Assembly: GCA_003116975.1 (NCBI GenBank) | Contig: BGKB01000235.1 | Coordinates: 1-64,000, forward strand | Source: Aurantiochytrium sp. KH105 | Taxonomy: Eukaryota > Sar > Bigyra > Thraustochytrida > Thraustochytriidae | Reading direction: 5' to 3' | DNA length: 64,000 nt | In this document: positions 1-64,000 of the stretch, piece by piece | Layout: every line of letters begins with the position of its first letter | Position numbering within the stretch: position 1 is the stretch's first letter | The notes under the pieces: generated by a model | What the model was told of the DNA's origin: nothing | Database searches by the model: none | The model's input: only the letters and a program-made list of their open reading frames with translations | Made by a program: the position numbers and the translations under genes

Positions 1-1
1 A

Positions 2-976
2 GCACAGGCAATCGAGGCGCTCCAACAGCGCGAACTCGAGGGTATCTTGGAGCCCGAAAAACACACCTGGCGCTTTGTGAATAGGGCCATCAATGACCAC
101 ACGGGCATGTCGCCATTGCATGTCGCGTGCATGAGCGGCAAGGAATCAAGCGTCCGCGCCATTTTGAAGCTGCATCCCGACTTATGCGCTCTGGATAATA
201 AAGGACGTATGCCGCTCCACTGTGCAGCAGAAAGCAAGTCTGCTACAGCCGTTTCTGTGCTTCTTGCCGCGCTCGAAGAACGCGACTGGGCTGCACGATC
301 TTTGGGTTCTCGAGACGAGCGCGGCCTCACGCCGCTGCATCTCAGTGGAGGAAGCCCTGCAGTCCTCCGCGTGCTTGCCTCATGTAAGAATGCTCGTACG
401 GACTTGTGGAAGACACCTGGCCTCCTCCGTCACCTGATCACTTCACCCGATAGCGCACAATCGCTTCGCATAGTGCTAGGCGAGTCACCTGAGAGTGCAG
501 ACCATCAAGAAATTGTGCCGGCACTGACTGACCTCTTGAACGAGCGCGACGCTGGAAGCGGCAAGTCTCTTTTCCTCATTGCTTGCGAGCATGGATGCGC
601 AGAAACCTGCGAGCTTCTTGTTGCGCGTGGGGCCGATCCACTCGTCTGCGACAATGACGGGCAGAACGGATTGCATTGGGCATGCCTTTTGGGTCATGAC
701 GATGTGCGCGACTGGTTGCGAACCATGACATTTGCCGCGACGCTCGACGCGCAGCGAGACGCTTCGGGCCGTACGCCTCAAGAATGGGTGCATGAAAACA
801 CAATTTTCGACGCAGTCGGGCCTCCTCCAGTCCCTGCGCAGGGCGTCTCGCCACGCTCGCCAAAGGCTCAAATACGATCCTCGCAGGCCCCGGTGGCGTG
901 GAGAGAAGATCGTGAGTCTCTCGATGAAGCCATTGCCAAGGATATGGAATCGCTGAGCAAGATGCTTGATTCATAA
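2..976 (+). CDS. Ankyrin-repeat protein, 5' partial
   Basis: The frame is open from base 2 to the TAA at 974-976, so the gene begins outside the window; the first methionine-like start inside (position 47) is a TTG and need not be used. Ankyrin repeats are visible as G-x-(S/T)-PLH-x-A-x-x-x-x motifs: GMSPLHVAC, GRMPLHCAA, GLTPLHLSG, GKSLFLIAC, GQNGLHWAC and a last degenerate GRTPQEW. The roughly 60 C-terminal residues are low-complexity, charged and lack repeats. Such repeats are protein-binding scaffolds; nothing in the sequence identifies a partner. The partial N-terminus may hold another domain. Confident of the ankyrin class, not of function. Confidence 0.85.
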   Translation, partial: AQAIEALQQRELEGILEPEKHTWRFVNRAINDHTGMSPLHVACMSGKESSVRAILKLHPDLCALDNKGRMPLHCAAESKSATAVSVLLAALEERDWAARSLGSRDERGLTPLHLSGGSPAVLRVLASCKNARTDLWKTPGLLRHLITSPDSAQSLRIVLGESPESADHQEIVPALTDLLNERDAGSGKSLFLIACEHGCAETCELLVARGADPLVCDNDGQNGLHWACLLGHDDVRDWLRTMTFAATLDAQRDASGRTPQEWVHENTIFDAVGPPPVPAQGVSPRSPKAQIRSSQAPVAWREDRESLDEAIAKDMESLSKMLDS

Positions 977-1932
977 GTCTTTTCCATACAATATTTGCAG
1001 CCGTTTGTTGTCTGGAATAGAATTCCCTTGCACTTGATCAGTCTGCTCGCTTTCGATTTTGAAACGCCCAGAGGTCCGAAGGATCAGAAAGCAAGACTTT
1101 GTAGGAGCCTGCTTCGTTGCGTTGGCCACAGGAGAAGCCGAAGCCACTTTCGCAAGAAATTAATTTCTAGCTTGTGCAATACAAAACCTTTTGAGTCTTG
1201 TGAGAGGCGCGCACGCGCAGGGGCGAAAGGGGTGTGTTAGGTATTTGGGCGAAGGCCGAGCGTGTGCACACGCTGGCACGCGCCGCCGGTGCACACGCGC
1301 GGGCTGGCTCAGGCTGGCCTGGCCTGGCCTGGAGAAGTCCGCAGGCTGCGATCCGTCAATGATCATCAACGCGGCCAACAGAACTGCAAGCGAACAACTG
1401 TGCGATGTTGGAGATGCCGAAACAGTGATTCCAGGCTTGACATGAACGAAGAATAAACATCAACATCCATGGTATACTACGTAGCCTGAACGTAGGCCTG
1501 GATATCATGGTGCTGTCAACAAAAAAGGGTCATGCATCTCTCGCTCTGCCGTTTTTTTGTTTTATAGTCAGATGGAAAACAACCCGCACACGAGCAGTGC
1601 TCGCGGGTCAGGTTCTACTTAACGATGCCCGTGACGATAAAAGCAAAATAATCTGGGCTCCGAAGCTACGCGGTCGACATCACGAGGCAGGGCACAGACC
1701 CCAGTAAGATCTCAGATCGTCATCTTAACGTCAAGAAGGCTCCTTCCTCTGCACAATTCTTCTTGAGATCAGCACTTCGGTCACATCGTTTGCTTGACAT
1801 GAATCTTTACGACTTGTGGGGCAATCTCAACATGCTTGTTGCAGGAAAGAAAAATCGTCAACGGGCCAGCCCTGATGGGAAAGCTTAAAATTAAAAGTTC
1901 TGCAGTCGCTCTCATTACTTTTGTTCCAAAGA
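977..1932. other. Intergenic stretch, left copy of a WD40-locus duplication
   Basis: No convincing coding frame. From about 1235 onward the sequence matches, with gaps, the stretch from about 3265: GTAT(T/C)TxGGCGAAGG, GGCTCAGGCTGGCCT, AAC(A/T)GTGCGATGTTGG-like, TTGACATGAACGAA and GGTCATGCATCTCTCGCTC all recur in the same order. It therefore seems to contain the 5' flank of a lost leftmost WD40 copy plus the 3' flank of the surviving WD40 gene. Confidence 0.6.
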
Positions 1933-2200
1933 TTACAAAATCGAACAAGTAGGACACAGCTTTGCATCAAGGTCCTCATCTATCCGTGCCGGCTTAAGAT
2001 CTGTTTCCACTTCCGCTGCAGCTGGCGATGCAAGGACTTCTTCGTCGATCGGCCCCTCTGTTTCCACTTCCGTTGGCAATGCAAGAGCTTCTTCCTCGAT
2101 GGGCCGCACGGCCTCCGTGCCGTCCAGCACGCGCGTCGAGTCGCCCGTCTCCGCGTCCCAGATGCGCACGCTCCTGTCCCAAGATCCGGTCACAACCTCC
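1235..2200. repeat. Left copy of diverged tandem segmental duplication
   Basis: Aligned by eye to about 3265-3930 in direct orientation. It spans the far 5' flank of a lost WD40 copy, an intergenic spacer, and the last part of the WD40 coding region. The strongest stretch is the gene end: GCACAGCTTTGCAT(C/G)AAGG followed by CCTCATCTAT(C/T)CGTGCCGGCTT. The unit period is about 1.8-2.0 kb, i.e. one gene plus spacer. Confidence 0.65.
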
Positions 2201-2970
2201 GACCCCACAAGAGAGACAGAGTTGACAATGTCCGAGTGTCCTTGCAAGACGTGCAGCAGGGCTCCGCTGCGCGCGTCCCAGAGTCTGACCGTGTTGTCGG
2301 CGGACCCGCTCACGATGCGGTCTCCCTCGAGAGCGACAGAGTTCACCCAGCGAGTGTGTCCTTCGATGACGCGGACGAGCTGGAAGGAAGGCACGGCGTA
2401 GACCCTCACCTTGTTGCCGGACCCGCTCACCATACGCTGCGCGTCAATCGCGACCGCGTAGACGTCTTCTGTCGCCTCCACGAGGTCGTGGCGTGGGCGG
2501 CAGCGGCCGCTGGCCCGGTCGAAGACGCGCACGGTTTTGTCTTTCAGCCCGGCCACAAGCAAGTTCTCGTGCGCGGCAACGCTCCAGACCCTCGCCCCGG
2601 CGTCGATCCTCAAGGTCTCTCGGCCGCTGATCTTGTCCCAGACGCGGACGGTCCTATCCTCCGATCCGGAGATGATTTCATTGCCGTCGAAGATGACGCT
2701 CTGGACAGCGACAGTGTGGCCCTGGAGGGCGTGCAGGACGGAGGCGGTGGCCAGGTCAATCAGGAAGAGGCCGCCTGCGTCAGTTCCGACGGCGGCGAGG
2801 TTGCCCTGCACCGCCACTCTGGTGGCCGCCTTGTTGTTGGGCGTCTTCATCTCCAAGACGAGGGCGCTGTCTTTCTTGCTCCACGCCCGCAAGAAGCCGT
2901 CCAAGCTGGCCGCAAGCACGAGGTCGGCGGACTGCGCGACGCCAAACACGACGCCTTCGATGCAGCCCAT
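1933..2970 (-). CDS. WD40 beta-propeller protein with C-terminal CaaX box
   Basis: 345 residues starting at an ATG. About seven WD40 blades are visible, with typical ends GSEDRTVRVWD, LKDKTVRVFD, GSADNTVRLWD and GSWDRSVRIWD, and GH dipeptides such as LQGHTVAV, IEGHTRWV and LQGHSDIV. After the propeller (about residue 290) comes an acidic tail with two imperfect copies of PI(E/D)EE(A/V)LA(L/S)P...EVET. The protein ends C-S-I-L, a CaaX prenylation box; Leu at X usually directs geranylgeranylation. Prediction: a membrane-tethered protein-interaction scaffold. Partner unknown. A decayed second copy lies about 1.8 kb to the right and also ends in a CaaX-like tetrapeptide, CSIQ. Confidence 0.85.
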   Translation of the reverse strand: MGCIEGVVFGVAQSADLVLAASLDGFLRAWSKKDSALVLEMKTPNNKAATRVAVQGNLAAVGTDAGGLFLIDLATASVLHALQGHTVAVQSVIFDGNEIISGSEDRTVRVWDKISGRETLRIDAGARVWSVAAHENLLVAGLKDKTVRVFDRASGRCRPRHDLVEATEDVYAVAIDAQRMVSGSGNKVRVYAVPSFQLVRVIEGHTRWVNSVALEGDRIVSGSADNTVRLWDARSGALLHVLQGHSDIVNSVSLVGSEVVTGSWDRSVRIWDAETGDSTRVLDGTEAVRPIEEEALALPTEVETEGPIDEEVLASPAAAEVETDLKPARIDEDLDAKLCPTCSIL

Positions 2971-3264
2971 GGCGGCGGCGAGGGGGGCGAGGGCGGGCGG
3001 GCAAGCGGCGCGAAGAAGCGGCGCGAGCGAGCGGCTGCGGCGAGAAGAGACAAGAAAGCAGAGAGACTCGGAAAGAAGGGCGCGATGGGAGCGAGAGCCT
3101 GGGCAGGCTGCTGATGCGATGCGGCCTTGGCGCGTTCTCCGCGACAGCGCCCGCGCGGAGAGGGGAAACGGGAGAAGAGAAGCGCGGCTTGTATCTCGCA
3201 GGCCTGCCGCGCGCGCCTGCCTGCCGCGCGGTCGCGCCGCGGCGCGAGGGCGAGCGGAGGGGGA

Positions 3265-3930
3265 ATTGGGAGGTATCTAGGCGAAGGACCAGCACGAGCG
3301 CACACGTTGGCTCAGGCTGGCCTAGCCTGAGGAGTCCGCACCGATCTCCCGGCCACAAAACAAGCGAGCAAAGGTGCGATGTTGGCGAAGCCAAAACAAT
3401 AATCTCTGTCTTGACATGAACGAAAATTAACATTCATGGCATGTTTTCTGAATGCAGCTGGTTAAAGCGACTGTCTGTGAGCAAAAAGGGGCATGCATCT
3501 CTCGCTCCTTCATACCAGCATTTTAATCGTAGATCAGATGAATCAAGATTACGAGCAATCGCACTTCTACTTGAGATCAGGACTTCAAAGCAGCCAGGGG
3601 TTTCACCTCTATTTACTTGAGATGAATCATTGCGATTCTTGTTGTTGTGGAAAAACTCGCCGAGCATGCCAAACTTGCGAGAAAAGCTTAAAGGTCATTT
3701 GAGCATGCTCTTTTCCCCTGTTCGAATAATTATTGAATCGAACACCTAGGGCACAGCTTTGCATGAAGGTCCTCATCTATTCGTGCCGGCTTGAGATCTG
3801 TTTTCACATCCGCTGGCGATGCAAGGGACTACTTCGCCGATGGGTCGCATGGCCTCCGCACCGTCCAGTCCGCGTTCCAGACACGCACGCTCTTGTGCAG
3901 CGACCCCTCCCGACCTACAGACTTTGGTCG
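3265..3930. repeat. Right copy of diverged tandem segmental duplication
   Basis: Matches about 1235-2200 with many substitutions and indels. The right edge, near 3930, lies inside the former WD40 coding region, after which the sequence becomes unrelated. The left part is the 5' flank of the intact WD40 gene. Confidence 0.65.
3733..3930 (-). pseudogene. Truncated WD40 gene copy (C-terminal remnant)
   Basis: Read on the minus strand, this segment encodes a SVRVWNAD blade end like SVRIWDAE of the intact neighbour, then a tail ending LKPARIDEDLHAKLCPRCSIQ-stop, against LKPARIDEDLDAKLCPTCSIL in the intact gene. About 25 bases around the TGDSTRVLDG region are missing, and an in-frame TAG interrupts the acidic tail, so it is not functional as it stands. 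Everything N-terminal to this last blade is absent. A tandem copy that was truncated and then drifted explains it best. Confidence 0.75.
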
Positions 3931-4731
3931 AGGTTAGCTAGAAATGGAGTTTGCTAGATTGGCCTACTTCTTTGATGCATGCTAGCAGGTTGTCGAATAC
4001 CCTCTCAGCAGCACATTTGAGCTGCCATGCAATGCGGAAGCCATGCCACGCGATCGAGTGCATTGTCCAAACACTGGATCACGATGCCAAGCGAGCTCGC
4101 TGCGCAATATCAGTGACGCCAGCTCGGGGGCAGCAGTTTCGTCCGGAGAAGCCCAAAACGCCGATTCTTGATCACTACGAGGCCTGGAGCTTGCTCGCCT
4201 CCGAGTCAAAATTGGAGGGAAGCTTTTTTTTTGAAACGCAAAACGTGTTCAGAATGCGGACTTCCTCTGTCTGTGGTGTTGGCCAACTTGTGGTCGCCTC
4301 GGAAGACGCCCCCAAGAGAAGAGCGCCAATCAAGTGCGACTTGCTCCTTTTCGAACTGCCGCATAAGCTTATAAAACTCAGCATCTTGATCCGAATGCCC
4401 CATGAAGACTAATTTCTTTCAACGTTGATTCGAAAGCACAGCATGTGAAAACGGTTGAGCCAAGACCTTCTTTCGCCTCGCCCCCTAAAAAAAAAATCAA
4501 ATAACAAATGTAAATCATGGTAGGCCTATACGTCGGTATGAACGCTTTACCTGGCGGCAGTGCTACAACTGCTTTTGCCTTGCAGTGGTGCAGATTCGGC
4601 CTCAAACTCCTTGGCGGCCGCTTTCTTTTCACGCCGAAATTTCCATCATCAACAACCCCCAAAACCAAACCTGCAGCGGGTCGATCAATCATAAAAAACC
4701 GAAGTGACTGCTGCAACTGTCGAAGGCCACG
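3931..4731. other. Intergenic, no gene seen
   Basis: About 800 bases between the WD40 remnant and the oxygenase gene. Short open frames occur on both strands but show no recognisable domain or consistent codon pattern. The last bases before the next start, GGCCACGATGG, form a good eukaryotic initiation context. Confidence 0.5.
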
Positions 4732-6192
4732 ATGGCGCGCTCGAGAACGGCGCGCTCGGGAAAGGCGCTGGCAGTCGTAGCGCTGCTGGCGGCGGCAGCA
4801 GCAGCAACTGTGTGCGAGGCCGGCACGACGGAGCTCCTGGCCCTTCGCGGCAGTGAGGTCCAGCTGGCAAGTGAAACGAGCTTGCACACGGCGCTAGACC
4901 CGGATGGCAAGGGTTTCCTGGACGCAAACCTGTACCTCGCCCGCTCGCGCGCGGACGGCGAGGCGCTGCACACAATACTCCAAAGCCGAGGCCTCCTCGG
5001 AGACCTTGCAAGCGTAGCCTTCTTTGAAGAGGAGGAAGCCTATGAAAGGCTCTTTGGACGAGACCAAGGCCCGGTCCTTGTGCAGCGTGGCGTGGAGTTC
5101 GAGTACTGCAATGCTACGTACGAGGCGCGTACCGCGCAAGACGGCAAGCTGCAGGATTGGTTAAATAAGTCGCTTCGGACGAGCGCGGGTTGGGTTAACT
5201 TTCTCGACGTCACGCTCGACATGAACTGGCGCAACGGCGATCGCCTCGTTCACGTGGGCAAGCTCAAACCTGGAGAGCGTAACACGCAATGGAGACAAAC
5301 CTACGTTGGTCATGAATTTGCTCTTGTGCACCCGAATGGTACAACCTATGACTTCAAAATCACAACCGAGGAATTCTTTCGGATCGGGCAGTTCCCCAGT
5401 GCCATTGGCTCGCGTCAGGATCCGACCAGGGCGCAGCTGGAGCGTCTCGAAAGCTCTGAAAAGCGCCGACTGGCGCAAATCAAGGTCAACTTTACGGCCG
5501 ACGGCTACAAACGAATCAAGACGCCGCGCCAACTTCTTGGCGATATTCGCCGATTCTTCAATGTGAACCGCGAACGTGCCTTCCATGAAGACATGGGTGG
5601 GAGTATTCATATCAACACGTGGAAAGCAGATTCGGCCATGGTCCCGCCCTCATTCGCTACCAAGCACAAGTGGCATGCATGGTTCCAGCCAGTGCTAGAA
5701 GCATGGGCACAGACGCAACTCGAGCCAACAGACTTGTACGGCATTCGTACGTACCACCGAGGCGCCGTGCTATTGCCTCACATCGATCGCCACGCTACGC
5801 ACGCTGTTTCAGCCATCATCAATGTGGAGCAGCGTGGTGTCGACAAGGATTGGGATCTGGAAATTTTCAACATCCAGGGCGACGCCATCTATTCGGACCT
5901 GCAGACCGGTCAGGCCATGTTGTACGAGAGCGCACACTGCGTTCATGGACGGCCCGAGCCATTTCAGGGCGAGTCTTATACAAACGTCTTCTTTCATTAC
6001 CGCCCCTTAAATGACCCAGAATGGTTCAAACATGTCGTGCCTGGATCCAACGGCAAGTATGCCGGCCCAGCAGAATCAGCCGTCGCTGAAGCAGACGAAT
6101 ATGACGCTTACGACGAGGAAGGCGACGACTATTGGGAGGACGAGGAGGATATTGCCGATGATCTGGTGGGAGAGCTGCACGAGGAGCTCTAG
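4732..6192 (+). CDS. ER prolyl 4-hydroxylase-like 2OG-Fe(II) oxygenase with VHL-beta-like domain
   Basis: 486 residues. Residues 1-30 form a signal peptide (basic start, then LAVVALLAAAAAATVCEA). Residues about 120-205 resemble the beta domain of the von Hippel-Lindau protein: Asn-Trp-Arg-Asn-Gly at 165-169, L-K-P-G at 178-181 (pVHL LPPG) and T-Y-V-G-H at 190-194 (pVHL SYRGH). Residues about 320-430 are an oxygenase domain: H350-x-D352 (PHIDRH) and a distal H405 (CVHGR) are the likely iron ligands, ending NVFFHY. The basic 2-oxoglutarate anchor usually found 9-10 residues after the distal His is not evident. An acidic tail ends HEEL, an HDEL-like ER-retrieval signal. Several N-x-S/T sites fit a lumenal location. 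Prediction: hydroxylates proline in secretory proteins. The oxygenase call is firm, the VHL call moderate. Confidence 0.85.
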   Translation: MARSRTARSGKALAVVALLAAAAAATVCEAGTTELLALRGSEVQLASETSLHTALDPDGKGFLDANLYLARSRADGEALHTILQSRGLLGDLASVAFFEEEEAYERLFGRDQGPVLVQRGVEFEYCNATYEARTAQDGKLQDWLNKSLRTSAGWVNFLDVTLDMNWRNGDRLVHVGKLKPGERNTQWRQTYVGHEFALVHPNGTTYDFKITTEEFFRIGQFPSAIGSRQDPTRAQLERLESSEKRRLAQIKVNFTADGYKRIKTPRQLLGDIRRFFNVNRERAFHEDMGGSIHINTWKADSAMVPPSFATKHKWHAWFQPVLEAWAQTQLEPTDLYGIRTYHRGAVLLPHIDRHATHAVSAIINVEQRGVDKDWDLEIFNIQGDAIYSDLQTGQAMLYESAHCVHGRPEPFQGESYTNVFFHYRPLNDPEWFKHVVPGSNGKYAGPAESAVAEADEYDAYDEEGDDYWEDEEDIADDLVGELHEEL

Positions 6193-6336
6193 GCCCCTAG
6201 CGATGACGAGCCTACTTACTGTTTGCCCCTCGCGCCCCTCCTCCCCCATATTGGAAACAAACCAAAGTCATGCATGATCTTCTTCTTTTTCTTATTTTTG
6301 GTCGTTGGACTAAAGCACAGGGGAAATACGGGGCAC

Positions 6337-9144
6337 TCACTCCAAAAGCTTGGCGACCCTGTCGAGGATCTCTTGCAAGTGCGGATGCGAAGCCTCCATC
6401 TTCTTAAGCGTTTGGCGAATGGTCTCAATCTGATCCTGAGATTGATCGAGCATAATGTCCGCCTCCTCCTGCGAGACAGGGGCCTCAGCAGCCGGGGAGC
6501 GAGCAAAATCCACGTATCGCGCGACCAAAGACTGTGTCCGATTAAGCGTCTCAATGTTTCGCTGCTTTTGATAGAGCGCCTCATTAATGGCTCGCTTCTT
6601 GGTGGCGATGGCGTCTTCGACCTCGGCAAACTGGTTGCTCGCCTTTTCGAGTTCAAGCGTCATGTTCTCGGATTCCTGAAGACGGTCCGCAATGCCGCGC
6701 TCGTACTCCAGGCACTCTCGTGTATGCTGTTTGACCTCCTTTCGCTCAAGCTTGAGCTTGCGTCGAAGCTCGGCCTCGGTCATTTCTGCAATAGCCTCGT
6801 CACTTCCTGGACGAAGTCGACGACCCCCAGCGTGCATCGCAGCCTTTGCTGCGCCCTTTCGACGCGTAGCAATCGTTTCGCGCTTGAGAATTGCCATTTC
6901 CATCTCCTTGATCATTTTCTCCTGCTCTCGGTGCAAGTTGCCGAGGCGAATCTTCATGCGGTGAATTTCCTTCTCCATGGCCTTGACCTCGGACTGACCG
7001 ACGGTAGGGTCGAGCGCCTCCTGTGTTTCCTTTTCGAGCTGGATTTTCTTCTCCCAAAGCTTGATTTGACGCTCAGATTCCATGATCTCGTCCAGCAGGG
7101 ACTGCTTTTCCATCTTGGTCTTCTCGATTCGTGCCTCTGCGTCCACCGACTGCGCCTCAAGTTCCTTGAGCTCACTAATGAATTCGGCCTGCATCACTTC
7201 GTTCACATTGGCAAGAGAGTCCTGCTTGTCCTTGTGTTCGGCAATAAGGCTGTTGAGCTTGTGCATGTCATTATGCATGCGACGGACCCTGCCCTCGAGA
7301 TCCTGAAGTTCGGCACTCTGGGCGTGAATTCGGTTATCAAGTCGCTTCTTCTTTTGCTGCAGAATGGTCTCGGTGCTCGTGAGTTCGTGCACCGTCGTGG
7401 TCTCTTGTTCCATCTCATTCACGACTTGAACAAATTCGGTCTGCAATTTGAGCCACGTTCTCTCCAGCTCGCGGTTCTGGGCGCTCAGCGCAGTCGTTTC
7501 CTTGGTCAGATTTTTGATGGTAGCCTCGAGCGGGCCGAGGTTCTCCGGGCCTTCCTGGTTCGCGGCCATGACTTCAAGCTTGCGATTGAGCCTGTCCTTG
7601 ACGTACATTTTCTTCTCAATTTGATCATGGCGCTGGCGAATTTCTAGCTTGTATTTTTCAATCATCTTGTCCTTTTCGTCGAGATCGGCAACGAGACGGT
7701 CCACTTCCTCTTGAAGTTGGTTGCCGTGCGCCTGCGTGTTGAGTCGATCAATCTTGATGCGTGAAAGCTCATTCTCCGACACGGCCACCTCCATCTCCTT
7801 GGCGTGCACCTCCTTTTGCAGCTTGGCAGCCTCGCGCGCAAGATTCTTGGCAGCCTTGCTCATGGTCGTACGATCATTCAGCAAAGCAGAGGTTTCCTCT
7901 TCGACGGCATGACGCTGGCGATCCACGACGCTTACCTTGGACTGGAGACTCTTGATGGTCTTGTTGCAGTTTGCGAGAATGCCGTGGAACTTGTGCGCTT
8001 CAGCGTCTTGCTGCTCGAGGCTCTTGTTGAGCATGCTAAATTGGTCGCTCAGCTTGAGGTACGCCTTTTCATACTTGGTGAGGGCGTCCTCTACCTGTTT
8101 GAGCGCATGTTCCTGACGCACCTTGCGCTCGACAAGCTTTTCGCTCTCGAACTGCACCTTGGAAGCGCTCACCTTATAGCCTTCAATTTCAGCGCGCACG
8201 GCTCGAATTTCTTCCTTTTTCTCCTGAATTGTGCGTACCATGGCCTCGTGGGCTTCGTCTCGCTTTTGCAGCGCAATGAGCGTGCTGTTCCATTCTTGCA
8301 TGACCTGTTTCTTTTCGAATTGGGTCGTTTGCATTTCCTTTCCGGCCTCGCGAAGTGTCGTTTCGGCAGCATCCGTTTCTTCCTTTTGCGACTGCCGCTG
8401 GGCCTCGATCATGGCAATTTCCTCTTGAAGCTGCTTCACCTTTTCGACACGCGAGTCAATGTAAAGATCCTGCTCCTGCTTTTTCTTTTCAAGCTTGCCC
8501 ACGGCCTCCTCCGTTTTGTGCGTTGCTCGTCGCATGACTGCAATTTCGCCGCGCGTCTCTTCGAGGTATGCCTCGACCTGGCGGACGGCAGCTTTGACAG
8601 CGTTCTCTTCTTGCTTGGCGGCCTTGACTTTTTCCTCGGCGAGCTTGACTTCGCGTGAGCATGTCTCGAGAACACGACGTCGTTCGCGAGACTCTTGCTC
8701 GGCATCAGCACGACTCCTCGAGGTGTCTGCGAATTCATTGTGCGTAGTTTCGAGCTGCACCTGAAGCGAGGCGAGCTGCTGCTGCAGCCCGTACAGCGTC
8801 ACACCAAGCGTCTCACGGCTCTGCTGTGCGCGCTTAAGATCCTCGCGAAGATCGTCAAGCGCGAGCTCTTTTTCCTTGAGCTCGCTCACCTGCTGCTTGC
8901 GCAGCATTTCTTGCACCGAGTCGAGCATTGGCGTCTGACCTATAGCGCGGACTGCCTCCTCGGCATCCTCGCGCGTCGCAAAGGCGCCATGGCGGCCGCC
9001 TTCCTCGTTGTCATCATCATCGTCATCGTCCTCGTTGTCATATTCGCTGCCATTGCGCTCGGCGTTCACGCCGCCAGCGCGGTCCGCATCCTCGTTTTCA
9101 TACATGGCGTCTTCGCCTTCGTACTCTGGCGCGTTGGCCGACAT
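6337..9144 (-). CDS. CCDC40: CCDC40/FAP172, axonemal 96-nm ruler coiled-coil protein
   Basis: The longest frame begins at a TTG (9150); the first ATG is at 9144 (MSANAPEYEGED), giving 935 residues. An acidic N-terminus of about 60 residues is followed by near-continuous coiled coil. Two stretches match what I remember of CCDC40: NLGPLEATIKNLTKE (animal LSPLE-x-x-I-x-x-LTK) and ERQIKLWEKKIQLEKE followed by EKEIHRMKIRLGNLHREQEK (animal ERQIMLWEKKIQL, EIHRMKVRL). In other organisms CCDC40 pairs with CCDC39 to set the 96-nm repeat that positions inner dynein arms and the nexin-dynein complex. Its partner is not in this window. The gene is divergent from CCDC103, 674 bases away. Confidence 0.9.
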   Translation of the reverse strand: MSANAPEYEGEDAMYENEDADRAGGVNAERNGSEYDNEDDDDDDDNEEGGRHGAFATREDAEEAVRAIGQTPMLDSVQEMLRKQQVSELKEKELALDDLREDLKRAQQSRETLGVTLYGLQQQLASLQVQLETTHNEFADTSRSRADAEQESRERRRVLETCSREVKLAEEKVKAAKQEENAVKAAVRQVEAYLEETRGEIAVMRRATHKTEEAVGKLEKKKQEQDLYIDSRVEKVKQLQEEIAMIEAQRQSQKEETDAAETTLREAGKEMQTTQFEKKQVMQEWNSTLIALQKRDEAHEAMVRTIQEKKEEIRAVRAEIEGYKVSASKVQFESEKLVERKVRQEHALKQVEDALTKYEKAYLKLSDQFSMLNKSLEQQDAEAHKFHGILANCNKTIKSLQSKVSVVDRQRHAVEEETSALLNDRTTMSKAAKNLAREAAKLQKEVHAKEMEVAVSENELSRIKIDRLNTQAHGNQLQEEVDRLVADLDEKDKMIEKYKLEIRQRHDQIEKKMYVKDRLNRKLEVMAANQEGPENLGPLEATIKNLTKETTALSAQNRELERTWLKLQTEFVQVVNEMEQETTTVHELTSTETILQQKKKRLDNRIHAQSAELQDLEGRVRRMHNDMHKLNSLIAEHKDKQDSLANVNEVMQAEFISELKELEAQSVDAEARIEKTKMEKQSLLDEIMESERQIKLWEKKIQLEKETQEALDPTVGQSEVKAMEKEIHRMKIRLGNLHREQEKMIKEMEMAILKRETIATRRKGAAKAAMHAGGRRLRPGSDEAIAEMTEAELRRKLKLERKEVKQHTRECLEYERGIADRLQESENMTLELEKASNQFAEVEDAIATKKRAINEALYQKQRNIETLNRTQSLVARYVDFARSPAAEAPVSQEEADIMLDQSQDQIETIRQTLKKMEASHPHLQEILDRVAKLLE

Positions 9145-9818
9145 CCTCAAAGACTCGCGACGAACCTTGCCAGCTCGCTTCCGGCTCGTTCGCGTTTTTG
9201 CCGCCCGCGATCAAGCTCTTGCCCATGCAATCGCAAGTCAGCAGACTCCTCCTGCACGCTCGGAGCCGCCAACCCACGAGCATTGCGGCTCGCGTGCTCT
9301 CTCCAGCGAGGCACTCACCCACTTGTGCACGTGAATCGATATATCCGTTGCGCAAGACCTGAGCCTTGCCCCCTTTCTTACCACTCCAGTTCTTTCTCTC
9401 TGAGACAGTGAGTAAGTTCGAGTCAGAGGCCAAAGTTCAACTTTTACTGTGTACAAGCCGCCAGCTTTTCAATAACCTATTTTTAGTGGCGCGCAATCGT
9501 AAAATTCACCGTCAATGAAGAATAGAGCTAAAACTCTGTTGCGACGTAGGCAACGCACTTTGCGCGCAACAGCGGCCGGCAAGAGGCGCAACGCACAAAA
9601 TAACGTCACCCGCCTTCAAGGCAAGCGACGTGAAGGCGGAGCTCGAGGAGGGAGCCCAGAATCGCATCGCGCCGCAGCCGGTGCCGCACGAGGGCGCGTG
9701 GCGCAACGCACGACGCTGAGAGAGCTTGCGCGGCGTCGCCGACCTGCACAGCCCGTCGATAGCAGCCAGCCAGCAAGCAGGCAAGCAACCTGCGACTCGG
9801 GGCGCGCGAGAAATCACC
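9145..9818. promoter_or_regulatory. Shared divergent promoter of CCDC40 and CCDC103
   Basis: This spacer separates the start codons of two motile-cilium genes transcribed away from each other. An imperfect RFX X-box-like inverted repeat, GTTGCGACGTAGGCAAC, lies at 9538-9554: the half-sites GTTGC and GCAAC resemble the X-box, but the spacing is wider than the usual 0-3 bases. The 9-mer GCAACGCAC occurs exactly three times, at 9550, 9588 and 9703. Promoter function is inferred from gene arrangement. Confidence 0.5.
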
Positions 9819-10553
9819 ATGGAGACGGCAGGACTCGACGAGAAGACGCTGCGGCGTGAGCTGGCGACCGCGGCAGAGGCAGACAGGAGGCGCAAGGACG
9901 TAGACGAGATGAAGAAAAGATCCGTCATGACTGCCGGCTCGTACAGCGAGTTCAGAAACCTCGTGGCGTGCGCACAAGAGGGACAGCGGCCCGTCTCGCG
10001 CAAAGAGATGGACTTTATTGGGAACCCTGGCAAGCCCGAGGGATTCATGTACAGCCACCTTCGCAAGGCTGACTGGAAGTCGAAATTCCAATCGTCGTCC
10101 ACGGCACGGCAGCTCTTGCAACGTCACCATCAGCAGCAGCAAGCCAGTCTGGGATCCAATCAAGCCTCAGGGTCAGGGAACTCGAATCAGGAAAGCGAGA
10201 CGGTAGAGATCCCAACGAGCCAGCAGGACTTTGACAGACTCTGGCGTCGCAAAGATTTGAGCGAGGCGCAACGCTGCAATGTCCTTCTCGAGCTTGACAC
10301 CTCTAAAGTCTTTAGCGTCGGCGTGGACGACCTAAGTGGCTTGGTGCAGTGCATCCATTCTTCAATACAGTCTCATCCCGACGCAATCGATCGCGTCAAG
10401 CTCGCAAGCCTTCTCGATGGACTTTCCCGTGTGCCTCGATTTAGTCTTGCGATCGACTTTCTAGGCAAAGCTGATCGCGAGATCGTTGCTACGCTGATTT
10501 CTTTCGTCGGCCGTCCCGATCTTGCGGCACAGTTCAAGGTCCCCAACAATTAA
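9819..10553 (+). CDS. CCDC103: CCDC103/DNAAF19 dynein-arm assembly factor
   Basis: The frame is open from 9726, but the ATG at 9819 (AAATCACCATGG, strong context) gives 244 residues, close to human CCDC103 (242). The N-terminal coiled coil LEKELxxAxxADxKxKxE-like (LDEKTLRRELATAAEADRRR) is followed by SYSEFRNLVACA (human SYEEFRGIVLAS). The C-terminal RPAP3-like domain begins DFDRLWRRKDLSEAQRCNVL (human DFYRDWRR...) and ends RVPRFSLAIDFLGKADRE (human TGRFTLNLSLLSRAERE). A glutamine/serine-rich linker of about 50 residues separates the two. Known role: binding microtubules and assembling or anchoring outer dynein arms. It is head to head with CCDC40, which suggests co-regulation. Confidence 0.9.
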   Translation: METAGLDEKTLRRELATAAEADRRRKDVDEMKKRSVMTAGSYSEFRNLVACAQEGQRPVSRKEMDFIGNPGKPEGFMYSHLRKADWKSKFQSSSTARQLLQRHHQQQQASLGSNQASGSGNSNQESETVEIPTSQQDFDRLWRRKDLSEAQRCNVLLELDTSKVFSVGVDDLSGLVQCIHSSIQSHPDAIDRVKLASLLDGLSRVPRFSLAIDFLGKADREIVATLISFVGRPDLAAQFKVPNN

Positions 10554-11185
10554 AATTGAAAAGAAATCGAAAGTCACGTCGCGGGCCCTGGTATTTACCA
10601 AGATACCACGCTCTGCTAGTACCTTTCCGTGTATGTAATCTTTTTCTTCATCATTTTCTCCTCTGATGACAATATTGCTCACACAAAAAAATGCCGCTGC
10701 ACCTTCACAAGTGGTCGGGTTTCGATGGCTGTCAAAGAAGACAGACAGCGAAGCACGCAACATATTCTTTGACTCGTGCGAAAGAAGAATATATTTGTTG
10801 TTGCAATGTGCACGCGCTTGAATGTCCATGAGCACTTCTCCCCATGTATTCTTGATAGTATCAAGGAAAACCGGTCAAGTGTGTCGAGGTCTCTACATTT
10901 ATCATGATGATTTTTTGAAAGACAGACCCTTACTGTGAGATAGTAGATTCCACTTCACAACGCGCGCGCGCGCACGCTCCTTACGCCGAATCTCCCGAGT
11001 GTTCCCTGTTTTTTTTTTCTTGTTTTTTATTCTGTCTTTTTTGACCAAGTTAGCCGTTTCGATGATCAGTGAGTGACTCGAACCGTCGTCACTCGTCGGA
11101 CTCATCATTGGATCATATGAACGCAGCCGTGGCGAACAGTTTTGCGTGCACCCCGTGAGCGCAGGCTACGTCTGCGCGACCCAAG
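10554..11185. other. Intergenic, no gene seen
   Basis: About 630 bases, AT-richer than the flanking genes, with an alternating GC run (about 10961-10976) and T-runs near 11010-11040. No supported coding frame on either strand. Confidence 0.5.
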
Positions 11186-11824
11186 ATGTTCTCGCAAGGC
11201 TTGCTAGACGTCCAGGACGTGGCATCCGTCTCGAACTTGAAGGAAGAGAGGAACACTGGGAGAGCAGGGCAACATAATGCGCAAGAGGGCAAGCAACCCA
11301 ATGCCGAAGAGCGCAAAAAGAGCAACGCGAGCGCCAAGAAAAGAAGAGGGACTCGCTGGAGTACGACGACCATCGACGCGGGCCTCGAGGTCGAAGACCG
11401 CGAGAGAGTTCTTCCGCCAACAATCGCAGAACGACCTCGTGCAGCAGCCAAATTCGCAAACACGCTCGAGGAATTTGCTCGCGCTGGACTGACCTCACCA
11501 ACGGCGCAGCAGATCAAAAAAGAGCTTGCGGTGATAGACGACTCACGATGGAGACAGTCCATCGCAAGTAGGGTCGTCAAATCGCCTGCAGCAAGTCGAA
11601 GGGTCACAGAGGGCCCGCAGCTCGTTTGTGAAAAAGTAGACTCTGCTGCTTCGCAGGCCAAATTCGCGCAGCGGGTTGCCAGTCTGCTCAAGGAACCTGC
11701 GGCGCGCGTGCGTGAGCTTGAAGCGCGGCAGGCACAACTTCGCGTGCTCATTCAGGACGTGGAACGATCGCCGGACGATGACGTTCCTGCGCACGTTGTT
11801 TCTTTCATGCAAACACTGTTGTAA
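11186..11824 (+). CDS. Uncharacterised 212-residue charged protein
   Basis: Starts at an ATG (CCCAAGATG). I do not recognise it. Residues 20-55 are very polar and basic (ending AKKRRGTRW, a possible nuclear signal), residues about 85-135 are predicted helical (TLEEFARAG, QQIKKELAVID) and residues 155-212 look like a helical, possibly coiled-coil end (KFAQRVASLLKE, ARVRELEARQAQLRVLI). No signal peptide or membrane segment. GC at third positions and absence of low complexity support real coding. It lies downstream of CCDC103 on the same strand, about 630 bases away; no functional inference is justified. Confidence 0.6.
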   Translation: MFSQGLLDVQDVASVSNLKEERNTGRAGQHNAQEGKQPNAEERKKSNASAKKRRGTRWSTTTIDAGLEVEDRERVLPPTIAERPRAAAKFANTLEEFARAGLTSPTAQQIKKELAVIDDSRWRQSIASRVVKSPAASRRVTEGPQLVCEKVDSAASQAKFAQRVASLLKEPAARVRELEARQAQLRVLIQDVERSPDDDVPAHVVSFMQTLL

Positions 11825-12138
11825 TAAAACCCACATTTCTTGTATGCTTTGCTCTCATTTCCTTCCCTTTTTTCTTACTGCTTCATTCCATCCACTCCGC
11901 ACTTTGTGCCACAGTACTTTCCGCCGAACGCATGCGCTTGGGTCAAGCAATCGAGGTGCTGTCCTCGATTTGAGGCCTCAATCTTGAGACAAAAGTCACG
12001 CCAGCTACAAGTCGAGTCAAGAGGAAAATTGGAAAGTGAGCCAAGAGCAGGTCAGGCCCATTCTCGGCATTTCGGTCCTCTCTGGCTGGCTGCAGGACGG
12101 AAACCGGGCAAAAGTCGCAAAGGTACTTGATATCTTTA
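11825..12138. other. Short convergent intergenic region
   Basis: About 310 bases between the ends of two convergent genes. No coding frame supported; it presumably holds both 3' untranslated regions. Confidence 0.4.
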
Positions 12139-13584
12139 TCATCGTCTTAGCCGTACGTAAAAAGCGCCTTGATGCCCATTTCTGTCTTTGCCGATCATGT
12201 ATGTGTAGCCTTTTCTGTCAAGGTAGTCGCGAACCTGATCGAAAAGCTTGTATAGTCGTTGTGTTGTGTGATGGCCCGAGCCCGTGACTACCCAAACGTA
12301 GCCAGAATTCGCGTCCGGGTGCTCCGTGTCCACCTCATAAAAGGGAGAGGTCGGGAGGATTTTATCCAAAACGACTTCATAAGTGTATGCAGATTGGAAA
12401 TGCAAATCGAGCACGCCACGGTGCGTGTGCACGCTATTTGCCTCATAAAAGCGCTGAATTGGATCTGGAATATCAAAGGTGCTCGCATTTCGCGCAGCGG
12501 CGTCGACCCAAAGTTCTTGGGGAATTCGTTTCGTGCGTACCGCCTTCGCACGACTAGATTCCGAAGCTATTCCACTTGTCGTGGTATCCTCGGACCCGGT
12601 CTTGTGCGCGGCGCTCATCTTGAGCCTCTGAGCCATTGTCATGGTCACTTCGTCAACTGGGTCTCGTGGGGGCAAACTGGGCATCTGAATAGCTTCAGCT
12701 GGCGTTGGCATGTCCTGCGCAGCCCAAGGGTTAGCAGGCGCCGAGGCCGGTGATGCAGAGGAAAGAAGGGGTGAGGCCGACGCAAGCAATGAAGACGATG
12801 ACTGCGCCGACGCGCTTGCCTGGAGGTCGCTGGCCGGGGGAGGGCCCCATGGCTGAGAAGTGGCAGCAAAGTAGTCTTTACCCGAGGTGGCCCATGGCGA
12901 CCCATCAGGCCCGAAGTCAGCGTTGGAGCCTGAGGACGACGAACTCCAAGGATTCGTCTCGGTCGATGCCTGCACAAACGAGCCCGCGGGTTGTGATCCA
13001 GCACCTTCGTGCTGATAATACCCTTGGCCTTGCTCCCCTCCGTAGGCGTACGGCTGCTGCGTCTGTTCGGTCTTGTCAAAGGGCTGCTGATGATCTTGTT
13101 GATTTTGATACTGATATTGATTGTCGTAATCCTGGTACTGTTGGTACTGTTGATATTGCTGGTGCTGCTGATACTGATGTTGCTGTTGGTGCTGATTTTG
13201 CAAGGCATCCATCTGACGCTGGTGAGCCTGCAAGGAAGCTTCGTATGCTTGCTTTTGTCGGTCTTGGCTCGCAAGACGTGCGGCCAGATCGGCGTCCGAG
13301 GGCGAAGATGCAGTGTTGAGACGCTTGGCATCGCCAGGATGCTTGTAGAGACAACCCTCGGTCCGGCAGTGCGCGCCAAATCGGCACGGTTTGGCCGAGA
13401 ACTTGGCAAGAAGCGCAGCCTTCTCCTCGGGAGACACATGTTTGTTGCGGCATTTGTTGCCAAAGAGACAGTTACCAGTGAGAAAAGGCATGCAAACAAC
13501 ATCTTCGTTTACAACGTGTTTCGTGGGGTGCCTGTAAGCACAGCCTTTGCGCTTGCACGCGAGACCGTATGTGCACATTGGCAT
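12139..13584 (-). CDS. CCCH zinc-finger, prion-like and Smr-domain protein
   Basis: 481 residues from an ATG. Three CCCH fingers at the N-terminus: C-x5-C-x4-C-x3-H (CTYGLACKRKGCAYRH), C-x7-C-x5-C-x3-H (CMPFLTGNCLFGNKCRNKH) and C-x5-C-x4-C-x3-H (CRFGAHCRTEGCLYKH). Residues about 125-185 are a Gln/Tyr/His-rich prion-like tract, followed by a Ser/Ala-rich linker. Residues about 385-481 are an Smr domain, with D-L-H (GVLDLHFQ) and the GSGHHT loop. Smr domains bind or cut RNA, often on ribosomes (Cue2/N4BP2 type). Prediction: an RNA-binding, possibly endonucleolytic mRNA-surveillance factor that may condense. A branch-like CACTAAC and a CAG acceptor lie just 5' of the ATG, so a 5'-UTR intron is likely. 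Confidence 0.85.
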   Translation of the reverse strand: MPMCTYGLACKRKGCAYRHPTKHVVNEDVVCMPFLTGNCLFGNKCRNKHVSPEEKAALLAKFSAKPCRFGAHCRTEGCLYKHPGDAKRLNTASSPSDADLAARLASQDRQKQAYEASLQAHQRQMDALQNQHQQQHQYQQHQQYQQYQQYQDYDNQYQYQNQQDHQQPFDKTEQTQQPYAYGGEQGQGYYQHEGAGSQPAGSFVQASTETNPWSSSSSGSNADFGPDGSPWATSGKDYFAATSQPWGPPPASDLQASASAQSSSSLLASASPLLSSASPASAPANPWAAQDMPTPAEAIQMPSLPPRDPVDEVTMTMAQRLKMSAAHKTGSEDTTTSGIASESSRAKAVRTKRIPQELWVDAAARNASTFDIPDPIQRFYEANSVHTHRGVLDLHFQSAYTYEVVLDKILPTSPFYEVDTEHPDANSGYVWVVTGSGHHTTQRLYKLFDQVRDYLDRKGYTYMIGKDRNGHQGAFYVRLRR

Positions 13585-15490
13585 ACGCTGCGCAAGAAAT
13601 TCGTCGTTAGTGCAAAGGTGCCATTTGCTGCTTTTGCTCGTTCATCCTTCTTTGCGCAGCACTGACCGCTCCTCACGCGTGGTCGCCTTGACGCCAGGTC
13701 GCCCCCGATCAAGCATGTTATTCCTGCGTGCTGCAATCGATATCTTTGGCTTTTGCAGTGCGCCGCGTCACGAGGATGCGCGTGCTCCACGACACCGCGG
13801 CCGGGTCCTCTGTCTACGTACCTGCTCCCGTTTGGGGCCCATCGTTCCGCGCGCGCGTACAACGCGCTTGTATACGGGGTGACACAAGGGGTGATTGCCA
13901 CGTGTGTCTGTTTGCCACTTCACTCCTCATTCTCATTTTTTCAACAGATAACCAACACAGACAACGCAAGTTGCTTCGGGGCGATGTAGAAGGCAAAAGA
14001 TCATCGCAAGCTGTTCCACCATCGAATGCATTGAGGAGAGGTGAGTGTCATGATGACGACGCGGCATAGCCTATGTTTGGCGGCGCAGGGGCTAGGCTAC
14101 CGTGGTCGAAAAAAAAAAGGTAAATGAGAAGGAAGAGCTCTGCGTTGTCGATTGACACATGACGTAGTGAAAGCACGGAAATGGTGGCGACCGACACCTC
14201 GTGCTTGTTGCGAATGGGAAAACAAAAGAGAGGGATGACTGTATTTTAATTTTAAAAAATTAGATGCCTGCTAGAACAACGTGGCGCGAGGTTGTGTGAA
14301 GCGAGGCGAGGTCAGACTTGAAGACTCCGAAAATTGCAGCAGCAGCGCAACCTCGCTTTACGAGGCAGACCAGCCGTGTCCATTTGCCAATGAGCCACGG
14401 ATTGGAGAATGGAGTAGGCATGTCCTCTTCTTTGCAGGCCTTGAACCACATCACATGATCAATTAGTTGAATGCTCGCCGTCAGTCCAAATTCGACTGTT
14501 CGCTCGTACGAGACATGAGATGTTTCGTTCAACTTCGTGCATATGAGATCATCTATCTCTGCAATGGCATAAGTTGTTATATTGAGGCAAGAAAAGTCGA
14601 ACAGCGGAATCTCGCGTAGATTTTAATCACCAGCATCTTGCGCAGGTTTCTATCATGAGTAAATTGTGCAGCTCGAGCGATCTACACAGCTTGAGCAGAT
14701 TGCACAGCGTTCCATCTTCACTCTTGATAATTTTAGTCTCGATGCACCGGTTCTGAGAGCACTTCGTAAAAGGCCCAGCACAAGTGGAAAGGTTCGCCGT
14801 TGATGGAGGACGGAGCGGAACGTTGAAGGCCGGCCCACTTTGTCATCTTACAAATAAATAAAAACTCAATTCACGGCCAGCCAAACGCGGGCGGAAGAGA
14901 GAGCGAAAGAGGCGTTTTCGGCTCTTGATTTCCCAAACTCATTTGTCTTGACAGTGAGAGTTCTTGCAAATGGCCTGCTCAGCTCAGCTCTGCTTCGCTC
15001 TGTTCTTCTATTCTTGGGTCTTGACATGCCGAGAGCGAGAACTTGTCGCTGCAGCTGCCGACGCGCAGACGACTGGGGCAACAGCACTGGTGCCACTTTG
15101 TGACAGTGGCTGTGGCCATGGTGGCTGTGGCTGTGGCTGGCTACGGCTCGCCATCGCGGTCGCCCAAAAGCGAGTGGCTGTGGAAAGTATAGGGTGGTCC
15201 GGCTTGTTCCCGCAGTTTTTCCGCACAACGCAACGCCTCATTCTCTCGAGCCGCTCTCGGCCGAGAGCCGTGCGAGCAACGTGCGCGCAACACATCTCGG
15301 AACAATTGCTTGCTTGCCGTTGCTTGCTCTGCCTTGCGGCTGTGGTGTGGCTGGTTGGCTGGCTGGTATGGCTGGCTGGCGGGGCGGCAGTTGGGCCGTG
15401 GGGGAGTTACAACCGGCCTTGTGTTTTCGTGGGGTGTGCGCTCTGCGCGCGCGATCCCAGCCACCCAAAATTGCAGTATACCATCACCGC

Positions 15491-15522
15491 TCGTCTCGTC
15501 TCGTCTCGTCTCGTCTCGTCTT
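15491..15522. repeat. TCGTC pentamer microsatellite
   Basis: Six tandem TCGTC units followed by a decaying copy. Confidence 0.9.
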
Positions 15523-16856
15523 GTCCCTTCCTCCCGTGCCCGTCCCGCCAACGGTCGCCGACAGCGGGCTGCGTGGCGACAGCGACTGCGATCGGGAGGA
15601 CGGGTGGGTGGTCCGGCGCGGTCCGGCCCGCGTCGCTGCGGCCGCGGCATGGCGACTGCACCGCGGGGGGCGCGCGCCTCTGCCGGCGATACGAGGCCTT
15701 CCCGAGACTGCCCGTCATCCAACATAAAGTAACAATGCACTGCGGCGCGTTGAGTTCTCATGAGCCAGAAACCGCAGCAGCAGCAGCAGCAGCTGTAGTG
15801 TAGCTTGCATCATCAAGCACGGCCTTCGCCTTCATCTTCGAGTTCGACTTCGAGTCCGAGAGTTGCCGGGAGAGACTCGGAGGGAGGCTCTGCCAGGGTT
15901 GGTTCCAAGGTCGTGATCGTGATGGCGGTGATGTGAAATGGGTGGTGTCCTTCTTCTTCTTGTTCTTCTTCTTTCGCGGAGAACTACAACCAACCATGTC
16001 AGTGTGTGTTTCCCTACACGAAAAAGGCGTACGAAGGCACAGACAGCTGCCGGCTGCTGCAGCTGCTGCTGCTGATGCTTCTGAGCCGTGATGTGATGTC
16101 CATTAGACAAAGGAAAGGGCCATCCGCCGCAGCGTCTTCCTCAAGCGGCAACGACAAAAGAATGAATGCATCGTTGGCAACCAACGATTGGGCCGGCCCC
16201 AAGGGTGGATTTAGGGCCAGCAGGGGCCCGTGGGCCTGCCCGCCAGTGATGGGCCCTGTGAGTGAGTGGTGGGTGGGTGGTGTTGTCTTACACCAGGGAC
16301 TCGTTGGTTACAATGAGGACGCGCTGCAGCCGCTCACGGGCGAGGGTCATCGCTTACGGTGAGGTCTCACCGAGAAGTGAAAAAGTAAAATTCCGCTCGC
16401 AAAGCAAGTCATCATATCACGTCTCGTGGCCAAGCTTCGCCGATCGATATCGGTCGATCGATCACGCTTCACTTGCACCGATCACGCCTCCGACGGCCGC
16501 GGCGATCGCCTCGCATCACGACCCGCACTCGTGGCGCCCGCCGTGCTGAAGCTCGCAGTCCCGGCAGCTTGCTGCTTTATGCTCGCGCCGCCCACCCGTG
16601 GGAGGTCGTACTGTTTGGGAGCTAGGGAGTAGAAAAGCTGTCTCGCAGCAGCAGCTGGCCTCGCTGCTTCTTGAGCCGAAGTTGCCACTCTTCTCTCGGA
16701 GGGACCGCGGCTTCGGTCTCGCGCAGCAGCAGCAGCAGCAGCAGCTCCAGACGCGGGTCCGCTCGAGGCGCGGACTCGGGACGACCGGGCCTGAGGAGGA
16801 CCGCTGCGAGATAGCTGCGATGGATGCCGCGACCATCCCATCCCGCTGCTAATCCA

Positions 16857-16880
16857 CCCATCCATCCATCCATCCATCCC
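16857..16880. repeat. CATC tetramer microsatellite
   Basis: Five to six tandem CATC units. Confidence 0.9.
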
Positions 16881-17713
16881 ATACCATTTTCTGGCTTCAC
16901 ACGGGGCGCACGCCGCGCGTGGACGCGACCACGGCGACGTGCGCAGGTATGCGTGCGTGCCGGTGTGCCAAGAGACTCGCCCGCGGGGGCTGGCCAGCGC
17001 TCGCGAGGTGTCGCGGCCCCCAGCCTGCCTGCACGCGCTCCCACTCTCTGCACACGGCCGGCCATACAGTGAGCCAGGTGCAGTCGAGTCTCGGCGCGGG
17101 GCGCGCGCCACTTCGCTGCCGCTCGCGCGCCTCCCTTGCTCGCTTGCGTGCTCCGCCGCACACCTCCCTGGCGCCGCGCCTCCGCGTGTGCGTGTATGCG
17201 CAAAGGGCGCGCGCCCCGCGCGAGACTGCGCAAGCCACGACTTCGCTTCGCAGCGCAGCGCTTCGCAAGACACCGCTCGCATCACAGCGCATCTTGTCCG
17301 CGAGCCGCGCCTTGCCTCGTCTTGCCTCGCCTCCCCGTTGCTCTCGCTTCGCCTTGCCTCCGAGTTGCCTTGCCTCCGAGTTGCCTTGCCTCGCTCGCCT
17401 CGCCCGCGCGCCTCCTCTCCTCGCGGCGCTTTTCATCCCGTCCCAGCCAGTCCATCACAGCTCGCAATCGTGTCGCTGCTGCGCGCCGTCGGGAGCAGCC
17501 GCAGCGGCTGCAGCGGGCGGGCGCGAGCGCAGTCCGCGCGCGCGCCGCGCGTGGCGCAAGCCTGCGAGCGGGCGGGCGCGCACAGCAAGCCGCAGCAGGC
17601 GAGCGACTGCGCCAACAAGCAAGCAAGCGAGCAAGCAAGCTAGCGAGCGAGCGAGCACGCAAGCCAGCAAGCTAGGCCTTCTTCGGTGGCCAGCGCGGCG
17701 CGTGCACGGTGTC

Positions 17714-17908
17714 CGTCCTCCTTTTCACTTTCTTTTTCCTCCCTTCTTTCCTTCCTTTCTTTCCTTCTTTCTTTTCTTTTCTTTTCTTTTTCTGTTTTGC
17801 TTTCCCGCTTCGGGAGCTTCGGCTTCTTCCGTTTCCTGCGCTTCCCCTGTTCTTTTCTTTTCTTTTCTTTTCTTTGCTTTGCTTTTCTTTTCCTTTCCTT
17901 TCCTTTTA
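17714..17908. repeat. Polypyrimidine (C/T) tract
   Basis: Almost pure pyrimidine on the plus strand in two blocks (about 17714-17793 and 17849-17907), made of TTTCC/TTTTC units, with a GC-richer break between. It ends CCTTTTAG, which resembles a splice acceptor. Mirror-symmetric TTTTC runs could form triplex (H-) DNA. Confidence 0.8.
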
Positions 17909-18137
17909 GTTTCTGTGTTAGTTACTTCTTTCCAAAGTTCTCCCGGCACGGGGTGGCCGGGACCACGTCATTGGCAGAAACCAAACAGCCAACTGGGAAC
18001 CGCGCGCGCGCTGGACGCGGCCTCGAAGGTATTCAGACATACATACGCCTGCGGCGCGGCGAGCGCGGACAGCAAACTCGGAAAGAAAGCGGGGAGAGGA
18101 CGCTCGCTAGCTAGCTCTGCACGAGCGGCAGCCGGAG

Positions 18138-18818
18138 ATGCTCGTGCTCGTGCGCGCAGACCAGACCATCGAGAAGCTTGCGGAAATGGTGTCACTCTTC
18201 TCGTCAGCGCTTGCCGGCGTGGTGAGCGTGAAGAAGGCCAAGGCCAAGCTCGCAAGCGTCGCCAAGCCCAACCGGAGGCGGCGCAGGCCCAGGACGGTCA
18301 CGTGCTCGAGCGAAGAACTGCGCAGACAGGTCGCAGGCCAAGACCCCGTCAAGCTCTACGCCCCGGCTTCAGTCGCGTCCATCACTGAGGCGCTCCAAGA
18401 GTGCAAGCAGGCCGCGCAGCTTCGCGTTGACGCTGGGCCCGAGCCCGTCGTCGCCTCGAGCAGCTCGCGCGTACCGCCGCGGCCCATCGCCGGCCAGGAG
18501 AATGCCTTTCTCCAGAAAATGTGGGACAACCTCTACGCCAACACGCAGAGCCCGAACAAGAGCAACCAAGAAGAGGAAAAAGACGAGGAGCCTCTGTCCA
18601 GAACCTCCTCAGGACTCTCGACCTCGTCAGCCTCCTCGTCCTCGTCAGCTTTTTCTGCCGGTTCCGCAGCGATCGAGGGGAAAAAGAGCTGTGGGGCCGG
18701 CGGGAGAACCACCAAGAACTCCAGCGTCCTCGCACGCGATGTGCGTGAAAAGCTCAAGTCGGGTAAAACTGCGCGTGACCTTATCGAGACCGTCCAGTCA
18801 CTCACTCTCGGCGCTTAA
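18138..18818 (+). CDS. Uncharacterised 226-residue protein
   Basis: The frame starts at the ATG at 18138. A second in-frame ATG at 18186 (GGAAATGG) has a better context and would give 210 residues. I do not recognise it. After the second Met come a short hydrophobic helix (LFSSALAGVV), a Lys/Arg-rich segment (KPNRRRRRPRTV, possible nuclear or RNA-binding signal), a conserved-looking ENAFLQKMWDNLYAN, a Ser-rich acidic region and a helical end (ARDVREKLKSGKTARDLI). The polypyrimidine tract lies about 230 bases upstream. It is convergent with the CEP164-like gene. Confidence 0.55.
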   Translation: MLVLVRADQTIEKLAEMVSLFSSALAGVVSVKKAKAKLASVAKPNRRRRRPRTVTCSSEELRRQVAGQDPVKLYAPASVASITEALQECKQAAQLRVDAGPEPVVASSSSRVPPRPIAGQENAFLQKMWDNLYANTQSPNKSNQEEEKDEEPLSRTSSGLSTSSASSSSSAFSAGSAAIEGKKSCGAGGRTTKNSSVLARDVREKLKSGKTARDLIETVQSLTLGA

Positions 18819-19086
18819 ACGTCCTCGCTTCCCGCTCATCATATCTCTGCAATATACACCTTCTATTACGGAACGTGCCACACGTGCTCCTCCGACGCGC
18901 TGCGACTTTTCTCACCCCAATGTAGCTTGGTGACAATAGAGAGAAAAGCTCGCCCGCCCTTGTGTTCATTTCTGTCATTTCTGTCTAGCCTCCTCGTGAA
19001 TTTTACTAGCTTATTTGCGAAACAAATCATTTGCAACACTGTGTTTTCATTCATGTCCTGCCTAACTCCCACTCTTGATTCATCTC
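18819..19086. other. Convergent intergenic spacer
   Basis: Short AT-rich spacer between two convergent stop codons; no feature beyond presumed 3' ends. Confidence 0.4.
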
Positions 19087-22000
19087 TCAGCGACTGCGAA
19101 GCGTAATGTGCTTGGTAAGCTGCTCCGCTGCGTCTCTTCGAGCCTGCACTGCAGACCGTAATCCGCTTCGTGTACGCTTTGCGGCCTCCAAAGCAACCGT
19201 GCAGGGCTCCACCAGCCAGTCGAGGAGTAAGGTAAGCTTGATCAGGTCAAGCTTGCCAAGCATCTGCGAAAACGGCCAGGCCAGAAGCCGAGCCAATGGA
19301 GCGCGCGCACGATCTTGCGGGCTCTCCAAGTCATCCACTGCATCGAGCTCAGCCCACAGACTCAACCGAAATGCGTCAGCCTCCCGTCGAGCAAGTGCCT
19401 CCGTGCTCGTGCGTTCCGTCTCCGTCTCCTGCGCGCTTGAACTAGCCCCACAGCACCCAGCCCGAACGACTGCCGGAGCAGTCATGGAACCCACGTCTTC
19501 TGGCAATTCATAGCGTGTCACGGCCGAAGAGAACTCGTAAAAGTACACGTCCTCGTCTTCGTCGTAAAAGCTGACCCAGGCTTCACCCGCGGTCGCAGAG
19601 CTATCACGTGCCCCAAGCACGCGCTCGGCATCAAGAAGAAGCGACCAAAACGGGTCTAACGGATGCGCACGCGATACAGCAAAGGTATCCTCGTTCGCGA
19701 AAAAGTGTTCATCGGTGAACTCGTCGAAACACAGACGCCATCGTGGAGGAATCGGCGACAACGCAGCCGCCTTGGCAATCCACATCAAGTGCGCCTCGCC
19801 CGGAAGCGAGATGCCTAAATAGTTGGCCACTTCGAGCACATCCTCTGGGGCAAGCTGACGCCGGAAAGAGGCCGGGTTCGTGCCCGCGAGCCGGCGACGT
19901 ACCTGTCCTGTCCCGTGGAGCCACCACACAGGCCGCAACTCGTCCTCAGGCAAAGGTCTCGGCAGTGGTAATTCTTGCAGCTTGAGCTCAGGAACCTCCT
20001 CGCCTCCGTTTGGCGAACGAGTCGAGGACAGCGACGCCGCGTATCCTGCAAGACTGCCCAGGGGCAGCACGCGTGGATTCTTTTTTCTTTTTCGGTGCGC
20101 CTCGCGTTGCGAGCTCAGTACGTTGCTCACCTCATCCTCCTCGCGGTCTCCGCCGAGCAGATTTCCCGCAGGCATGACTCGATTCGATCGCCGCGCAATG
20201 GCCGAAACAGGCCTACGTTTTGCAGTTGGATCCAATGGCCCGTCTCCGAGCACGCTTTCGGGAGCAGGTTCGTCCAATGGCTCGAGCTGCGCAGTGCGTC
20301 GGGCGATTCTTCGCAGCAAATTTAATTCCGCGCTGTCTTCGGCTTGGTCCGCACGTGAGAGCACATGGGCACTCATGGGCCGATCCCCGGCACCAGCACC
20401 GCCACTGCGACGTGGTCCACGTCGGACGCGCCCCATACTTTTAGCATCAAGCACACGTTGTGCCTTGTCCTGTTTGAGACGTTCATATAATTTCCGGAAA
20501 AAGGGGTCGAGAGGGTGTTCCCATTGCGTCTTTTGCCGTGGGTCGTCACGCCGCCAGTAATATACATCGCCGCGACCCGACGACGACTCATCCCGAGCCT
20601 GACACCAACCCTTGGGAAGCGGTGCGTACAAACATTCCTCTGCGAGCCACAGCCAGGCCTTGTCCTGCTCGGGGTCCATTCCAAGGTAGATCGCAAAGTC
20701 GAGAATATCATCTCGGGCTGGCGCCAGGCGTCGCGAGATTTCGTTGTCGCGAAGAAACCATGGAGCATCCCGACTGCTCTTCGTCGCCTTGTCCGATGTC
20801 GCGGGATCTTCTTCCTCGTCAGAGTCTCCCATATTAACCTCTTGCAGAGTCGTGCGGGGTTGATCGCCTGCCGTTGATCCGTACCGCTCGACCTCGCACT
20901 CCTCGTCATCACTGTCATCATCGATGATGTACGGCTCACTTTCAATCGAAGACTCGTGCAATGGAAGCCCATCGGAGCTTCCCCTGGTATTAAAGCGTTC
21001 ACTTGCATCGGTCCAGACCTGTGGGGCAGCGTCTTTGGGAACAACGTTGATACTGCTCTTTTCTTCTCCCTCTCCTTCGTTATCATCATATTCACCAACA
21101 TCACTATCGCAACCATAGTCACCACCACCGTACTCCGTTTTGCTCTCTTCCTCAACAGCGGATGAGGATGGCGTCGCGGGACCGCATGATGAGAGATAGT
21201 CGCAAATTGTCGTAACGAGAGCCTCATGATGGAAAGCTCGGTATGTCGAGTCCTTCGCAAAGCGTCGAGCCGTGCGAACGACCTCATCCCGAGAAAGACC
21301 CTCAATGCCAGCACGAGTGAGAGCGGCGCGAAAGGACCGCATTGAGGAGACGCCTTTGAACGCAGATCGTAACTGCGATGCCACCTCGTTTGTGGGCATC
21401 GACCGCAGCGGTGCAACGAGTCGAGGCAAGACGTCGGCGTGGAAGCGCGGGTCCTGCACAAAGCCTGCAAAGTCACACAAGAGCACTGGGCCGCTAGGTC
21501 CCATGCAGGGCCGCATTGCAGCAAAGATCACCGCGAGATCTGCGTCCGACGTCGCTTGGCAACGCAGGCGACGTGCAAGCTTGCGCATTTCCGAGGCTCG
21601 GAGTTTCCCATTTGCTGCAGCTTGGGCATCTGTCAGATCCGCAAAAATTGCGTCAACGTTGTCAGCGGCACCCCAGGCTTGCATCTCCCGCAACAAAAAC
21701 ACGCGGAAGCGTTCGACGCATTCCCATGACGCAGAGCCCCACGTGGGGAGCGCCTGCTCCAGGAAAGCAGCATAATGGACCTTTTCTGCGACGCTTGAAT
21801 TACGGTTGTCCTTGGCGCGAAACCCGCTGCAGAGCATTTCGAAGTCTTCCGACGAAACACCAAGTCCGTCGCACAGGCATGTCCGAAAAAGTCGAGCGGG
21901 CAAGAGGTTCGGCTCTGCCTGATCGTGTGGCTCGAGCAGCACGGCCTCGTCAAAGAGGCCGCGCCACTTCATTCCCTCGTCGACAAAGTGACGCACACGC

Positions 22001-22495
22001 GCGCGAACGCGATCCATTGCGGCAATACGCAAAAGGGGACTCGAGGCTTCTCCAGAATTTCTGCGCGAGATCGCATTTGGTTTGGGAATCATCAGCGCGT
22101 GCGTCGGACGCTGTCCCAATGGGCTTGCTGCCTTCGGACTACCTCCAACAATATGTGCAGCACTCGCTTGAAGCGTTGGCGATTTTGGTAAATCGGGTGC
22201 GCGTCTTCGCGGAAGTGGCACTTCGACGACCAAATCGTGAAAGGGGTTCGCGGCAAAGTCTCCAAGACTGCTCGAGCGAGCCCGATCGCGGCTTTGATGC
22301 TTGCGCTGAGCATCAGCCGTCGCAGCTGCGGCGGACACGAGGTCCTCAAGAGCATCGTCGCCCAAGGCGGTGTCTCCCAGGATTTCTTCGCCGGCTTCCT
22401 CGATCGCGAGCCTGCGTTCGTTCGATAGTGTGTTAGCGTTTTTTTTTTCTGTGTCGCGTCTGTGTGTTTTTATCAGCTGCTTCGACTTACATCAT
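19087..22495 (-). CDS. CEP164-like WW-domain protein, spliced (19087-22411, 22491-22495)
   Basis: The longest frame begins with TTG, and its upstream extension has coding character but no ATG. A 79-base intron (22412-22490: GTAAGT donor, CTAAC branch, CGCAG acceptor) splits a start codon: exon 1 gives ATG-AT and exon 2 gives G, reading MMLAIEEAGEEILGD. The product is 1109 residues. The middle shows an EF-hand-like helical region (about 130-420). Two CEP164-type WW modules follow, each preceded by the diagnostic helix: YLGMDPEQDKAWLWLAEECL before LPKGW...TQWEHP (about 595-635) and YLGISLPGEAHLMWIAKAA before PPRWR...AHPLD (about 890-922). A third WW-like strand pair, EDVYFYEFSSAVTRYELP, lies at about 940-967. 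CEP164 is a distal appendage protein of basal bodies that recruits TTBK2; assignment here rests on the WW modules only. Confidence 0.8.
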
Positions 22496-22948
22496 CCTGG
22501 CGCCATGCTTTGTTTTGCCTGCAAGACTTGCGCGGCCTCGCGTCGCGTTCGGAACCTTTGGGGGCGCAGGTTTTTTTCTGCGGACCTTGTTCTCGAGCTT
22601 TTCGCTTTTCGTCTCCGTGTCAAGATCCACTTCATACCCCTCGGCGTCCTCCATCATCATCATCTTCTCTTCCCTTCCTCGCGCGCGACGTCTCCACAAA
22701 GTTCTTTCTCTTCGCTCTTGTTTCCGATTTTGCGATTCAACTCCTCCTTCCCTCGAGTCGATTCGAGTACTTGATCTCGCTCGCGCACGTCTCCCGGCCT
22801 CGCCCACCAGTCTTCCCTCTCCTTCCCTTGTATTCTTCCTTTTTCAGCTCACGAGGTAATAAGAACAAACCTGCACGAGCCACGAGCGCGTCGTCCTTTT
22901 CCCCTGTCGCGGCCTGTCCACAGTCTCCTGCCCTCGCGCGCTTCAGCC
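22496..22948. promoter_or_regulatory. Divergent spacer between CEP164-like and CNOT1
   Basis: Pyrimidine-rich 450-base region between two divergent genes, probably holding both promoters and the CNOT1 5' leader. No supported coding frame. Confidence 0.4.
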
Positions 22949-23050
22949 ATGCAGACGTTGCTCTCCTCCAGCTCCTCCTCGTCCTCCAGCTCCATCTCCA
23001 GGCAGCCCGCGCGCAAGGCGAGCCTCCCTGCGCCGCCGCCTATCCGTTGA
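22949..23050 (+). other. Upstream ORF in the predicted CNOT1 leader
   Basis: ATG at 22949 (CAGCCATGC) encodes 33 Ser/Pro-rich residues. Its TGA (23048-23050) overlaps the next ATG in a TGATG arrangement, the layout expected for termination-reinitiation. Whether it is translated is unknown. Confidence 0.4.
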
Positions 23051-26000
23051 TGAAATGCGTTGCGCAGACTTCGGCGCCCGGTCGCCCCGGTAAGTGCCGC
23101 CTTAATCAAAACCTAGAGTGGAGGGGCGCGTAGGCGCGAATTAAGGCGGCGGGGCGCGCGAAGAAGCGGCGGCGGCAGAGCGGCTTCGCAGAGCATCGAG
23201 GACGCGCGCGGAGAGGAGCGAGACGCGAGCAGCGGAGCGGAGCGGCGCGGCGCGGCGCGGCGCGGCGTGGCGGGCGCGCGGCGGAAGCCCCGAAGCGCGG
23301 CCCTGCGCGCGCGACCGAGCGCGCGCGGCTGGGCCCCGAGCGGCGGGCCCGGCAACTGGCGCAGCGAGCGCGCGGTTTGTTTTGAAAAAGAGCCCTCACC
23401 TGGCCTCGCCTGGCCTCACCTGGCCTCGCCACGCACGCACGCACGCACGCACGCGAGCACGCGAGCGGGCGGGCGAGCGAGGCAGGTCGCCTGCGCAGCG
23501 CGCGAGAGCCTTGCGCGCCGGCCGAGTGAGCGCAGGCCGAGCGCGCCGCGCAGTGAAAGGGCCAGCAGAGCAGAGGATTTTTTTTTCCTCTCCTTTCGTT
23601 GCCTTACCCGGACTTTCTTTCTTTCCTTCTTTCTTTCCTTTGGCTTCGTTGGGCGAGCGCCCGCGGACTTGCTTAGCGTCGCGGCCAAAGGCGAAACGGG
23701 CACACGTGTGAGTCGGGGGACTCTGCGACGACAGAGCTGCAGTGCGTGCGTGCACGCGAAAGCGATCCAAAGAAGAAGAGACAGAAACAGAAAGAGAGAG
23801 AAAAAAGAAGAAAAAGAATAGGCAACAGCCAAGCAAGCAAGCAAGCAAGCAAGCAAGGGAGCGCCGGTCAGGAAGAGACCTAAGGCGAGGTAGGCTAGAC
23901 AGGCTCTGCGCCGATGGGGTACTTTTGCTCGCCAGTGTTCTGGCAAATTAGGTTCTTGGTCGAGTCGCTTACCAAAAAGACGCAGCAGGCGTGCACGAGC
24001 GAGATCGATGACATCGTTGCGCTCTACGGCCAGGATGCAGAACTTTTCTGCCTCTCATGCCTGGTGAAGGAGATCGACCTTGGCATCGTCGGCTCGGCGC
24101 AAGGACAGCGCGGAGATCAGGTCCCGGCTGACATGCAAAGCAAACTCAGTGTCCTTAGCGAACGCGTAAGCAGCCTCTGGCGCATGCGTCAGAGCGAGTT
24201 TGCCATTTGTATGCGCCAGATTCTCGAAGGTGCCGCCGCGTTGACCAAGGAGGCCGCTGACGAGGCCGTCACGACCGGCGAGCCCCTTGCCGGACCCAAG
24301 GAACCTCTGCGCTCCATCAATGTGCAGCAGCTTGAGATTATCTGCCGCAAGGTCCTTGGCCTCAACTCCTCGCAGCAACTCTGCGTGGGGCTGGGACTTA
24401 GCGCCAGCGCCAACAGCAAGGTGGCGGACGAGGGAGCCCGTTTCCTGGTGTCAACTCTTTTCGAGTCGCTGGACATTAGCGACCGCGACGCCGATGTTGA
24501 CATCATTGCCAAGGTTCTCTGGGTGCTGCGTAACCAGCACGTCTTTCTCGCAGACACCGAGCTCAGCAATAGTTGCTTGCTCGCGCTGCAAGATCGCCTG
24601 CCTGAGACCATCAAGAAGCTGGATGTCGCGCCCCTCGCTCTTTCGGACCCGCTCTGTGTCGATAGTCTCATCCCGACGTTCGAGCCAGAGGACGACACAA
24701 TCTCGCTGGCGCACGTTGTCGGATGTCTCGGCATCGATGGGGTTATGGAAGACCTCGGACCCGCGTGCACGGCGTCCACGGAGACCCTCAAGAGCGTGCT
24801 CGAGCCCTTTTGCAAGGATCGCGGCACCAAGCTTGCCGACGAGGACGTTGCAGCGGTTCTCGCAATGATGGCGCGCACCCAAACTTCCTTTGTCAGCGGA
24901 ACGCGCTCCATCGCCGCGTCGGAAAAGGCGCTCGACCAGCTGCAACAGTCATTTGCGGGTCTGTCCACTTCCCAGAAGCGTCGTGGGACGAGCGGAAGTG
25001 GGTCGTCTCCTGCCGCATCTGATGCCAGTGGGTGGGACATTGGCATTTTGGTGCACGTTGCCAAGGAGGTGAGCGGCGGTAACATTGACGCAGACAAGAT
25101 CGTGCGTCTGCTCGGATCCTGTACCGACAATCTTTCGCCTGAAGCGCTCGACAAGACTGGTTTTGACTTGATTGTGCGGGCCTACAAACTCATGAAGGGC
25201 GGCAAGGCGCTTCCGGGCATGGCCCTCCTCGAGACGGGCGACGACAAGGCACCCGGAACGCTGTGGGAGAACCGTGCGGCGCAAATGGCACTCCTTTTCC
25301 ACGCGGCCACGGCCCCGGCCGACGCTGTCTCTTTTGCAGCCAAAGATAGCCGGCGCGAGGTGGTCTCGTCGCCGCAGGGAATTCAATCCTCGCCGAGCGG
25401 AGCATGGGAATCGGTGGACTTTGTCGCGACTCTCGATGCCCTTGCGGGATCTGGGTACTACCAATTTGTCAAGGCGCTTTTTGAGCACGCTGTCGACCGT
25501 TACCCTGAGACGCTCTTGCTTGGTCTGCTCCAGATCAAGTCGCCCTTTGACGCGCTGCGCGAGGAAACGTACGCCGTTCTACTTCCCAAGTTTCTCCAGA
25601 GCATTCAGCAAAGGACGCAGCCTCTGCAACCCAAGCTGGACACTGTCAAACAGGTGTGGAAGCTCAATCACTTTGTGCTCTTGCGCGCTCTTGTTGCCCT
25701 TTACGCACGCGATCCCAGCTTCCTGCCCTTTCTCGTGGAGATTGTGCGCCAACAACCCGATGGAATGGCCAAGTTCCTCGACCTCCCCATCACCACGCTC
25801 GTTTTTGATGCCATTTGCTGCGCCTCGCGGTCGGATCCGCAAGAATATGACCTGGACAAGTGGTTGACCGATCGTACCAAGACAGTTCTCTCGCAGGGCC
25901 AGCAGCAGGTGCGCGCCTTTGCGCGCAATCTTCTCACGTTTGTGCAACGCAAGGCCGCGGGCCAGCAGGGCGCTGGACCGAGCGCTGGCGCGCCGTTGGC

Positions 26001-29000
26001 TGCTCGCGAGATTGACATCATCTTTGGTCGTCTCTCCGTTCTCACCCAGGAACCCGGACTTCTCACGCCAGACTTTATCTCGGAGCTCTCCAAGACTTAC
26101 GAGGCCTGCGGCGGCCGCCACAACATGCATGGCACGAACCCGGGCGCTGGAGACAAGGGCAACGGAAGCGGGGGCGGCCTGCCTTCGGCTGCCGCGGCTT
26201 CAGGTGCTGCTGGCGGTGTGGAAAAACAAGCGATGGCCATTCTTCAGGCGCTGTACACTTCGAACAAATCTCCTGCGGAGACTGTGGAGGCCCTGGTCCG
26301 GATGAAGAATTCCACAAACCCGATGGAGCAGAACGTTTTCAATGCTCTTGTCCACTGCGTCTTGGACAAGTACCATGCCCTCGACGCCGAGTCGGAGCGC
26401 AACGTGCAGCTCACCGGCATCATTTTCGGCGCATTCATCCAGCGTCAGCTCATTTCGAGCATGGCCTTGGGAATCGCGCTCCGCTACGTGCTCGAAGCGT
26501 TGCGCAAGCCAACCAACACGCCACACTTTCGTTTCGGTCTTGTGGCGCTCGATCAAATCAAATCCAAGCTGTCCGAGTGGCCCCAAACCGCTGCGCAAGT
26601 AGTTAAGATCCCGCACATGCGCGAAAGATACCCGGACCTTGTGCGAGAACTCGAAGCTGTCTTGGCCAACGCTAGTGGTGGTGTAAATGGTAGCACTTCA
26701 CACAGCAACAGTATCGCCGCTGCAGCAGCTGCAGCTGCCGTGGCCTCTTCGATGCCGGCGATTGGCGGGACTTCGTCTGTTGTGCAGCAAGTGCAGAATG
26801 CTATCCGCTCGCCGGTCGCTCCCGGCCCGTTTCCGCTGCGCGGATCAGAGCGCACCGAAGATCGCTACGCAGCTTTCTCTGCTCGTCTCGACGAGCTCAT
26901 TGGCGGTGCAAAGAATCTGAGCGAGTCCGAGCCGCCTCCGAGCGCTGAAATCGAGGACCGCATCACTTTTATCATCAACAATCTGGCGCAACGCAATCTC
27001 GCAGACAAGGTCAAGGAGGCGAAGGAGGTGCTCAAGGCGGAACATTTTCAGTGGGTCGCCTTTTACCTGGTCGCCAAACGGGTGAGCACGCAAGGTAACT
27101 ATCACACGCTGTACATGTCGTTCCTCGACCAGATTGGCGAGTCTGGTCTTATGGAGCAGGTCCGCATTCGGACATTGGCTACGGTCCGTCGTCTTTTGGG
27201 AAGCAACGAAATTGTTACTTCTACCAACGAACGCTCGGTTCTCAAAAACCTGGGCTCTTGGCTGGGTCGCTTGACGCTCGCCAAGAATATGCCGCTCTTG
27301 CACCGCGAGCTCAACCTCAAGGGACTACTGATTGATGGCTACGAGCGCGGCTGGCTCATTGCGGTGGTTCCGTTTGCGGCCAAGATTCTCGATGGCACCA
27401 AGGGTTCCAAGGTTTTTGTATCGCACAATCCCTGGGTCATGGGGCTTTTGCGCACTCTTGCGGAATTGTATCAGCTGGCAGAGCTCAAGCTGAACCTCAA
27501 ATTCGAGATCGAGGTGCTTTGCAAGAACCTCTCCATTGACCTCAAGGCCATCCAACCTTCGAACATTTTGCGCTTTTGCCGGCGGCCGCAGCTCGAGTCC
27601 AATCCGGACTTTAACTTTAAGGCCTCCGAGAAGCCCGCGCCTCCTCCGAGCCCGGTTTTGCAGCAGCAGCAGCAACAGCAGTCTGGCTCGCAAATGAACC
27701 ATGGACTTCAGACCCAGCAACAGCAGCATCTTCAGGCTCAAAGTGGCAATCGGCAGCAGCCCCAGCAGCAGCAACAGGATGATTCCAAGATCAGTGCCAT
27801 TCCCGAGCACACGGAGATCCCGAACTTGGGTGCGTACGTTCACATCAACCCCGGTTTGCAGCTCTTCATTCAACAGCCTAGTCTTCTCCGTCGGGTGGTG
27901 CCTGTTGCTGTGGATCGCGCAATTCGCGAGATCATCCAGCCGGTGGTGGAACGCTCCGTCACCATTGCGTGCATCACGACACGCGAGATGATCACCAAGG
28001 ACTTTGCCATGGAGCCTGACGAAAAGAAGATGCGCAAGGCTGCCCATTTGATGGTTTCGAATCTTGCGGGCGCCTTGGCATTGGTCACATGCAAAGAGCC
28101 CTTGCGTGCCTCGATGAGCAGCCATTTGCGCTCACTCTTGGCTCCGCGCGAGAATCAGCAGGGTGCTGTGGACGAGGTGGTGCAGCACTGTGCCCTTGAA
28201 AATTTGGAGCTGGGGTGCATGCTCATTGAAAAGGCTGCGACCGAAAAGGCGATGCGAGACATTGATGAGCAAATTGAAAAGTCTCTTACCGTGCGTCGCG
28301 AATCGCGCGAACGCCACAACACGCCGTACTTTGACATGTCCGTGTTTCAAACCGGCAATCGGTATCCTGGTGCGCTGCCGGACAATCTTCGGCCAACGCC
28401 GTCTTTGCAAGGCCTGGGCCCTCATCAGCTGTTGGTATACGAGTCGTTTCAGAGAACGCCGCGCCAGCCCATGGTGCCCCCTTCTCGAGCTGCAGTGGGG
28501 GGCTCTGCAGCAGGACCCCAGGTCAAACCTGGGGCAAAGCAGCAAGGCCAGTCTGCCATGGGCCCCGGCAAGCCGCCGTTGGGCCCTGCTATTTCAAATT
28601 CGCAGGGTCTGGAAAAGTGGCGCATGCACCTTATTCAGATCAATCACTTGCTGCAAGAGCTCATCACTGCGTCCCCTGGCGCGCGCGGCGCGGGCGTGAG
28701 CCAGTTGCCGAGCGACCATGAGATCCTTGCACGTCTGCGCGAGATGCGCAGCATTGGTCAGCAGATCGCGCCTGCGCAGCGCGACGATGCCGTGCGTACA
28801 TTTGTACAGCCCGTTTTCAAGCGTTTGTACGAGATTGGCGCTGGTGACAAGCTGGTTCTCGAAGTCCATCTTGCCATGCTTGAGGTCTTGCGAGATCTGG
28901 CGAGCGATGCCGCGTCACTGCGCAAGAGCATTACGGAGTGGGTGATTTATGCGCCAGTGGAGCACAAGCTGAATCGTCAGGTCACGATTGGCCTCATTCG

Positions 29001-31098
29001 GACCAAGCTCATCCACCTCGCAGACTTTGACGTTTACCTGGCCAAACTTATGGAAGTGGGTCGCCAGATGTCGGCAGTATCCTTTGCCATGGACGTTGTC
29101 CGCGAATGTATCTTGAGCCGCATGGTTCTCATTCCGGAGATGCTCATGACCCTGGATACGCTTCAAAAGATTCTTGTCATGAGCAAACAGGGTGCAAGCA
29201 GTGGTAGCGGCGGCGGTCAGCAAGTGCCGGAAGTTCCCGGGCTTGAAAGTCTGCTGGACAGTGTTCGCATGCTCGCCACGGAACAGCAGCAGCAACAGCA
29301 GACTTCGGGCCAGCAGCAAGGGCAGCAGCAGCAGCAGCAACAACAACAACAACCACCGTCACCACTGCAACAGTCGCAGAGCGCAACCTCGGGCCAGTCG
29401 TTGCAGCCTGGACTCTTTTTGCGTTCGCCGGACCCGCCGCAGCTCCGGCAGCAGGTTGCGCACCTGCTGCATCGTTGGATTCAGCTTTGCGCCATGCCGG
29501 ACGGCGCAGTGCACGAATCCGTGCACAGGCCATACATGGGTCTTCTGCAACAACAAGGAGCGCTCAAGGGAAATGAGAACGCGCTGCGCTTCTTCCGTAT
29601 CACGACGGAATTGTGCGTGGAGTCCTCGCTCACACAGACCCCGTCGTCCTCGCAAGAATCTGCGGCAGGGGGCCGCGGATTCCCTTCGAAGCTCTCGTAC
29701 GTGGCCATTGACGCCTTTTGCAAGCTTGTGGTCCTTCTAGTCAAGTACGCGGACCTCCGCGAGCGGACCTCGCTGCTAAGCATGGTTCTTGATGTTATTG
29801 CTGGGGTCTTGTGCCGTGAATTCGTCGTGCGGTCTCAAAACAATGTTGAGGCCTTTCTCGACCAGCGGCCTTACTTTCGGCTATTTTTGAATCTGCAACA
29901 AGACTTGATCGAAGCATACGAGGTAGAAGGTCTCCCCGAGGAACACGAGGTCGCCCTGTTGGCGACGTTTGCCGATGTGTACATGCGCGCAATTCCGCCC
30001 AGCAAGCTTCCTTGCTTTTCATTTGCGTGGTTGGAGCTCATTTCGCACCGCTGCTTCATGCCCAAGCTTCTGCGGTGCCGCGATGCACGCGCGTGGGAGC
30101 TGCTCGAGGGTCTTTTGGTGGATCTTTTTGGATTCCTGCAGCCATATTTGCGCGAGGCCCAACTCACCGCAAGCGTGCGCGTTCTTTACAAGGGCACGCT
30201 CCGCGTCCTTTTGGTGCTCTTGCACGATTTCCCGGAATTCCTTTGTTCGTTCCACTTTTCTCTTTGCGACGTGATTCCTGCCTCGTGCATCCAGCTGCGC
30301 AACTTGGTGCTCTCGGCGTTTCCCCGGTCGATGCAGCTTTTGGACCCCTTTACGCCTGACCTGCGCATCGAGACGCTCCCCGAGGTCCAGAGCGCCCCGA
30401 GCATCCTGGCCAAGTACAAGCGTGCGTTGGAGGATGCCAAGCTCTTGCCCGCACTCGACGAGTACTTGGCCAAGGGGCAGCCGGCCAATTTCGTGAGTGA
30501 GCTCAAGGACAAGCTTTTGGTGCAGAATGCGACGACGCATGAGAATGAGTACAACGTTCCGCTCGTAAATGCGCTTGCGCTTCACGTGGGCATCTCGGTG
30601 ACTGGCCAGCTTGCGGGGGCGCGCGCGCAGCAGCTCAATGGCGGCGAGGTGCAGCCCTTGCTTAATACTCTGCAGCAATCGTCATCGCTCTCGGCAATCA
30701 GCCTCTATTCGCAGCTACTCAATGACCTCGATGAGGAGGGCAGGTATCACTTTGTGAATGCTTTGGCAAACCAGCTGCGTTATCCGAACAGCCACACGCA
30801 CTTTTTTAGCTCCATGCTTTTGTATCTGTTTCTCGAGGCGCGCACGGATCTTATTCGGGAACAGATCACGCGCGTCCTCTTGGAGCGTCTCATTGTTCAC
30901 CGCCCGCATCCCTGGGGTTTGCTCATTACCTTTATTGAGCTCATCAAGAACCCGCGGTTCCGCTTTTGGAACTACTCGTTCACCAAGTGTGCTCCGGAGA
31001 TCCATCGTCTCTTTGAGTCGGTTGCCCGTTCGTGCATGTCGGCCTCGAACTCGCAATCGACGGCATCAAACTCTCAGGACTCGGCGTCGCGGGCTTAA
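23050..31098 (+). CDS. CNOT1: CNOT1, CCR4-NOT scaffold (predicted 23050-23089 joined to 23936-31098)
   Basis: An uninterrupted frame runs from 23914. Residues from WQIRFLVESLTKK onward match the CNOT1 start (human SQISYLVDNLTKK), but the preceding MGYFCSPVF does not. An acceptor, TTTTGCTCGCCAG, ends at 23935 and a perfect GTAAGT donor follows 23089. Joining them keeps frame and starts MKCVAQTSAPGRP. Domains (numbering from 23914): N-terminal HEAT-like region; MIF4G/CAF1-binding module about 985-1210; poly-Gln about 1250-1290; CNOT9-binding module about 1290-1475 (VVPVAVDRAIREII); a second poly-Gln about 1790-1830; C-terminal NOT1 domain about 1920-2360 (FPRSMQLLDPFTPDL). It scaffolds mRNA deadenylation in the cytoplasm. 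About 2.4 thousand residues, as in animals. Exon 1 is less certain than the rest. Confidence 0.92.
23231..23276. repeat. GCGGC/GGCGC simple repeat
   Basis: Short tandem run of GCGGA/GGCGC units inside the predicted CNOT1 intron. Confidence 0.7.
23391..23454. repeat. TGGCCTC(G/A)CC decamers and ACGC tetramers
   Basis: Three tandem 10-mers, then about six ACGC units, inside the predicted CNOT1 intron. Confidence 0.85.
23830..23857. repeat. AAGC tetramer microsatellite
   Basis: About seven AAGC units, 80 bases before the predicted CNOT1 acceptor. Confidence 0.9.
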
Positions 31099-31396
31099 TT
31101 TTGACATGTCTTTGCTCTGAATTTAACTGACAGATAATTCGCATCTAGGTCTGCTGGCATCAAACAAAGTAACATTTTTTAATATCATCATTCGATGTCT
31201 TGGGAAGGATCATCATTTAGGGCAACGCAGAGAGCCATACTTTGTTAGGTAGCTCGAATGGAGTGAGGACGACATGAGCACAGATAGCAAAGCGTGGATG
31301 AAAAGAATGGAGAAAACAGACATAAATTTGGGAGAATGGAAAGTAAGGCCATTCTGTTCTATTATTCTTCCCCCTTTGCAAAAGAAATAGCTTACA
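31099..31396. other. Convergent spacer
   Basis: AT-rich 298-base spacer between the CNOT1 stop and the end of the minus-strand MORN-TIR gene; no gene seen. Confidence 0.4.
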
Positions 31397-33319
31397 CTAC
31401 ACTGCAGCAATGACTCGATTTGCGATGGAACTGATTTCCTCGTCGACCCGTTCGAATTCTTCGTCCTGGAATTCAACAGATTGCAAGGGTCGGCGCAAGA
31501 GCCACTGAATGGCGCTCATGACGTCGATACGCAAGATCCCTATTTTGTCCAAGACATTCCAATCGGACCGACTGAGAAGCTGGTCAACACAAATGATCGT
31601 CATGTAGCTGAGTCGCGCCCGGCCAAGCTCGTTGTTGACATTGACGGGAACGCAAGACTTCATCTCTCGTTGAGCAAAAACCAAAAGTGCAAGACACTCT
31701 TTGCACTTGAAAAAATTGGGCGTGAGCAAGGGCGTGACGACATGAACCGCCTTGACGAGATCAGCGATGCCCCTAAAGTCGCCCGCGTCTGGTTGCTCGC
31801 TCTCGAGCGTGAAGCGGCGGCCCAACTTGGCAGTCATATTTTCCTCGAATTCCTGCTGAAACGGCGTTCCACTCAGGTCTCTGTGAAAGGCGGCAAAGAC
31901 TCGCTTGGGACCACCTGTGCTTAGAGAAGACATGCGGAGGCGCGCGATGCTACTGACTGTAATCGTAGTGGCTGTGGACTGCGTTGACAATCGCGAACCA
32001 GTATCAGTCTCGGGGCTTACTTGAGGCAAGGCCACTCGCGCGGATTGGGGCGCGTCATGCAGAGATTTTGCCCGTGTTTGCGCTTGCGAGCACCAGGCCC
32101 ATGCCGAGCTACGGACCTTTGTGGACGGCCGCGCAGTCATGCGAGGAGGCTGCGCGACCCTGCGCGACCGCTGCGCAGCCTTGCGTGGCCACGGGGCGTC
32201 CGGATCACGCTTGGTACTTTGAAACTTGAAGTCGCCAATTTTGCTTTCGATGCAGCGTTCAATTTTCCATAGAACGCCGTCATCAAAGCGGAGCTTTGCA
32301 ATTACGTGTCCATCCTCGAAAAGGACGCCATTCCCATGGGGAACTCCTTTGTCAAATTCGAGAAAAGCCACAGGCCGAGCCCCGCGAGATGCTATAATGA
32401 GTCCCTCGCCGTGCATGAGACCAGCGCGAAAGGTTCCGGCGTAGAGAAGTGCTTCTGCGTTGCTTTGCATCAGTGGCAAGACGGCAATGTCGAACCACAT
32501 CTTCTCTTCATTCTCGGGATCGGGAAGATTCCATGCGTCTCTCGTGAGATACCCTGGCGTGAAGAAGCGCTTGAGGCCCTTGTCTTTCACGATATCTTCA
32601 AAGAGCTCTTTGTGATTGTCGCGGTCGAGCACGCGCTGGGTAATGGCGTCGGGCTCGAAGTCTTTGGTAAAGACGGGCACCTGGGCCATCTCTGGCTGCT
32701 GAAGCTGCCGATCGTCGATGTTGTCGTCGCCGTCTTCGTTGGCGGCGGCATCACGGCTTCCCGAAGCTGCGCGCTCCCCAAGGAGCGGGGCGAGGACTCC
32801 GAGGCTGCCTGACTCTCTGCTCGCGGCTTGTTTGCGGAAGCGCCACGGCCACCATGCAACCGCCTCGCCGCGGGGCTCTCCGCTGTCGTCTTGAGACGCG
32901 GACGCAGTCGCGGGTGCAGCCTCGGACGCGGCCCCGGCCGCGGTCTGGCGCGCCCTCCACGCCCCGAACTGCGTCCCCGCGAGCGCCCCGCCGGCGGCGC
33001 CCATGGACGTGAGCAGAGCGCCCGCGGCGCCGGGCGGGCCCAGGTTGAAGGCGAGCGTACCGCCCACGAACAAGCCCACGACCCCGTACGGCCACCAGTG
33101 GCCCCACCACGGGTCGTCGGCGCCGGCGCCGGCGCAGGCCTCCTCGCCGCCGGCCTCGGCCTCGGCCTTGCGCGCGGGCACGGGCACGGCGCCCTCGCCG
33201 GGCGCCGTCCAGCTCGCGCGGAACGCCATGCGCAGCAGGACCACCTGCGCGTCGTGGTCCAGGAACTGCGCCTCCGCGACCTGCCGCAGCGTCTTGCGGT
33301 TCCGCGCCGGCCGCGCCAT
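31397..33319 (-). CDS. Membrane protein with MORN-like and TIR-like domains
   Basis: The open frame extends to 33586 but the Ala/Arg-rich N-terminus is simple-sequence; the ATG at 33319 (MARPARNRKTLRQV) gives 640 residues. Two hydrophobic Gly/Ala-rich segments (about 75-93 and 98-118) suggest a hairpin in a membrane. Residues about 290-340 show MORN-like repeats (YAGTFRAGLMHGEGL, FDKGVPHGNGVLFEDG). Residues about 470-600 resemble a TIR domain: strand VFAAFHRD, then FRGIADLVKAVHVVTPLL and NFFKCKECLALLVFA, then CVPVNVN, in the order bA, aB/bC, aC, bD; the Glu of KCKECL sits where the NADase Glu of active TIRs usually lies. Role unknown; TIRs elsewhere signal or cleave NAD. The TIR call is from pattern only. 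Confidence 0.65.
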   Translation of the reverse strand: MARPARNRKTLRQVAEAQFLDHDAQVVLLRMAFRASWTAPGEGAVPVPARKAEAEAGGEEACAGAGADDPWWGHWWPYGVVGLFVGGTLAFNLGPPGAAGALLTSMGAAGGALAGTQFGAWRARQTAAGAASEAAPATASASQDDSGEPRGEAVAWWPWRFRKQAASRESGSLGVLAPLLGERAASGSRDAAANEDGDDNIDDRQLQQPEMAQVPVFTKDFEPDAITQRVLDRDNHKELFEDIVKDKGLKRFFTPGYLTRDAWNLPDPENEEKMWFDIAVLPLMQSNAEALLYAGTFRAGLMHGEGLIIASRGARPVAFLEFDKGVPHGNGVLFEDGHVIAKLRFDDGVLWKIERCIESKIGDFKFQSTKRDPDAPWPRKAAQRSRRVAQPPRMTARPSTKVRSSAWAWCSQAQTRAKSLHDAPQSARVALPQVSPETDTGSRLSTQSTATTITVSSIARLRMSSLSTGGPKRVFAAFHRDLSGTPFQQEFEENMTAKLGRRFTLESEQPDAGDFRGIADLVKAVHVVTPLLTPNFFKCKECLALLVFAQREMKSCVPVNVNNELGRARLSYMTIICVDQLLSRSDWNVLDKIGILRIDVMSAIQWLLRRPLQSVEFQDEEFERVDEEISSIANRVIAAV

Positions 33320-34349
33320 CGCGCAGGCGCGCGGCCCGGCCTGCCCGGCCTTGCCTCGCCTCGCCTGGCCTCGCCTCGCCTCGCCTGCGTTACGGTTCTG
33401 CTCTGCAGTGCTCTGCTCTGCGTCGCTCTGCGCGGCAAAAGTGGCCGCTGTCTCCCTAGTGTGTGTCTCTCTCTTGCTGGCGGCTCCTCGCAGTTGTTTC
33501 GGAAAGGAACAAGTATGAGCGCACACTCTCGAGCGAGGCTGCACGCGCCGCGCCGCGCCGCGCCGCGCCGCCGAGGACGCGCTCAAGCGGCGAGCGAGCG
33601 AGCGAGGCGCGCGAGCCGGCCGCGGGCCGCGAGGGCTGCAGCAGGTATGCTGGGAGGCCGGCGGGCCTGACTGATCAGCGCGGACGGGAGCCTGAGGAGG
33701 GGTCTGGCGTGACTGACCGTTGACGCCCGCCTCAAAGCCTCAACTTGCAGGTTGATGCGATGGGAACCGCTCAGTGGGGCTGCGAAGAGGTCGCGAGAGC
33801 CCTGAATTTGGGCGGACGGTGGACGGTGGCCGGCGGCCGGCGGCTGGGGAAGGCGAGGCAAGTTGAGAGTCGCGAGAAGGAAAAGATCCGCCAGAGCCGG
33901 GACGCTTGGACGAAGTTGGAACGGCTGCGGTTCTCTGGTCTGTCCGTCGGTCACAGTGGCCATGGTGGCTGGTCGATGTCCCGGCGAACCAATGGATTGT
34001 AACTATAGCAGCCTGTGATGCGGCGAACGCGTTGGTCAGAATCCATGATCAACCGGATCGTTGAGTCTGTCACTGTGCCAGCCATGGAGGTGGGAGAGCT
34101 GAGCACAGACGGTGAGAAAAGAGCTTTGCACCGAATGCTGGCGTGTTTTTTGGCTGGATGGAGCGGAGCCGTGGAAGCACCTCAGATGACGGACACGGCC
34201 GTCGGAGAGGACTCAAAAAGAAAAAAAGAAAAGAGGAAAGGAAAGGCAGAATACAAATAAGTTTGTGTGTGTTTTCGTTTTTTTTTGGGGGGGTGGGGGA
34301 CGTTGCTGTTGCTGTTGCTGTTGTTGTCGCTGACGCTGTTATGGTGATA
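33320..34349. other. Intergenic, 1.0 kb, no gene seen
   Basis: Includes a run of (T/G)CCTCGCC repeats (about 33350-33390, the leader of the MORN-TIR gene), a CGCCG run (about 33547-33570), a G-run (about 34287-34300) and GTTGCT repeats (about 34302-34325). No supported coding frame. Confidence 0.45.
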
Positions 34350-35450
34350 TCATGGTTTGACTTGGACGTCAATGATGTCGTCGTTCTCGAGATCCTCATC
34401 CTCAGGCTTGAAGTTGTCAGATAGTTTCTCGCCATCAAAAACAAAGATGACTTGGTCGCGTCGTTTGTCGGGAAAGTGCTCTGCGCAGAATCTGTCAAGG
34501 CTCGGGCCAATGGGCTTGTTCGATGCGACACCGACCATCGTGGAATCTTTTGCGCTTGTCTTAAATTTAAGCATGACAAGGTTCTCTGCTGGTATGGGAG
34601 CACCTGGACCCAGAGACGAAGACGACGAAGAGGAGGCAGTTTGCTTGCCAGCTTGCAAGTACTTGCTGATCAAGTCTTCGTCCGTGTCTTCCTTGTACTT
34701 TTCGCGATATTGGGAAAGTTGCTGTGCAACGACCGCATCGATATCGTCAATGTCATCCCCAGCAATCATGTCATCATTGTCTTCTTCATCACCCTGTTCA
34801 GGTCTGATGTGGCCGTGGGGACCATTTCTTCCTCCGTACGTGGGTCGTGAAGTATTGCGCCACTTTGACGCGGGTGTCCCAGGCTTTCGAGGGGTTGCCG
34901 TCATGATCTGTTTCATTCCTTCTGAGAGCATTCTCTGCTTTTTCAATAATGGGTGGTCATAGACCTTTTTCACGTCGACTTCTAAGTCGCTGTCGTCGTC
35001 GCTGGAAAGGGCAACCACATCGTCGTCGTCCCCTCGTTTGCGTGCATCGCTGTTGCTGCTGCCTCTGCCGTTGGGTTTTTGCGCCTGACCCCGTTTCCTC
35101 CCTTTCCCGCGAGAGTTAAACATGCCCGCCTCGTCTTCGTCGCTGCTGCTGTCTAAGCTGAGAAAGCCAGAGTCGGCAGAGTCTTGGGATGCCATACTGA
35201 TATCCAAATCTGCGTGCGCGCCGCCACTTCCGACGCGCTGCCCCTTGCTGGCCCCCTTGCTGCCGACCCCTGCCAGCTGCTCGCCTACATTGCGGTCATT
35301 GCGGCCGTTCTCGTCGTCGCTCTCGTCGTCGCTCTCGTCGTCGCTCTCGTCGAGAATCTTGCGCTGCTTCCTGCGTGCAGCCCAAATGTCCAGCTCGGGC
35401 ACCTTGGCCGCGTCCTCTGCCGCGTCCTCGTCTTCGTTCGACCTGCTCAT
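34350..35450 (-). CDS. Acidic protein with C-terminal SUMO-like (Rad60-SLD type) domain
   Basis: The long frame opens at a TTG; the first ATG is 35450 (MSRSNEDEDAAED), giving 366 residues. The N-terminal two-thirds is acidic and Ser-rich with an ESDD/DESDD repeat encoded by three 12-base units. The last 75 residues form a ubiquitin-like fold of the Rad60/Esc2/NFATC2IP class: VMLKFKTSAKDSTMVGVASN, then FCAEHFPDKRRDQVIFVFDG, EDLENDDIIDVQV, ending KP without the Gly-Gly needed for conjugation. Such proteins tie SUMO pathways to genome stability in the nucleus; human NFATC2IP and yeast Esc2 also begin with acidic disordered regions. Family-level call only. Confidence 0.75.
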   Translation of the reverse strand: MSRSNEDEDAAEDAAKVPELDIWAARRKQRKILDESDDESDDESDDENGRNDRNVGEQLAGVGSKGASKGQRVGSGGAHADLDISMASQDSADSGFLSLDSSSDEDEAGMFNSRGKGRKRGQAQKPNGRGSSNSDARKRGDDDDVVALSSDDDSDLEVDVKKVYDHPLLKKQRMLSEGMKQIMTATPRKPGTPASKWRNTSRPTYGGRNGPHGHIRPEQGDEEDNDDMIAGDDIDDIDAVVAQQLSQYREKYKEDTDEDLISKYLQAGKQTASSSSSSSLGPGAPIPAENLVMLKFKTSAKDSTMVGVASNKPIGPSLDRFCAEHFPDKRRDQVIFVFDGEKLSDNFKPEDEDLENDDIIDVQVKP

Positions 35451-36413
35451 CGTCTCCGCCGCGCACAGCCTCCTGCGTGCACTCGCGCGTGCGCTCCCGC
35501 GTGCGCCGCCACGTGCCTTTTGTTTTTTGCCTTTCAAGAAGTTCGCCTCCTTTTTTGGCGTCTTATTTTTGCCTGCTAGTTAGGCTAGTATACAGGTTCT
35601 CGCGGCCCGGCCCGGGGCCCCAATTTTCACTCGAAGCCCCTTTTGTGAGTGCAGGACACTGGCAAGAATTGAGGGCCTCACGAGCTCGCGAGACCAAAAG
35701 GCACGAGCTCTTCTTCAGGCAGAAAGGGAAGGACGAACAAACAGCCTTCGGATGTAATATAATAGTCTGTCTGACTGGGCGGCGTTTAGAAAGAAAAGGA
35801 TGATCACCCACACACCGATCGTCAGGGCAGCACGCAATCTGAACAAAGAAAAAGTTGTGAGTGTGAACGGGGATTCGATCGATCACCACTCAGAAGGAAG
35901 CAAGTTGGGTTGGTCACTTGAAGAGGCTAATAAGACTTCGCAGAGATGCGCATGAAACAGAGAAAGAGAGGCGCTCGCAAGCGCGGTATTTCTCTACTTC
36001 TGAAAACTTGCGGCTGCAGAGAAAAGTCGACGCATACTACTCAACTTGCTTACGTACACCGACAAAACTTGTGTGTGCGTGTGTCATTGTCCATCCACCT
36101 AACTATGCACGTGACTCCTGCATCCTGTGCCTGCCGCACTGGATTGTCACTGTGCTAGCGATTCACCCGGCCGATCAGCACCGGCAAGGCTTCTCGATTT
36201 GGCCAAATGGGCGACTAGGCCTACTACAACATGATGGATGGATGATCTGGCTGCTCTCTTTCATTCGTTGGTACCTTTTCTCGTCACACGCGGTGTGCCA
36301 GCAGGGCAGCGCAAGGCATAACCGAGAGCCGCCCTCGCAGAGTCGACGCGGACGCAGAGGCGGAGACAGAGCTAGGCGCGGAGGCAAGAGCAGGCGCAGA
36401 CGAGGCCGGCGCG
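35451..36413. promoter_or_regulatory. Divergent spacer between SLD protein and TMTC
   Basis: 963 bases upstream of two divergent genes. No supported coding frame; promoter function inferred from position. Confidence 0.4.
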
Positions 36414-38492
36414 ATGACGCTGTGGCGCGCAGTGGCGGTGAGCTGCGCGTTGGCGGCCATTTGCTTCGTGGACGAAGGCTCGCTGCACGGCACGCACGTC
36501 TACGACGACGGCGGGACCATCAAGGACAACTTGGTCGTGCGGAGGCCGTGGACGAAGCAAGAACCGCCAGCGTGGGCAGGGAACGGCACGGCATGGGCAG
36601 AGTACGGAGAATGGGCTGCCTTGGTGGAGGAGATCAAGGCGGAGTTGCATTTTATCTCCATTGCAGACTTTTGGGGCACCGAGCTCGCCACTCCACAGAG
36701 TCACAAGTCCTTTCGGCCCGTCGCTACGCTCACATATCGCATCAACTACTTGTTATCCGGCGATGACCTCTTTTGGTATCATGTCGTGAATCGCGTCCTG
36801 CACGTTGTCATTACGGGTCTGGCCACGGTGCTCACACACCGCGCTCTCGAGTCCAACGATGGGTTCTCTACGCTGGTTGCTGGTCTCCTCTTTGCACTGC
36901 ACCCGATCCACGGCGAGGCCGTTTGCAACCTCACAGGTCGTGCAGAGCTTCTCATGTCACTCTTTTACCTCCTGGGTGTTCTTGTGTACCTTCGTAGCGT
37001 TGAAGTTGGCCGTGCACGTTTGCACACGATTTGGACCTCTCTCAAGGTAGCCATTTTCCCGCTCATCTGCACCGCGCTGGCCTTGCTTAGCAAGGAAACT
37101 GGAATAATTCTTCCCGTGACCTGCATAGTGTGCGACTTTTGCCGCGAACGAGCCTCCATTCCAGCGCTCCTTTCCGCGCTCCTGCCAAACAAAAACGAAG
37201 AGAAAGAGGAAAGCAACGATGGAGAGAGCAAGGTCGCGGATACTAACTCGACTGAACGCGCGGCTCGCGTGCAGGACATGCGCTGGCTCATTGCCCGCGC
37301 AGTTGTACTTTTTTCAGGCACGATTGGCATTGGGATCTGGCGCCTGAGTCTCAACGGAGAGGGCAAGCCGAATCTGATTGTGGATCAAAACCCTGCTGCC
37401 TTCGCAGAGGATCGCTTTACGCGAATCATGTCGGTGAACTACATTTACTTTTCTTACATGGAGAGTTTTATCTTTCCCAAGTGGCTGGCACCAGACTGGT
37501 CGGGCCCGAGTATTCCTCTGATTGAGACTGTCTCGGATCCGCGAATCGGCCTCGTCGTGGGTTTCTGGATCTGGCTTTTTGGTTCTCTTACGTACGCCTT
37601 GGCGGTTCGTGAACTTGATCGCAATCGTCGCGCCGTGCTGCAGAGCGTTCTGGGCTACACGGTGGCCCCGTTTTTTATGGCTTCCAACCTTCTCGTCATT
37701 ACGGGCACAATGAAGGCCGAGCGCGTCGCATATCTCCCGAGCCTCGGACCATGCATGCTTGCGGCCTTTTGCGTTGACCTCATCACACGCAAGATGGGTC
37801 GCAAGCTGGGTCAGCCACCGTCCTGCCTCGTCCAAGGCGCGCTGCTTGCAGTTCTGCTTGTGCTCACCTTCCGCACTTCGGAGCGTCAACACGCCTGGTC
37901 GGATCCTTATCATTTGTGGGAGTCCGCGGCCAAGATCAACCCACGTTCATGGCACACCTGGTATAATTATGGTGTGCAGCTTGTGCGTCACAATCGACCT
38001 CAAGAGGCGGAGGCCCTTTTCTGGAAGGTGAAAGAGGCGCGGAGTCATGACTTTGCCAATCGTTACGTGCTTGGCGTTGTCTTACGCGCCCAGGGTCGTT
38101 GCGACGAGGTTCTTGAACTTGCCGATGAGTCGATTGAGATGCTCGACATGGATCGGCCTGGCGAGAACAAGCTGCGTCTTAACAAGAAAGGTGACAAGGC
38201 GTACATGCTCACACTCAAGTCGTACTGCGCGCCGACCATCGCGGAGATGTCCATTTACGCTCAGGAGGCCATCTTGACCGATCCTTCAAACTCGGCTGCC
38301 CGCGACCGCGTCGAAGAGCTCTCCAAGCTCGCCGTGTCCCTCGGACTAAGTGACTCTACTTCGAACAAAAAGGTCCAAGTCACGGAGGAGAGCATTGCCA
38401 AGCAGATGGAGTCCATCGAAGCGCACAAGAGAATGATTCAGCAACAGCAACAGCTTGCGCAACAGCAAAAGGAGGATCAAAAAAAGCAGTAG
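36414..38492 (+). CDS. TMTC-type protein O-mannosyltransferase
   Basis: 692 residues. An N-terminal signal-anchor (about 4-19) precedes a lumenal loop with Y-D-D (30-32) in YDDGGTIKDN, the acidic motif of GT-C glycosyltransferases, then DFWG, SHKSFRPVATLTYRINY and the TMTC hallmark LFALHPIHGEAVCNLTGRAE. About ten hydrophobic helices follow to residue 490. The lumenal C-terminus (about 500-600) has only one to three recognisable TPR units (WYNYGVQLVRHNRPQEAEAL, YVLGVVLRAQGRCDEVLELA), far fewer than the 4-10 of animal TMTCs. A Gln-rich tail ends it. TMTC enzymes in the ER add O-mannose to cadherin-like folds; the substrate here is unknown. Confidence 0.88.
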   Translation: MTLWRAVAVSCALAAICFVDEGSLHGTHVYDDGGTIKDNLVVRRPWTKQEPPAWAGNGTAWAEYGEWAALVEEIKAELHFISIADFWGTELATPQSHKSFRPVATLTYRINYLLSGDDLFWYHVVNRVLHVVITGLATVLTHRALESNDGFSTLVAGLLFALHPIHGEAVCNLTGRAELLMSLFYLLGVLVYLRSVEVGRARLHTIWTSLKVAIFPLICTALALLSKETGIILPVTCIVCDFCRERASIPALLSALLPNKNEEKEESNDGESKVADTNSTERAARVQDMRWLIARAVVLFSGTIGIGIWRLSLNGEGKPNLIVDQNPAAFAEDRFTRIMSVNYIYFSYMESFIFPKWLAPDWSGPSIPLIETVSDPRIGLVVGFWIWLFGSLTYALAVRELDRNRRAVLQSVLGYTVAPFFMASNLLVITGTMKAERVAYLPSLGPCMLAAFCVDLITRKMGRKLGQPPSCLVQGALLAVLLVLTFRTSERQHAWSDPYHLWESAAKINPRSWHTWYNYGVQLVRHNRPQEAEALFWKVKEARSHDFANRYVLGVVLRAQGRCDEVLELADESIEMLDMDRPGENKLRLNKKGDKAYMLTLKSYCAPTIAEMSIYAQEAILTDPSNSAARDRVEELSKLAVSLGLSDSTSNKKVQVTEESIAKQMESIEAHKRMIQQQQQLAQQQKEDQKKQ

Positions 38493-38760
38493 GCTTCGGC
38501 TTGAGGCCATGACCTGCTGCTCTGAAGGAAATGAGGCTCTTTTTTTGGGGGGGGGGGGGGGATTTGTTACGAGACGGATCGCGAATTTGTGCTAATGTTT
38601 TGCATGGGCGCGAACACATTTGTATTTGTTTCTTCAGACGCCCGGAATTTGAACAAGTAGTCTACGATCTTGTTTCTCCTTCTTTGTTTTCTTTTTCTGC
38701 GTGGTCCATTCCGCCCTCGAATAAACGTTGCCGGTGTTCATTCTTTCGCGCGAAACTCAG

Positions 38761-38802
<42 letters not shown>

Positions 38803-38861
38803 CAACGAGTTTTTTTTTTTTGGCATGTTTTACTTTGTGTTTTGTTTTGTGCGATTTGTAT
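38493..38861. other. Convergent spacer with homopolymer and GA repeat
   Basis: Between the TMTC and GST stop codons. Contains a 15-G run (38547-38561) preceded by seven T, and a GA dinucleotide array. No gene. Confidence 0.6.
38762..38800. repeat. (GA)n microsatellite
   Basis: About 19 uninterrupted AG/GA dinucleotides. Confidence 0.95.
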
Positions 38862-39749
38862 TTACTTGGAACCCGAGGAGGAGTAGTTTTTGTACTTGCT
38901 GTCACCAAAACCATTAATTTGCATCCCCAGCTTCACTGCAGGACGCGACTTGATGCGGGCCAGCCACTTTTGCACATTCTTGTACGCGTCGAGTTCGAGC
39001 GTTTCATCGGCATTGTAAAACTGGGAAAGGCAGTTGATCCAAGGCATCGTGTTGATGTCCGCCAAGGTGTACTCGGATCCGAGAATGTAGTCCTTGCCCT
39101 CGAGCTGCTTGTCGAGAACGTCGAGCAGACGCTGCGCCTCCATCGAGTACCGTTCGATCGGGTATCCAAGCTTGACTTTGGCGTACTTGGTGAAATGGCC
39201 AAACTGTCCAAAATACGGCGCGGATCCCTGAAGCCACATGATCCAGTTCATCATCTCCACCTTTTGGGCCGGGTCCTTGGGAACAAACTTGCCCGACTTT
39301 TCGGCAAGATAGAGAAGGATTGAGGCGGTCTCAAAGACACGAATCTCTTTGCCGTTGGGTCCTTCGCGGTCGACAAGGGCGGGAATCTTGCTGTTCGGGT
39401 TGATCTCGACGAAGCCGCTGGTAAACTGGTCGCCGCCGATGCTGATAAAGTGGGCATCGTAGGCCAGGCCCATCTCCTCGAGCGCCACGGTGACCTTTTG
39501 GCCGTTCGGCGTGCCGGCCGAGTACAGTTGGAGCGGGTGTTTGCCTACGGGGAGGCTGCGCTGCTCGCGCACGCCGCTCGTGGTCCTGTTGGAGCCACTG
39601 CGCGCGAGCTTGACGCCGGCGGCATAGTCCAAGCGCTTGTACAGCGGCCTGGCGATGCCCAGGCCGGCCACGAGCGCCAGGCCGGCGACGCCCGCCACCT
39701 CGAGCCACGTGAGGCCTGCCGTATCCTGCTGCTCCTTGCCCGCGCTCAT
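38862..39749 (-). CDS. Nu-class (YghU/Ure2-like) glutathione S-transferase with N-terminal membrane anchor
   Basis: The frame opens at a TTG (39833); the ATG at 39749 (MSAGKEQQD) gives 295 residues. A hydrophobic segment (about 13-33, LEVAGVAGLALVAGLGIA followed by basic residues) looks like an anchor or organelle signal. The thioredoxin-like half carries LYSAGTPNGQKVTVALEE, GDQFTSGFVEINPNSKIPAL and VFETASILLYLAE; the helical half carries MNWIMWLQGSAPYFG, GHFTKYA, and MEAQRLLDVLDKQLEGKDYI. These follow bacterial YghU and fungal Ure2 closely; YghU reduces disulfides using two glutathiones. A bacterial origin is possible, with the anchor added later. Cellular membrane not determinable. Confidence 0.88.
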   Translation of the reverse strand: MSAGKEQQDTAGLTWLEVAGVAGLALVAGLGIARPLYKRLDYAAGVKLARSGSNRTTSGVREQRSLPVGKHPLQLYSAGTPNGQKVTVALEEMGLAYDAHFISIGGDQFTSGFVEINPNSKIPALVDREGPNGKEIRVFETASILLYLAEKSGKFVPKDPAQKVEMMNWIMWLQGSAPYFGQFGHFTKYAKVKLGYPIERYSMEAQRLLDVLDKQLEGKDYILGSEYTLADINTMPWINCLSQFYNADETLELDAYKNVQKWLARIKSRPAVKLGMQINGFGDSKYKNYSSSGSK

Positions 39750-41166
39750 CTTCAGTCCCTCGCTCGGCTTGGCCTCGCTCTTCGCCCTTGCGCCCCTCGC
39801 TTCTCGCTCGCCTGAAGCTGCTTGCTCGCTCAACTTGCTCGCGTCCGCGGATCTCGCTCGTCCGAGTTGCGCGTTTGTTTCCTCGCGCGCGCCCTCCCGC
39901 GGCGTCGCCGAAGATCTGTCGAGCGGTCGTCGATCTCGCCGTCCGAGTCTCGGATTCCGATTTCACGTTCGTGGCGCAGGCTAGGTAGTTTATTATCAGG
40001 CAGTCCTGGTGACGTCGACACGGCGAGCAGAGCGGAGAGCCTCGCCGCGCCTACGTTGCCGCCGACAGCGACAGCGAAGAAAACTTCGACGGCTTGAGCT
40101 CAGTCTTTCCCAGGTCTTCGCTGTTCCACGGACGGAGGAAGGCGAGCTCGGGAAACCGCGGGCTCGATCCGAGGCCAACTCGGGAGAAGGTAGTTGTCGC
40201 TCGCTACACACACAGAGGTTGGATCATGGAGGGGATTGTGGAGCCGTGGTTGATCGAGGGGGATGCAGGAGCTCGGGCGCAAAGGATGGCACCGAGGACG
40301 GGGAAGATGAAAGCTGCAGGTGTAGCTGTACAGAGATTGGTTGATGGTGTTGGTTGATGGTGGTGCCATGATTGGTTGATTGACGGTCATGATCATGATG
40401 CAGGATCTCGGGCTCAAGAAATGACACCGAGGATAGCTGCAGCTGCAGCAGGCAGCTGTAGCCGGACACGTTCAGAGATTGATCCATTGCGTTGCCAGGG
40501 TTGATCGATTGATGCAACCAAATGATGTAGGACCTCGGGCTCGAAGGAGCTCGGGCTCGGAGCTCGAGGGAAATGAAACAAGATAATCCCAAGACAATGC
40601 AACTACTGTAAAAAGCGTATAGGTTTCTACAGAGAGAGCCGGCGAGAAGAGTGCGGGCGCGGCAGCGACGGTGGCGAAAGGCGGATGGACCGAGGTAATC
40701 GCGTCTCGCGCCGGCCGGGGGCGGCCAGGCCAGGCCCGAGACTTTTCGCCAGGAGTGAGCACGCTGGTGCCGTCGGGACTGACTGGCCCTCGAGGAGAGC
40801 TGCACTGCTGGCGGTGCGAGTCCTCGCGGCTGCACTCGCAGGGGCGACGACGGGACGAACGACGAGCGCGGCAAGCCGCAGGCGCAGGCGATGCGCGGCG
40901 CGCGAGGGCCGGGTCGAGGGCCGGGAGTCGCTGTCGAGAGCGGCCAAGTCCTCGTCGCGCCGTGCTCCCCAGCGAGGAAAGCGCGGCCTGCTGCGCTGCT
41001 GACAGACAATGACAAGCGAAAGATCAAGAGATAGTTCGCGAAGAACGTACGTCATCAAGGCGCAGAACAGAGCGTCTTCGAGCGCGGAGCCGAGCGAGCG
41101 CGGGGAGACGGACAAGGAGGCCCGCCGCGAGCAAGGGCGGAAGGGGCGCAGAGGAGAGCGCGGGAT
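39750..41166. promoter_or_regulatory. Divergent spacer, GST to M3 peptidase, with degenerate tandem repeat
   Basis: 1.4 kb upstream of two divergent genes, with no supported coding frame. The centre (about 40262-40580) holds three degenerate units. Confidence 0.45.
40262..40580. repeat. Degenerate tandem repeat, about 130-base unit, about 2.5 copies
   Basis: Units begin GATGCAGGAGCTCGGGC (40262), GATGCAGGATCTCGGGC (40397) and GATGTAGGACCTCGGGC (40524). The first two also share ATG(G/A)CACCGAGGA, an AGCTGCAG block and CAGAGATTG. Spacing is 135 and 127 bases. Confidence 0.7.
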
Positions 41167-43419
41167 ATGCGGCGACGGCTGGCGCAGACGCTGTGGCTCG
41201 CAGCGGCAGCAAGGCCGCTCAGGGCGCGCGCAGAAACGCTCTGCGCGGCGCCGGCGGCGACCATGGTCCACGGCGCCAGGGGGCTCAGCGCGAGCAGCAG
41301 CAGCAGCAGCGGCGCCGGCGCCGGCGGCGAGGTGAACGCGCTGCTGGAGCAAGACGGCGTGCCGCGGTTTGACGCCTTTAGGGTGGAAGATGTGGCGCCG
41401 GGCGTGGAAAAGTGCCTCGAGGACCTGGACAAGGGCCTCGCGGACCTGGAGCAGCGCCTGACGGGCCTTGATCGCAAGGCGACCTATGCAGATGTGGTCG
41501 AAGCTGCCGAAAAGCTCGACGCGCCCTTGGGCTTTGCCTGGGGACTTGTCTCGCACATGATGTCGGTCAAGAACTCGGACGCCCTGCGCACTGCGCACGC
41601 CGAGCTCCTCCCCAAGGTCATTGCCGTGGGCCAAAAGATGGCGCAGTCCAAAGCCCTCTTTGACGCCCTGAAGAGCATTGACCAGGACTCCCTGGATCCC
41701 GTGCAACGCCGCATCGTAAAAAAGGAGATCGAGGGCATGGAGCGCTCAGGTATCGGCCTTCCCGATGAAGAACGCGCGACCTTCAATGACCTCAAGCGCG
41801 AGCAGTCGCAACTCGCGACGCAGTTCTCCAACAACGTGCTTGACGCGACCAAAGCCTTCAAGCTCAAGCTCACCGAACCTGCGCAGGTTGAGGGGCTTCC
41901 CGAGTCAGCCCTTGAGGGCATGGCCGAGGCCGCGCGTCGTGAAGAAGGCAGCGAGGCCGCCACCGCAGCGGAAGGGCCCTGGGTCGCCACCCTCGACGGA
42001 CCAACCTTTATTGCAGTAATGCGCTTCGCCAAGGATCGCGATGTTCGCGAAAAGGTGTATCGCGCTTACATTAGCCGTGCCTCCGCTGGCGACGTCGACA
42101 ACACGCCCATCATTCGTCGCATCCTCGAGATTCGCGCCAAAACCTCTGCGATGCTTGGCTTCGAGTCGTACGCGCAGCAATCGCTCGCGTCCAAGATGGC
42201 GGACTCGCCGCAAGCCGTCATGGACATGATTCACTTTCTTAACGCCAAGTCGCGTGCCCCTGCGGAGCGAGAACTGCAAGAGGTGACTCGCTTTGCTGCC
42301 GAGAACGGCCACGAGGGCGACCTCACTCTTTGGGATGTCCCCTTTTGGTCGGAAAAGCAAAAGCAAGAGCTTTTCGGCTTTTCTCAAGAGGAGCTTCGTC
42401 CATATTTTCCACTCGAGTCGGTGCTGCGCGGTCTCTTTCAGCTCACGGAGCGCGTCTTTGATGTCCGCATTGTAGCAGCAGACGGCGAAGTCCCTGTTTG
42501 GGATGAGGCCGTTCGCTTTTTCCACCTCGAGGATCGCGCTTCGGGCAACCGCCTTGCGTCCTTTTACCTCGACCCTTATGTCCGCACGGGAGAGAAGCGA
42601 GGTGGGGCCTGGATGTCTCCGGCCATTGGCCGCAGCCGCGTTCTCGGACAAAGCCCGGTCGCTTACCTTGTGTGCAATGGCTCACCGCCCATTGGTGATA
42701 AGCCTAGCCTCATGACCTTTTCCGATGTCGAGACGCTCTTTCACGAATTCGGACACGGCCTGCAGCACATGTGCACCACGGTCGAGCATGCGCCTGCTGC
42801 CGGCATCTCCAACGTTGAGTGGGACGCTGTCGAGATCCCTTCACAATTTATGGAGAACTTTTGCTACGATCGCGCCACGCTTATGGCCTTTGCCAAGCAT
42901 TACGAGACTGGCGAGACGTTGCCAGACGCACTTTTTGACAAAGTTGTCGCTGCCCGTCACCACCACGCTGCGCTCATGATGCTGCGCCAGCTTCAGTTCG
43001 CAGCTCTCGACATGCGTCTGCACTCGCCCGAGTTTGACGCCTCCCGGGACGACCCCATTGCCCTTCAACGCTCCGTCATGCAAGAGTTTGCAGTCCTCGA
43101 CCCCTTGCCTGAAGACCGTTTTCTCTGCGCATTCGAGCACATTATGGCAGGAGGTTACGCAGCAGGTTATTATTCGTACAAGTACTCTGAGATCATGTCC
43201 GCCGACGCATTTGCTGCTTTTGAGGAGGCGGGCCTTGACGACGCTGACGCGCTTGCGGCTACAGGACGCCGCTTCCGGGACACCGTGCTTAGCCTGGGTG
43301 GCGGTACGCATCCTGCCGAGGTTTTCCGCAGCTTTCGCGGTCGTGAAGCCACGGCAGATGCTCTCTTGCGCCACTCTGGTCTCAACGACGAGGCGCAGGC
43401 CCAACATGCCAAACTTTAG
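41167..43419 (+). CDS. M3-family oligopeptidase A-like metallopeptidase, probably organellar
   Basis: 750 residues with an Arg/Ala-rich, acid-free N-terminus (MRRRLAQTLWLAAAARPLRARA) typical of a mitochondrial or plastid-type presequence; a second Met at residue 37 could start a cytosolic form. The HEFGH zinc motif is at 526-530 and the third ligand is Glu556 in VEIPSQ. Family landmarks include MATREDRD-like FAKDRDVREKVYRAY, DVPFWSEKQ, and YSYKYSEIMSADAF near the end. Length fits bacterial PrlC and plant organellar oligopeptidase (OOP), which degrade short peptides such as cleaved presequences. Catalytic residues are intact. Downstream is RABL3 on the same strand. Confidence 0.92.
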   Translation: MRRRLAQTLWLAAAARPLRARAETLCAAPAATMVHGARGLSASSSSSSGAGAGGEVNALLEQDGVPRFDAFRVEDVAPGVEKCLEDLDKGLADLEQRLTGLDRKATYADVVEAAEKLDAPLGFAWGLVSHMMSVKNSDALRTAHAELLPKVIAVGQKMAQSKALFDALKSIDQDSLDPVQRRIVKKEIEGMERSGIGLPDEERATFNDLKREQSQLATQFSNNVLDATKAFKLKLTEPAQVEGLPESALEGMAEAARREEGSEAATAAEGPWVATLDGPTFIAVMRFAKDRDVREKVYRAYISRASAGDVDNTPIIRRILEIRAKTSAMLGFESYAQQSLASKMADSPQAVMDMIHFLNAKSRAPAERELQEVTRFAAENGHEGDLTLWDVPFWSEKQKQELFGFSQEELRPYFPLESVLRGLFQLTERVFDVRIVAADGEVPVWDEAVRFFHLEDRASGNRLASFYLDPYVRTGEKRGGAWMSPAIGRSRVLGQSPVAYLVCNGSPPIGDKPSLMTFSDVETLFHEFGHGLQHMCTTVEHAPAAGISNVEWDAVEIPSQFMENFCYDRATLMAFAKHYETGETLPDALFDKVVAARHHHAALMMLRQLQFAALDMRLHSPEFDASRDDPIALQRSVMQEFAVLDPLPEDRFLCAFEHIMAGGYAAGYYSYKYSEIMSADAFAAFEEAGLDDADALAATGRRFRDTVLSLGGGTHPAEVFRSFRGREATADALLRHSGLNDEAQAQHAKL

Positions 43420-43791
43420 AACCTACTTCGTGGTATGTATACCAAAGTCAAGCCAAGCCAAACAAACATACATTGATTGTTATTTTTCCTTCGCAGGTTT
43501 GTTTCTATGTACGAGAAATAGGATCGCCTCGCGCGTCTTGCAATGCCAGATGTCACCGTGTTGTGTTAGGACGTCTTCGAGGAACGCAAAAAAGAATCCT
43601 TGCTTTTCGACCAATCCAGTACATGCATTTCCACTTGCATTATACCATGAATACAATGACGACTTTGAAGTCCGTAGGCCTATCACATCGCCTTCCTTTA
43701 ATCCTTCTGAGGTTAGACCATTACCCCGTCCGAGTCATCAACACAACATTTGGGTGGGTTCGTCCATGTAAACCGAAGATCATTGCAGATC

Positions 43792-44658
43792 ATGGCAACC
43801 GCTCCGACGCGGGGCCGCGTCCTTGTCCTAGGGGACTCGGGCGTTGGTAAGACCTCGCTCGTGCACTACCTATGCCGTCGTGAGCCGCTGCGCGCGCCCG
43901 AGTGGACGGTGGGCTGCAACATTGACGTTCGGCTCATGCGCAGGTCACAGCTCCTGCGCTCCAGCAGCAACGTGGCCACGGGCGGTGCCTACGCAGACGG
44001 CGCAGGCGGCGGCCTCGCCGGAGGTGGTAGCAGTGGCCTCGCCGAGGGCGGCGATGGGGAAAACGACAGCTTCTTTATCGAGTTCCTCGACGTTGGCTGC
44101 CACAAGAACCATGAGCTTAGCAGATCCATGTATTATCAGCACGTAGACGGCATCATGCTCGTGTACGACATGTCAAACTACAAGAGTTTTTCCAATCTCC
44201 GCAAGTGGGTTGCAGAGGTTCGCGAAAAGGTCAAGCCGAGCGTACCGCTTGCTCCCGTCGCGCAACCGCGTGCCGCGCCCGCCAACAATCCTGGCATTTA
44301 CCAGCGAAGCCACTCTTCTGGCTACAGCTTGAACGGCATCCTCGGCATCGGCATGTCTGGTATCGGCAATACAGGCGGCAGTGCTGTCACTTCGGGCACA
44401 ACTTCAGAAAACCGCATCAACGGGCTTCCGGTGATTGTCATCGGGACCAAGCTTGATCTTGTGCGCGGCTGGCGCGCAAGCCGTCTTCCAGACGTTGCCA
44501 AGACACTTGGCTTCGAGTGTACCACCACATCTGCTCTCAAAGGGAACGGCGACCTCACTCGAGTGGACCATTTTTTGCGACTGGTCGTCGAGTCGCGCGG
44601 TGCCACCGAGCACTTTCCTGGTGAATTTTTCCAAATGAATGCGGGCGCGCTCGTCTAA
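43792..44658 (+). CDS. RABL3: RABL3-like small GTPase
   Basis: The frame opens at a TTG (43750); the ATG at 43792 (CAGATCATGG) gives 288 residues. P-loop GDSGVGKT with preceding RVLVLG; WTVGCNIDVRL corresponds to RABL3 WTVGCSVDVRV; DVGCHKNHELSRSMYYQHVDGI replaces the usual DTAGQE; VIGTKLDLVRG is the guanine-specificity loop (usually NKxD). These match RABL3, which lacks a C-terminal prenylation motif, as this does. Unlike the animal protein there are two low-complexity insertions: a Gly/Ala-rich one of about 40 residues before the DVG strand, and a Pro/Ser/Gly-rich one of about 55 residues before VIGTK. A polypyrimidine-AG (TTTTTCCTTCGCAG, near 43483-43496) upstream may end a 5'-UTR intron. 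Confidence 0.85.
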   Translation: MATAPTRGRVLVLGDSGVGKTSLVHYLCRREPLRAPEWTVGCNIDVRLMRRSQLLRSSSNVATGGAYADGAGGGLAGGGSSGLAEGGDGENDSFFIEFLDVGCHKNHELSRSMYYQHVDGIMLVYDMSNYKSFSNLRKWVAEVREKVKPSVPLAPVAQPRAAPANNPGIYQRSHSSGYSLNGILGIGMSGIGNTGGSAVTSGTTSENRINGLPVIVIGTKLDLVRGWRASRLPDVAKTLGFECTTTSALKGNGDLTRVDHFLRLVVESRGATEHFPGEFFQMNAGALV

Positions 44659-45479
44659 ACTTCTTCTTTTCCCTCTTCATCATTTCTACCTGCCTGGCCA
44701 AGTCTGGCAAGGGCCTTGGTCTAGATATGCGATTAGTGAGTGAAGCAACGAATGACTATGACTGTGAACTTTAAAAACATAATAAATTCAAGCCTACTCT
44801 CTGTCCTCGTCGCCTCGTATGTTCTCGTGTCATCATTACTGGAAATCAAAAATACGCTTCACTTGCTTCTTGTCAATAACATCGGATCTAGATCTCTTGA
44901 AGCAACGAAGGGAAACTCCTCAAGTACAGTCAAGTAAATTGCTTCTGTTCCCTGTTGCCTTGTGCGCTCTTGACCGAGCTGATAAAGACAAAGCCTCTTT
45001 CCCTTCTTTTTCCAAGGAAACGCCCACGACAACTCGCTCCTCTTCTCTTCCACACCAAGGCAAGCATCATCGCAAGCTTTTCAATTTGAGACGCCAGCCA
45101 AACAAGGAATTCTCCCCGACCGAACGACCGACCGCACGCCCGCCCGTCCGTCCGTTCGTCCATGGAGAGGAAACGATAAAGGGAAGCGAGTCTTCTGGCA
45201 AAACAAACAAACCAACGAACAACATTTCAACTGCCTGATAAATTGTGATTTTTCCTATGATCATCACCTACTCCGATCGAGGTCTGATCGACCTGTCAAA
45301 CGACTCGTCAACGTGAAACAAGGCTCCTTCGGGGAACCTGATGCGGGCAACGCGTGCGGTGCGCAGTCCGGCCACAAAGCATTCAAGCAAATGAATGAAT
45401 GCAGCGCGTACCGTTTCGGCGCTTCGACAACATCCTATTCCTGAAGAGACCTGCGGGCGTTTCGCTCCTGTTGTTTGTC
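44659..45479. other. AT-richer convergent spacer
   Basis: About 820 bases between two convergent genes; no supported coding frame. Confidence 0.45.
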
Positions 45480-46478
45480 TTACTCCTGGGTTTCTTGAGC
45501 AAGCGCAGCGAGCCTGTATTTGGTTTTGAAGTTCGCAATCTTGGCGCGAATCTGCTTCTCCGTCGGAAAGGATGCCGGCCTCGGCTCACGGTGGCGCTCG
45601 TGGAAGATGCGGACAAGTTCTTTTGGCTTGACGCCAGGGTTTTCAATGACAAGCACCTCAACCTCACTGGCAAATTGGGAGTCCATTCCTTTGCGACCGC
45701 GTCCAGAGCCCGTCTTCGGAAGCAATACCGCAGCGGCCACAGGATCCTTCTTGGAGAGCGCCTCCACGTTTGCGTTCGTTTCCAGGGTGACGTACGGCGG
45801 CGCTTGGGCCTGAGCTTTAGATGCTGAGGACTTTGCCTTCGACGCAGACGAGGACGAGGATGCAGAGGCAGACGGCAAGAGCTTGCCGGAAGCGAGCAAG
45901 CTCTGATAGTCTTGGCGCTCCCGCGCATAGTCAGGGCCGCTTGCTTGAAGACTACCACTGGCTTGCAGGACAGCAAGCTCATCCTCCGGCAAGAGCGACG
46001 TGAGAAGTGCTCGAACCACGCGTCCCTCTGCCGATTTTTTTGACGACTTTTGCGCAATCATCTGGCAGGCGTCATCAAATCCAGAGGACTTTTGTGTGTC
46101 CGGAAAAGCTTGCGCAATAGCAAATTCGGGATTCCCGGGATAGAGGCTAGAGGCAATCGAGTGCACCGCTGTGTGCATAGCCTTTGAGATCGCAGCGACG
46201 TTTTCTTCTGTCAGCACGTCAGGGCTGGAGCTCTTTTTGCTCTGTGCAGACGGCAAGTTGAGGAGGATCGAGTCTTGCCAGCCGAAAATCCGCCCGAGTT
46301 CCTGCGTCGAAACTGTTGCTTCGTTGCTGGCAGAAGCTCCCTGCGCCGAGTGCTGCGCGACTCCTTCACTTGCGACCTCGACATCTCCATCCTTCTCGGT
46401 CTCTTGCCCGCGTTTGACGCGGCGCTTGTGCCCCGCTTTGTTCTCAGGGTCCGCGGCGCGGCTTCTCTTGGCGACCAT
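45480..46478 (-). CDS. Uncharacterised nuclear-type protein, 332 residues
   Basis: Starts at an ATG (MVAKRSRAADPENKAGHKRRVKRG), whose basic clusters look like a bipartite nuclear signal. I do not recognise it. Residues about 65-165 are helical and without low complexity (NVAAISKAMHTAVHSIASSLY; EGRVVRALLTSLLPEDELAVL); a Ser/Lys/Ala linker follows; the last 90 residues (GSGRGRKGMDSQFASEVEVL, PGVKPKELVRIFHERH, PTEKQIRAKIANFKTKY) resemble a small helix-turn-helix with a basic AT-hook-like GRGRKG in front. DNA binding is a guess from these basic motifs. Confidence 0.65.
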   Translation of the reverse strand: MVAKRSRAADPENKAGHKRRVKRGQETEKDGDVEVASEGVAQHSAQGASASNEATVSTQELGRIFGWQDSILLNLPSAQSKKSSSPDVLTEENVAAISKAMHTAVHSIASSLYPGNPEFAIAQAFPDTQKSSGFDDACQMIAQKSSKKSAEGRVVRALLTSLLPEDELAVLQASGSLQASGPDYARERQDYQSLLASGKLLPSASASSSSSASKAKSSASKAQAQAPPYVTLETNANVEALSKKDPVAAAVLLPKTGSGRGRKGMDSQFASEVEVLVIENPGVKPKELVRIFHERHREPRPASFPTEKQIRAKIANFKTKYRLAALAQETQE

Positions 46479-46515
46479 CTCTGCTCCTGGGCCAAATTCG
46501 ACGCTCCCGCTCTAG

Positions 46516-46553
46516 CTCTCGCTCTCGCTCTCGCTCTCGCTCTCGCTCTCGCT
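46516..46553. repeat. CTCTCG hexamer microsatellite
   Basis: Six tandem units in the leader of the minus-strand orphan gene. Confidence 0.95.
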
Positions 46554-46835
46554 TCCGGCCACGTGCACGCGCACGCCACGAAGCGACGGAGCTCCGCGCG
46601 CGGCTCGCCTGCCGCCCGGGCCTTCTTCTCCTCCCGCGCGTCCAACTCGTCTCGCTCGCGGCGCCTCGGCCTCGCGCGGCCTGCGCCGGGCGGGGTCTGG
46701 CCTCGGCGCGTCGCGACGTGCAGCGCGGGCTTCGCGCGCGGGGCCCGGCTGCTGGACTGGCCGCGCTCGCGCGTTCTGCCCGGCCTCGTGGGATTCGCGA
46801 CGACCAGTGGCAGACAAAACTCGGCGATCGACGAT

Positions 46836-46874
46836 CGATTGATTGATGGATTGATTGATTGATTGATTGATTGA
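46836..46874. repeat. GATT tetramer microsatellite
   Basis: About nine GATT units with one GATG variant. Confidence 0.95.
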
Positions 46875-48027
46875 CAACGAGTGATCGATCCATCGACCAA
46901 CAGCGAGAGTTACGACGGGTCACGAAACGTCGAGACGTTTCAGGTTTGGCGGCTGGCGGTCTTGGCTCGTGCAAGCATTTCTTCCCTGGCCTTGCAGGGA
47001 GAGAAGCCTTGTCTTGAGCAACAGACGGGCGGGTTCTCGTTGTCATCACCGGTTTATTCGTTTATAAGACATCATTGTATTTCTTGAGTGCGAGTCTTCT
47101 CCCTCGCTCCATTGTGTTCAGACATTGAGAAAAAAGGAAATTACAAAGAGTTTTACCGTGCAGACCCGTCTTCTCGCACTGGAATACTCGCAAAGAGGTG
47201 CTCGAATAGACGGAGAAGCAAGTTCTCGCGAAACATGAGAGCAACGAGAACGTTGAGAGAATATTAAAGATAGGAGAATTTGACACATTAAAGTCACAGC
47301 AGCATTTCTTGGTCACAATGCAGGCGTGGTGGCTCCAGGAGCGAAAACCGGTGACATCGAAGCTACGAGGCTAAAGAAACTAATCGTGATCTCGCGTTCG
47401 CTTTCCTCACCAAAAAGGCATCGATACGAGGCAGAAATTCGCACCGTGGTTACACACGGAAAATGTTATGATTGACGATTCTCTGGGACAACTTCTCTTC
47501 AATCATAGTCGAACATCGAGTTGTGCGAGGTAAGGTAAGGCGTTCTGTCTTTGACGCCTCTTCTGTACAACAAGCGAATAAATAAGGCGTTGCATTTTCA
47601 TGAATTAAACACGGGTCGGTGATCACCTTCGACATGCACGAACGGTCAACATTCTTGCATGCACCGTTCTCAGAAACTAACAACGAACACCACCCGATCA
47701 AACAAGGAATAGGAAATGATCACATCGTGCTACGCCCGCCTCTCGCCAAGCAACACGAACATTCTGACAGGTTTCCAAAGGTGCTTTTGCAAAAACTTTT
47801 TTTGGCGCTTTGTCTTGGGATCTTCAGTTGTCCTTGGCAAGCGCGCGACACATGACTGACGAACTTGTATACGATGGTGAAGATTCCCAGTAAGGCTGCC
47901 TGCGCCCATGGCCGCTTTCCCGGTCCTGTTCCCAGATCTCTGCCGTCACATGCATGCAACTCGTCGAGATCGACTCATTGAAACATTGCATTGACAAACA
48001 AAACAGGAAAAAGACGACGAAAAGAGA

Positions 48028-49534
48028 ATGATGGACTCGACGCAAGCTTGGCGGAGGCCGCGACCACCTTGCAAGGTGAGAAGAGGGCCCTGGCAGGTGC
48101 TTGCGCTCGTTTCTGTGCTAGCGCTCCTTCGTCTTGCTGCTGCGAAAGTAGAGACTGCGCAAGAGACTGGCAGTCATGAGATTAGGCGCGACACGCGCGA
48201 GGCCGCAGAAGTGCGTGCACCGAGGATCTCGTGGAAGCCAGAGACTGCCAATGCAGGACGCATTGTCTCCCCACTCGAAACCGAGCGCGCCGTTACGCAG
48301 GTCATTGAGGTCCATGCGGACTTACAATCGCTGCAAAGCGTCGGGGATGGCGTCGACCTCAGCCTAAAAATGGTAAGTTGATCCCCAAAGCTGCTCCGCG
48401 TCACTGCTTTTCGATGTACACCATGCTCACCTTTCTGGCACACGCTGCATATCGCACATTTTTTCGCGTCATGGTCCCTCGTAAAAATTCAACAAACAGC
48501 CCATGTCTTCTGCGAGTGGCGATGCCTTTGTTTGTTTTCCATCGCAAGAAATTCGAAAGGCCGCTACGAGAACGCGCACCAATGACACAACCACCGACGG
48601 CGGGGAGGAGGACGCGGGCTCGTCTTTCAAGGAAATTCAGGCAAATTTGGAGAGTCTACGGGGCAAGTGCGTCTCCAAAAGGGCCAAGTACTGGACTTTT
48701 GTCGTGTGCCCCTTCGATCGCATCGAGCAAAACCATTACGAACACAAGACAGCCACGATTTCCTTTCATCTAGGCAGCTACCAGGGTATGGAGCGTCAAA
48801 TGAATAAAGATGGCGAAGCTGACTGGGTGCAGCACTTCTCGGGTGGGTCTGACGGCAGACAAACGAAACTCACCATCAAATGTCGTCGTGACGTCGGCGT
48901 TGATCTCGTCGTCGACGCCATCAGCGAACCAAAGACCCACGTGTATGAGATTGTCGTCTTCTCCACGCTTGCTTGCTCTTCGAGTGTCGAGTGGCAGGCG
49001 CAGCAACTCCTCGCCCCGCTTCAAGGCGAGTGTTTTCAGCGCGCAGAGGGCTGGTGGACGTACGAGCTTTGTATCGGACAGTACCTCCGCCAGTTCCATC
49101 AGACCAAGGATGGACGATCCACAGAGTATGTGCTTGGCAAATTTGACGAAGTAGCCAACATCGAGCTCCAGGACAAGGAACAAGTCCTCGTCACCGACCG
49201 GCATACGAATCGTCCTTACTTTTTGCAAAAGTATACCGGCGGGACGCCGTGCGATCTTCGTTCCAATGAGCGAGCTGCAGAGATCCACTTTATGTGCAGC
49301 TCTTCCGAACCAATATCCGCTTTACCGGCTGCCGTGTCAGCAGCGGCCATGGCATCAAGCGTGACAACCTCCATCATTTCCATCACGGAGAGCCCCACAT
49401 GCTTTTACGTTGTCAAGGTACAGACTCCTTTGGTTTGCTCGCACCCCTTTTTTAGTGACCAAGAGTCTCGCGCAAGAGGCATTCTTGCGCGTCTGCATTG
49501 TCTTCCGCGGGATGCCTTTAACGAAGACGCTTGA
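48028..49534 (+). CDS. Erlectin/OS-9-type ER lectin, spliced (48028-48372, 48500-49534)
   Basis: Exon 1 encodes a signal peptide (about 20-40, WQVLALVSVLALLRLAAA) and ends LSLKM at a GTAAGT donor after 48372. Exon 2 starts at 48500 after ACAG and continues PMSSASGDAFVCFPSQE in phase 0, recreating the typical start of an OS-9/erlectin lectin region (MxSxxGxxFxCYxP). The product is 459 residues. Two MRH (mannose-6-phosphate-receptor homology) domains follow: CVSKRAKYWTFVVCPFDRIEQ...VYEIVVFSTLAC and CFQRAEGWWTYELCIGQYLRQFHQ...FYVVKVQTPLVCSHP. Two MRH domains point to erlectin rather than single-MRH OS-9. These lectins read trimmed glycans on misfolded proteins for ER-associated degradation. No HDEL-type end is seen. 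Confidence 0.88.
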
Positions 49535-49676
49535 AACCGTGCTGTCTTTGCCACGTTTGGTTCTTGGCCTGGTAAGCCTGGCAGGGCTCAAAGGAAAATG
49601 GCTCTTCACGTTTTTGTACTTATTGCATGCAATGCTCCTTTTGTTTTGACACCACCCCTCTTTTCTTCTTTCTTGT

Positions 49677-50567
49677 TCAAATTGCAGTGCAGACCACGGC
49701 ATGGACGTGTTGCTCGCTGGTCTCGATGCTATGGGATTCAAATGTCCATTGGGATAGGTCCAGGTGGTCTGTTCGAAGTCGAGAGCTCACATTTGTGACA
49801 AAGAGATATGTTCCACCCGTCCGAAGGATTGCCCGCACCCGTCGGAAGAAGCGCTTCAATTCATGCACGCTCTGACCCATTGTGCAAATGCAATCCACCA
49901 GACCTTTGGACACAATGGCGTCAAAGGGCGGCGCATGGTCTTCGAACCCGTCAGGTGCTGGCAGCGCCGCTAGGCTCTCCTTTAGCACACGTACATCGAG
50001 ACGCGCAAAGTGCACAGGCGGATTAAGCTTGCCAAACTTTTGACCGAGTATGTGGATTGCAAAGGCGCTTGCGTCTGTGCAAAGCACGTGATGCGCGCCG
50101 ACACTTGTCTTTATAAGAGGTGACAGCGGGGTCAGTCCGCAGCCGAGCTCTAACACGCGATGATGAACCTGGATAAAGCTCCCAAGTATATCTTTAAGCG
50201 CATCCGCCGAGCAATACGAAGGATGGCACGCGTCGACCTTGTCAAATTCAATTTCATCCTCATGACTCTTGTCCCAGAGTGAGGCATCTGTCGCATAGTT
50301 TGGCAGCACTTTGCTAAATCCTGGCAGAATTCGTTGCTCCAGACTTTCTTCCCGTACGCTACTACTGGCCCGACTGCTCTTCCGCCTTCTCGCCGTAAGC
50401 TGATCTTTCCGGGAAGACCTTCGCCGAAGCTGCTGCAGGTGATGGTGTTTTAGTGAGCCCTCCGTGCTCTCGTTTGCCGGGCCAGCTCCATTTCCTGCGT
50501 GATCCGCTACATGAGCTCGTTGGTCACGACTCTTCGCAAGACGTGGGACTTTCGCGTCCTCTGTCAT
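49677..50567 (-). CDS. Class I SAM-dependent methyltransferase (METTL13/CSKMT-like)
   Basis: 296 residues from an ATG. The N-terminal 90 residues are polar and probably disordered. Then LWDKSHEDEIEFD...CHPSYCSADALKDIL leads into motif I VLELGCGLTPLSPLI, motif II VLCTDASAFAIHIL, VHFARLDVRVL, motif IV FDAIVSKGLVDCIC and RVRAILRTGGTYLFVT. This order and the VSKGLVDCI motif are typical of the METTL13 / citrate-synthase lysine methyltransferase group, which methylate lysines in eEF1A or citrate synthase. Substrate here unknown. Convergent with the erlectin gene, 142 bases apart. Confidence 0.82.
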   Translation of the reverse strand: MTEDAKVPRLAKSRDQRAHVADHAGNGAGPANESTEGSLKHHHLQQLRRRSSRKDQLTARRRKSSRASSSVREESLEQRILPGFSKVLPNYATDASLWDKSHEDEIEFDKVDACHPSYCSADALKDILGSFIQVHHRVLELGCGLTPLSPLIKTSVGAHHVLCTDASAFAIHILGQKFGKLNPPVHFARLDVRVLKESLAALPAPDGFEDHAPPFDAIVSKGLVDCICTMGQSVHELKRFFRRVRAILRTGGTYLFVTNVSSRLRTDHLDLSQWTFESHSIETSEQHVHAVVCTAI

Positions 50568-50851
50568 GGAGATTTCAACTTATTACTACGATTACCACGT
50601 AGAAACCAGAAGCGTCAAGCGATGGGGAGTTCTTGCGAGGCAGAGCCAGGCGGATCAACCAAGGGCAGACATGACCATATAGATTGCAGACTGGTGAGAT
50701 GGTGCGGTGGGGTGGGCATGTTCATTCATTCATTCTTTCCTTCGTTCATTGATCAATACAGAATCAAGCAACTCATGTACACTCTACTACCGAGACTGAG
50801 CTGAGAAGTTGTTTCGTTAACGGATCTTTTCTACTTGACGTACTGTTAGTA

Positions 50852-53817
50852 TCACTTTGATGGTGGAGATGGAGCCCCACTATTGATGAAGCGCGACCAA
50901 ATAGAAGTGCCAGCTTGCTGCTGCTGCTGCGGCGGCGTCGGCGGCGTTGATGGCAGTTGTTGGTCTTGTGCGCGAGATGCAACGGGTCGTGCTTCATCTT
51001 CTTTATTTGGCTTCTTGTCTCCGGGGGCAAATGGTGAGCGAGTCTGTTGGCGGATGGCCGTGCCATTCTTCGCGGCATCGCGGTGGAAACGGGCTTCAAA
51101 CTCGCGAGCTTTTTCCTCTGTGCGTTGCACGACCCCGCGCTGGTACTCATTGACCTCGAGCCGCAATTGTGTCAACTCCTCAAGCATACCCATGAGCAAA
51201 GAATCGACAGTCGACGGCGACTTTGATTTATAATGTTGCTGGAGCGAAGCCGAGTCCAGGTATACTTTCTGTAACAGCTCGTCCGAATCATCGAGCGCAG
51301 CCATGGGCCGAGACAAATATACGTCTGCTTCCATCTTGCCTTGTTCGTCAAAAGCGACGCCGGGCCCTCTTCGTAGAGGGTCACTCCGCTTCCGAATAAG
51401 CGCGTCCGCGGTGCTTTCCTTGCAACGTTGCCACAGCGCAGAAACATGCTTGACAACCTCGGGTGAGGCGTCCGTTGCGGCCATGCTGCAATGAGGATCT
51501 TTGCCTTGTTCTAAAAGGTTCAATTCTTCTTCCAGCGCACGGATTTCCTGCTGCCAAAGGTCCGCATTCTGCGCATCTGGCGCGAGCGCAAGACGAGACT
51601 TGTACCACTTGATGATCCGCTTGATGTTTTTCGTTCGCTTATCCTCTTCCGCCGACGCGCCAAAACCCTCAAGTTCGTCTGTTTCGGGAAATGCTCCGGG
51701 TCCACCAAATTGAGCCAACGCCAGGGATTCCGTATGTTGAACCTGCTTGATCTCTGCGACGGCATTAGCAAGCGGATCGGGCAGTTCGCCACGAGGTAAC
51801 CGCGCACTTTGAGGTGCTTCGCTATCCTGTTTTAAAGAAAGCTTGCCTGCCGCCTGCGAGATCTCAAGCTCTTGCGGAGGTTCCATGTCTAACGCGGTGG
51901 CGATATCGGCCATGCTGGACGCCCCATGCTCAAAATCTGGCTGCCCGCTCTGCTGCTTCATGGCGTCGTGAGTTCCGGTGGTCTTGGTCTCCTCGTCATC
52001 GGTGCGAGATCGCACGTCGCTCGCCACGCTATCGTCTTTTTTTGTGTCCGTGGACGGCTCAGCGATATCCTCGTTCCATCGGGCGGGCAGCGCGTCTGCA
52101 AGTCCTTTGAGCTTGCCATCGGCCAGAGGATCAGACGTGGAGCCATCTTGAATTTCGAAATCTTGATCGTTTGCTGCAGAAAAGGATTTCTCGGTGGCGG
52201 GTGGAGCCCAACTCGTCGGGAGATCGCTACACAGCCGCTCCACGCGCTCCACCGCGGAATACCCTGACAAAGCCTTTTCAAAGATGGGCTCACCGATAAT
52301 CTTGGAATCAAGAGTATCGATCAAAATGCGGAAAGACTCGATGTAACCTGGTTCAAGAGCTCCATACGGAGCGTCTGGGGTACTCCGCACATATGCCCGG
52401 AGAGAATTTACAACGAGACCAGCGATGAGACGACAGAAGCGTGCTCGGTCTGCTTCTGTCCTCGCCACAGACCCATAGAGCGCGACAACGTCTCGCAGCA
52501 CGTATGCACGTTCGATTGAGAGAGATGCAACGATTCGCGCGGCAGCTTGTGCTGTTGCATGAGAATGAGCCTTGTCCAAATCGAGACTTGTGAGTTTGTC
52601 AATTGCGATTTGATAGCGATAGAAAACATTGTCGGGCAAAAGTCCTGGATCGAGCCTGCTTAGCGCCCACGTGAAAAGATGAGAGACGACATTTAGTGTA
52701 CAACCGCGGAGACTCGGGCGCCGGCCTTGACCAGAAAACTGTATTTTGAGTTCTTCTGCCTGATCCTTGGCAGTTCCCTCAAGAGGGCAGAATAGCTCTT
52801 CCATGGCGAGACCTCTACAGTCAAAGAGAAAGCGACAGCATTGGACAGCCGTTCGCAGATATTCCGTTTCACGTGGTCCCGGGTTCTGGCGAGCGCCATC
52901 CTCCATTGCGTCCACAACGCTGTACGATGGCGAGCGCGATCGTGATGGATTGCTAGGGACGCTCGTGTGACGATTCAGCTCGTACGAGCCCACGCTGGCA
53001 GTGTCACCTCTGGATGCAACAGCAGCAGCTGCTGTTGCAGAGCTGCGTTTTCGACGACCAAAGGTTGGAAGCGCACTACGAATTTGAAGACGTTTGCGCA
53101 ACGATCCCATCGAAGACCCGCTCTGGTCGCTGCGAACGGATCGAACGTCCGGATCCGTCGCGCTAGAAGCGCTACTCAAGCGAGCGGGGAATGTATCACG
53201 GACCTGCGCGGTAAACTTGCAGAGACCGCTCGAGAGCGATGAGGCAACGAGCGCCATTAGGGCATTGATCATAATTCTCTGATCACGATGTGTCGAGGTA
53301 AAGAGAATGAGAGGTGCACCGACTTCCTTGTAATCCTTTCGCTTCAGATGTGTGCCTTCAAGTGAGATGCAATAAGGATAAACGGGGTCGAGCTTGGCAT
53401 TCTCGAATCCCTCAATCCGGATTTCTTGGCCCATTACGTTGAACTCACCAACATGCTTTGCGTCGTGTTCATTCCTATAAAAGCGTAGCAGACATAAGCC
53501 GTCAGCACTGACGCCAGCCTCGATCCATTGTCTCTTTGCGTTTGTTCTTTTCCGCAAACCTCTGGGTAACGCAACGGTAGCAGCCGGTCTGGCTTGTTAG
53601 TTCGTCATGTTTCTCATTTCCAGCAGTGAAGCAGGACGTTCGCGCTCTCTGCGGTCTCGTAATACGCGAGCCGCTGGAGCTGCGCGCGAACCTACTTTGT
53701 GAATGGGACTCTAAGTCCACGAGCGGCAAGAAGCGACTGCTTGAAGGCTGTCACTGAAAGAGCATCCGAAGACTGGGCTTGTTGCCCAGTTCGGGAACCT
53801 CTTGCGTCGCTCTGCAT
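50852..53817 (-). CDS. PH-like and RhoGAP-like protein, spliced (50852-53561, 53696-53817)
   Basis: The main frame starts at TTG with no ATG before the next upstream stop. An upstream exon (53817-53696, MQSDARGSRTGQQ...LLAARGLRVPFTK) joins in frame across a 134-base intron (donor AAA|GTAGGT, acceptor CCCAG), giving VPFTKGLRKRTNAKRQWIEA; total 943 residues. Residues about 30-150 have the look of a PH fold (GLCLLRFYRNEHD, IRIEGFENAKLDPVYPYCISL, LILFTSTHRDQRIMINAL). Residues about 270-430 follow RhoGAP (NVVSHLFTWALSRLDPGLLP, YVLRDVVALYGSVA), but the segment that should hold the arginine finger reads MEELFCPLEGT, with Cys where Arg is expected. The remainder is acidic and disordered with a coiled coil near 820. 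Likely a Rho-binding adaptor rather than an active GAP. Confidence 0.72.
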
Positions 53818-54628
53818 ATCTGCGCTCTTTTCTTATTTCTTTTCCTCGTCTTCGTCGTCCACGTCCCCGTCCTCGTCGTCGTTGTCGTCAGAGTCTACGA
53901 TCTTGACTGTGAGTCGTAGAGTCAGCCGGCTGTGGAAGGCGCCGCGTGCCGGGCAGCACAAGGCGGCGCAGGCGACCGCGACGCGGCAAACGCGGATGCT
54001 GCGACGCCACGCTGGGAGCGCCAGCGGTCGCAGAGCCAGCAAGGTCGTAATGTGTACTGCTTGCCTTTGCTTGCTTGCTTGCTTTCCCTTTGCGGGGCTC
54101 TTCGTATTCTTCATTTGTAGCCTACATTATTCACTTGCAATGCCGACTTCCGACCGAGCGCCGTCTCTTCATTTCTCTTCACTTTGAGGGAGGGCAAGCA
54201 AGAAAGAAGAAGAAGCGCTGCTTCATTTCTTTGCAAAGAAAGAAAAAACAGACCTCCAACGAGGCCAAGAAATGCTCGTTTACAAATGGGGATGAATCCT
54301 TTGTGAAACAACGATTTCAGAAAATGAATGGCGGAATGCTAAGATTTTGTCAACACTTGGGAGCGATCCGAGTAAGGAAGATCTACAACGAACGTAGTAA
54401 GAAAAGCATAGCAGTCTTTCGCGCGCTCTCACATTTTCTGCCATCGACATGCTGGACTACTTTGTGTGATCAAATCAGGGGAGCAGAAATTGTCTTCGCG
54501 TCCGTAGAGGGCAAAGCGTTGGAATGTTGGCTTCCGACTCGTCGGCGAGTGATTGTTCAAGCACAAAGAGACAAAAAATGGCTGGCATGAAACACAAAAG
54601 AAAATTATCATAAGCGCGTTACTGCATC
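53818..54628. other. Intergenic, no gene seen
   Basis: About 810 bases upstream of the PH-RhoGAP gene. Contains a CGTC-rich run (about 53845-53890) and CTTG tetramers (about 54061-54085). No supported coding frame. Confidence 0.45.
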
Positions 54629-57600
54629 CTAAATGACGGGCAACGTGGGGAGCTGGTTTGCAGTAATGTCCTTCATGGAGCTGACGTTGGTGTGGTCCTT
54701 TGCATAATTTTCATCAATGCCAAAGGCATTGGCGTAAATGGGGTTGCGAAGGATGGAGTAGGAAGGCAAACCGCTGACAATGCCCCGGCGCTTGGCGTAG
54801 CTGATGGGAGGGTGCAGGTTGACGCGTTTGACGCGATTCTTACTGATAAAACCACAAGAAAGAAGATTAAGAACGAAGACGACGCCGCGGCGGAACTTCT
54901 TCGAGACTCGAAGCAGAAGTACAAAGAACGAGTAAATGAGAAAGAAGGCGACGATAGGTGCAATGAAAGGCAAGGTGATGCGCTGGTTGATGGACTGCGC
55001 AAACGACCCATCCTTGGGAGTCGAGCCAAACAAAAAGTTGACTGCGTTGCCAAAGGGGCTCAAGCTCTCGCTGGAGTCCTCTGAGGGAAACCAGAAAATG
55101 CCCGGTGTGGAGTACATCCAAACTGCAAAGGCGGCGTTGGGAATGACGGCAATGAGCATTGCATTCGTGGTGAACTGGGTCCAGATGCGGCTGTCGTAAC
55201 GCGGGGGCGTACGGTAGTAGCGCAAAAGAAAGTACTTGTCAGTCCAGTAGTAGACAAGAAATGCCAGGGCAGCCAGCGGATAGAGAACGGGCATACCCGG
55301 CCCGTAGAGAAAGGTCACAAAGACGGTCATGAGATTCTGCGCGATCCGATAGTGCAGCAAAAAGGTCGGCCCCGTGTTCCACTCGTTGAGCTCGCGCTGG
55401 GACGTGGGCTTTCGGCAACGCACGTTACGCTTAAAGAACAAAGCAAAGGCATATTCGAGATAAATGAAGGCCTGGGGAGCAAAGACGTTGATGAGCATGA
55501 TGAAGATGATTTGCAGACCGACGTCTGCATACCATTCCATCGTAAAGTCCCTGTAGCCGGAAAGGCGAGAGATTTCGTTGATGGCGCCGAGGCCAATGAG
55601 ACTGTAGTCCTCATTGATGAGAAAGAGGATGAGGCCCGTGTTGAAAATGAGCGTGACCAAAACACGACGAGAGAGCGAGAGCTGCATGCCAATGAGAGAG
55701 TGATGCTTCTCAAAGGTGATGAGTTTGGCCATGACCGCGCGGATGGAAAAGTTGGTCACAGCAATGACGATGGAAAGCATAAAGGTGTAGCCAAAGAGCG
55801 GGACCTTGTCGCTCCAGAATGCATAGCAGGGATCATCAGGATCGAGCGCGGCGGACCCGACCTCGGAAAAGGTCGAAAGCCCGCAGGTGCACTCAAGAAG
55901 TGAAGTAACCAGGTCTTCCAAGTCGTAGAACGTTGGATAGTCTCCCTCGATAATGGACTGCGCAAGGTCGTCCACCGAGGTAAAGTTGGCAGGGATGATG
56001 CACTCCGTCTTGGTGAGCTCCGTTCTAACCACTTCGCGCACGACAGAAAAGACATAGGTGGTGATGATGGAGACGGCGAGGACGCAGCCGATGATCATGG
56101 TCGACATGCAACGGCGGCGAAAGCGCTGCCACCAATCAAAGTCAAAGTGCTCCCAAATGATGGTCGAGGGCGGGGGTGCCGGCCGGACGCGCACGGGCTT
56201 ATCGTCAAAGATAAGCTTTTTGCCGGACTTGCGACTGCTGCGACGACTCGTCTCGGCCAGGTCGAGGCAGCGCAGGAAGCCAACTTGCGTCTCAAAGGTG
56301 ACAAAGGCGGACACGGAGCGATCACCGGCATCCATGTGCTGCAGCTCGATGTTGATCTCTTCAAAGTCAGCATACAGCTTGTCGTACTGCGCCACTGCAC
56401 GGCGCAGCTCGCTTTGAATGAGACCGAGATTCTCGACGCGCTTTGCAAAAGCCTTGCGCACACGGACAAAGGAAAGGAGGTCCTCGGGTTCAATACTGTG
56501 CACGCCAAAGGACTCGACGGACTCGGAGCGACGAATCGGGCTCACGGGAAGATTTGAGGTTCCGACACTACGACTCACGGAATGGCGCAACGAGGAGCGA
56601 GACCCAAGTTCGAGATCTTCTTCGATGATGCGACGGTGTTCAACAACGGCGGCTTCCATGGCCTGCGCCTCGGCCTTGGTGAACTTTTCACGCACGCCAT
56701 ACACCTTGGAGGCAGCCTTCCAAAGTTTGTGGATGATGCGGCCGCGCTTGACGTAGAGACTGATGAGCTTGCCGCTGTTGTGCGCAACGATGACCTCGTG
56801 CACGGGTTCCCCGGTGATTTCCGCAAAGTATTGCTTGAGAGCCTCCTCAGAGGCATTATCGGGTGTACGAACAACCTGCACGGTATACTCATCGACGGTG
56901 AGCGTCTTGCGCGATATAGACGGCTGCTCGCGAGCCTCAAAGAGAGAGAGGTAGCCCACGCCAATGATAAAGACGCCGACGATTGCGAAATTGAGACCCA
57001 TGTACAGGTATCCGAGATTTTCGCGGTTCACGGCGCAGTCCTCGTCGCAGTTGACAAAGGGGCGAAAGATGTTGATGCCGACGCTGGAGAGCTGCTCGTC
57101 CGTGAGGATGAGCGTTTGGTTGAGATCGGCGCTGGCCATGCTGGAGAGCATGGTCGCCTCCAGGGCGCCAATGCCGTAGTTGACAGAGCCGGAGAAGGCG
57201 GCACAATTGAGGTAGATTTGGGGAAAGGCCAGAATGCTGAGAAAGAGGAACATCCACGTGAGCCACTTGAGCCATTTAAAGTAGAGGCTAATGCCGGCGC
57301 CGTAGCGCGCAAGCTCTGACTCGGGCTTGGAGCTGCAAAAGATGATGTTGCCAATGGAGCCGAGATCCGGGCAGTGGTGACCGGTGTGCGTCCCGCAGAC
57401 GGGGTAGGGCTTGCCCTCGCGGTTTCGTGGGTGGTGGAGGTCTGCAAAAGCCTTGGCCCTGCGCTGCGACGGTTTCGAGAACTCGAGGCGCATTCTGTTT
57501 TCGAGCGTCTCCTGAGCCTCGCCCTCCTCCTCTTCGTCCATGTCCTCGATATCGAGCTCGTCTTCGATCTCTTGGAGTTCTGCGGCAAATTCGCCCTCGC

Positions 57601-58201
57601 TGAGGCTGCGCATCGTGCGAAAATTAGCTGGCGGGGCGCGATGAATACTCCCCTCGGTCGATACGACGGCGGCCTCGTCGGAGAAGTAGAGCTCGGCTTG
57701 GCGTGGGACGCTGCTGATGCGTTCCGTGTTGGCGGCCATGGGGCCCTGGACGTACTTGACGCCCGACTGCTGTGAGGTGTAGCGGACGCGGTTGCCATCG
57801 CTGTCCAAGGGCAAGGCTCTCCGCGCGGGGTCAAATCGTTCTCGCGCAAGGTTCACGAGCTGCGCTTTGGAGGCCCTGGCCGGCACGTGCATGCCGGACC
57901 TTGCGAGGGCAGCTGCCAGGCTCTCCCGCTTCCACGCCTCGAAGCCGAGCGAGGTGCGCACGCCGGCCTCTTCTGCGGGCCTCCCGTTTCGAGGAAGGGT
58001 CCTCCTCCTCCTCGCCGCGCTGTCGCCGCCGGCCTCGCCGTCCACGTCTTCCGCGTCGACCTCCTCCGCCACGGCGACCTCCTCCGCCCGCGCCACGCTC
58101 CACCGCCACGAGTGCCGCGCCGAGTTGTCCTCCTCGCGGTCCCCGCCAGCGCCGCCGCCGCCGCCGCCGCCTCCATTACCCTCATCTCCATCCCGCGACA
58201 T
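54629..58201 (-). CDS. OSCA/TMEM63-like multi-pass membrane channel
   Basis: The frame extends to a TTG at 58420 through Arg/Gly simple sequence; the ATG at 58201 (MSRDGDEGN) gives 1190 residues. The first 290 are acidic and disordered. About eleven hydrophobic helices follow (for example WLKWLTWMFLFLSILAFPQI, GLNFAIVGVFIIGVGYLSLF, STMIIGCVLAVSIITTYVF). Between the second and third lies a long cytosolic domain, with YTVQVVRTPDNASEEALKQY at its start and VSAFVTFETQVGFLRCLDLA...RPAPPPSTIIWEHFDF at its end, the layout of OSCA/CSC1/TMEM63 (an RRM-like fold before the pore). The pore-side helices carry LYGPGMPVLYPLAALAFLVY. OSCA proteins are osmo- or mechanosensitive cation channels; anoctamin kinship is possible. 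The family call is from layout and motifs. Confidence 0.7.
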   Translation of the reverse strand: MSRDGDEGNGGGGGGGGAGGDREEDNSARHSWRWSVARAEEVAVAEEVDAEDVDGEAGGDSAARRRRTLPRNGRPAEEAGVRTSLGFEAWKRESLAAALARSGMHVPARASKAQLVNLARERFDPARRALPLDSDGNRVRYTSQQSGVKYVQGPMAANTERISSVPRQAELYFSDEAAVVSTEGSIHRAPPANFRTMRSLSEGEFAAELQEIEDELDIEDMDEEEEGEAQETLENRMRLEFSKPSQRRAKAFADLHHPRNREGKPYPVCGTHTGHHCPDLGSIGNIIFCSSKPESELARYGAGISLYFKWLKWLTWMFLFLSILAFPQIYLNCAAFSGSVNYGIGALEATMLSSMASADLNQTLILTDEQLSSVGINIFRPFVNCDEDCAVNRENLGYLYMGLNFAIVGVFIIGVGYLSLFEAREQPSISRKTLTVDEYTVQVVRTPDNASEEALKQYFAEITGEPVHEVIVAHNSGKLISLYVKRGRIIHKLWKAASKVYGVREKFTKAEAQAMEAAVVEHRRIIEEDLELGSRSSLRHSVSRSVGTSNLPVSPIRRSESVESFGVHSIEPEDLLSFVRVRKAFAKRVENLGLIQSELRRAVAQYDKLYADFEEINIELQHMDAGDRSVSAFVTFETQVGFLRCLDLAETSRRSSRKSGKKLIFDDKPVRVRPAPPPSTIIWEHFDFDWWQRFRRRCMSTMIIGCVLAVSIITTYVFSVVREVVRTELTKTECIIPANFTSVDDLAQSIIEGDYPTFYDLEDLVTSLLECTCGLSTFSEVGSAALDPDDPCYAFWSDKVPLFGYTFMLSIVIAVTNFSIRAVMAKLITFEKHHSLIGMQLSLSRRVLVTLIFNTGLILFLINEDYSLIGLGAINEISRLSGYRDFTMEWYADVGLQIIFIMLINVFAPQAFIYLEYAFALFFKRNVRCRKPTSQRELNEWNTGPTFLLHYRIAQNLMTVFVTFLYGPGMPVLYPLAALAFLVYYWTDKYFLLRYYRTPPRYDSRIWTQFTTNAMLIAVIPNAAFAVWMYSTPGIFWFPSEDSSESLSPFGNAVNFLFGSTPKDGSFAQSINQRITLPFIAPIVAFFLIYSFFVLLLRVSKKFRRGVVFVLNLLSCGFISKNRVKRVNLHPPISYAKRRGIVSGLPSYSILRNPIYANAFGIDENYAKDHTNVSSMKDITANQLPTLPVI

Positions 58202-59279
58202 CGCTCCTCGCCCGCGCGCGCGCACGCACGCGCGATCGCGCGCCCGCTCGCCGCCGGCCGGCCCGCCTCGCCTCGCCCCGCGCCGCGCGCCGCCTCTCGC
58301 CCGCGCCGCGCAGAAGCGCCGCGTCGCCGCGATGTCTGTCTGTTTGCCGTGCACCCTTTCCGAGCTCGTCTCTCTCTCTCTCCCTCTGCGCGGCACGTGC
58401 AGGCGAGACAGGCCCAACAAGCAGCAGCAGCGCGTGCAGCAGCAGCGCGTGCAGCAGCAGCAGCGGCGGCGCGTGCACGCCGGCCTCCCGCCCTCCCTCC
58501 CGCGCGCACTTGGGGCCCTTCCGCGCGCCGCCGCGCGGCTCGAGCGAGGCGCGGCGCGGCGCGGAAGGTAGCGCGCGGCAGCGGCGGCGCGGGCGCGCGC
58601 CCTCTTGGATGGATGGGAGGGAGGGATGTATGTATGTCTGACGCTGGATCTGGTTCGAGCGCACAGGGCCGGGCCGCGCGAGGTGATGGAGGAGTGAGTG
58701 AACGAGGGACGGAGGGCGCTGGCAGGAGAGACGCGGGCGGGCTTGGCTGGGCTGGGCTGGGCTGGGCTGGGCTTGGCTGGCTTGGCTCAGCGCGACGCGC
58801 GTCACGGCCCAGGTGCTCGAGAGATGATGGGATACGAAGATGAAGATGCAAGGCGGCTTTGGCCCACTTCTTACTTACAGATGGCAATGCTAGAGTGAGT
58901 GAGCGAGGGCGTGTGTGTGCAGCGAGCAGAGTGTGCGCAGCGGCGCACGCCACACTCGCGTTTCGATTCGAGTGCTTTTGGTCATTTTTGGTCTTTAGGC
59001 TAAGTATAGTCTGCCTCCCTTCCCGGCTGCACCAGGCTGCTCTCGAGTTGGAGGAGACGAGGACGAGGACCTTGTCATCAGCAGCTGCAGCAACCAGCCC
59101 GCCGGTGGACAAGTGCAAAGCAGCACGTTTGCTTGATTGGACTTGTTTCCACCAAGGTGTGAAAGCGGGGGGGGGGGAGGGGAATGAATGCCTTTACTGA
59201 TGAAACCTAATCATGAACGGGGACCGAGGCGAAAAACGAGTCCAGGCGGGACTGGCATCAGGATGTGCGGACCAGCTAC
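58202..59279. other. GC-rich 5' flank and spacer
   Basis: 1.08 kb between the channel start and the end of the next minus-strand gene. Includes GCAGCAGCGC repeats (about 58425-58465), a GGGCT array and an 11-G run (59167-59177). No supported gene. Confidence 0.45.
58741..58790 (+). repeat. GGGCT pentamer array, G-quadruplex-forming
   Basis: Four perfect GGGCT units in GCTGGGCTGGGCTGGGCTGG fashion flanked by GGCTT variants; five GGG runs separated by two bases meet the canonical G-quadruplex pattern. It lies about 550 bases upstream of the channel start codon. Confidence 0.85.
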
Positions 59280-61523
59280 CTAGCGCATGGTCTCGAGGCA
59301 CCTGTCGCGCAGAACGGGCAAGAGCTTGGGGGCGTTCACGACCACGTCGCCGAGGAGCGGCGTCTGGTAGACCTCGAGCAGCGGATGGCGCCGACGCACA
59401 TCGGTGAGGATCTCGGCAATGTCGCCGTCCTCGCCGGCATGGCGCCCAGGGGCCAGGAATGCCATGGCGAGAATTACAGGACCCTCACTGAGCCCGCCCT
59501 GGTCGAAGACTCGCTCCAAAAGAGGGTCGTTGAAGGCGAAGGCGTCGCCGTCGCGGCGCTCCATGCTGCAATCCACAACGCAGCACGCCTCGTCCCCGAG
59601 CAATCGCCTTACCTGCGCAGCGAGAGCGCGCCGCGTCCGGTTCACGGACCGGCTCGGAGATCCGTGGTCGACAAGTACCACGCGAAGTGGGAGGGACAAG
59701 CCCTGGTCCGCGGCTACTTTGCGCACGCTATCCGCAAGCATGCCGCCAATCCGGGCATCTGCACTCACCAAAGGCGCGGCGACGGCCCAGTCTTCGCCCT
59801 CGTTGCCCCCAAGGTACTGCTTGAGCTTGCTCGGGACGAAATCCGTCACCGTCTTGCTGGGCCCGAGGAAAAAGGGCACTGCCAGCACACGTGGTGCGTC
59901 GTCGCCCTGGGCCTCTGCTGCGCTGGTGAGGGAAGCGAGCGTGGGCTCGAGGGTCATCGCCTTCGAGCCGTCCAGCTCTTCCGCGCCGATTCTGTCGCTA
60001 TAACGCGCAGACACCGCCAACACCTGAACGTTGGCAACACCGCTACGGTGCAACTCAGCCTCCAAATTGCCCGCGTGCACACGAAGCTGCTTGTACGAGT
60101 CCGCGCGAAGGCTCCCATTGTCAATGAGAAAGCATGTTGTCGGCTGTGGAGAACCGGGCGTGAGCCAAGGCTGGCGCGGCTGGCGAGGAACCCAGTAACC
60201 AAGACCAAAGCTACGCAGCGTGGACGCCAGGATTGGCGCCCATGGCCCTTGCCAGAGTTTTGCGTGGAGAGGCTCGAGAACACGACGCCACAGCAGGTCA
60301 GCCGCAAAGCCGAGCCAGACCTGAGCCTGCTCCAAGGCCCATTCTGTCGAGGATTTGGCCTTGGTTGGTCCGCGAGTGCGTGGCCGGACAACCGGGCGCG
60401 GTGAACCAACCTGTTGCGAGTTCGTGCCGGCTTCCTGGGGCTTGGCGCTCTCGTTCTTGAGCTCTGTCTGCTTGGCGCTGTTTCCTTTGCCGTCTTCGGC
60501 GTTGGAGTCAGCTTCGACTACTGTCCATCCAGCGGCTACTTCTTCTTCGACTTGGGCTGCAAGACCTTCGCGGTACGTCCGGTATTGCAGCGCGTATCCG
60601 AGCTCCTCGGTGAGCCGCTTGTTCGACACCCGCTTGCTTTCGGAGAAGAAGCCGCGACGAAAGGCGCTCATCGAATCCTTGATATCATCGTAGTTTTGTC
60701 TCTTGATCTTTCGCACGCCGAGCAGCTCGCACGCGTATTCGGTGACAATGTGGTTCATTTCCGGTTCGTCGTCCACGACATTGTATACACGGCCAGGGTT
60801 AGGTTTCGCCATTGAAAGCTCGACTGCGCCAACCACATCGTCGACATGAATTCTCGAGAATACCTGGCCTTCCTTGACAATCCCATTGGCCTCGCCGCGG
60901 CGGATGCGCGCGACCGGTCCTCGGCCCGGCCCGTAAATGCCTGGCAGGCGAAAGATCTGGACCGGGAGCCCAGATGTGAGAAAGTCGCGCTCCACACTGG
61001 CACGCAGCTTGCCCCGTCGCAAAGTCGGGGTCACAGCCGTCGTCTCGTCGACCCAGCCGCCCTGGTGGTCTCCGTAGACTGAGGTTGTTGACAGGTAGGC
61101 GGCCCAGTCGATCTCGCCTTCCTGCGCAAGCTCGATCAGGGCTTGGCCCAGCACCGGGTCTCCGAGAAAAGGATCCTGGCCCGTCTCCTTGCTCACGGGC
61201 GCGGTGAAGAGAAAGTTGTCATAGGCGCGGAGCCAGGTCTTGCACGCTTCCAGATCTTTTTCCGCGCCTGGGGGAAAGGGAAATTGCACGACTTCGACGC
61301 TCGGGTCCAGGCTCTTGACGGGATAAAACTCGGCAAAGTCTTCGTCAAGCTCTGGCAGCACCTCGCGCACCGTGCCGCTCACCTTCCATCGCCCCCCTTC
61401 GACGAGTTTGTTGGCCAGCCTCGTGCCCACGTACCCGATGCCAAAGATGAGCAGCGACTTTTTCTTCGCCGCCTCTTCCGCGTTGGCCTTGCGACCTTGC
61501 GGGCTCGCCGCGTCGCTGCCCAT
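59280..61523 (-). CDS. SDR epimerase fused to tandem CbiX-type chelatase domain
   Basis: The long frame begins with GTG; the ATG at 61523 (MGSDAASPQGRK) gives 747 residues. Residues 24-345 are an NAD(P)-binding epimerase-type SDR: G28-I-G-Y-V-G33, STTSVYGDHQGGWVDE, FRLPGIYGPGRGP and RIHVDDVVGAV. A polar linker and a Trp-rich amphipathic stretch (about 400-450) follow. Residues 462-747 contain two CbiX/SirB-like halves. The C-terminal half keeps the metal His in VDHGSPSRS (H620) and PGRHAGEDGDI (H695). The N-terminal half has LIDNGSLR (Asn469 in place of His) and FFLGPSKTVTDF (no His). CbiX/SirB enzymes insert cobalt or iron into sirohydrochlorin. Whether this fusion chelates a tetrapyrrole is unknown. 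Confidence 0.82.
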   Translation of the reverse strand: MGSDAASPQGRKANAEEAAKKKSLLIFGIGYVGTRLANKLVEGGRWKVSGTVREVLPELDEDFAEFYPVKSLDPSVEVVQFPFPPGAEKDLEACKTWLRAYDNFLFTAPVSKETGQDPFLGDPVLGQALIELAQEGEIDWAAYLSTTSVYGDHQGGWVDETTAVTPTLRRGKLRASVERDFLTSGLPVQIFRLPGIYGPGRGPVARIRRGEANGIVKEGQVFSRIHVDDVVGAVELSMAKPNPGRVYNVVDDEPEMNHIVTEYACELLGVRKIKRQNYDDIKDSMSAFRRGFFSESKRVSNKRLTEELGYALQYRTYREGLAAQVEEEVAAGWTVVEADSNAEDGKGNSAKQTELKNESAKPQEAGTNSQQVGSPRPVVRPRTRGPTKAKSSTEWALEQAQVWLGFAADLLWRRVLEPLHAKLWQGPWAPILASTLRSFGLGYWVPRQPRQPWLTPGSPQPTTCFLIDNGSLRADSYKQLRVHAGNLEAELHRSGVANVQVLAVSARYSDRIGAEELDGSKAMTLEPTLASLTSAAEAQGDDAPRVLAVPFFLGPSKTVTDFVPSKLKQYLGGNEGEDWAVAAPLVSADARIGGMLADSVRKVAADQGLSLPLRVVLVDHGSPSRSVNRTRRALAAQVRRLLGDEACCVVDCSMERRDGDAFAFNDPLLERVFDQGGLSEGPVILAMAFLAPGRHAGEDGDIAEILTDVRRRHPLLEVYQTPLLGDVVVNAPKLLPVLRDRCLETMR

Positions 61524-63566
61524 GCTCTTCGTCGCCGCGCGGTCCTTCGCCGCCACTCTCCGGTCCTTTCTCTCGCTTGCTCGCTTGCTCGCTTCTTGTG
61601 CGCGCTCTCCCTGCCGACGTCGACGCCCGCGACGCCCACGACGCCTTCAACTTGGAGCGCGATCTCCTGCCGCCCTTCGCGCGGGCGCGCGAGAGCAGGC
61701 TGCGGCGGCCGGGCGTGCCGTCTGCGGCTGCGCCTGCGGGCCCGACGACTTCTGCGGCCGCGTCTGCGCTGTCTTCGCCCGCGCGAGCGTCGCGCCCTTC
61801 GCGCGCGTCGGGATGCGCGTCAGAACGGAGTCTGTCTCGTCTGTGCACGAAATCCAGACGGAAACAGAAACAGAGCGATGCGGAACATTGCAAAGCAAAG
61901 CAATCGTGCACAGCAAGCGGGAACTACGTGAAGCCATGATGCGAAGCCAAAGCAAAGTAAAGAGCAAAAAACACAGCAAGGAGCGAAAAACACAGCAAAG
62001 AGCAAGAAGCAAAGCAAAGAGCGAAATGTAAACCCAAGAAGTGAAGCAGGCTCTTGTGCCCGTATGCGAGGGAAAAACACAGTCGACGAACAAGTTTGGA
62101 ATCCTTGGCGATGATCTTACTGTTAGGCAGAAACGCGGTGGCGCTGAGGGAGGCGATGCTGAGAGCGACTCCCTCGAAGAATCAGAGACTGGCGGCTACT
62201 TCGCGAAAAGTGATACTACTTCGATTGCCCAACCAACCAGATCGTGACATGTCGGACCGCATCCGACAACTCTCTGGTCTCTCCAGAGAAGGAAGTGATC
62301 AAGAGATCGGATCGACTTAGCTTAGCACACGTTGCTTGGGGATATCGCCGCATGGTGCAGTTCACGGCGATCCTCTTGGACGCAGACTTCTCACCTTCTT
62401 CTCCAGTCAATCTCGGAGCTTGGAGTCCCCAGTCGGCAGGACATTTTGATAGGTCTCTTCTTGAGCCTTTTCATTTCATGCCCCCTCGCGCTCCTTTCTC
62501 TAAGCGGCCTATCCCACATAGACCATTACGAGGCAGCTGACGCAATCGATGGTCTGTCTGTGGGGACTGTGGTGACAAATCCAGGGTGTGCACATCCTGG
62601 GGACCCCTCGGGGACCTCTGCTGCGGCGAGCTCGATCGAGTCCGTGCCACTTCGCTCTGCTCGCCCGGCCGGCCGCCCAGGACGACAGCGCGCGTTTCGC
62701 GCAGTGACGGCGGTTTAGAGGCTCGTGATTTGCATGGGAGATGGCGAGGGTGTCGCGGGCGTGCGGCGCGAAGAGCTCGGATTCGTGGCTGCGCGAGCCC
62801 AATGTAAGCGTGTCGCGCCTCCGGATGAAACCGGAACTTCGCCCCACAGCTGCAGGCTGCTCTTCATTTCTTTCTTTCCTTCTTTCCTTCTCTTGCCGGA
62901 GGTCGTCCATCTATCTCTCGAGACTGGGCTGGAAACTCAAGAAACCCGCGGCGCCGAGGACCTGCGGCGACCGAGCGCTACTGCCGCCGCCCCACTCCGC
63001 GCTGCTCTTCGAGCAGACGCCGCGGATTCTTGGGCTCTGATCGAGGCTGGGATGGTTTTATGCTGCACCGTGGTTTGCGACTCACTACCTTCCGAACTAC
63101 GCTTACGCTCATCGCGAAGACGATATCGATGAGGCCGCGCGAGTTTTCAAGATCATCCTCGAGCGCGATGGCCCCGCCGATCGACGGGGCGCTCCGCCCT
63201 TCACGGCCTCGCGCTTCTGATCTGCAGCGAAAGCAGCCGCAGCTGCAGCACCAGCAGCTCGTGCCGGCCGTGGCCGTGGGACCTGACGCGACACGGCGTG
63301 GCTCGACGCGGGGGGCCACGGTGGGTGCGTGGTACGTACGTCCATGCCAACTTCAACTTTTGCTCTGACAATAGGCGAGGCAAGGCTTTGCTTGCATGCA
63401 AGCAAGACTGGAGGGAAAGAGGCGCCCATGCTCCAGACCCGGAACTGGCCAGACCGCACGCGAGTGAGCCGAGCCGACAGACGCTCCTGGCGGACGTGCA
63501 GCAGCAGCAGCAGCAAAAGGAGGAGAAGGAGGAGAAGAAGAAGCAGGCAAGTGGAATCTGTGAGAG
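61524..63566. other. Divergent 2.0-kb spacer, no gene recognised
   Basis: Between the SDR-CbiX start and the elongase start. Contains AAAGCAAAGAGC-like repeats (about 61960-62030) and, near the right end, CAG followed by GGAGAA repeats. Short frames on both strands lack domains. Both promoters presumably lie here. Confidence 0.45.
63498..63545. repeat. CAG and GGAGAA simple repeats in the elongase leader
   Basis: Five CAG triplets followed by AAGGAGGAGAAGGAGGAGAA, just before the predicted elongase ATG. Confidence 0.85.
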
Positions 63567-64000
63567 ATGGCGTCTCACGCAGAGCCTGCGATGCCCGTGG
63601 AGCTGCCGGACCCAAAGAAGGTGACAGGAGCCGCGGGAATCACGGCTGCTGCGCAAACGGAAAAGACGACCAAGCCACGCGGGGCCGGAAGGGCCATCGA
63701 CAGAAGTGATGGCTTCTTCCGCACCTTTAACATCTGCGCGCTCTTTGGCGTCGCCTTCTACTACGCCTTCCAGAATGGGCCAAATGATAATGACGGCAAA
63801 ATGGTCTTCAATCGGAGTCTCTTTTACGACACCATGGTCTCCGAGCCGGTCTACATGGGCATCCCCGCGTTGTATCTGGTCGCGGTCTGGACGCTCAGCC
63901 GGTTCATGCGTGACAAGCCTCCAGCCACAGAGTTTTTGCGCAACCGCGTTCAGCCCATCTACAATCTCACGCAGATCGTGCTCTGCGCTTACATGAGCTG
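63567..64000 (+). CDS. ELO-family fatty-acid elongase, 3' truncated by window end
   Basis: The ATG at 63567 (GAGAGATGGC) opens 144 codons to the window edge. After a polar, Lys-rich 45 residues come DRSDGFFRTFNICALFGVAF, two predicted membrane helices (about 55-70 and 92-112), and NRVQPIYNLTQIVLCAYMS, the usual ELO segment before the second helix (P-x-x-x-YN-x-x-Q/L). The N-terminus resembles thraustochytrid PUFA (delta-9-type) elongases as I remember them. The catalytic HxxHH motif would lie beyond the window, so specificity and integrity cannot be judged. ELO enzymes condense malonyl-CoA with acyl-CoA in the ER. Confidence 0.78.
   Translation, partial: MASHAEPAMPVELPDPKKVTGAAGITAAAQTEKTTKPRGAGRAIDRSDGFFRTFNICALFGVAFYYAFQNGPNDNDGKMVFNRSLFYDTMVSEPVYMGIPALYLVAVWTLSRFMRDKPPATEFLRNRVQPIYNLTQIVLCAYMS

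Follow-up and report, generated by a model that had tools for sequence, protein, structure and literature searches.

The window analysed here is the whole 64,000-nt stretch of Aurantiochytrium sp. KH105 contig BGKB01000235.1 (positions 1 to 64,000, forward strand). At positions 4732..6192 on the plus strand it contains an intact, single-frame ORF of 486 amino acids, which very likely joins a VHL-like domain to a 2OG-Fe(II) oxygenase. A search of the organism's own genome (76 Mb, 367 contigs) revealed a second copy of this gene on contig C259 (L002). The two copies are 99% identical and the second is probably the other allele.

The protein begins with a probable signal peptide (residues 1-30; 4732..4821, plus strand), recognized by eye as a hydrophobic stretch; residues 10-28 form a helix in a predicted model of low confidence. 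The following N-terminal region, residues 31-147 (4822..5172, plus strand), has no Pfam match. The VHL beta-like domain occupies residues 150-213 (5179..5370, plus strand) and was delineated by profile matches, alignments, and shuffle and masking controls. Within it, T190-Y-V-G-H194 (5299..5313, plus strand) aligns with S111-Y-R-G-H115 of pVHL. Sequence comparison places a 2OG-Fe(II) oxygenase domain of the cyanophage type at residues 246-430 (5467..6021, plus strand). Its HxD iron-ligand motif is H350-I-D352 (5779..5787, plus strand) and its distal iron ligand is H405 (5944..5946, plus strand), both at the positions given in the initial annotation.

The last four residues, HEEL (6178..6189, plus strand), fit the ER-retrieval pattern [KRHQSA]-[DENQ]-E-L (PROSITE PS00014). 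The enzyme had initially been described as secreted. Because its C-terminus matches an ER-retrieval pattern, we believe that the protein is probably retained in the ER instead.

Two neighbouring genes lie on the minus strand. One, at 6340-9144, encodes a 935-aa protein with a BRE1-type stretch, and its stop codon falls about 145 bases beyond the end of the oxygenase gene. The other, at 12142-13584, encodes a CCCH zinc-finger protein whose C-terminus gives a weak Smr match that stays under the Pfam cut-off.

The catalytic domain

The gene was initially called a prolyl 4-hydroxylase (P4H), and the protein does share the HxD...H iron triad (H350, D352, H405) with that family. However, its relatives were cyanophage 2OG oxygenases. 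Residues 320-427 were 40% identical to a cyanophage 2OG-Fe(II) oxygenase (E 9e-17), and the catalytic domain matched phrog_2954 at E 1.5e-16. Residues H350, D352, R353, H405, G406 and R407 were invariant in all four aligned rows, and we would expect the domain to be catalytically active. The catalytic half was assigned to no Pfam family, either within the whole protein or as an isolated piece, and a phmmer search of the PDB with the window protein found no P4H chain at E<=10. When the catalytic half was combined with six viral relatives into a profile, the nearest solved chain was only EvdO1 (E 0.037). Additionally, the Lys that follows the distal His, invariant in a P4H alignment of four rows, has no counterpart between residues 406 and 430. 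With no Pfam match, relatives of the cyanophage type and the Lys missing, the P4H assignment is not supported for this gene, and none of the matches connects its catalytic half with proline. A distant tie of this family to the PF13640 superfamily is nevertheless likely, because one paralog on contig C35, which has the same catalytic family, gave a sub-threshold PF13640 match (E 0.011).

The cyanophage oxygenases (phrog_2954; S-SCSM1 QFG06372.1) resemble the window catalytic domain in sequence, but the cyanophage proteins examined are only 231-234 aa long and have no VHL-like domain. No relative turned up when genome contigs were first scanned with the catalytic family of the window protein. 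Whole-protein scans with the window protein and with P0004 found no viral relative, and a scan with P0002 found four viral P4H-like loci. In phrog_2954, phrog_3531 and some phage records, proteins resembling 2OG-Fe(II) oxygenases carry the label ferrochelatase, apparently a misannotation.

The VHL-like domain

The initial annotation proposed a pVHL-like module at residues of about 120-205. Such a module is indeed present: its motifs lie in the order of pVHL, and profiles built without the window protein find it. Its limits, however, are about 150-213, and residues 115-147 fall outside it. In the alignment, W166-R-N168, L178-K-P-G181 and T190-Y-V-G-H194 follow one another as in pVHL (PF01847; PDB 1LM8), with the order N...W...L.PG...S/T-Y-x-G-H and near-equal spacing. 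The distance of 10 from N156 to W166 is that from N78 to W88 in pVHL. Relative to pVHL, the window protein lacks one residue after D170 and has two extra residues before T190. The VHL signature residues N78, W88, S/T111 and H115 correspond to N156, W166, T190 and H194.

Pfam gave no VHL match at E<=10 with either the full-length protein or the isolated region; no VHL_C domain was found, nor any Pfam family whatever at this threshold. Searches of Pfam, NCBIfam and the PDB with the whole protein found neither VHL nor a 2OG oxygenase. The blank result from NCBIfam says little, because the P4H-like protein of contig C44 (see below) is also blank there. Single-sequence comparison of the window domain gave moderate probabilities (60%, E 8.7e-5; 39%, E 3.2e-4).

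Profiles from which the window protein was left out did find the domain. A three-paralog profile, consisting of both C35 domains and the C44 domain, matched window residues 158-200 (single-sequence E 2.8e-6), and none of 5000 shuffled sequences scored as high. Against the PDB, this profile found pVHL chains at E about 8e-4; the chain dIG14, whose name suggests a designed Ig-like sandwich, ranked above every pVHL chain (E 3e-4). A profile of six paralog domains scored the window protein at 16.9 bits (single-sequence E 2.4e-7); again none of 5000 shuffles reached this value, the best scoring 10.5, and the reversed sequence was not matched. Finally, a 12-domain profile combined the six paralogs with six bacterial VHL domains and omitted pVHL as well. 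It aligned window residues 154-211 at 21.1 bits (single-sequence E 1.4e-8; best of 5000 shuffles, 8.8 bits), and scored a pVHL segment at 36.4 bits. The 12-domain profile was also run over 3267 ORFs, 401 encoded in the window and 2866 in bacterial, viral and phage loci. It ranked the window ORF first (21.0 bits, E 4.8e-5), and the next scored 7.2 bits.

We then asked which residues produce these scores. With T190-H194 masked, the best-domain score of the 12-domain profile fell to 3.9 bits, against 20.7 for the intact domain, and it vanished when another motif was masked as well. When the three motifs were left in place and all other residues of the domain were shuffled, the observed score was reached once in 2000 shuffles with the six-domain profile and twice in 2000 with the 12-domain profile. 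Thus, the motifs supply most of the signal, but the flanks add to it. Bacterial Pfam VHL domains matched the paralog domains with 97% probability (E 1.7e-10), and by profile the bacterial VHL beta domain proteins carry the same domain as the window protein and its paralogs. The window domain is homologous in sequence to VHL domains.

Structure prediction was of very low confidence in both AlphaFold2 runs (mean pLDDT 37.7 and 49.0). The first of these low-confidence models has five strands between residues 162 and 209. An unrelated P4H peptide-binding domain is a weak alternative for the region, as there is no Pfam match to one and the low-confidence model places strands between 162 and 209.

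Apart from sequence changes in its pocket, the window protein differs from pVHL in its fused oxygenase, its probable location in the ER lumen and its lack of a BC-box pattern. The BC-box pattern is absent from the window protein; a role in a ubiquitin ligase is therefore unlikely.

Related fusions in the same genome

The fusion of a VHL-like domain to a 2OG oxygenase recurs in six further genes of this genome. With alleles collapsed and the window gene included, seven distinct genes have this architecture. They were found by searches from both directions. In the VHL-first search (PF01847 and two paralog VHL domains as queries, E<0.1, alleles collapsed), six distinct genes were recovered: one each on C44, C24, C60 and C104, and two on C35, of which one was found only as the query itself. 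Five of the six are 2OG oxygenases. The window gene and the C78 gene were missed by the VHL-first searches.

The oxygenase-first search with PF13640 gave 33 places, or about 17 genes if contigs with matching scores are alleles. A VHL-like domain was present in four of the approximately 16 genes scanned, a count that covers the 30 places with loci, leaves out the C32/C241 gene and would miss a domain lying past an intron or locus end. When the three-paralog profile was run over the ORFs of the own-genome loci gathered, it added the C24, C60 and C78 fusions, with scores of 69.9, 27.2 and 24.5 bits. Pfam VHL was called at E<=0.1 in none of these three, nor in the C35 pair; among the seven fusions, only the C44 protein passes the Pfam VHL cut-off.

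The order of the two domains varies. The VHL-like domain lies on the N-terminal side of the oxygenase in the window, C60 and C78 proteins and on the C-terminal side in the two C35 proteins, C44 and C24. The C35 paralogs (660 and 628 aa) have an oxygenase domain of the same type as the window protein and a C-terminal VHL-like domain, which carries F-x-N, W, PG (GRG in one of them) and T/S-Y/F-R-G-H. Their genes are arranged tail to tail at about 12,100-14,500 of C35 (L003, L005). The stretch of about 180 residues that precedes their oxygenase domains is 58% alike between the two, and in one paralog it gave a weak Thioredoxin_2 match in Pfam (E 0.023). In the PDB, this N-terminal region of the C35 paralogs matched no thioredoxin or PDI, and one chain appeared at E 0.37. 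A thioredoxin-like N-terminal region in the window protein, an idea taken from these paralogs, was rejected since the comparison gave a probability of 1.1%.

The other four fusions (C44, C24, C60 and C78) have P4H domains, and they matched solved P4Hs at E 1.1e-24, 7.6e-26, 3.8e-18 and 3.5e-24, in that order. The C44 protein (549 aa; L009, about 513,000-514,640) is P4H-like, with a PF13640 domain (E 6.5e-11) and a C-terminal Pfam VHL domain (24 bits against a cut-off of 21), and by eye is probably membrane-anchored. The C78 gene (L038, ORF 430-1854) encodes VHL-like, ShK and P4H domains on one polypeptide. The C60 gene (L054, ORF 310-1791) encodes an N-terminal VHL-like domain and a P4H; an intron may follow, because the frame stops soon past the distal His.

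The remaining gene of the VHL-first search, on C104 (L011, ORF 1330-2319, minus strand), is an ORF of 329 aa whose VHL match is borderline and in which Pfam found no oxygenase. This match scored 21.1 bits in one search and 18.6 in another (C104/C113; L011/L012), and the paralog profile did not match it. By its sequence it is possibly a stand-alone VHL-like protein.

Outside this genome, prokaryotic VHL domains were rare. At E<=0.01 they occurred in 7/398, 2/396 and 11/386 genomes of three phyla, which were reached via Amantichitinum, Nocardia and Vampirovibrio records. Their Pfam partners include a kinase, a ricin-type lectin, MliC and CAP. Unlike the seven fusions, none of the 16 prokaryotic VHL proteins scanned with Pfam had a 2OG domain; this partner-domain scan left out L248, L249, L250 (from the contig stretch that also holds L244), L261, L263, L264 and the second ORF of L244.

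We also looked for the domain beside bacterial and viral oxygenases. The 160 P4H-type loci consisted of the best 80 of at least 513 and the best 80 of at least 402 confirmed relatives; together with further loci they yielded 2866 ORFs of at least 100 residues. At E<=1 no VHL-like domain was found in these ORFs, apart from one match at chance level (E 0.69). Since none occurred among the 160 loci (best 80 of each set), fusion to a VHL domain is not a general feature of P4Hs. Short patterns found no VHL domain in viral contigs, and searches for it in phages gave nothing convincing (best E 6).

Function of the fused domain

Based on these results, we propose that the window gene encodes an ER-lumenal 2OG-Fe(II) oxygenase in which a divergent VHL beta domain serves as an accessory module on the N-terminal side. 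The module would most likely bind a polypeptide, either the substrate or its hydroxylated product, and so keep it close to the active site. We regard this reading as probable. The plant, algal and bacterial P4Hs (Cr-P4H-1, PDB 2JIG) are among the closest known systems; they too are 2OG-Fe(II) oxygenases with accessory domains, and the eukaryotic ones belong to the secretory path. The window protein differs from them in that its accessory domain is VHL-like rather than Tox1/ShK and its catalytic domain has no P4H match. Accessory domains can serve localization or folding too.

This last point leads to the main alternative, in which the VHL-like domain would be a generic adhesive or localization sandwich that binds neither substrate nor hydroxyproline (Hyp). 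PMC11275109 describes the Tox1/ShK domain of plant type 2 P4Hs as a Golgi localization domain, and the C78 fusion has a ShK domain in addition to its VHL-like domain. The variety of domains that adjoin bacterial VHL domains is also what one would expect of a general binding module. However, the VHL-like domain recurs on 2OG oxygenases in this genome, and the equivalents of W88, S/T111 and H115 are kept in all seven fusions; a pure scaffold would allow these residues to change, although a structural role might keep them. On this analysis we regard a localization sandwich as possible, but unlikely.

The substrate- or product-binding module could take a special form, in which the VHL-like domain is a true Hyp reader and the enzyme, binding its own product, is processive or tethered. 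In pVHL, Trp88, Tyr98, His110, Ser111, His115 and Trp117 make up the Hyp pocket; the Hyp hydroxyl is bonded by Ser111 and His115, and the carbonyl by Tyr98 (PMC9528729). PMC6650433 names Ile109 in addition. The initial annotation considered the pocket of the window protein to be partly kept, with His194 present, and our alignment agrees, but the equivalent of Trp117 is Phe196 and not 'Phe/Ala'. At the positions of W88, Y98, S111, H115 and W117 the window protein has W, V, T, H and F, so that the full pocket is not present. The same holds for its relatives. Among the seven fusions, Trp88, Ser/Thr111 and His115 were each kept in 7/7, Trp117 was replaced by Phe in 7/7, and Tyr98 was found in 0/7, its place being taken by Gln in four, Ser in another, Val in the window protein and a gap in C78.

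Retention of Trp88 and of both hydroxyl partners in every fusion is consistent with Hyp reading, as is the presence of P4H domains in the four sister fusions C44, C24, C60 and C78. However, the bacterial domains keep the same residues. The 19 bacterial rows, from 18 proteins, had Trp88 in 19/19, Ser/Thr111 in 19/19, His115 in 17/19, Trp117 in 16/19 and Tyr98 in 11/19, in an alignment for which 12 of the domains had also built the aligning profile; three partial rows (L251 residues 59-76; window residues 241-255 and 325-342) were kept outside the pocket counts. The oxygenase scan covered 16 of these 18 proteins and gave 0/16. Thus, the retained residues mark the VHL family rather than Hyp binding. 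Together with the loss of Tyr98 and Trp117 and an oxygenase that is not of the P4H type by sequence, this leaves a true Hyp reader in the window protein possible but unlikely. A chain that both writes and reads is better argued from C44, C24, C60 and C78, because those proteins match solved P4Hs, and C44 in particular makes a better case for a combined writer and reader than the window gene does.

The window match might also be fortuitous, reflecting similar short motifs but no VHL-like fold. This is highly improbable: masking two motifs abolishes the score, Pfam has no VHL match and both predicted models are of low confidence, but the first rank among 3267 ORFs, the absence of any equal among 5000 shuffles, the rarity of motif-fixed shuffles reaching the score (1/2000 and 2/2000) and a domain of the same type on two C35 paralogs with the same catalytic family argue against it.

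A broader view may also be entertained. VHL beta domains could be an old module for binding ligands outside the cytosol, one that this protist lineage joined more than once to protein hydroxylases. There the domains would read hydroxylated polypeptides from within the enzyme itself, with writer and reader in one ER chain. We offer this as speculation and think it rather improbable. If it were true, Hyp reading by VHL would predate, or have arisen independently of, the HIF pathway and ubiquitin ligase of animals. The seven fusions do give a hint that the VHL domain and hydroxylation have long been connected; Hyp reading is possible. Having seven oxygenase-VHL fusions in one genome makes the origin of VHL and its Hyp pocket testable: one can ask whether these domains prefer Hyp and whether they make the hydroxylase processive.

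Among the open-access papers listed in our literature searches, judged by titles and the beginnings of abstracts, none describes an oxygenase-VHL fusion. Two papers touch on the distribution of VHL: PMC9002001 describes a bacterial VHL-domain protein, and PMC5800844 reports finding VHL orthologs neither in ctenophores nor in sponges, apart from a few demosponges. The VHL beta domain has also been engineered for use in plants (PMC13223302). PF01847 did not occur in the main text of PMC11321763, and PMC5097156 yielded nothing about the pocket residues. The seven fusions bear on the practice of naming non-animal VHL domains tumour-suppressor-like.
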